IMG/VR virus record: IMGVR_UViG_3300042544_002013
Span: 1-21,457 of that record
DNA length: 21,457 nt
Origin: a virus
Strand: one strand, 5' to 3'
Part shown: piece by piece, positions 1-21,457 of the stretch
Layout of the letters: the number at the start of each line of letters is the position of its first letter
Numbering within the stretch: position 1 is the stretch's first letter
The notes under the pieces: generated by a model
Told to the model about the DNA's origin: nothing
The model's input: the letters and a program-made list of their open reading frames with translations, nothing else
Databases searched by the model: none
Made by a program: the position numbers and the translations under genes

Positions 1-11
1 AAAAGATAATT

Positions 12-296
12 ATGAAAACTAAAAAACAAATACCTAAAGTAGAAGAAAAAGAACTTACACTTGAGGAGGCTGTCAATAAAGTATTAAACTTTGATACGCA
101 AGAGATTATTGATGAAATTGAAAAGCAATTAACGTCAACTAATCATACATACTTCTTAGATGAAATGGCTGAAAAGTTATCCGAACATGGCTATATAGTC
201 ATAATGCCTGAAACTCAAAAGGAAAGCATGAAGATTGAAAGCTTCCTCAAGATAGTGTACCCTAATTTAAACCAACAAAAATTTATACTAAGCTAA
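12..296 (+). CDS. hypothetical protein, 94 aa
   Basis: Family not recognised. The protein is acidic and mostly helical in appearance, with a Lys/Glu-rich N-terminus and a central Leu/Glu-rich stretch (LTLEEAVNKVLNF). No membrane segment, signal peptide or metal motif is visible. It is followed after 1 nt by the next start, so it belongs to a tight early operon of small genes that leads to the ArdA-like gene. The promoter must lie left of the window. Confidence 0.7.
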   Translation: MKTKKQIPKVEEKELTLEEAVNKVLNFDTQEIIDEIEKQLTSTNHTYFLDEMAEKLSEHGYIVIMPETQKESMKIESFLKIVYPNLNQQKFILS

Positions 297-297
297 T

Positions 298-492
298 ATG
301 GAAACGAATCAACAAAAAATTAAAGACTTACAACAAAAGGTAGAAATACTAACAATAGAATTATCGGACGAAATATATAGTATATGCGAAAGTTTAGACT
401 ATCATAATTGCAGCCGATTTAGTTATAATATTGATAGGTTAAACGAATTTAATAAACATTTACAAGAATTTCAAATAATAGAACATAAATAA
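298..492 (+). CDS. hypothetical protein, 64 aa
   Basis: Family not recognised. The N-terminal half (residues 1-30) has heptad-like spacing of Leu/Ile typical of a short coiled coil, followed by a Tyr/Asn-rich segment. It sits 1 nt after the preceding stop and 1 nt before the next start, so it is probably translated from the same operon mRNA. Confidence 0.65.
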   Translation: METNQQKIKDLQQKVEILTIELSDEIYSICESLDYHNCSRFSYNIDRLNEFNKHLQEFQIIEHK

Positions 493-493
493 T

Positions 494-1024
494 ATGAAAA
501 CAACAACAAACACCGCAAAACTATTTGTAACAGATTATGCAAGTTACAACGAAGGAAACCAATTTGAACATGGACATTGGGTGGATTTATCCGACTTCTC
601 AGATGCAGACGATTTTAATGAGTATTTAGAAAATCATTTTGAGGAGTGTGGAATTGAAGACCCCGAACCTATGTTCACAGATTTCGAGGGCTTTCCCGAT
701 TCTTTTTACTCTGAATCTATGAGTGCAAACGATTTAGAAAAACTTTACAATTTTCTCAATTTAGATGATGACGATAAAAATCTAATAGAGATGTATGTAA
801 AAGCAACGGGATGCGACTTTGATGATATAGACAATGCAAGGAAGCTATTTCAAGGCACAGCAGACAGCGTAGCCGATTTCGCAGAACGACTTGGAGAAGT
901 GCCAAAAGATTTCCCTTCGTGGATTTGTATTGATTGGAATGCTTCTTGGAATTGTAATTTAAGATACGATTACAATACAGCAACAGACGATGAAGGAACT
1001 ATGTATTTTTTCTTAAATCGTTAA
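494..1024 (+). CDS. ardA: ArdA-like antirestriction protein
   Basis: Likely DNA-mimic inhibitor of host type I restriction enzymes, 176 aa, near the family's usual length. What is seen: an N-terminal segment with an F-V-x-D-Y-x-x-Y-N-E-G pattern followed by H-G-x-W-x-D-L, a P-M-F-x-D-F-E-G-F segment near residues 58-67, and a very acidic composition throughout (many Asp/Glu runs) ending in a D-Y-N-x-A-T-D-D-E-G-T-M-Y-F-F stretch. These match the ArdA pattern: an alpha/beta N-terminal domain, the E-x-F/Y-E-G-F motif, and strong negative charge for B-form DNA mimicry. Location in the early operon fits defence evasion right after injection. The family call is confident; which restriction systems it blocks cannot be told from the sequence. 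Confidence 0.85.
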   Translation: MKTTTNTAKLFVTDYASYNEGNQFEHGHWVDLSDFSDADDFNEYLENHFEECGIEDPEPMFTDFEGFPDSFYSESMSANDLEKLYNFLNLDDDDKNLIEMYVKATGCDFDDIDNARKLFQGTADSVADFAERLGEVPKDFPSWICIDWNASWNCNLRYDYNTATDDEGTMYFFLNR

Positions 1025-1054
1025 AATTTAAAAACTAAAACAAACACAAAAAAT

Positions 1055-1285
1055 ATGAAAAAATTAAATCAAATTTGTAATGGAAGCATAACTATAAATC
1101 CATTTGTAATAATGCAAGCAGAAATAATTAAAATAGGTAGCAGGGCTATTGTTAGAACCCTCGAAAAAACCATCAAGTGTAAAGACCTCCAAGAAGCTAT
1201 AATATTAGCGAACACTAAAGGGTATGTTATTACGAACAAAGAGTCTTTGCCCTTGTTCTTTCAAAATCAAATTATAAAAAACTAA
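1055..1285 (+). CDS. hypothetical protein, 76 aa
   Basis: Family not recognised. It looks like a small alpha/beta protein, basic, with a Lys-rich C-terminus and no membrane segment. A 30-nt A-rich gap separates it from the ArdA-like gene and 4 nt separate it from the next gene, so it is probably cotranscribed. The A-rich region before the ATG is typical of Bacteroidota initiation regions that lack a Shine-Dalgarno sequence. Confidence 0.6.
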   Translation: MKKLNQICNGSITINPFVIMQAEIIKIGSRAIVRTLEKTIKCKDLQEAIILANTKGYVITNKESLPLFFQNQIIKN

Positions 1286-1289
1286 AACT

Positions 1290-1499
1290 ATGGAACAAGA
1301 AAAATGTATAGTACATGATATTGGCGACCCTTCTGTGGGTATCCAACCTCAAACGTGGGTACTCGATTGCCCTTTCCACATGGACGAAGAAAAAGAAAAT
1401 ATAGAGTTCTTTAGAAGTAAGATATATGAATTGTACTCTGAGTTTTCAGAAAGTAGAGTTTATGTTTCTTTTAGCTTCGAGAGTGATATGGATTATTAA
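1290..1499 (+). CDS. hypothetical protein, 69 aa
   Basis: Family not recognised. Acidic, with aromatic residues clustered in the C-terminal half (Y-E-L-Y-S-E-F-S...Y-V-S-F-S-F). Two Cys and two His are present but do not form a clear zinc site. Four nt after the preceding gene. Confidence 0.6.
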   Translation: MEQEKCIVHDIGDPSVGIQPQTWVLDCPFHMDEEKENIEFFRSKIYELYSEFSESRVYVSFSFESDMDY

Positions 1500-1516
1500 A
1501 CTTTAATAAAATAACA

Positions 1517-1681
1517 ATGGAAAAAATAAAAATATGCCCCGACTGCGAGGGTAGCGAAGATATAGTATCTGATTGCTGCGGAGCAAGTATTGATTCAGAT
1601 ATGCTAATATGCTACGAATGTAAAGAACATTCAGATATAGCTGTTTGCAATACTTGTAATGGCGAAGGAGTAATAGATTAA
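1517..1681 (+). CDS. small zinc-finger-like protein, 54 aa
   Basis: Cys-rich: C8-P-D-C11, a D-C-C-G pair, C-Y-E-C, and C-N-T-C near the C-terminus. This spacing resembles DnaJ-type or rubredoxin-like zinc ribbons, so two structural zinc sites are likely. The reading frame starts at an ATG 17 nt after the preceding gene and ends with TAA just before a promoter-like region. Cys-rich micro-proteins of this kind are frequent in Bacteroidota phages. The function is unknown; a role in nucleic-acid or protein contacts is only inferred. Confidence 0.6.
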   Translation: MEKIKICPDCEGSEDIVSDCCGASIDSDMLICYECKEHSDIAVCNTCNGEGVID

Positions 1682-1728
1682 ATTTCAATTAAACTTTCAA
1701 AAACAATAGTTTTCTATAAATAATTAAT

Positions 1729-1736
1729 TACATTTG
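1729..1736 (+). promoter_or_regulatory. Bacteroidota-type -7 element (TACATTTG)
   Basis: TACATTTG matches the TAnnTTTG consensus and lies 23 nt before the ATG of the SSB-like gene, after a gene-free A/T-rich stretch (1682-1728). A TTTTC at 1709-1713 could serve as the -33 element. It likely starts the recombination/replication operon that runs from 1760. Confidence 0.6.
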
Positions 1737-1759
1737 TTAAACAATTTAATAAATAAACA

Positions 1760-2425
1760 ATGGGAGCAAGTAACAGTAACTCAAAGCAAATCAAGTTTTA
1801 TTCCCTTAAAGCAAAGGCTGATGAAACAAACAAACCACATTTTGGATTTTACGAGAAAGTAAATGAAAAATGGCAAATTACAGAAACATTTGATACTATC
1901 TCAGGTAGCCTCGTAGGTGCTGAAATAGCTGTCAAAGAGTATCAAGGTGCTAAACAAAACATCTTTAAGATTAAGTTAGCAGATGGAGAAGAAATCTCAC
2001 AGATTGAGATGACACACAACTCTATTAGCTACTCTATTATCAACACATTATCATCGTTAGCACACACACTTGGGGAGTTAAAGATTAAAGTCTATAAGTC
2101 TTCAAAGGATGGCAAACATTATGGAAATGCTTTTATTGAAAATGAAGGGCAGAAAATGGCGTGGGCTTTCCAACCGAGTGAAGCACCTAAAAGGTTAGCG
2201 GTAACATTACCTAGTGGCAAGCCTATGTTAAAAGATGGGATACAAGTGTATGACGATTCTGAAACAAGAGAGTTCTACGAAAATGTATTTACTACTAAAA
2301 TCGTAAACTTGGTTAAAGGTACAACAGATGTACCTACACAAAGAGAACGTGTAATAGAAAACCAAAAAGCTAAAAATGAAGTGAATGAACACTTCGAGGA
2401 TGATGATAATTCTCTTCCTTTCTAA
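1760..2425 (+). CDS. phage single-stranded DNA-binding-like protein
   Basis: 221 aa. The last ten residues, F-E-D-D-D-N-S-L-P-F, are the classic acidic SSB tip that recruits partner proteins. The body is beta-rich with alternating aromatic and charged residues (F-Y-S-L-K-A-K, H-F-G-F-Y-E-K), consistent with an OB-like fold, but the fold is inferred. It starts the operon that continues with a Rad50-like ATPase and a DnaA-domain protein, which fits a role in coating phage ssDNA during replication or recombination. It could alternatively be a recombination mediator that uses the same tail. The start ATG lies 23 nt downstream of the -7 element. Confidence 0.65.
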   Translation: MGASNSNSKQIKFYSLKAKADETNKPHFGFYEKVNEKWQITETFDTISGSLVGAEIAVKEYQGAKQNIFKIKLADGEEISQIEMTHNSISYSIINTLSSLAHTLGELKIKVYKSSKDGKHYGNAFIENEGQKMAWAFQPSEAPKRLAVTLPSGKPMLKDGIQVYDDSETREFYENVFTTKIVNLVKGTTDVPTQRERVIENQKAKNEVNEHFEDDDNSLPF

Positions 2426-2437
2426 AATTTAACAATT

Positions 2438-2557
2438 ATGATTAGTACAAAAGACTTAGCCCTCGAACAGAGGGAGTACGAGCAATCATTGCTCACTAAT
2501 GCAGAAATCGAACAACTTAAACAAATAGAACATGAAAATTCAGAGAGTAAAGATTAA
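2438..2557 (+). CDS. small charged helical protein, 39 aa
   Basis: Reading frame starting 12 nt after the SSB-like gene and overlapping the next gene by 26 nt in another frame. The product is Glu/Gln/Leu-rich (E-Q-R-E-Y-E-Q-S-L-L) and probably one helix. Family not recognised. The ATG follows an A/T-rich region like those of neighbouring genes, which favours translation, but its small size leaves doubt. Confidence 0.45.
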   Translation: MISTKDLALEQREYEQSLLTNAEIEQLKQIEHENSESKD

Positions 2558-3773
2558 AGAGTTTAAGAAACTCAAAGACATTGATTTAAAGATTGATGGT
2601 CAAAATATATGGATAAAAGGCGAGAACGGCATGGGGAAATCAACCCTCATGCAGTTCATTGAAGCTGCTTTAGGTAGTAAGAACGCTATTCCCCCCAACA
2701 CTAACGGAAGTGGACACGTTTGGGCTGATAAAGATGGGAAGCAATATGTTTTCTCTTTAGAGTTAAAAGATGGTAAAACAAAAGTAGTAGTTGAGTGCGA
2801 TGGTATGAAAGATAGTAGCAAGTCTGCTATTGCTGCTATTGTAGGTAAGATTGACTTTGATATTGATGAGTTCGTTAAACTATCCGAAACAGAAAAGGGA
2901 CGTAAAGAGCAAGTTCTTATCTATAAGAATATGATGCCTCAAGAGGTTATCGAATGGATGGCACGAATTGAACACGATATTAAAGCAGAGTTTGAAGACA
3001 GGGCAGGTGTTAATTCTAAAATAAAAACTTTGGAGGGCTTTATCAAAGAAAGCCCCTTGTTCGGTAAAGACTTAGACATCAAGCCTAAAGATGCTGCTGA
3101 AATTCAGTACGAACTTGAGAAGGCTAATAAGATTAACGATATGTGGGATAGAGCTACAAACTCAATAGTAACACGCAAACAGAATATAGCTAAGTGGGAG
3201 GAAGAAATAGCTACTTTAATGGCTAAGTGCGAGAAAGATAAAACAGATATTGATATTGCGGAGAAATGGCTATTTACCAACAAGAAAATAGATATTGGAA
3301 CTATTACATCTCAATTTGATACTATCAGCGAGCATAATAAAATGGCTCATCAGGCAGCCGAACAAAAGAAAAAGGTTGCCGAAGTAGAAAAGCTAAAAGA
3401 AGAAGCGGGTAATTATACCGTTAGGATTGAAACTAAAAGACACGAACTACAAGAATGTGTTAAGTCTTTAGACCCTATCGTAGATGGGCTTTCTTTTGAT
3501 GAAGAGGGTTTGGTTTATAAAGGAACTCCCGTACATATCAATAGTATGGCTACAAGTGAGATTATAGAACTTGGCTTTAAAATGAAAATGGCACAAAATC
3601 CCGACTTGGGTATTATCTGTTTAGAGCATGGAGAAAGTATTGGTAACGATAGGCTTAAATACATCTTAGAGATAGCTAAAAAGAATAATTGGCAAGTTAT
3701 GTTGGAACACGTTGTAAGAGGTCAAGACAAATTAACTATTGAGTTTATAGGAGGAGAATATGACAAAACGTAG
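2532..3773 (+). CDS. RecF/Rad50-type AAA ATPase
   Basis: 413 aa. N-terminal I-K-E-F-K-K-L-K-D-I-D-L pattern typical of SMC/RecF ATPase heads, then Walker A G-E-N-G-M-G-K-S-T (residues 30-38). A Lys/Glu-rich central part (about 180-310) is predicted to be a short coiled coil. The C-terminal part (L-G-I-I-C-L-E-H-G-E...) looks like the Walker B/D-loop region, but the usual Asp-Glu pair is altered to Leu-Glu-His, so ATP hydrolysis may be weak. Members of this group act with nucleases or ssDNA-binding proteins in end processing; the SSB-like gene upstream fits. The last 14 nt overlap the next gene. Confidence 0.75.
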   Translation: MKIQRVKIKEFKKLKDIDLKIDGQNIWIKGENGMGKSTLMQFIEAALGSKNAIPPNTNGSGHVWADKDGKQYVFSLELKDGKTKVVVECDGMKDSSKSAIAAIVGKIDFDIDEFVKLSETEKGRKEQVLIYKNMMPQEVIEWMARIEHDIKAEFEDRAGVNSKIKTLEGFIKESPLFGKDLDIKPKDAAEIQYELEKANKINDMWDRATNSIVTRKQNIAKWEEEIATLMAKCEKDKTDIDIAEKWLFTNKKIDIGTITSQFDTISEHNKMAHQAAEQKKKVAEVEKLKEEAGNYTVRIETKRHELQECVKSLDPIVDGLSFDEEGLVYKGTPVHINSMATSEIIELGFKMKMAQNPDLGIICLEHGESIGNDRLKYILEIAKKNNWQVMLEHVVRGQDKLTIEFIGGEYDKT

Positions 3774-4209
3774 AGCGGATTTTAAAGTGCAGGGGTTTTT
3801 CAAGTATTTGCAAGACAAGTATAACATAGAAGATATGACGAAGGATTATAGCAACTATATGGATATTATAGAAAACTCTCAATCATCTGTAAAGCATTAT
3901 CCTGAATTGGAAATTTCTAACACTATTTTTGAAGATATTCTTTCAACCGTATCCGCAGCATCGGGTGTCTATCGTCAAGATATTCTTTCTAAAAGCCGAA
4001 GGAGAGAAGTTGTTTTATCAAGACACCTTATAACATATTATTGTTATCAAAAGAGAATAGGTTCTCTCGCTTGGATAGGTAAGAAGATAGGTAATAAAGA
4101 CCATTCAACCGTAATTCACGCAAGAGATGGGATAGAAGACCTTTTGGAGATAAAAGATAGTAACCTTATGCCCTTGTATGAAATAACAAAACATTTATTA
4201 GATTCGTAA
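3760..4209 (+). CDS. stand-alone DnaA domain IV-like DNA-binding protein
   Basis: 149 aa. Residues about 56-130 match the C-terminal DNA-binding domain of DnaA: S-G-V-Y-R-Q-D-I-L-S-K-S-R-R-R-E-V-V-L-S-R-H, then a helix-turn-helix ending in the signature K-D-H-S-T-V-I-H-A (113-121). This domain recognises DnaA boxes in the host protein. No AAA+ ATPase domain precedes it; the first 50 residues are charged and unassigned. It overlaps the end of the ATPase gene by 14 nt. It might load replication proteins at the phage origin or compete with host DnaA at the host origin; both roles are inference. The domain call is confident. Confidence 0.85.
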   Translation: MTKRRADFKVQGFFKYLQDKYNIEDMTKDYSNYMDIIENSQSSVKHYPELEISNTIFEDILSTVSAASGVYRQDILSKSRRREVVLSRHLITYYCYQKRIGSLAWIGKKIGNKDHSTVIHARDGIEDLLEIKDSNLMPLYEITKHLLDS

Positions 4210-4211
4210 TT

Positions 4212-4415
4212 ATGAAACACTATTATCAAATAATCATTATAGCTTCGGTTTCAATACCAACTATACTATGCTTAGGAGTTGCTTTTAAAACAGCGTACAA
4301 TGATATTATATCTATCTACAAGAACAAAAAAGATATTGATAACCTTGAGCAGTACAGCGATTCTGAAAAAAGGTTTTTTAAGCAAGTTATTTTTAAAGAA
4401 AATTGGATAGACTAA
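4212..4415 (+). CDS. small membrane protein, 67 aa
   Basis: One hydrophobic segment at about residues 6-25 (Q-I-I-I-I-A-S-V-S-I-P-T-I-L-C-L-G-V-A-F), followed by a charged Lys/Asp-rich tail predicted to be cytoplasmic or periplasmic. Family not recognised. It starts 2 nt after the DnaA-like gene, and its stop overlaps the next start as TAATG. Confidence 0.6.
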   Translation: MKHYYQIIIIASVSIPTILCLGVAFKTAYNDIISIYKNKKDIDNLEQYSDSEKRFFKQVIFKENWID

Positions 4416-4600
4416 TGACAAGCAAAGAAATAATACCTCTAATCAATAAGCAGATAGAACCCCTTACGCCTCCCCAAAGGAGAACCATAAGTCGTATTAT
4501 TGCAAGCAACCCTGATGATAAAGTAGTGGCTGCTGAAAGTATTGCGAAGTATTTAAAATGTGATTTAAGTAGGCTTTTGGAGGTGCTTGTTAAAAGATAA
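4415..4600 (+). CDS. hypothetical helical protein, 61 aa
   Basis: The start is taken at the ATG overlapping the previous stop (TAATG); a TTG 12 nt upstream in frame is less likely. The product has helical segments (I-I-P-L-I-N-K-Q and S-I-A-K-Y-L-K-C-D-L-S-R-L-L-E-V-L), the latter resembling a small winged or helix-turn-helix unit that might bind DNA. Family not recognised. Confidence 0.55.
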   Translation: MTSKEIIPLINKQIEPLTPPQRRTISRIIASNPDDKVVAAESIAKYLKCDLSRLLEVLVKR

Positions 4601-4602
4601 TT

Positions 4603-4764
4603 ATGGCAAAGTGGACAATGAATGACCTTAAAAATAAAGGTATGGCAAGAGTAAATGGGGTTTACAAAAAGATTGGGATTCCAAAAGTTAAAAAATTTCC
4701 TCAAGATAAGATTGACGAGGTTTTAGAAACTTTAAGAAAAAAGGGTTTGGATAAATTAAGATGA
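4603..4764 (+). CDS. small basic protein, 53 aa
   Basis: Reading frame starting 2 nt after the previous stop and overlapping the next gene as ATGA. The product is strongly basic (Lys/Arg about one third), with W-T-M-N-D-L-K-N-K-G near the start and a C-terminal helix. Family not recognised; nucleic-acid binding is plausible from charge alone. Operon position supports it being real. Confidence 0.55.
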   Translation: MAKWTMNDLKNKGMARVNGVYKKIGIPKVKKFPQDKIDEVLETLRKKGLDKLR

Positions 4765-5105
4765 GAAAAGGAAAGTACAACATAGCCCCCAAGTCGCAGC
4801 GTACCCTCAAAGGAGTTACTTACATGAGTAAACTTGAGATGAGATACAGAAAGCATTTAGACTTACTTACCAAAGCAAAGGGTAACGATAAAGTATTAAG
4901 TATTAAAGAGCAAGTGCCTTTTCCAATTATCATCAATGGTATTACTTGCTTTAAATATCTTTTAGACTTTGAAGTGCAATATCCTGATAGAGTGGAGTAT
5001 GTGGATTGTAAGGGCATGAAGACAGCTATCTATTCTTTAAAGAAAAAATGCGTACAAGCGTATTATGGTATCAAGATTAAGGAAGTTTACGATAAAGACT
5101 TTTAA
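4761..5105 (+). CDS. DUF1064-type PD-(D/E)XK nuclease-like protein
   Basis: 114 aa, the usual length for DUF1064. Seen: S-K-L-E-M-R-Y-R (E at about 26) after a basic N-terminus, an F-K-Y-L-L-D-F-E segment with the Asp of the active-site strand, and E-Y-V-D-C-K-G-M-K-T (the D-x-K/E-x-K-like strand), followed by a Y-S-L-K-K-K helix. This order matches the restriction-endonuclease-like fold seen in phage DUF1064 proteins, which may resolve recombination intermediates. Start overlaps the preceding gene as ATGA. The family is fairly sure; the substrate is unknown. Confidence 0.75.
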   Translation: MRKGKYNIAPKSQRTLKGVTYMSKLEMRYRKHLDLLTKAKGNDKVLSIKEQVPFPIIINGITCFKYLLDFEVQYPDRVEYVDCKGMKTAIYSLKKKCVQAYYGIKIKEVYDKDF

Positions 5106-5197
5106 CAATATTAACCCTTTGTTCAACTAAGATAAGCGTTACGTTAATCGTAATAGATGTAGGTATCGAATCCTTCACATTGGGTTATTTTTTAAAA
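5106..5197 (+). other. structured intergenic region, possible terminator/leader
   Basis: TTAACCC (5111-5117) can pair with GGGTTA (5182-5187), which is followed by six T residues, enclosing a small inner hairpin TTACG-ttaat-CGTAA (5139-5153). The arrangement could be an attenuator or terminator between the DUF1064 gene and the HNH gene. The G-run plus T-run just before an ATG resembles the ends of the two leader elements at 5645 and 9545, but the rest does not align. Confidence 0.3.
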
Positions 5198-5199
5198 AT

Positions 5200-5631
5200 A
5201 TGGAACTTAAAAAGAAACTCTGCAAATGCGGATGCAATCAAATAGGGTACTATTGGAAGAGTGGATACCTAAAAGGACACCACCCTGACGACACGAAAAA
5301 GCCAATAAAAAAAGTATCGGAAAAAGGAAAGGTTAAAATGAAAGAAAGCAACAACTACTACCGAATGGCTATCGGAATTAATATCGTAAAAAACAAAGGC
5401 AAATGTATTTGTGAAGAATGTGGAGAGGAGATATTATATCCCGTTGGGGCAAACGTATCTCACATACTCTCAAAAGGGGCGAAACCTGATTTGTATACAA
5501 ATATACTTAACCACAAAATATTATGCGTTAAACATCATCAAATGTGGGAAACGGGAGATAGAAAAAGCATGAAAATTTATGATGAATGTATGAGTATTAG
5601 AGAGGGATTATTAAAAAAAAGTTATGAATAA
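5200..5631 (+). CDS. HNH nuclease-like zinc protein
   Basis: 143 aa. The N-terminus holds C8-K-C-G-C12 and an H27-H28 pair, probably a first zinc site. The C-terminal half has C71-E-E-C74, then V-S-H88-I-L-S-K-G, an Asn in the following helix, C109 and H112-H113-Q-M-W. This is the order of a cysteine-supported HNH fold as in phage NinG-like or HNH endonucleases. The spacing fits a nuclease of the recombination module rather than a homing enzyme. Catalytic competence depends on H88, which is present. Next to the DUF1064 gene and the DnaQ-like exonuclease. Confidence 0.65.
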   Translation: MELKKKLCKCGCNQIGYYWKSGYLKGHHPDDTKKPIKKVSEKGKVKMKESNNYYRMAIGINIVKNKGKCICEECGEEILYPVGANVSHILSKGAKPDLYTNILNHKILCVKHHQMWETGDRKSMKIYDECMSIREGLLKKSYE

Positions 5632-5644
5632 TAAAAAAAATATT

Positions 5645-5768
5645 TATATTTGTATCGTTCGTCCACTATATGAAAATATTTAAAACATTCCCATCATTTA
5701 CATTGCCTTATGCTAATATCTTAGCAAGTGGACGAACCTTTGTATTTGATGGGGTTTTTTATTTATGA
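5645..5768 (+). promoter_or_regulatory. promoter plus structured leader element, copy 1
   Basis: Begins with TATATTTG (5645-5652). Four nt later GTTCGTCCACT (5657-5667) can pair perfectly with AGTGGACGAAC (5727-5737). The element ends with CCTTTGTATT, a GGGG run and six T just before the ATG at 5765. A second copy at 9545-9678 keeps the order, spacing and several words (ATGAAAATATT, TACATTGCC, CCTTTGTATT, G-run/T-run) but has a different stem sequence that still pairs. This supports a functional RNA structure controlling the homing endonuclease gene. Confidence 0.6.
5670..5768 (+). CDS. leader peptide candidate, 32 aa
   Basis: Short reading frame starting ATGAAAATATTTAAA inside the leader element, giving M-K-I-F-K-T-F-P-S-F... 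and ending with TGA that overlaps the ATG of the downstream HNH gene (ATGA). The other copy at 9571-9678 starts M-K-I-L-K-I-I-P-P-S. The ATG lies directly after the 5' arm of the stem, and the 3' arm is inside the reading frame, so ribosome passage would open the stem. That is the logic of a translation-coupled attenuator, but coding is not proven. Confidence 0.4.
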   Translation: MKIFKTFPSFTLPYANILASGRTFVFDGVFYL

Positions 5769-6601
5769 AATTAAAAACATTGATTTTAAATAATCGGAAA
5801 TGTATAGTTTACGAGGATGGTCAAGTGTATATCCTACCATTTTCAACTATAAAAAGGAATTACAAGGGGCATTTTGCAGTTCAAAGAGATAATGGTCACG
5901 GATATATTAGCTGTACTATAAATAGGAAACATTTATATATTCACAGGATAGTCGCATTAGCATTTATCCCAAACCCTGAAAATAAACCTCAAATAAACCA
6001 TAAAAACAATATTCGTTCTGATAATAGAATTGAAAACCTTGAGTGGTGTACTGTAAAAGAAAATATAGAGCATTGCGTCAAACAAAATAGGCAAAGAAAT
6101 GGCAAAAATCTTTTGTGCTTTAATGAGGAAGGTATGATTGTAGGCGAATTTAAAAGCTTTAGACATTTAGAACAAAATGTAACAAATTGCAGTAAAATAT
6201 ATAATGTTATTACTAATAAACAAAAACTTGCGTTTGGTTTACATTGGATGTATAAAACAGAATATGAAAAATCTACTGTATCAGTAAATGACATAAAAAA
6301 TAAATTTATAGATTTTTCAGCACAACCAATAAAAGTAACATTTAAAGATGGTACAGTTAAAATTTACGAATCAATGAATTTAATAATAAAAAATTTAGGT
6401 ATAAACATATCGGTAATAAAAGCTTTATGTTCAGGAAAGAAAGATAAACACGAAAGCGGTATAAATTGTGAATATTTGCCTAAAACCAATACAAAAAAGA
6501 GATTAATTAAAAATCAATATAATAATATGAGTGCTTTAGAATTTTTAGAAAAATCTAAAAATGTGAACATTTTAAGAAACCAAAAACAGCAACAGCAATG
6601 A
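5765..6601 (+). CDS. HNH homing endonuclease (HNH_3 type)
   Basis: 278 aa. Core about residues 58-105: Y-I-H60-R-I-V-A-L-A-F-I-P-N-P, then Q-I-N-H79-K-N, and N-R-I-E-N-L-E-W-C-T, the typical HNH_3 pattern of free-standing phage homing nucleases. The C-terminal part contains F-N-E-E-G-M-I-V-G-E-F-K-S-F with later H-W-M-Y, which resembles a NUMOD1-type DNA-binding repeat, and a Gln-rich end. It lies between two replication/recombination genes, has its own promoter and leader, and its stop overlaps the ATG of the exonuclease as ATGA. No split gene or intron core is evident, so it looks free-standing. Confidence 0.85.
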   Translation: MKLKTLILNNRKCIVYEDGQVYILPFSTIKRNYKGHFAVQRDNGHGYISCTINRKHLYIHRIVALAFIPNPENKPQINHKNNIRSDNRIENLEWCTVKENIEHCVKQNRQRNGKNLLCFNEEGMIVGEFKSFRHLEQNVTNCSKIYNVITNKQKLAFGLHWMYKTEYEKSTVSVNDIKNKFIDFSAQPIKVTFKDGTVKIYESMNLIIKNLGINISVIKALCSGKKDKHESGINCEYLPKTNTKKRLIKNQYNNMSALEFLEKSKNVNILRNQKQQQQ

Positions 6602-7134
6602 AAGTATTTTTAGACACAGAAACAACAGACCTTAAAACCGACAGAGGTGGGGTTATTTGGCAATTAGGCTATATTATCGAATACGATAATGGCGAAATAT
6701 TAGAGCGTGAAATTAAAATTGCCCCCTCAAAGTATGACCTTATAAATGCAGTTACATTAGAGTTCTGCAAAATAACATTAGAAGAACTTAGGGGATTTAC
6801 TCCTCACGAAGAAGCCGTAAAGATATTAATAAAAGACTTGAGAGGACAGAAGGGGGCTATGATAGGTTTTAACTCTCAAAAGTTTGACACCGAGTATGTT
6901 AATAAGTTTTTGTGGACAGCTAAAAAGAAATATACTGATTATTTTCACTCTCATAGTGTAGATGTTTTAGTGTTAGCTGCTCATAAGTTTATTGATGAAA
7001 GACATTCTTTGGGGTCGCTATCACTTCAAAATATTTGCAAGCAAATGGGAATACCTTTTGACCCTAAACAAGCTCATGGGGCTTTATACGATGCAAGAAT
7101 GACAAGACAACTTTATTATAAGTTAACGAAATAA
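6598..7134 (+). CDS. DnaQ-like 3'-5' exonuclease (DEDDh)
   Basis: 178 aa. All catalytic residues of the DEDDh group are visible: F-L-D6-T-E8-T, F-N-S-Q-K-F-D97-T-E-Y, and H160-G-A-L-Y-D165-A-R. The length fits a stand-alone proofreading or RNase T-like exonuclease. It would degrade DNA 3' ends during replication or recombination. The start ATG overlaps the homing endonuclease stop. A short A/T-rich regulatory region follows before the KilA-N gene. Confidence 0.85.
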   Translation: MKVFLDTETTDLKTDRGGVIWQLGYIIEYDNGEILEREIKIAPSKYDLINAVTLEFCKITLEELRGFTPHEEAVKILIKDLRGQKGAMIGFNSQKFDTEYVNKFLWTAKKKYTDYFHSHSVDVLVLAAHKFIDERHSLGSLSLQNICKQMGIPFDPKQAHGALYDARMTRQLYYKLTK

Positions 7135-7146
7135 ATATTCATCTTA

Positions 7147-7221
7147 CAATTGATTTTCAATTGATTACAATTAAAGTTAATTTATTTTATACCAATATAT
7201 TCTTTTAGTGAATAATATATT
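7147..7221 (+). promoter_or_regulatory. candidate operator region before the KilA-N gene
   Basis: CAATTGATT occurs at 7147 and 7158, followed by CAATT at 7168, so three CAATT starts are phased by 11 and 10 bp, about one helical turn. Downstream, AATATATTC (7194-7202) and GAATAATATATT (7210-7221) form an imperfect inverted repeat over the promoter. This is the layout of a repressor-binding region. Confidence 0.4.
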
Positions 7222-7229
7222 TATCTTTG
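7222..7229 (+). promoter_or_regulatory. -7 element (TATCTTTG) for the KilA-N gene
   Basis: TATCTTTG matches TAnnTTTG; the ATG lies 18 nt downstream after an A/T-rich leader. Confidence 0.55.
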
Positions 7230-7247
7230 TGGCATAATATATAAAAT

Positions 7248-7865
7248 ATGAAAACATCAGTAACAATGGAACGTAAAATGGGTGATTTAATTGTTCATCA
7301 AAGAACACATGACGGAATGTTCAATGCAACAGCCCTCTTAAAGCAATGGAATACTACTAAAAAAACAAGGAAAGATGTTTCGGCATTTCTTAAACTTGAC
7401 GCTACAAAAGAATTTATAACAGCCTTAGAATCAGCCGAAACAAGAAAAGTCGTATCGGTAATTAAGGGTGGGAATAAAAGTCAAGGTACTTGGATGAACC
7501 CTCTTTTATTTATTGATTTTGCCATGTGGATTAACCCTACATTTAAAGTACAAGTATTGAGATTTGTCTATGACGAATTGATAAAAGAAAGGAATGATGC
7601 AGGGGATAATTATAGAGTATTATCTGCTTCGGGAGTTAAGTTAAAAGGATATGATTTTGCGGAAGTTGCAGTTGCCTTGCAATGGATTATATTTAACACA
7701 AGCGGTAAAAACCTAAGACAAATAGCTACACAAGAGCAATTAAAAGAACTTAATGACTTGCAAACCAAATTAGCTTTTGCTATTGATATGGGTTACATTA
7801 CAACATATCCTCAACTACTAGAAGAATTAAGAAAAATTTGGAATAACAAAAATAGAAAGTTTTAA
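7248..7865 (+). CDS. KilA-N domain regulator
   Basis: 205 aa. The KilA-N domain spans about residues 20-110: G-M-F-N-A-T-A-L-L-K-Q-W-N, K-K-T-R-K-D-V-S-A-F-L-K, then G-T-W-M-N-P-L-L-F-I-D-F-A-M-W-I-N-P-T-F and V-L-R-F-V-Y-D-E-L-I. These are the signature blocks of KilA-N DNA-binding domains in phages and large DNA viruses. The C-terminal 90 residues are helical and unassigned. It has its own promoter with repeats upstream, so autoregulation is plausible. The role (repressor, antirepressor or host-takeover factor) cannot be settled. Confidence 0.85.
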   Translation: MKTSVTMERKMGDLIVHQRTHDGMFNATALLKQWNTTKKTRKDVSAFLKLDATKEFITALESAETRKVVSVIKGGNKSQGTWMNPLLFIDFAMWINPTFKVQVLRFVYDELIKERNDAGDNYRVLSASGVKLKGYDFAEVAVALQWIIFNTSGKNLRQIATQEQLKELNDLQTKLAFAIDMGYITTYPQLLEELRKIWNNKNRKF

Positions 7866-7867
7866 TT

Positions 7868-8011
7868 ATGGAAGACAAAAAAAAGAAAAGAGGTCGCCCT
7901 AATATGTACAGCGAACCAACGGTTTCATTACACATAAAAGTACCAAAAAGCCATTATACAAGGCTTAAAACTATTTTAGAATATGAACTAAGTAAATTAC
8001 AAATAACATGA
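7868..8011 (+). CDS. AT-hook/ribbon-helix-helix-like small protein, 47 aa
   Basis: M-E-D-K-K-K-K-R-G-R-P-N: the R-G-R-P core with flanking Lys is an AT-hook minor-groove binding motif. It is followed by V-S-L-H-I-K-V-P-K-S-H-Y and a helix, reminiscent of a ribbon-helix-helix strand and helix. Two nt after the KilA-N gene and overlapping the next gene as ATGA, so likely a DNA-binding partner in the same operon. Confidence 0.6.
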   Translation: MEDKKKKRGRPNMYSEPTVSLHIKVPKSHYTRLKTILEYELSKLQIT

Positions 8012-8175
8012 AAACAGAAACAATCAAAATCGAAATGGACGAAAACTTTCAAAGGCTTGAAGCTAAAAGGTATCGCAGAGAACAACAAGAAGACCAATCT
8101 GATGAAAGAGATTTTATCCGACAAGCACAACAAGATAAAGCTGAAAGAATTGCAGCAGAAAGGGGATTAGACTAA
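8008..8175 (+). CDS. charged helical protein, 55 aa
   Basis: Reading frame overlapping the preceding stop (ATGA). The product is rich in Glu, Gln and Arg (Y-R-R-E-Q-Q-E-D-Q-S-D-E-R-D-F), probably one long amphipathic helix or coiled coil. Family not recognised. Its stop abuts the next ATG. Confidence 0.55.
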   Translation: MKTETIKIEMDENFQRLEAKRYRREQQEDQSDERDFIRQAQQDKAERIAAERGLD

Positions 8176-8244
8176 ATGGTTCTTGGATATACAATATTTA
8201 TCGTTGCTATCATATTATTTATAATGGATAGACTCACAGATTAA
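8176..8244 (+). CDS. single-span membrane micro-protein, 22 aa
   Basis: M-V-L-G-Y-T-I-F-I-V-A-I-I-L-F-I-M-D-R-L: almost entirely one transmembrane helix with a D-R-x-x-D tail. The ATG directly follows the previous TAA. Very short, so only operon position and composition support it. It could be a membrane-acting peptide or a chance frame. Confidence 0.4.
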   Translation: MVLGYTIFIVAIILFIMDRLTD

Positions 8245-8286
8245 TCACATTTTAATTTTAGTAATCATTAAAAAATAATACATTTG
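8241..8286 (+). promoter_or_regulatory. promoter with 17-bp upstream motif, copy 1
   Basis: TTAATCACATTTTAATT (8241-8257) is followed after 21 nt by the -7 element TACATTTG (8279-8286). The same 17 bp, with the same 21-nt gap, occurs before a -7-like element at 12155. Only 4 nt separate the -7 element from the ATG at 8291, so the transcript probably starts at or next to the start codon. Confidence 0.6.
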
Positions 8287-8290
8287 CATT

Positions 8291-8536
8291 ATGGATTTAA
8301 CAAATATAACAAATATAACAGCCGAAGAAGCAAGAGAAATCTTCTCGGAAAGTAAAGAAAACATTTCAATAGATGCTGTTAATCTTCTTATTAAAGAAAC
8401 AGCACCCTTTGCTAATATCGTTATGCTTCAACCATCTCAAACACTAACCGATAGGCATTTAGAAAGTCTAAGAGCAAGAGGTTTTAAAGTGGGGTACACC
8501 GATAGGTATATGATTTCGTGGGGGGGATTAATCTAA
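8291..8536 (+). CDS. hypothetical protein, 81 aa
   Basis: Family not recognised. Acidic, with a repeated N-I-T-N-I-T near the N-terminus and a C-terminal alpha/beta part (L-R-A-R-G-F-K-V-G-Y-T-D-R-Y-M-I-S-W) that resembles the end of a small Rossmann-like domain. First gene of an operon, probably read from a leaderless mRNA. Its stop overlaps the next start (TAATG). Confidence 0.6.
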   Translation: MDLTNITNITAEEAREIFSESKENISIDAVNLLIKETAPFANIVMLQPSQTLTDRHLESLRARGFKVGYTDRYMISWGGLI

Positions 8537-8766
8537 TGAAGACAACCATAAACGATAAGTACAGCAGGTTGATGATTAACGATTCTCGAATAAGAAATCT
8601 TATCGCAGAACTTAATGGAGTTACGCTATTAACAGCTACCAATTGGATAAGAGGTAAAAGCCCAAAGCTAACCGAGTTCGATAATCTTAAACTAATAGCT
8701 ACTTATTATGAGGTAGCCGAAGAAGAACTATTACATCACGAAAAAATTAATACTATAACGCTATGA
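8536..8766 (+). CDS. small helix-turn-helix-like protein, 76 aa
   Basis: The start is set at the ATG overlapping the previous stop rather than a GTG 18 nt upstream in a G-run. The helical pattern R-I-R-N-L-I-A-E-L-N-G-V-T-L-L-T-A-T-N-W-I-R-G-K-S-P-K-L is that of a Cro/C1-type HTH, where the T-x-x-N-W-I-R-G segment would be the recognition helix. Following residues (N-L-K-L-I-A-T-Y-Y-E-V) fit helix 4-5 of such folds. Probably DNA-binding; the regulatory target is unknown. Confidence 0.6.
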   Translation: MKTTINDKYSRLMINDSRIRNLIAELNGVTLLTATNWIRGKSPKLTEFDNLKLIATYYEVAEEELLHHEKINTITL

Positions 8767-9023
8767 ACCTAACAGAAATCGCAATGGCTAACGAAAACTT
8801 AACTACTCTTTTGAATAGTATTCAAGAGAAACAAAATCAAATAGATGATTACTTGATAAGGTGCGAAGAACTTAGAAACCACAAATACGGGGACTTGTAT
8901 AACCATATCCCCGAAATTGTGGCTGAGATAGAAAAAGAAAAAAGAATAATATCTTTTGATAAACGCCAAATCGTAGAAAATATAAAGTACCTATACAGCA
9001 AATTGGAGGTAACAAATGAGTAA
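8763..9023 (+). CDS. coiled-coil protein, 86 aa
   Basis: Two helical stretches with heptad-like hydrophobics (residues 10-40 and 50-80) joined by a short P-containing turn, which looks like an antiparallel coiled-coil hairpin. No enzyme motif. Overlaps both neighbours by a few nt. Confidence 0.6.
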   Translation: MNLTEIAMANENLTTLLNSIQEKQNQIDDYLIRCEELRNHKYGDLYNHIPEIVAEIEKEKRIISFDKRQIVENIKYLYSKLEVTNE

Positions 9024-9231
9024 GCAGACCGCAACTGAATGGTTACATGAAATTGCAAAACAAAGAGAACCTGATAAGTTTGATTGGCAACAAGCCAAAG
9101 AAATGCACAAGCAAGAGATAATAGATGCTTATAGAGATGGCAGGAGCGACCAACAATCTGAAAAACCAAGTAGATTTTATAATAGGTGGGCGGAACTATA
9201 CTACAACGAGCAATACGGAGGTAACAAATGA
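9016..9231 (+). CDS. conserved small phage protein, 71 aa
   Basis: The pattern T-A-T-E-W-L-H-E-I near the N-terminus, Q-A-K-E-M-H-K-Q-E-I-I-D-A-Y-R-D-G-R and a C-terminal Y-Y-N-E-Q-Y-G-G-N is, from general experience, shared by many small proteins of Bacteroidota phages and mobile elements. No function is known to me. Overlaps the next start as ATGA. Confidence 0.65.
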   Translation: MSKQTATEWLHEIAKQREPDKFDWQQAKEMHKQEIIDAYRDGRSDQQSEKPSRFYNRWAELYYNEQYGGNK

Positions 9232-9506
9232 CAATACAAGAACTAATAGACCGCAATTATGCTGCTCAAGTTAAAAGAGGGCAGATAACAATGAAACAAA
9301 CTTTAAATGATTTTCTTAACAAGATAGATGAAGAGGTCAAAGAATTTAAAAATAGCCATACAAACGATGGTTATTTTGAAAATATTGATGACAAAGAACT
9401 AATAGACATCATGCTTGTATGTTTCAGCATGGCTAAACACTTTGGTATTGATTGGCAAAAAGTAATGACCGAGAAAGTAGAATACAACGAAACAAGGGGG
9501 GATTAA
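9228..9506 (+). CDS. MazG-like nucleotide pyrophosphohydrolase
   Basis: 92 aa. Contains the all-alpha NTP-PPase pattern: E35-E36-V-K-E39-F for one metal-binding helix and K-E57-L-I-D60-I-M-L for the second. The spacing is that of the MazG/phosphoribosyl-ATP pyrophosphohydrolase group. Likely hydrolyses NTPs or alarmone-related nucleotides to NMP and PPi, adjusting pools during infection; substrate unproven. Ends a series of overlapping genes and is followed by the second leader element. Confidence 0.7.
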   Translation: MTIQELIDRNYAAQVKRGQITMKQTLNDFLNKIDEEVKEFKNSHTNDGYFENIDDKELIDIMLVCFSMAKHFGIDWQKVMTEKVEYNETRGD

Positions 9507-9544
9507 AATAAATAACTAACATTTGTATTTATTATTTCGGGGGT

Positions 9545-9678
9545 TATATTTGTACCGCAGTTTCTAGATTATGAAAATATTAAAAATAATTCCTCCTTCA
9601 ATACATTGCCAAAGCTTGCATCTACGCAACTCTAGGACTGCCTTTGTATTGTTGGGGGGTTTTTGTTTATATGAATGA
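9545..9678 (+). promoter_or_regulatory. promoter plus structured leader element, copy 2
   Basis: TATATTTG (9545-9552), then after 4 nt GCAGTTTCTAGA (9557-9568), which pairs with TCTAGGACTGC (9631-9641) with one bulged T and one G-T pair. The words ATGAAAATATT, TACATTGCC, CCTTTGTATT and the final G-run plus T-run are shared with copy 1 at 5645. The stem sequence differs completely from copy 1 yet still pairs, i.e. compensatory change. An additional -7-like TAACATTTG lies upstream near 9517-9525. Confidence 0.6.
9571..9678 (+). CDS. leader peptide candidate, 35 aa
   Basis: Reading frame in the second leader element, starting M-K-I-L-K-I-I-P-P-S and containing the 3' stem arm. Its TGA overlaps the downstream gene start as ATGAATGA. 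The counterpart at 5670-5768 has the same start and the same overlap, but the downstream gene is in a different relative frame, so termination-reinitiation rather than frameshifting is the likely link. Confidence 0.4.
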   Translation: MKILKIIPPSIHCQSLHLRNSRTAFVLLGGFCLYE

Positions 9679-10288
9679 GTTTAATAAAAATCAATACGCA
9701 GTTTTAACAGCTTCTATACTTTATAGAAAAGATATAACACCACGCCAAAAGATTTTAGTAGCTATGATTTCTAACATGAGTAATGAAAAAGGATATTGTT
9801 GGGCTTCTAACAAACATTTTTCAGAATGTTTTGACTGCGAAGAGCGAACAATTCAAAGAGATTTACAAGAGTTAGAAGAGAAAAAAATACTTAATCGTGT
9901 AATTAACTTAAATTCAGACGGTTCTGTTAAATTTAGGGCGTTAATAATAATAGAAGCAGGGGTGACACAGATGTCAGGGGGTGGTGACAATCTTGTCAGG
10001 AGGGAGGGTGACACAGATGTCATATATAAAAACAAAGTTTTAAAAACAAATAAGAAAAGGGTAGAATTTACCCCTCCAACTATTGAAGAAGTAACTACTT
10101 ATTTTGTAGAAAAAGGATATAGTAAACATACAGCAGAAACAGCATTCAATTATTATCAAAATTTAGAATGGAAAGATTCTAATAATAAACAAGTAGTTAA
10201 TTGGAAATCAAAAATGATTGCCGTATGGATGAAAGAAGAAAATAAAATAAAATCAGTTGAACCTTTTAAAATTACATTTCCACGATGA
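9671..10288 (+). CDS. HTH replication initiator-like protein
   Basis: 205 aa from the ATG at 9671; an in-frame TTG at 9644 lies inside the leader and is a less likely start. Residues 8-80 form a winged helix pattern of the HTH_36 kind: T-P-R-Q-K-I-L-V-A-M-I-S, N-E-K-G-Y-C-W-A-S-N-K-H-F-S-E, E-R-T-I-Q-R-D-L-Q-E-L-E-E-K. The C-terminal half (about 130-205) with N-Y-Y-x-N-L-E-W and N-W-K-S-K-M-I-A-V-W resembles DnaD/DnaC-like helicase-loader ends. Three TGACA-N4-TGTCA palindromes lie in the middle (residues 98-118). Its stop overlaps the primase-helicase start. This gene order, initiator then helicase, fits a lambda O/P-like replication module. Confidence 0.75.
   Translation: MNEFNKNQYAVLTASILYRKDITPRQKILVAMISNMSNEKGYCWASNKHFSECFDCEERTIQRDLQELEEKKILNRVINLNSDGSVKFRALIIIEAGVTQMSGGGDNLVRREGDTDVIYKNKVLKTNKKRVEFTPPTIEEVTTYFVEKGYSKHTAETAFNYYQNLEWKDSNNKQVVNWKSKMIAVWMKEENKIKSVEPFKITFPR
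9963..10022 (+). repeat. three iteron-like hyphenated palindromes (candidate origin)
   Basis: TGACACAGATGTCA at 9963-9976, TGACAATCTTGTCA at 9985-9998 and TGACACAGATGTCA at 10009-10022: each is TGACA-N4-TGTCA, at 22- and 24-bp spacing, separated by G-rich spacers. An A/T-only stretch with A-runs follows directly (10023-10060). Repeats plus an easily melted region inside an initiator gene is the layout of the lambda origin within gene O. Confidence 0.6.
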
Positions 10289-12120
10289 AAGCATATTCAG
10301 ATTATGGGATAGATATTCCAAATAATAAATATAAAGGGGAGGTAGTTGCTATTTGCCCCGAATGTTCGCACACCCGAAAAAAGAAAAAAGAAAAGTGTTT
10401 AGGTGTAAATTTAGATAAAAAAATATGGCATTGTAATCATTGTGGTTGGAAGGGGGGGTTACCTAATGAGTTTAAAATAGAAACAAAAACTTATATAAAA
10501 CCAATAGCTTCAAACAAAACAGGAGCAAGTGAAAATTTAATTAAATGGTTTGAAAGCAGGGGTATTAATCAAGAAACATTAAACCATTTTAAAATAGTAG
10601 ATAAAAAAGAATGGATGCCTCAAACCCAAAAGGAAGAAAATGTATGTATGTTTCAGTATTTTAGGAATGATGAATTGATAAATATAAAATATAGGGATGG
10701 TGCAAAAAACTTTAAACTACATAAAGACGCTGAATTGATATTTTACAATTTAGATTCTGTTAAAAATTTTGAAGATTGTTATATTGTTGAAGGAGAAATA
10801 GATTGCTTGTCTTTATACCAATGTGGAATATTTAATGTTTTAAGCGTTCCTAATGGAGCAAATTTGAATAGTAATAACCTAACATACATAGAGAATAGTT
10901 ATGACGAAATATCGCATTTAAAAAGGTTTCATATTGCAACCGATAATGATGTTGCAGGTAGAATGCTTAGAGATGCTATTGCTACAAGGTTTGGCAAGGA
11001 GAATTGTGATTTTATAACTTTTAATGATTGTAAGGATGCTAATGATTGTTTGCAAAAATATGGAACAGAAGAAGTTATGGACTGCATATCTAAAAAATAT
11101 CAGTTTCCAATAGAGGGTGCTTTTACGATAGAAGATTTTAATGATGATATTGATGACTTTTATTACAATGGATTGCCCGTTGGAGCTAAAATAGGAGTAG
11201 AAGAAATTGACAAATTAGTTTCATTTCACAAAGGGTATATATCTGTAATTACGGGAATACCCTCACATGGAAAAACAGCAGCACTTGATTATATTATTAC
11301 GAGATTGAATCTAACCGAAAAATGGACAGGAGCTTTTTATTCCCCCGAAAATAAACCTACAAAATTACATTTTAGTAAATTGGCAAGGCTTTATATAGGA
11401 AAGTCTTGGGATGGGTATAATAAAATGACGTATGATGAAATGAGCGATGTTAAAGAATACCTTAATGATAAGTTTTGGTTTATAAAGCCTGAAAAAGATT
11501 TTACATTAGATACAATACTTAGTAGTGTTAAAAGGTTAATTTTATTAAAAGGTATTGATTTTTTTGTTATAGACGCTTGGAATAAATTAGAGCATAAAGA
11601 CGATAGTACGTCTTATGTTGGCAAGGAATTAGATAAATTAGCAGATTTCTGTGAACTTAATAATGTACATTGCTTTTTAGTTGCACATCCTACAAAGATG
11701 AAAAAAGACAAAGATGGAATAAGATTTGAAGTTCCAAGTCTTTATGATATAAGCGGTTCTGCAAATTTTTATAACAAAGCCGATTTGGGTATTTGTATTT
11801 ATAGAAATTTTGACACCAATGTAACAACAATGATAATTCAAAAAATAAAATTTAATCATTGGGGCGAAACGGGAGCTATTGATTTAAAATACCAATTACA
11901 AAACGGAAGATATTATTTAGAAACAAAAGGTTCAGATAATTCATCATGGTTAAAAAGAACACAAAATTTAGGAGTTTTATCTACCGTAACAAAACCAATA
12001 GTAGAGCAGTCTAATTTAAAGGACACGGAAAAATTTTCAAATAAAACCATTAAACCAAGTTTGAAACTTGAATCATTTAATGTTGAGGAAGAATATGATG
12101 ATGATGTTGCTCCTTTTTAA
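10285..12120 (+). CDS. primase-helicase (TOPRIM + DnaB-like)
   Basis: 611 aa, T7 gp4-like. N-terminal zinc ribbon: C24-P-E-C27 and C50-N-H-C53-G-W-K-G-G. TOPRIM core: Y-I-V-E-G-E-I-D (Glu at 169) and A-T-D220-N-D222-V-A-G. Helicase part from about 295: Walker A G-I-P-S-H-G-K-T (324-331), Walker B F-F-V-I-D (426-430), V-A-H468-P-T, and G-S-A-N-F-Y-N-K-A-D near 491-500. The C-terminus Y-D-D-D-V-A-P-F is an acidic tail ending in Phe, as in T7 gp4, where the tail contacts the DNA polymerase. It would unwind DNA and make primers at the phage fork. The ATG overlaps the initiator stop as ATGA. Confidence 0.9.
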   Translation: MKAYSDYGIDIPNNKYKGEVVAICPECSHTRKKKKEKCLGVNLDKKIWHCNHCGWKGGLPNEFKIETKTYIKPIASNKTGASENLIKWFESRGINQETLNHFKIVDKKEWMPQTQKEENVCMFQYFRNDELINIKYRDGAKNFKLHKDAELIFYNLDSVKNFEDCYIVEGEIDCLSLYQCGIFNVLSVPNGANLNSNNLTYIENSYDEISHLKRFHIATDNDVAGRMLRDAIATRFGKENCDFITFNDCKDANDCLQKYGTEEVMDCISKKYQFPIEGAFTIEDFNDDIDDFYYNGLPVGAKIGVEEIDKLVSFHKGYISVITGIPSHGKTAALDYIITRLNLTEKWTGAFYSPENKPTKLHFSKLARLYIGKSWDGYNKMTYDEMSDVKEYLNDKFWFIKPEKDFTLDTILSSVKRLILLKGIDFFVIDAWNKLEHKDDSTSYVGKELDKLADFCELNNVHCFLVAHPTKMKKDKDGIRFEVPSLYDISGSANFYNKADLGICIYRNFDTNVTTMIIQKIKFNHWGETGAIDLKYQLQNGRYYLETKGSDNSSWLKRTQNLGVLSTVTKPIVEQSNLKDTEKFSNKTIKPSLKLESFNVEEEYDDDVAPF

Positions 12121-12162
12121 TCACATTTTAATTAAATAAATCAATAATAAATTAAACATTTG
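12117..12162 (+). promoter_or_regulatory. promoter with 17-bp upstream motif, copy 2
   Basis: TTAATCACATTTTAATT (12117-12133) overlaps the primase-helicase stop. After 21 nt comes AACATTTG (12155-12162), a -7-like element lacking the first T, then 8 nt to the ATG at 12171. Identical motif and spacing to 8241-8286. Confidence 0.5.
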
Positions 12163-12170
12163 TAAAAATT

Positions 12171-12563
12171 ATGGAAAGCAAAGAAGAATTAAGTTTAGCT
12201 ATGCGTAAGCAAGCAGAAAGAATTGACAAGGAATGGGAAGAAAAGGTAAAAGTAATATCCTTTAGCTTCGTAAGGATTCACGCTTTATTGAAAGCTGCGA
12301 AACACGATAGGGATTTCATTTCACAGAATATGCAGTTCTTTAAAACAAGGAATACCGCAAAGAATGTTATGGATGCTTTCCATAAGATTGACTATGTAAT
12401 ACTTATGCTTGATAAAATATACGCTAATAAAAGAGAAGTACCCCCTGAAAAAGCACATCAAGCGGATGAGTTTACCTATAATATTGATGACTTTGTAGAA
12501 CAAACTCTTCGCCCCGAAATAGAAAATCAACTTGTGCAGCTTGGCGAAAAAGTGGGAATGTAA
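12171..12563 (+). CDS. hypothetical helical protein, 130 aa
   Basis: Family not recognised. Predominantly helical with many Lys/Glu and a Phe/Ile-rich core (V-I-S-F-S-F-V-R-I-H-A-L-L-K). No enzyme motif. It has its own promoter. Its TAA stop is part of TAACG at the left edge of the first attC-like site, as is also seen for two cassette genes downstream. It could be a phage gene next to the array entry point or the body of an older cassette; no matching cassette start was found upstream, which favours the first. Confidence 0.6.
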   Translation: MESKEELSLAMRKQAERIDKEWEEKVKVISFSFVRIHALLKAAKHDRDFISQNMQFFKTRNTAKNVMDAFHKIDYVILMLDKIYANKREVPPEKAHQADEFTYNIDDFVEQTLRPEIENQLVQLGEKVGM

Positions 12564-12690
12564 CGGCTGACGCTATACGAAGGCAGGGGTTAAGATGCAC
12601 TCCCTTTCAGCCTACCACAAATGATAAATAGATGCACACCGCTTGTATTAGCAGTTCGCCCCTGCTTTTGTATAGCGTATGTTATAGGCT
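12560..12690 (+). repeat. attC-like site 1
   Basis: Left arm: GTAACG (R''), ACGCTATAC (12570-12578), bulge GAA, GCAGGGG (12583-12589). Right arm: CCCCTGC (12659-12665), TTTT bulge, GTATAGCGT (12670-12678), then GTTATAGGC (R', from 12681). The loop is about 70 nt and contains a GATGCAC direct repeat and a 26-codon frame from ATG 12621 to 12701 that crosses the crossover point. Confidence 0.75.
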
Positions 12691-12701
12691 GTTTTAATTA
12701 A
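12621..12701 (+). CDS. short frame across attC site 1, 26 aa
   Basis: Starts with an ATG in the loop of attC-like site 1, crosses the GTT crossover in the first codon position and stops shortly inside the first cassette. It mimics the start-supplying layout of the other sites, but here the cassette has its own ATG at 12707, so this frame may be only a vestigial leader. Confidence 0.2.
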   Translation: MINRCTPLVLAVRPCFCIAYVIGCFN

Positions 12702-12706
12702 TAAAT

Positions 12707-12940
12707 ATGAAAGGTAAATTAGAATTTAAACAAGAAATTCAAGGAGATAAATTAGTTTATGCAGTGTATTACAACGAAAATAGTTGTGGTATAATAAGAC
12801 CCGAACCTGACAGAGGTGCGTGGTTTAGATGGGGCAAAATTAGTAATTACGACACAACTATTGATGGTTGTAAATTATGGGTAACAGAATTATTTAACGA
12901 CTTGGATGTATTTGTTGAGCGCTGTAAAAATAGCCTATAA
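12707..12940 (+). CDS. cassette A protein, 77 aa
   Basis: Family not recognised. Beta-rich, aromatic (A-V-Y-Y-N-E-N-S, W-F-R-W-G-K-I), soluble. Unlike most neighbours it uses an ATG within its own cassette, 25 nt after the crossover and after stop codons in the incoming frames. Its TAA stop is within the R'' (CCTATAAC) of the next attC-like site. Confidence 0.65.
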   Translation: MKGKLEFKQEIQGDKLVYAVYYNENSCGIIRPEPDRGAWFRWGKISNYDTTIDGCKLWVTELFNDLDVFVERCKNSL

Positions 12941-13067
12941 CGTGATGCAGCTACCCGAAGGAGGGGATTAAACAGTAAAAACTTTAAATTTAGAAACACA
13001 GATGAAAAAAGCACTTAACTTCAATTTTGCACGTCAGCCCCTCTTTTGGGTATATGCTGTTGTGCGT
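12934..13067 (+). repeat. attC-like site 2
   Basis: CCTATAAC (12934-12941), 5-nt spacer, GCAGCTACCC (12947-12956), GAAG bulge, GAGGGG; loop with the next start codon (ATG 13002); CCCCTC (13038-13043), TTTT, GGGTATATGCTG, then GTTGTGCGT from 13059. Confidence 0.75.
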
Positions 13068-13298
13068 AGTTTTTTATACCGTTACGTTGATTGGGAGCGT
13101 ATGTGGTACAACCCTAAATGTAAATTCAAAAAAGGGGATTTAGTCAAAATTAATTGGAAAGCAAAAGTTTATTTCAAAATCGACCTTGTAAAACCGTTGC
13201 CAACACAGCCAATGGTGTTTGATACAATTGATAACGACAATGTTGTTGATATGATTGACGGTGAAACTTGGAACTTATATTGGTTGTGTCGTGCTTAA
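13002..13298 (+). CDS. cassette B protein, 98 aa, start inside attC 2
   Basis: The first 19 codons lie in the loop and right arm of attC-like site 2; the rest is in cassette B. The body contains C-K-F-K-K-G-D-L-V-K-I-N-W, a pattern of small SH3-like beta barrels, and a Trp/Tyr-rich end. Function unknown. The stop is followed by AATT and the next R''. An internal Met at about residue 31 could give a shorter product, so use of the attC start is likely but not forced. Confidence 0.6.
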   Translation: MKKALNFNFARQPLFWVYAVVRSFLYRYVDWERMWYNPKCKFKKGDLVKINWKAKVYFKIDLVKPLPTQPMVFDTIDNDNVVDMIDGETWNLYWLCRA

Positions 13299-13302
13299 AA
13301 TT

Positions 13303-13440
13303 ACGCACAACGTTCCGATTATTTGCGTTCGGTGGGGCGTTACACCACCAAAGATTGTTTAAAAAACTAAAGTTAAAAATATGCAGACAGATTCAAAAAA
13401 GCACGAAAACCCCACTGACGCAAATAATGTGTTATCGCCA
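13303..13440 (+). repeat. attC-like site 3
   Basis: ACGCACAAC (13303-13311), spacer, GATTATTTGC (13317-13326), bulge, GGTGGGG (13331-13337); loop with ATG 13381 and a small internal GGTG/CACC hairpin; CCCCACT (13410-13416), GAC, GCAAATAAT (13420-13428), then GTTATCGCC from 13431. Confidence 0.75.
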
Positions 13441-13599
13441 GTTTTTTCTGAACAAGAAGTCAGAAGTTTGATACAAGCAATTTATTCAGAATTTGCTGAA
13501 ACGAATTGGAAGTATCAGAACACAGAAACATTAAAAGGAATAATTAAAACCGAAGTTGAGCAACATCCGCTTAAACCAGTAAAGATATTCGTCAAGTAA
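13381..13599 (+). CDS. cassette C protein, 72 aa, start inside attC 3
   Basis: About 17 codons from attC-like site 3 precede the body. The body (F-S-E-Q-E-V-R-S-L-I-Q-A-I-Y-S-E-F) is helical and holds no Met, so without the start in the attC loop it could not be translated from an ATG. Family not recognised. Overlaps an alternative frame at 13268-13471 that was rejected. Confidence 0.6.
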   Translation: MQTDSKKHENPTDANNVLSPVFSEQEVRSLIQAIYSEFAETNWKYQNTETLKGIIKTEVEQHPLKPVKIFVK

Positions 13600-13602
13600 A
13601 AT

Positions 13603-13730
13603 TGGCGATAACGTTTTGCGTATTGGCGTTGTTGCCAACACTAATGTTAAATTGAAAAAATAAATTTGAAATATATGGAAAATATTGATTTGAAACAAGA
13701 AAGCAATAATGCTAATACGCTGTTATCGGC
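13603..13730 (+). repeat. attC-like site 4
   Basis: TGGCGATAAC (13603-13612), spacer, GCGTATT (13618-13624), GGCG, TTGTTGC (13629-13635); loop with ATG 13675; GCAATAA (13703-13709), TGCT, AATACGC (13714-13720), then GTTATCGGC from 13722. One G-T pair in the inner stem. Confidence 0.75.
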
Positions 13731-13896
13731 AGTTTCTCGTCCTGTTGCTAAAATGAAAGTACAATGGCATGGGTATGATTGTATTATACAGAAACTACGA
13801 TACAGAGATAAGGTTGCTAAACTCAAACCTGATTATAGTGGTAAACCCATGCCATACGATTATTTTTGGGTAGATTTTAATGAAATCGGTTTTTGA
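13675..13896 (+). CDS. cassette D protein, 73 aa, start inside attC 4
   Basis: The ATG at 13675 is chosen over an in-frame TTG 9 nt upstream. The first 16 codons come from attC-like site 4; the body (K-M-K-V-Q-W-H-G-Y-D-C-I-I-Q-K-L-R-Y) is small, basic and beta-rich, ending F-W-V-D-F-N-E-I-G-F. Family not recognised. Stop TGA is followed by AATT and R''. Confidence 0.6.
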   Translation: MENIDLKQESNNANTLLSAVSRPVAKMKVQWHGYDCIIQKLRYRDKVAKLKPDYSGKPMPYDYFWVDFNEIGF

Positions 13897-13900
13897 AATT

Positions 13901-14040
13901 GCCGATAACGGTTTGCGTGTTTATTTAGTTGCGATTTAAAAATACAAAATTATGATAAAAGAAAAAGAATACTTAGAAGCAAAAAAGATTGTTGAAACCT
14001 ACGAAAGCGAGCAATTGAATAAACACGCTGTTAGTGGGCA
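13901..14040 (+). repeat. attC-like site 5
   Basis: GCCGATAAC (13901-13909), spacer, GCGTGTTTATT (13915-13925), TAG, TTGC (13929-13932); loop with ATG 13952; GCAATTG (14011-14017), AATAAACACGC (14018-14028), then GTTAGTGG from 14030. Confidence 0.75.
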
Positions 14041-14146
14041 AAGCGAACAGTTACCAAACTCTTGCGAATGTGATAATGTAGAAACATTCAATGGCTGGGG
14101 TAACGAAAAATGTATTAGATGTATAGACTGTGGCAGAGTTTGGTAA
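13952..14146 (+). CDS. cassette E zinc-ribbon-like protein, 64 aa, start inside attC 5
   Basis: The first 26 codons lie in attC-like site 5 (M-I-K-E-K-E-Y-L-E-A-K-K-I-V-E, a helix). The cassette-encoded body has C-E-C-D and C-I-R-C-I-D-C-G-R, which looks like a small zinc ribbon. The body has no Met of its own. Function unknown. Confidence 0.6.
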   Translation: MIKEKEYLEAKKIVETYESEQLNKHAVSGQSEQLPNSCECDNVETFNGWGNEKCIRCIDCGRVW

Positions 14147-14286
14147 TTGCCACTAACGTGATGCAGCTAAACGAGGTGGCTGATTAATACCTCGAAACTT
14201 AATTTTAAAAACAAATTTATGAATACAGAAAAAACTCAATTAGAAGCAGAAAGCCAGCCATCTTGTTTAGCTGCTGTTATAAGCCG
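14146..14286 (+). repeat. attC-like site 6
   Basis: ATTGCCACTAAC (14146-14157), spacer, GCAGCTAAAC (14163-14172), GAGG, TGGCTG (14177-14182); loop with ATG 14219; CAGCCA (14255-14260), TCTT, GTTTAGCTGC (14265-14274), then GTTATAAGCC from 14276. The two arms agree almost base for base. Confidence 0.8.
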
Positions 14287-14440
14287 TTTTTATGCTGTGT
14301 TTTCAGACTATGGAACAGACTTTTCACAAAGGTCTATTTGGTTTGATGATATTAACAAAGCAATTAAAGTTAAACAAGAAATGATTGGCAGAAAAGGTAA
14401 ATTTATTATTCTTGAAAAGTCGGGAGAAAATGGCTTATAA
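14219..14440 (+). CDS. cassette F protein, 73 aa, start inside attC 6
   Basis: Nineteen codons from attC-like site 6 followed by a body with F-S-Q-R-S-I-W-F-D-D-I-N-K-A-I and F-I-I-L-E-K-S, an alpha/beta pattern. No early Met in the body. Family not recognised. TAA stop lies in R'' (TTATAACG) of site 7. Confidence 0.6.
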   Translation: MNTEKTQLEAESQPSCLAAVISRFYAVFSDYGTDFSQRSIWFDDINKAIKVKQEMIGRKGKFIILEKSGENGL

Positions 14441-14526
14441 CGTTATCGGGCTTGGCGAAGTGGCTTTTGTGCGTTGGCTCGTGTGTCGGAAAGCCATTTT
14501 GCCAAACCCGTGTTATATGAAGTGCC
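14432..14526 (+). repeat. attC-like site 7 (compact)
   Basis: GGCTTATAAC (14432-14441), spacer, CGGGCTTGGC (14447-14456), GAAG bulge, TGGCTTT (14461-14467), a 22-nt loop, AAAGCCA (14490-14496), TTTT, GCCAAACCCG (14501-14510), then GTTATATGAAGTGCC from 14512. This is the shortest site and closest to a textbook attC. Its loop has no ATG, and the following cassette uses its own start. Confidence 0.85.
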
Positions 14527-14589
14527 GACTTATTTAGCACAAAACTTGAATTAAAACGATAAAGAAATTTTTAATTAAACCATAACGAA

Positions 14590-15186
14590 ATGACAAAAGA
14601 TTGGACAGGAAACAAAGTAAGTTACATTACTACAAATGGATTTGCAAATAATCGTGATTATGACAGAGAAACAAATGATTATTATGCAACCGAACCTAAA
14701 GCAGTTGAAATGCTTTTAGAACTTGAGGACTTTACAAAGTTGCACGTTTGGGAGTGTGCTTGTGGAGAAGGACATTTATCAAATGCAATGGAAAATAAAG
14801 GTATAACCGTATATTCTTCTGATTTGATAAATAGAGGATTTGGCAACCAATTTGATTTTTTGAGTGCCGATAACAAAGAATGGAATGGACACATTATCAC
14901 AAACCCACCTTACAAATATGCTAAAGAGTTTATTGAAAAGGCACTTGAGATAATACCAGAAGGTTGTTTGGTTGCTATGTTTTTACCTATTAGATATACA
15001 GAAGGGAAGGCGCGAAAAAAATTATTTTTAGCACACCCACCTAAAACTGTTTATATTTCAAGCAGTAGATTAAAATGTGCTATAAATGGAACTTTTGCTC
15101 AAATGAAAGGGAGTGCAACTTCATACGCTTGGTTTGTATGGCAAAAAGGTTTTGTTGGAACTACTGAACTCAAATGGTTTAATTAA
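14590..15186 (+). CDS. cassette G DNA amino-methyltransferase-like protein
   Basis: 198 aa. S-adenosylmethionine-binding motif I V-W-E-C-A-C-G-E-G-H-L-S near residues 49-60, an acidic residue in S-S-D-L-I-N of the next strand, and catalytic motif IV I-I-T-N-P-P-Y at about 102-108, typical of N6-adenine or N4-cytosine methyltransferases. Length fits compact phage/mobile orphan enzymes. It may protect phage DNA from restriction. It is the only cassette with a recognisable enzyme, and starts 78 nt inside the cassette from its own ATG. Confidence 0.8.
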   Translation: MTKDWTGNKVSYITTNGFANNRDYDRETNDYYATEPKAVEMLLELEDFTKLHVWECACGEGHLSNAMENKGITVYSSDLINRGFGNQFDFLSADNKEWNGHIITNPPYKYAKEFIEKALEIIPEGCLVAMFLPIRYTEGKARKKLFLAHPPKTVYISSSRLKCAINGTFAQMKGSATSYAWFVWQKGFVGTTELKWFN

Positions 15187-15201
15187 AAATTTCTAACGAA
15201 A

Positions 15202-15264
15202 ATGTCAAACAGAAACGGTCAGCAAGGCATTTCATATAACTATTGGATACACGAACCTAAATAG
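15202..15264 (+). CDS. short frame at the right array end, 20 aa
   Basis: ATG in a TAACGAAAATG context similar to the TAACGAAATG at the methyltransferase start, encoding M-S-N-R-N-G-Q-Q-G-I-S-Y-N-Y-W-I-H-E. It crosses the last R''-like sequence. Possibly a remnant or chance frame. Confidence 0.25.
   Translation: MSNRNGQQGISYNYWIHEPK
15226..15240 (+). repeat. terminal R''-like half site
   Basis: GGCATTTCATATAAC is complementary, with one G-T pair, to GTTATATGAAGTGCC at the start of cassette G (14512-14526). No matching L''/L' stem or R' follows, so the last attC seems truncated here, marking the right edge of the array. Confidence 0.6.
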
Positions 15265-15275
15265 TATCTCAGGCA

Positions 15276-15551
15276 ATGATAACAAAACTTTCAGCTATAC
15301 CAAAAGATACAATAATTAATTGCGATTTTGTAATAATAACTCATTATTTACCTAATACTAGTTATGTTTTTGACAATGAAAAAGTATTTAAAAAAGTTGG
15401 TAATAGATTAAAACCAATATCAATTTACATAAGTGGAAGATGTAAAGTTGTTAAAATTAATGGGAAACCCCTTTCAGTATCAAAATTAAATCAATTAAAG
15501 AAAAGATGTATTATGGTATTTGCTACTAATATAATTAAGATGCCCTTCTAA
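15276..15551 (+). CDS. hypothetical protein, 91 aa
   Basis: Family not recognised. Beta-rich and basic (Lys-rich), with I-I-N-C-D-F-V-I-I-T-H-Y and I-Y-I-S-G-R-C-K-V-V-K-I-N-G-K segments. It is the last plus-strand gene and its stop overlaps the stop of the convergent minus-strand gene. It starts 35 nt beyond the array edge, so it could be a phage gene or a remnant cassette. Confidence 0.55.
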   Translation: MITKLSAIPKDTIINCDFVIITHYLPNTSYVFDNEKVFKKVGNRLKPISIYISGRCKVVKINGKPLSVSKLNQLKKRCIMVFATNIIKMPF

Positions 15552-15916
15552 AGTTTCAACAACACAATAACAATTGCTTCTCCAATTACTGCTATCCATA
15601 ACCAACGGATTGTGGTTTTTTGAGAAGCAAATTTTGTTTGTAGCTTGTCGTATCCTACTTTTAGTTTAATGTTTTCATCTCGAAGCGTATCAGCCAATAC
15701 TTTATAATTCAATTTGTCTTGCTGCAAATAAAGTAACTTTATGGCTGTTATGCTATCTTTCATGCGCCAATACTTTATTTCATAAAAACACTTAGTAGAT
15801 TGCGCTATCGCAAAGCGGTTGGTAGAATCTTGCCTTCTCTGTCCATAACTTGAATAAGCTGTCAAAGCGAAGGCTGTCAATAGCAATAGTTTTAATAATA
15901 AATACTTTTTTTTCAT
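15548..15916 (-). CDS. secreted/membrane lysis-associated protein (o-spanin-like position)
   Basis: 122 aa from the inner ATG at 15916; a longer in-frame start at 15961 would bury the signal sequence. N-terminus M-K-K-K-Y followed by a Leu-rich hydrophobic segment to about residue 20 and A-Y-S-S-Y-G, a signal peptide, but no lipobox Cys. A charged helical middle is followed by a C-terminal hydrophobic segment (I-R-W-L-W-I-A-V-I-G-E-A-I-V-I-V-L-L). It overlaps the preceding gene by about 125 nt in a different frame. Overlapping membrane gene pairs next to an endolysin are typical of spanins; that role is inferred. Confidence 0.55.
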   Translation of the reverse strand: MKKKYLLLKLLLLTAFALTAYSSYGQRRQDSTNRFAIAQSTKCFYEIKYWRMKDSITAIKLLYLQQDKLNYKVLADTLRDENIKLKVGYDKLQTKFASQKTTIRWLWIAVIGEAIVIVLLKL

Positions 15917-16097
15917 GGTATATAAATGTGTCTTGTTTCTTAAATATTGTATCATGCTCACGCTCTAATTTGGCAAAGCTATCTCGCATATTCTCTATCC
16001 ACTCCCTTTCGTAGCTATTTGGCTGTGGTTTTGTATTAAAGTAAAATATTACACAAATAGTAATTGCGGTTATTATAGCTATGTGTATGACTTTCAT
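15792..16097 (-). CDS. Rz-like membrane protein (i-spanin candidate), 101 aa
   Basis: N-terminal transmembrane helix at residues 4-20 (I-H-I-A-I-I-T-A-I-T-I-C-V-I-F-Y-F), then a long charged helical region (E-R-E-W-I-E-N-M-R-D-S-F-A-K-L-E-R-E-H), the topology of inner-membrane spanins. The ATG lies only 4 nt after a -7 element. Its 3' third overlaps the next gene. Confidence 0.55.
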   Translation of the reverse strand: MKVIHIAIITAITICVIFYFNTKPQPNSYEREWIENMRDSFAKLEREHDTIFKKQDTFIYHEKKVFIIKTIAIDSLRFDSLFKLWTEKARFYQPLCDSAIY

Positions 16098-16101
16098 ATA
16101 G

Positions 16102-16109
16102 CAAAGATA
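16102..16109 (-). promoter_or_regulatory. -7 element (TATCTTTG), minus strand
   Basis: On the minus strand TATCTTTG is followed by CTAT and the ATG at 16097, i.e. a 4-nt gap as at 8286/8291. The mRNA would begin at or beside the start codon, so it is probably leaderless. Confidence 0.5.
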
Positions 16110-16115
16110 CTAAAC

Positions 16116-17111
16116 TTAGTAAATTTTTCCATCGATAATGGTTTTATTTTCGACCATATAATCTCCATTTGGTTTTACTTCAATATACGCAAAGCCATGC
16201 GACCAATTATTATAAGGCATATAGCCTGCGAACAAATCGCATAAACAAGCTGTTGAATATACTTTTACTAATTTGCCTCCTAATGTCCTTTCAACGTGTT
16301 CTGATTTTCTGTGATAATGACCTCCGATAACACTTTCTCCTGTTTTTAAATATACTGCTCTTGCAGGATTAACACCTCCGCTCTTTAATGGTAATTCGTG
16401 ATAGTGTAATACTTTTAATTCTCCGCAATAACCCATTTGTTTGTCTTCAATTAGCTGAATATTTAACTCGTTAAAATGAAGAATAACCGATAGTTTAAAT
16501 TCTTCCATATCCAATAATTCAACTGCTTTGTTTCTCAAAAAAGCCTCCCATCTATTTTCATGGTTTCCCATTTTAAATATAATTAAAGCCTTTGGAAACA
16601 TTGCTCTCAAACCCTTTAGAAAGTTGCGTGTTAAATCTATCTCATATTTAAAGTTTCTTTTGCGGGGGTCTTTGTCAAATCTGCTCAAAGCATACATATC
16701 CATTGTGTCGCCATTAAGCCATATAGTATCAATTTCTTTCTCTATTCCATACTCTAAGGCAGCAAATAAAGCATCATCATTTTGATAAGGAAAATGAATG
16801 TCAGATAACATCAATACTTTGCTGTTCGATTTTGGCAAATAGTACGGTTCTATTTTATCCGTTTCTCCCTTTGGCAATTCTTTTTTTAGTAGTTCAAATT
16901 GTTTCCGAAATTCAACGTGCCTTTCTTGTTTGTTTCTAACACCATGAACACCTTTCAAAGCCCTTATGTGACTTCTAACTTGCTCAATGTCTTTATACAA
17001 GATTTTATTTTCAGCATAAATCTTTTTTGCTAAAGTTAAATTCGCAGTATTCGGAAATTTTAACAGATACTCTTTTGCAATATCTGATTTAATACTTGTT
17101 TGACCTGCCAT
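16116..17111 (-). CDS. calcineurin-like metallophosphoesterase
   Basis: 331 aa. Metal-binding motifs in order: S-D104-I-H106-F-P, N-G-D135-T-M-D, G-N183-H184-E, L-H-Y-H238-E, and G-G-H265-Y-H267. This is the full set of the two-metal phosphoesterase fold found in SbcD/Mre11-like and other phage enzymes. The first 95 residues look helical, with a possible HTH (L-A-K-K-I-Y-A-E-N-K-I-L-Y-K-D-I-E-Q-V-R), which may bind DNA. The substrate is unknown; DNA ends or phosphorylated metabolites are both possible. Confidence 0.85.
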   Translation of the reverse strand: MAGQTSIKSDIAKEYLLKFPNTANLTLAKKIYAENKILYKDIEQVRSHIRALKGVHGVRNKQERHVEFRKQFELLKKELPKGETDKIEPYYLPKSNSKVLMLSDIHFPYQNDDALFAALEYGIEKEIDTIWLNGDTMDMYALSRFDKDPRKRNFKYEIDLTRNFLKGLRAMFPKALIIFKMGNHENRWEAFLRNKAVELLDMEEFKLSVILHFNELNIQLIEDKQMGYCGELKVLHYHELPLKSGGVNPARAVYLKTGESVIGGHYHRKSEHVERTLGGKLVKVYSTACLCDLFAGYMPYNNWSHGFAYIEVKPNGDYMVENKTIIDGKIY

Positions 17112-17120
17112 AATTTTTAT

Positions 17121-17345
17121 TTATTCTTCTATGTTAACTTCATATATTGATTTTAAAGAAAAATGAACAAGTTTTAAAGCCATTCTTTTAATATCGGCTA
17201 CCATTTCTTTTTCTTCATTAGATAGCATAATTGTATCAATTGTTTCAACCATTTGGTAGGCGTAAGTTGAAGAAGATATAATCTCTGAAAAAGTTTCAGC
17301 TTCCTCATATACTAATTCTTCTAAATCTGTTGTTGAAGTTTCCAT
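17121..17345 (-). CDS. hypothetical acidic helical protein, 74 aa
   Basis: Family not recognised. Glu-rich, all-helical pattern. Nine nt before the phosphoesterase gene; overlapped at its start by the short frame 17305-17415. Confidence 0.6.
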   Translation of the reverse strand: METSTTDLEELVYEEAETFSEIISSSTYAYQMVETIDTIMLSNEEKEMVADIKRMALKLVHFSLKSIYEVNIEE

Positions 17346-17415
17346 ATATATCTTCGTCCGAATAATTTGGTTCTATCAAAGGTATTTCAATTATATTTAT
17401 TTCTTCAACTTCCAT
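17305..17415 (-). CDS. small hypothetical protein, 36 aa
   Basis: ATG at 17415 in an A/T-rich context 13 nt after the homing endonuclease stop. Product begins M-E-V-E-E-I-N-I-I-E-I-P-L-I-E. Overlaps the next gene by 41 nt in another frame. Supported by position only. Confidence 0.4.
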   Translation of the reverse strand: MEVEEINIIEIPLIEPNYSDEDIYGNFNNRFRRISI

Positions 17416-17428
17416 TTTTAATTTATTG

Positions 17429-17977
17429 TTATTTAATAGTCAAAATTTGTTTACGATTGCCAGTCTTTTTAAGTGGTAAATTTGTTATATGTGTCCAACT
17501 ATACCCCCTCTTTATATCAGATATAGTAGGAATTGATATATTGTATTCGTTTGAAATTAGTTTATACATTCTATTATCTTTTAATATTTTTAATACAATA
17601 TCCTCTGTTAATTTACTTTGAGAATTTTTTATACCTTTAGTTGTTCTTAAACCTTTTTCAATAGCGTGTAATTGATTTTCAGACCTTGTACACCACTCTA
17701 AATTATATAAATTATTATTTAATTTATTTCCATCTTTATGGTTAACTTGTGGTTTATTTTCCAAATTATCATTAAATGCACTACAAACAATTCTATGTAA
17801 TAAAAATCTTTTTATATTTATTCCATTACCTAAATCAATTGCATAATAACCATTTTGAAACACTGGCTTAAGTATTTTTTCATAAGTTCTGTGTGGTTTT
17901 TTTAAACTTTTAATTCTACCAAAATTGCTTACCTCATAGCGATTTTCATAAAGAGGTATTGTTTTCCATATTTCCAT
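17429..17977 (-). CDS. NUMOD4-HNH homing endonuclease
   Basis: 182 aa. NUMOD4 motif at the start (W-K-T-I-P-L-Y-E-N-R-Y-E-V-S-N-F-G-R-I-K-S-L), then HNH_3: L-L-H61-R-I-V, Q-V-N-H80-K-D-G, N-L-Y-N-L-E-W-C. A small C-terminal HTH (T-I-S-D-I-K-R-G-Y-S-W-T-H-I) follows. The last 14 residues, L-K-K-T-G-N-R-K-Q-I-L-T-I-K, repeat the tail of the adjacent endolysin. It has its own promoter and interrupts the lysis operon, so it is probably a mobile insertion. Confidence 0.85.
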   Translation of the reverse strand: MEIWKTIPLYENRYEVSNFGRIKSLKKPHRTYEKILKPVFQNGYYAIDLGNGINIKRFLLHRIVCSAFNDNLENKPQVNHKDGNKLNNNLYNLEWCTRSENQLHAIEKGLRTTKGIKNSQSKLTEDIVLKILKDNRMYKLISNEYNISIPTISDIKRGYSWTHITNLPLKKTGNRKQILTIK

Positions 17978-17996
17978 ATTTATTATATTATGACCT

Positions 17997-18004
17997 CAAA
18001 TATA
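17997..18004 (-). promoter_or_regulatory. -7 element (TATATTTG), minus strand
   Basis: TATATTTG on the minus strand, 19 nt before the homing endonuclease ATG, in the 41-nt gap after the endolysin gene. Confidence 0.5.
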
Positions 18005-18018
18005 ATAAATATATTTAA

Positions 18019-18432
18019 TTATCCAATATATAAAATTTGTTTTCTATTTTTTTCTTTCTTTAATGATATGTGAACCCAAACACCCCCAAATTCTAAAATA
18101 ACTTGGTCAAAATCCAAACCACTTGAAACTATATAATCAAAAATCTTTTTATTTTCAATCTTGTTTCCTCCGCTAATGTCTATTGCTTCTCCTTTAACGT
18201 GCTGTGAACTTGCTGAACCCTTTACTGCTTTATTTAAAGCAACACATCTAAAGAATGAATTAATCTTTATTGGTTTTTTATACCATTTACGAATAGGCTC
18301 AAATAGATTTTCTGCTACATACTTCATAGCTTCTAATTCAAGTTCATTAGGCACATTCTTAATACCCATTCTCAATGCTGTTGGGCTTTCTATTGCCTCA
18401 TTTAAAGTTATATGTTTGCTAATTTGATTCAT
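18019..18432 (-). CDS. M15-family peptidase endolysin
   Basis: 137 aa. Zinc-ligand pattern of Peptidase_M15_3: S-S-Q-H78-V-K-G-E-A-I-D85-I and W-V-H121-I-S. The N-terminal part (S-F-F-R-C-V-A-L-N-K-A-V) carries the conserved Arg of D-Ala-D-Ala/L-Ala-D-Glu peptidases. It would cleave peptide cross-links in host peptidoglycan. No signal peptide, so export likely depends on a holin; two holin-like genes lie directly upstream. The tail L-K-K-E-K-N-R-K-Q-I-L-Y-I-G is partly duplicated in the next gene. Confidence 0.85.
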   Translation of the reverse strand: MNQISKHITLNEAIESPTALRMGIKNVPNELELEAMKYVAENLFEPIRKWYKKPIKINSFFRCVALNKAVKGSASSQHVKGEAIDISGGNKIENKKIFDYIVSSGLDFDQVILEFGGVWVHISLKKEKNRKQILYIG

Positions 18433-18619
18433 TATTAAAAAGATTTGCTAATCCATCTATAACTGCACCGCTTACTAGTATCCAAAATGCCACCTTTTCT
18501 TTACCATTGATGTAAGCAGCTCCCGAAATCGTACCTAATATAGATTTAATGGCTAATAGCCACTTTCTCAAGTTCTTAGGAGTTGGTTCAAAGTAATTTT
18601 TAAGTGATATTTTTGTCAT
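18419..18619 (-). CDS. holin-like small membrane protein, 66 aa
   Basis: Weakly hydrophobic segment around residues 24-36 and a clearer one at about 43-60 (V-A-F-W-I-L-V-S-G-A-V-I-D-G-L-A). Short polar C-terminus. Position between a membrane protein and the endolysin, with a 14-nt overlap into the endolysin gene, supports a holin or holin-partner role. Confidence 0.55.
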   Translation of the reverse strand: MTKISLKNYFEPTPKNLRKWLLAIKSILGTISGAAYINGKEKVAFWILVSGAVIDGLANLFNNESN

Positions 18620-18810
18620 TTTTTTAACCCCTTTTCAAATTCGTCAATAGATTTATTGGTAATTAATTTAATTATCCAAGTGCAAAAACGATACATCCAA
18701 TATATAATTGTGCATATAGAGGCTATGGAGGCGAATAAAAAGTTGTGTTTCTCAATTAAGGCAATAAAGCCTACTAATGATACTAATATGTCTAAGAATC
18801 TAAAGTGCAT
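18616..18810 (-). CDS. membrane protein, holin candidate, 64 aa
   Basis: Two hydrophobic segments (about residues 6-19 and 25-48, with I-L-V-S-L-V-G-F-I-A-L-I and L-F-A-S-I-A-S-I-C-T-I-I-Y-W), then a charged C-terminal tail. Class II holin-like topology. Overlaps the next gene as ATGA. Confidence 0.55.
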   Translation of the reverse strand: MHFRFLDILVSLVGFIALIEKHNFLFASIASICTIIYWMYRFCTWIIKLITNKSIDEFEKGLKK

Positions 18811-18818
18811 ATTGAGGT

Positions 18819-19025
18819 CTATTTTTTATATATTATTGGGATATATTCTATTTGGGGTAAATCTTTTACCCATAAGTAATTTTCATTTGTTGTTTGCTCA
18901 ACTTCTTCAGAAGTAATTATCCATACTCCACTACCATCTTGTATTGGATTATAACTGCAATTAGGTATATACTCAATACCTATTAACTTATTCTTTTGCG
19001 TTGCTGTTAGTTTATGTACTTTCAT
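18819..19025 (-). CDS. hypothetical virion-region protein, 68 aa
   Basis: The start is placed at ATG 19025, which overlaps the upstream stop; a longer frame from 19067 would intrude on the tail gene. The product (M-K-V-H-K-L-T-A-T-Q-K-N-K-L-I-G) is beta-rich in its second half with W-I-I-T-S-E-E-V-E. Small proteins of this kind often follow tail fibre genes in Bacteroidota phages. Confidence 0.55.
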   Translation of the reverse strand: MKVHKLTATQKNKLIGIEYIPNCSYNPIQDGSGVWIITSEEVEQTTNENYLWVKDLPQIEYIPIIYKK

Positions 19026-19876
19026 TATACCTGTCTGCTTAGTGCTGTTTGAAAAGCTTGAATACAATTATAATATACTAATTCTTCGGCTACGCTTAAT
19101 GAACTTGATAGCATTATATCTGCATAACAAAATGTCTTATCTGAATAATTTGCAACAACATTCCCTGCACTCCATCTCTCGCCACCAATAACTATTGTAT
19201 TTGTATTATTATCAGTTACAGCCGCTGCTGTTATTAATTCTATTTGTGAGCCATTTCTATAAAGTCTATAAGCACTTCCCGAATGTCTATTCAATCGAAT
19301 TAAACCATTTACATTAGTATATGTATTTGCACCAAACTGTTGTCCTGATTTATTGCCAATAATAGCCTTATCGTTTAAAGCCCATGCCATACCAATTTCT
19401 GTGGCATCAAATGTTGAACGATTAACGTAACCTATTTGAACTTCATTACGTTTAGTATTTTCTCGAAAGTAAACAGACATTCCATTGGCTGAATTTGATA
19501 TGATATTTTGAGGTACAAACGTATCTGCAAATCCATTAGTGCCATTAAATTTACAGCCATTACTGTTAATAGTTGGTGCTGTTCCACTAAAGGCTAAATT
19601 ATAAGTATTACTTTCACTTGGAGTTTTGCCATTGTATTTAATATTTGCGGTTGTTGTTCCTACAAATAACCAAAAGGCTGTTAATCGAGTATAAAAATTA
19701 TAAGTTGAATTATTTGCTCCAACTCCCTTGAAATCTTTGTAAATATTATTTATCGCAGTTATTTGCGTTGCATTAGTTATACCTGAAAGTGATATAAACG
19801 CAGCAGCATCGGCATCTAATCCCCCTGCAAACTTACCGTTATTCTTTGATATAGATAATCCAAGCCCTAATCTCAT
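19025..19876 (-). CDS. tail/virion protein with LamG-like lectin fold
   Basis: 283 aa. Rich in Asn, Thr, Ser and Gly with many short beta strands. The part from about 95 on (F-N-G-T-N-G-F-A-D, N-G-M-S-V-Y-F-R-E, Y-R-L-Y-R-N-G-S-Q, T-I-V-I-G-G-E-R) follows the order of concanavalin A-like/LamG jelly-roll domains, ending in A-D-I-M-L-S-S-S-L-S-V-A-E-E-L and F-Q-T-A-L-S-R-Q-V. Likely a host-surface-binding fibre or appendage. The first 90 residues have A-A-A-F-I-S-L-S-G-I-T-N-A-T-Q, a pattern of structural phage proteins. Confidence 0.65.
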   Translation of the reverse strand: MRLGLGLSISKNNGKFAGGLDADAAAFISLSGITNATQITAINNIYKDFKGVGANNSTYNFYTRLTAFWLFVGTTTANIKYNGKTPSESNTYNLAFSGTAPTINSNGCKFNGTNGFADTFVPQNIISNSANGMSVYFRENTKRNEVQIGYVNRSTFDATEIGMAWALNDKAIIGNKSGQQFGANTYTNVNGLIRLNRHSGSAYRLYRNGSQIELITAAAVTDNNTNTIVIGGERWSAGNVVANYSDKTFCYADIMLSSSLSVAEELVYYNCIQAFQTALSRQV

Positions 19877-19878
19877 AA

Positions 19879-20187
19879 CTAAAGAGTAGCGTTGTTTCCA
19901 CCATATAATCTAATAGTTCCGCTTGTAAGCTGTACTGATGTTATTCTTCCGTAAATAACCGTATTTTGAGGATATGAAGCAACCCCCGAAATACCTGTAT
20001 CGGCAGCACCATCAATAGTTATTGCGGATATTACAGCAGTAGAGGACAACACTTGAAGTGCAGTCCAAGCTCCATTAGCTGTTTGAGTACGGGCATTTGT
20101 ATCGGCAACTGTTACGTTTCCGCCTGTCTGACCGAAATCAGTTTGCCACATTTGTATTAAAATACGTTTAAGTATGTCCCAATTCAT
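19879..20187 (-). CDS. small virion structural protein, 102 aa
   Basis: After a helical N-terminus (W-D-I-L-K-R-I-L-I-Q-M-W) the sequence is a Thr/Ala/Gly-rich beta domain (V-L-S-S-T-A-V-I-S-A-I-T-I-D-G, N-T-V-I-Y-G-R-I-T-S-V-Q-L-T-S-G-T-I-R-L-Y) typical of small capsid decoration or baseplate proteins. Promoter and small hairpin upstream. Confidence 0.6.
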   Translation of the reverse strand: MNWDILKRILIQMWQTDFGQTGGNVTVADTNARTQTANGAWTALQVLSSTAVISAITIDGAADTGISGVASYPQNTVIYGRITSVQLTSGTIRLYGGNNATL

Positions 20188-20217
20188 AATAAGTGTCTTA
20201 TTTTTAGTACAAATATA
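20188..20217 (-). promoter_or_regulatory. late promoter with hairpin at start codon
   Basis: TATATTTG on the minus strand (20210-20217), then AATAAG-ACA-CTTATT (20188-20202), a perfect 6-bp inverted repeat directly before the ATG at 20187. It may act as an operator or mask initiation; on the plus strand it is followed by T-residues and could stop antisense transcription. Confidence 0.45.
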
Positions 20218-20219
20218 AA

Positions 20220-21457
20220 TTATTTAAACAAAGTTCTATAAATATTTCTGAATTTAGTTATTACTCCCAATATTTGAATATACGAACTTGTTGAAATTTT
20301 TATTAATCCATATTGCCCTATCGGCTGTCCATTATTGTCATTATTGAAAGCAGAAACATAATTATCGTATCTTTTTTGCCCCAAAGAAGAACTATAAGGA
20401 AAAGCAACGGGAGAATCTGTTGATAAATTTATACTAGGATTCGTAAAATTATAACCCGCTCCTACCATTAATCCACAACTTAAAAATCTTTTATCATTTG
20501 TACCCCCTTTGTTAGAAGATAGAGTAATACTAAATTGTCCTTGAGTGTTACCTAAGAAGTAAAGATAGTTGTTTTTATCTCCAAAAAGGTCATACAATTG
20601 GTTATATCCACCTGCTGAATTTTGAGGCGCAATAGTTTTATTCTTAAAGAAGAAATAGCGTATAGGCTTAAACGATGCGAATGTTGAGAAATTATTACTC
20701 TTCTCGTTAAACATAAGAGTATTGTTGGTAGTTCCAAACATTGTTATTATAACGGAAGCGTATTCTACGTTATAAGCCATAACCATACTATACTCGTTGT
20801 TTATTTGGTTTACTTCGTTTAAGAAATAAGAACGCATCATTTGCTCGTCCGAAATAATTCTTATCCCATCAGCTCCATATCTACAAAACTTCTTAAACTG
20901 CGGACTATACCAATATAATTGAGAATTACCATTGTTATTGTTACCCACCAAGACACAACTTTGTAAGTTCGTTCCGTATGTTGAAACAATATTTTCCCTT
21001 TGGTTGTATACTCCTCCGTTGCCTACTAATATAGGGTTTCCATCTTGGGAAGTAATGGCTACATCTGATTGGTAAGGCAAAACACTTACTGCTCTTGGTT
21101 GTATAGCTATCATGTAGTTATTTACATCACGAATAGCAGCAATATCTCCATTCTTACTATCTAAATCTCTATAATCTAAAGCAAGTATTTTTCTGTAAAA
21201 ATCTTGTACGGAATTTAAAGGTTTCTGTTGTGAGTAGTATATCCTTGAGCCAAATTTGCTTTGCTGCGGAACATTAGGGTCGTATGGTTTTTCCGTAAAA
21301 GGATATTGAGCCGAATAAGCTTTGTCGTAATTAAATTGCTCTTGAGCTACGGTGTTAATATCTTCAAAGGGGAATAAGTAAGATACAATGTTTTTCCACC
21401 CTTGCAAGTTTTTTGTCTGTGAAACTGCTTCATTATCATCGCAATAAAATAGTTGCG
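20220..21457 (-). CDS. phage structural protein, 5' end cut by the window
   Basis: The frame stays open to the right edge, so the true start is outside; a TTG at 21407 is only an internal codon. At least 412 residues are visible. Asn/Tyr/Ser-rich, with many beta strands and short repeats of the kind N-x-Y-x-Y-F-L-G-N and F-C-R-Y-G-A-D-G, resembling the propeller-like tail tube or stabilisation proteins of podoviruses and crAss-like phages. That comparison is from general appearance only. It is the first late gene in view. Confidence 0.6.
   Translation of the reverse strand, partial: QLFYCDDNEAVSQTKNLQGWKNIVSYLFPFEDINTVAQEQFNYDKAYSAQYPFTEKPYDPNVPQQSKFGSRIYYSQQKPLNSVQDFYRKILALDYRDLDSKNGDIAAIRDVNNYMIAIQPRAVSVLPYQSDVAITSQDGNPILVGNGGVYNQRENIVSTYGTNLQSCVLVGNNNNGNSQLYWYSPQFKKFCRYGADGIRIISDEQMMRSYFLNEVNQINNEYSMVMAYNVEYASVIITMFGTTNNTLMFNEKSNNFSTFASFKPIRYFFFKNKTIAPQNSAGGYNQLYDLFGDKNNYLYFLGNTQGQFSITLSSNKGGTNDKRFLSCGLMVGAGYNFTNPSINLSTDSPVAFPYSSSLGQKRYDNYVSAFNNDNNGQPIGQYGLIKISTSSYIQILGVITKFRNIYRTLFK

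Follow-up and report, generated by a model that had tools for sequence, protein, structure and literature searches.

A candidate replication origin inside an HTH_36-type phage initiator gene, with palindromic iterons whose arms covary with the recognition helix

Known intragenic origins and the locus compared with them

In phage lambda, the initiator O brings in P and DnaB. The origin of lambdoid phages lies in the middle of gene O and combines inverted-repeat iterons with an AT-rich region, and the addition of iterons merely lengthens the protein (PMC7466680). In SPP1, oriL is located inside gene 38 and consists of direct repeats and an AT-rich unwinding element, and gp38 acts with the loader gp39 and the helicase gp40 (PMC6316719). 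Researchers have proven the pSK41 origin, which lies centrally in rep and encodes a linker that is dispensable as protein; the RepA_N initiators of pSK41 and pSK1 have an N-terminal winged helix-turn-helix (wHTH) domain and a C-terminal domain that contacts primase, and in the hybrid Rep of pPR9, whose mini-replicon replicates, an HTH_36-type N-terminus sits on the pSK41 C-terminus and was exchanged along with the origin region (PMC5703833). In RepA of the Vibrio cholerae satellite PLE, the DNA-binding domain covaries with the iterons, the C-terminus is conserved, and only cognate pairs replicate (PMC8263062). Intragenic origins and the covariation of initiator domains with iterons (PLE RepA, PMC8263062) are thus already known, and what is of interest here is the family-wide helix-iteron code.

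We analysed a stretch of viral DNA of 21,457 bases (the window) and propose, with a probability of roughly 0.88, that positions 9963-10060 are a phage replication origin inside its own initiator gene, in which the wHTH domain would bind the palindromes, the AT tract would melt and the helicase would be recruited. As in lambda O and ori-lambda, palindromic iterons lie mid-gene and are followed by an AT-rich region, but lambda has four iterons of a different sequence, and the next gene in the window encodes a primase-helicase with Toprim and DnaB_C domains instead of the loader P. The candidate origin and the AT-rich element also lie within the initiator gene as in SPP1 gp38/oriL, although in SPP1 another origin, oriR, is located at a distance of about 13 kb. 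Comparison with the RepA_N rep of plasmid pUSA03, where copies of AATGTCAAAAGGACACGTCTAG follow each other at 23 bp and TGTC-N5-GACA half-sites are present, shows the same central position of the origin boxes within the initiator gene; unlike pSK41 and pSK1, which are plasmids with antisense RNA control, the window has different arms and a protein without the RepA_N Pfam domain. The HTH_36 hybrid form of rep is present in pV030-8 and p9696_cfr, and the pPR9-type rep of pV030-8 resembles the window gene in carrying mid-gene repeats followed by AATAATACTAAT repeats, but the pPR9-type hybrid belongs to a Gram-positive plasmid, has different repeats and scores weakly for HTH_36 (E 0.0064). PLE RepA differs in its intergenic origin and its RepA_N domain. 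We also observed that pUSA03 rep (L457 101-1060, NC_007792.1) encodes RepA_N, though pUSA03 is named as an HTH_36 hybrid in PMC5703833.

The initiator gene, its palindromes and the AT-rich tract

The initiator-like gene lies on the plus strand at 9674-10288 and encodes 204 amino acids from the ATG at 9674; an alternative in-frame TTG start is possible at 9644. Its product scored above the cut-off for HTH_36 (PF13730, E 1.8e-8, 34.5 bits, cut-off 25) and matched phrog_270 'replication initiation protein' (E 1.7e-13) and phrog_428 (2e-12). RepA_N (PF06970) gave no match to this protein at E 0.1, and Phage_rep_O (PF04492) reached 15.8 bits (E 0.02), below its cut-off of 28.7; judged by these profiles, the family is HTH_36 and not Phage_rep_O or RepA_N. 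The initial annotation had called the origin lambda-like, a term that suits the layout and the proposed mechanism and, given the Phage_rep_O score, does not extend to the family. It had also placed the initiator-like gene before a primase-helicase, and this gene order holds: the presumed partner gene at 10285-12120 on the plus strand encodes Toprim (PF13155, 1.3e-10) and DnaB_C (PF03796, 5.4e-10) and matches phrog_239 'DNA primase/helicase' (4.7e-92).

Profile alignment and an AlphaFold model assign residues 22-73 (9737-9892, plus strand) to the wHTH domain, which we propose to be iteron-binding; pLDDT was mostly 81-93 over residues 11-80, and the confidently modelled wHTH spans residues about 10-92. 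The recognition helix, placed by DSSP on the model and by covariation with the arms, comprises residues 57-69 (9842-9880, plus strand), and the proposed specificity residues R58 (9845-9847), Q61 (9854-9856) and R62 (9857-9859), all on the plus strand, covary with the palindrome arms. A C-terminal helical domain (residues 130-193, 10061-10252, plus strand; pLDDT mostly 76-85) is the proposed contact for the primase-helicase. The top Foldseek matches of the model were the RepA_N initiators 4pql, 5kbj (a Rep-DNA complex) and 4pt7, at weak E-values of 3e-3 to 1e-2 and TM-scores of 0.33 (query) and about 0.5 (target), and MarR proteins ranked shortly after them; a sequence search of the PDB with the protein returned chance matches only.

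In the coding sequence, the palindromes sit between these two domains. Three exact TGACA-N4-TGTCA palindromes, all without strand assignment, occur at 9963-9976 (TGACACAGATGTCA, translated VTQMS), 9985-9998 (TGACAATCTTGTCA, translated GDNLVR in the other frame) and 10009-10022 (TGACACAGATGTCA, translated GDTDVI), and there is no further copy in the 21,457 bases. Their start-to-start spacing is 22 and 24 bp, so that both the coordinates and the spacing given in the initial annotation were confirmed within the ORF at 9674-10288. In 100 dinucleotide shuffles of the window, the mean number of such palindromes was 0.01 and three were never obtained. Copies 1 and 3, 46 bp apart, have in common the exact 17-mer GGGTGACACAGATGTCA, which is translated as G-V-T-Q-M-S in copy 1 (frame 1) and as G-D-T-D-V-I in copy 3 (frame 2); as its reading frame differs between the copies, the repeated unit is DNA and not a peptide. 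Frame 0 reading of the palindrome would introduce a TGA stop. When the repeat segment was synonymously recoded 100,000 times with the codon usage of the window, one palindrome was present in 2.0% of the runs, two in 0.011% and three in none. The linker-coding segment, residues 97-129 (9962-10060, plus strand), had a pLDDT of about 37-47 per block of ten, with values below 50 for residues 97-115 and 123-129, and is predicted to be disordered; the initial annotation had described it as low-complexity. We propose from these sequence data that the array sites are under selection as DNA and that the encoded segment is a disordered linker, a product of the candidate origin DNA.

The spacers between the palindromes are GGGGGTGG and GGAGGGAGGG. 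Their G-richness, pointed out in the initial annotation, is real in the window and is not a conserved feature, as the same strand is C-rich in L090, L142 and L008, the nearest relatives that have this register. A G-quadruplex or G-run role of the spacers was dropped for this reason and because the sole signal in the flanking profile of the arrays was an additional G/C pair at the palindrome ends. Directly after the array lies an AT-rich tract without strand assignment (10023-10060), proposed as the unwinding element, with direct repeats of TAAAAACAAA at 10027-10036 and 10041-10050. Described previously as a stretch of A and T only, it is strictly so for 10 bases (10023-10032), and the 38 bases together have an A+T content of 84%, compared with 68% in the window; 4.2% of 38-mers are as AT-rich. 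AT-rich repeats related to TAAAAACAAA also follow the array in L090, L142, L008 and L009, and at 78 array loci among the matches listed the A+T content of the 50 bp 3' of the array exceeded that of the locus by 8.6 points (p=5e-9).

Relatives, arrays found by DNA and the helix-arm pairing

Four loci (L004-L007) are near-identical copies of the window virus, and L008-L010 are about 45-51% identical to it in the best segment. The register of the palindromes (-46/-24/0) is kept in L008-L010, L090 and L142 with one to three exact copies, the last copy alone being exact in L008-L010. Because the palindromes keep register in relatives that are 33-49% identical in protein, the absence of the repeats from relatives with the same protein type, named beforehand as an outcome that would count against the origin, did not occur. 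The Flavobacterium phages elemoC, morran and tooticki have only the C-terminal domain and the primase-helicase in common with the window; their N-terminal domains (DUF6291, DUF1376-like) and their mid-gene repeats are different. As judged from these sequences, the DNA-binding domain and the mid-gene repeats change jointly between the window and the Flavobacterium phages, and the C-terminus stays. A relative in Psychrobacter phage Y8A has TGACA-N3-TGTCA palindromes, followed by a replication protein P gene.

IMG/VR was scanned by DNA alone for tandem pairs of TGACA-N4-TGTCA, which gave at least 119 loci, compared with 6 for the non-palindromic control TGACA-N4-ATCTG and 6 for the arbitrary palindrome CATCT-N4-AGATG. 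The reverse arrangement TGTCA-N4-TGACA was rejected as a null for the scan, since it turned out to represent a further arm class within the family (32/68 host ORFs HTH_36). Among the matches listed, which come from many phage groups, 74 of 119 had the array entirely within a wHTH ORF; the other 45 did not by the profile used, 9 of them being near locus ends. The non-redundant host ORFs among these matches belonged to HTH_36 in 50/82 cases and to phrog_270 in 51/82, and they carried the palindromes in more than one frame in 39/82 cases and in the stop-giving frame in none. Array spacing in the listed matches peaked at 18, 21-24 and 33-34 bp. DnaB_C was found in 10/68 genes downstream of the listed array ORFs versus 1/67 upstream, and the downstream genes also included Toprim proteins, DnaC-like ATPases, lambda P and G39P. 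As proof of an origin, the motif is insufficient by itself, because the 45/119 listed viral arrays and 33/46 chromosomal triple arrays do not lie entirely within a wHTH ORF. Bacillaceae chromosomes (L319, L320, L329, L337, L339 and L348) carry triple TGACA-N4-TGTCA arrays of about 79-81 bp overall outside wHTH ORFs, which are probably a different regulatory element, and a long ORF of repeated AEFDKIVNAAWAEFDKIV units that includes TGACA palindromes (L113 10123-11031) was probably picked up falsely by the DNA scan on account of its protein repeat.

Relatives selected by protein instead of DNA included some without TGACA arms, and these carried palindromes of equal geometry with other arms, for example of the GAAC/GGAAC and TTAAC types; for palindromes with any arms, 20/40 protein-selected relatives beat the synonymous null at p<0.05. 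The pattern GGAAC-N4-GTTCC, predicted from relatives, gave 74 loci with the array inside the wHTH ORF in 34. For comparison of helices with arms, we used 102 non-redundant wHTH domains (50 TGACA, 32 TGTCA and 20 GGAAC). Profile column 39 (R62 in the window) held Arg in 50/50 TGACA and 30/32 TGTCA proteins and in 0/20 GGAAC proteins (Fisher p 6e-18), and column 38 (Q61) held Arg in 19/20 GGAAC proteins and 2/50 TGACA proteins (Fisher p 6e-14). At column 35 (R58), Arg occurred in 49/50 TGACA and 17/32 TGTCA proteins, the latter having Ser in 11 (Fisher p 7e-7). For 10 of the 20 GGAAC proteins, the nearest neighbour outside the helix came from another arm class, and the helix still tracked the arms. 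Held-out chromosomal wHTH genes with TGACA arrays had the TGACA helix pattern in 13/13 cases. A natural pair is provided by L109 and L397, whose DNA is 86% identical, aligned through both flanks and in the same 24-bp register: the helix is SERQVIR with TGACA arms in L109 and SERYIRK with GGAAC arms in L397, and all three palindromes differ. Phylogenetic sign tests on a 43-column wHTH tree yielded one independent pair on supported branches and otherwise mostly poorly resolved ones, and this test of the helix code is weak because the tree has few supported branches. Together, the comparisons are strong evidence that the wHTH domain reads the palindromes within its own gene.

In the Firmicutes-type relatives (L011-L080, and also L459 and L461), 15-bp AATAATAC(T/A)AAT repeats that encode NNTxxNNT lie directly after the iterons. 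There are 85 in 4,761 bp of post-iteron zone versus 5 in the other 17,553 bp of the ORFs, at least two are present in 27/29 loci, and they also follow the mid-gene repeats of the staphylococcal plasmid reps of pV030-8 and p9696_cfr. Their TAN triplet period resembles DnaA-trios, and they may have a role in the protein, as the frame is constant (58/59).

Proposed mechanism, alternatives and implications

The placement of the origin inside the initiator gene, as first suggested by the initial annotation, is supported by the sites and their conservation at the DNA level, by the family of the protein and the order of the genes, and by the AT-rich tract next to the array and the covariation of arms and helix. 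We infer binding, dimerisation, melting, helicase recruitment and a replication start at the array. Each TGACA-N4-TGTCA palindrome would be bound by the N-terminal winged-helix domain, probably in dimeric form, with every half-site contacted by one recognition helix whose R58 and R62 read the arm. At a distance of about two helical turns from each other, three such complexes could form an O-some-like assembly that would melt the adjoining AT-rich tract, and the C-terminal domain would then recruit the primase-helicase, the product of the next gene.

Initiators commonly regulate their own expression, and the covariation supports a reading of the sites by the wHTH domain without specifying the effect of binding; the palindromes may accordingly be operators, at which the domain represses or roadblocks its own gene and the replication genes, with replication starting elsewhere. 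This seems unlikely to us, because the sites are some 290 bp into the coding sequence and not at a promoter, an AT-rich repeat tract follows the array not only in the window but also in relatives and across the wider set, helicase genes lie downstream, and the proven lambda and pSK41 origins share the layout (PMC7466680, PMC5703833). Operator and origin roles of the palindromes are compatible. Centromeres, too, can consist of palindromes arrayed in register, and the array might serve the protein as a partition (centromere-like) or incompatibility site while replication starts from a different position, a view favoured by the 33/46 chromosomal arrays outside recognised initiator genes. It is very improbable for the window, where the host protein is a replication-initiator homologue adjoining a primase-helicase and no ParA/ParB gene was noted; moreover, iterons located within the initiator gene have been proven to act as origins for lambda, SPP1 oriL and pSK41 (PMC7466680, PMC6316719, PMC5703833).

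Scarcely credible is an explanation of the repeats without any DNA-binding role, as a repeated peptide arising from low-complexity protein evolution or as mRNA hairpins. The encoded segment is of low complexity, and the RNA of 9950-10045 folds somewhat better than shuffles do (z -2.28), but the palindromes stand in two frames within the window gene and in mixed frames in 39/82 genes among the matches listed, which contradicts a repeated peptide. Their loss on synonymous recoding and the covariation of the arms with the recognition helix speak against it as well, and hairpin stems would be 5 bp without a terminator tail. An RNA element was rejected after no Rfam match and a weak fold were obtained.

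Taking the origin proposal beyond the window, we consider it fairly probable that HTH_36-type initiators of phages, prophages and plasmids from several bacterial phyla are one class of self-recognising replicons, with intragenic palindromic iterons of fixed geometry and arms set by two or three recognition-helix residues (R/R for TGACA, R shifted by one residue for GGAAC, S or R for TGTCA). If this is true, origins and replicon compatibility groups could be read from protein sequence alone. To our knowledge, most environmental and temperate phages lack a known origin, and a palindrome array in an initiator gene would give testable candidate origins, readable from sequence, for many viral contigs. 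Protein and sites change together because the binding sites are encoded in the protein's own gene; the helix-iteron pairing is thus a natural data set on the change of specificity of a DNA-binding domain, with L109/L397 as a ready pair for studying the joint change of helix and site, and it would indicate which phages and plasmids compete for an origin. Our search of the open-access literature, subscription papers being outside its scope, turned up nothing on the arm classes of HTH_36 initiators, on the two-residue code or on palindromes that occur across them irrespective of frame.

GC skew, suggested earlier as a check, gave no support to the origin: there was no switch at 10 kb, and the only sign change lay near 15.5 kb, where gene direction changes. 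An origin based on DnaA boxes was discarded, as TTWTNCACA does not occur in the window. A stand-alone DnaA domain IV protein without the ATPase (3760-4209, Bac_DnaA_C 2e-17) is encoded after a RecF/SMC-like ATPase gene; it is possibly another initiator-related protein, and we counted it against the origin proposal. The window further contains three ORFs that resemble HNH-type endonucleases by sequence reading (5200-5631, 5765-6601 and 17429-17977) and encodes a KilA-N protein (PF04383) at 7248-7865.
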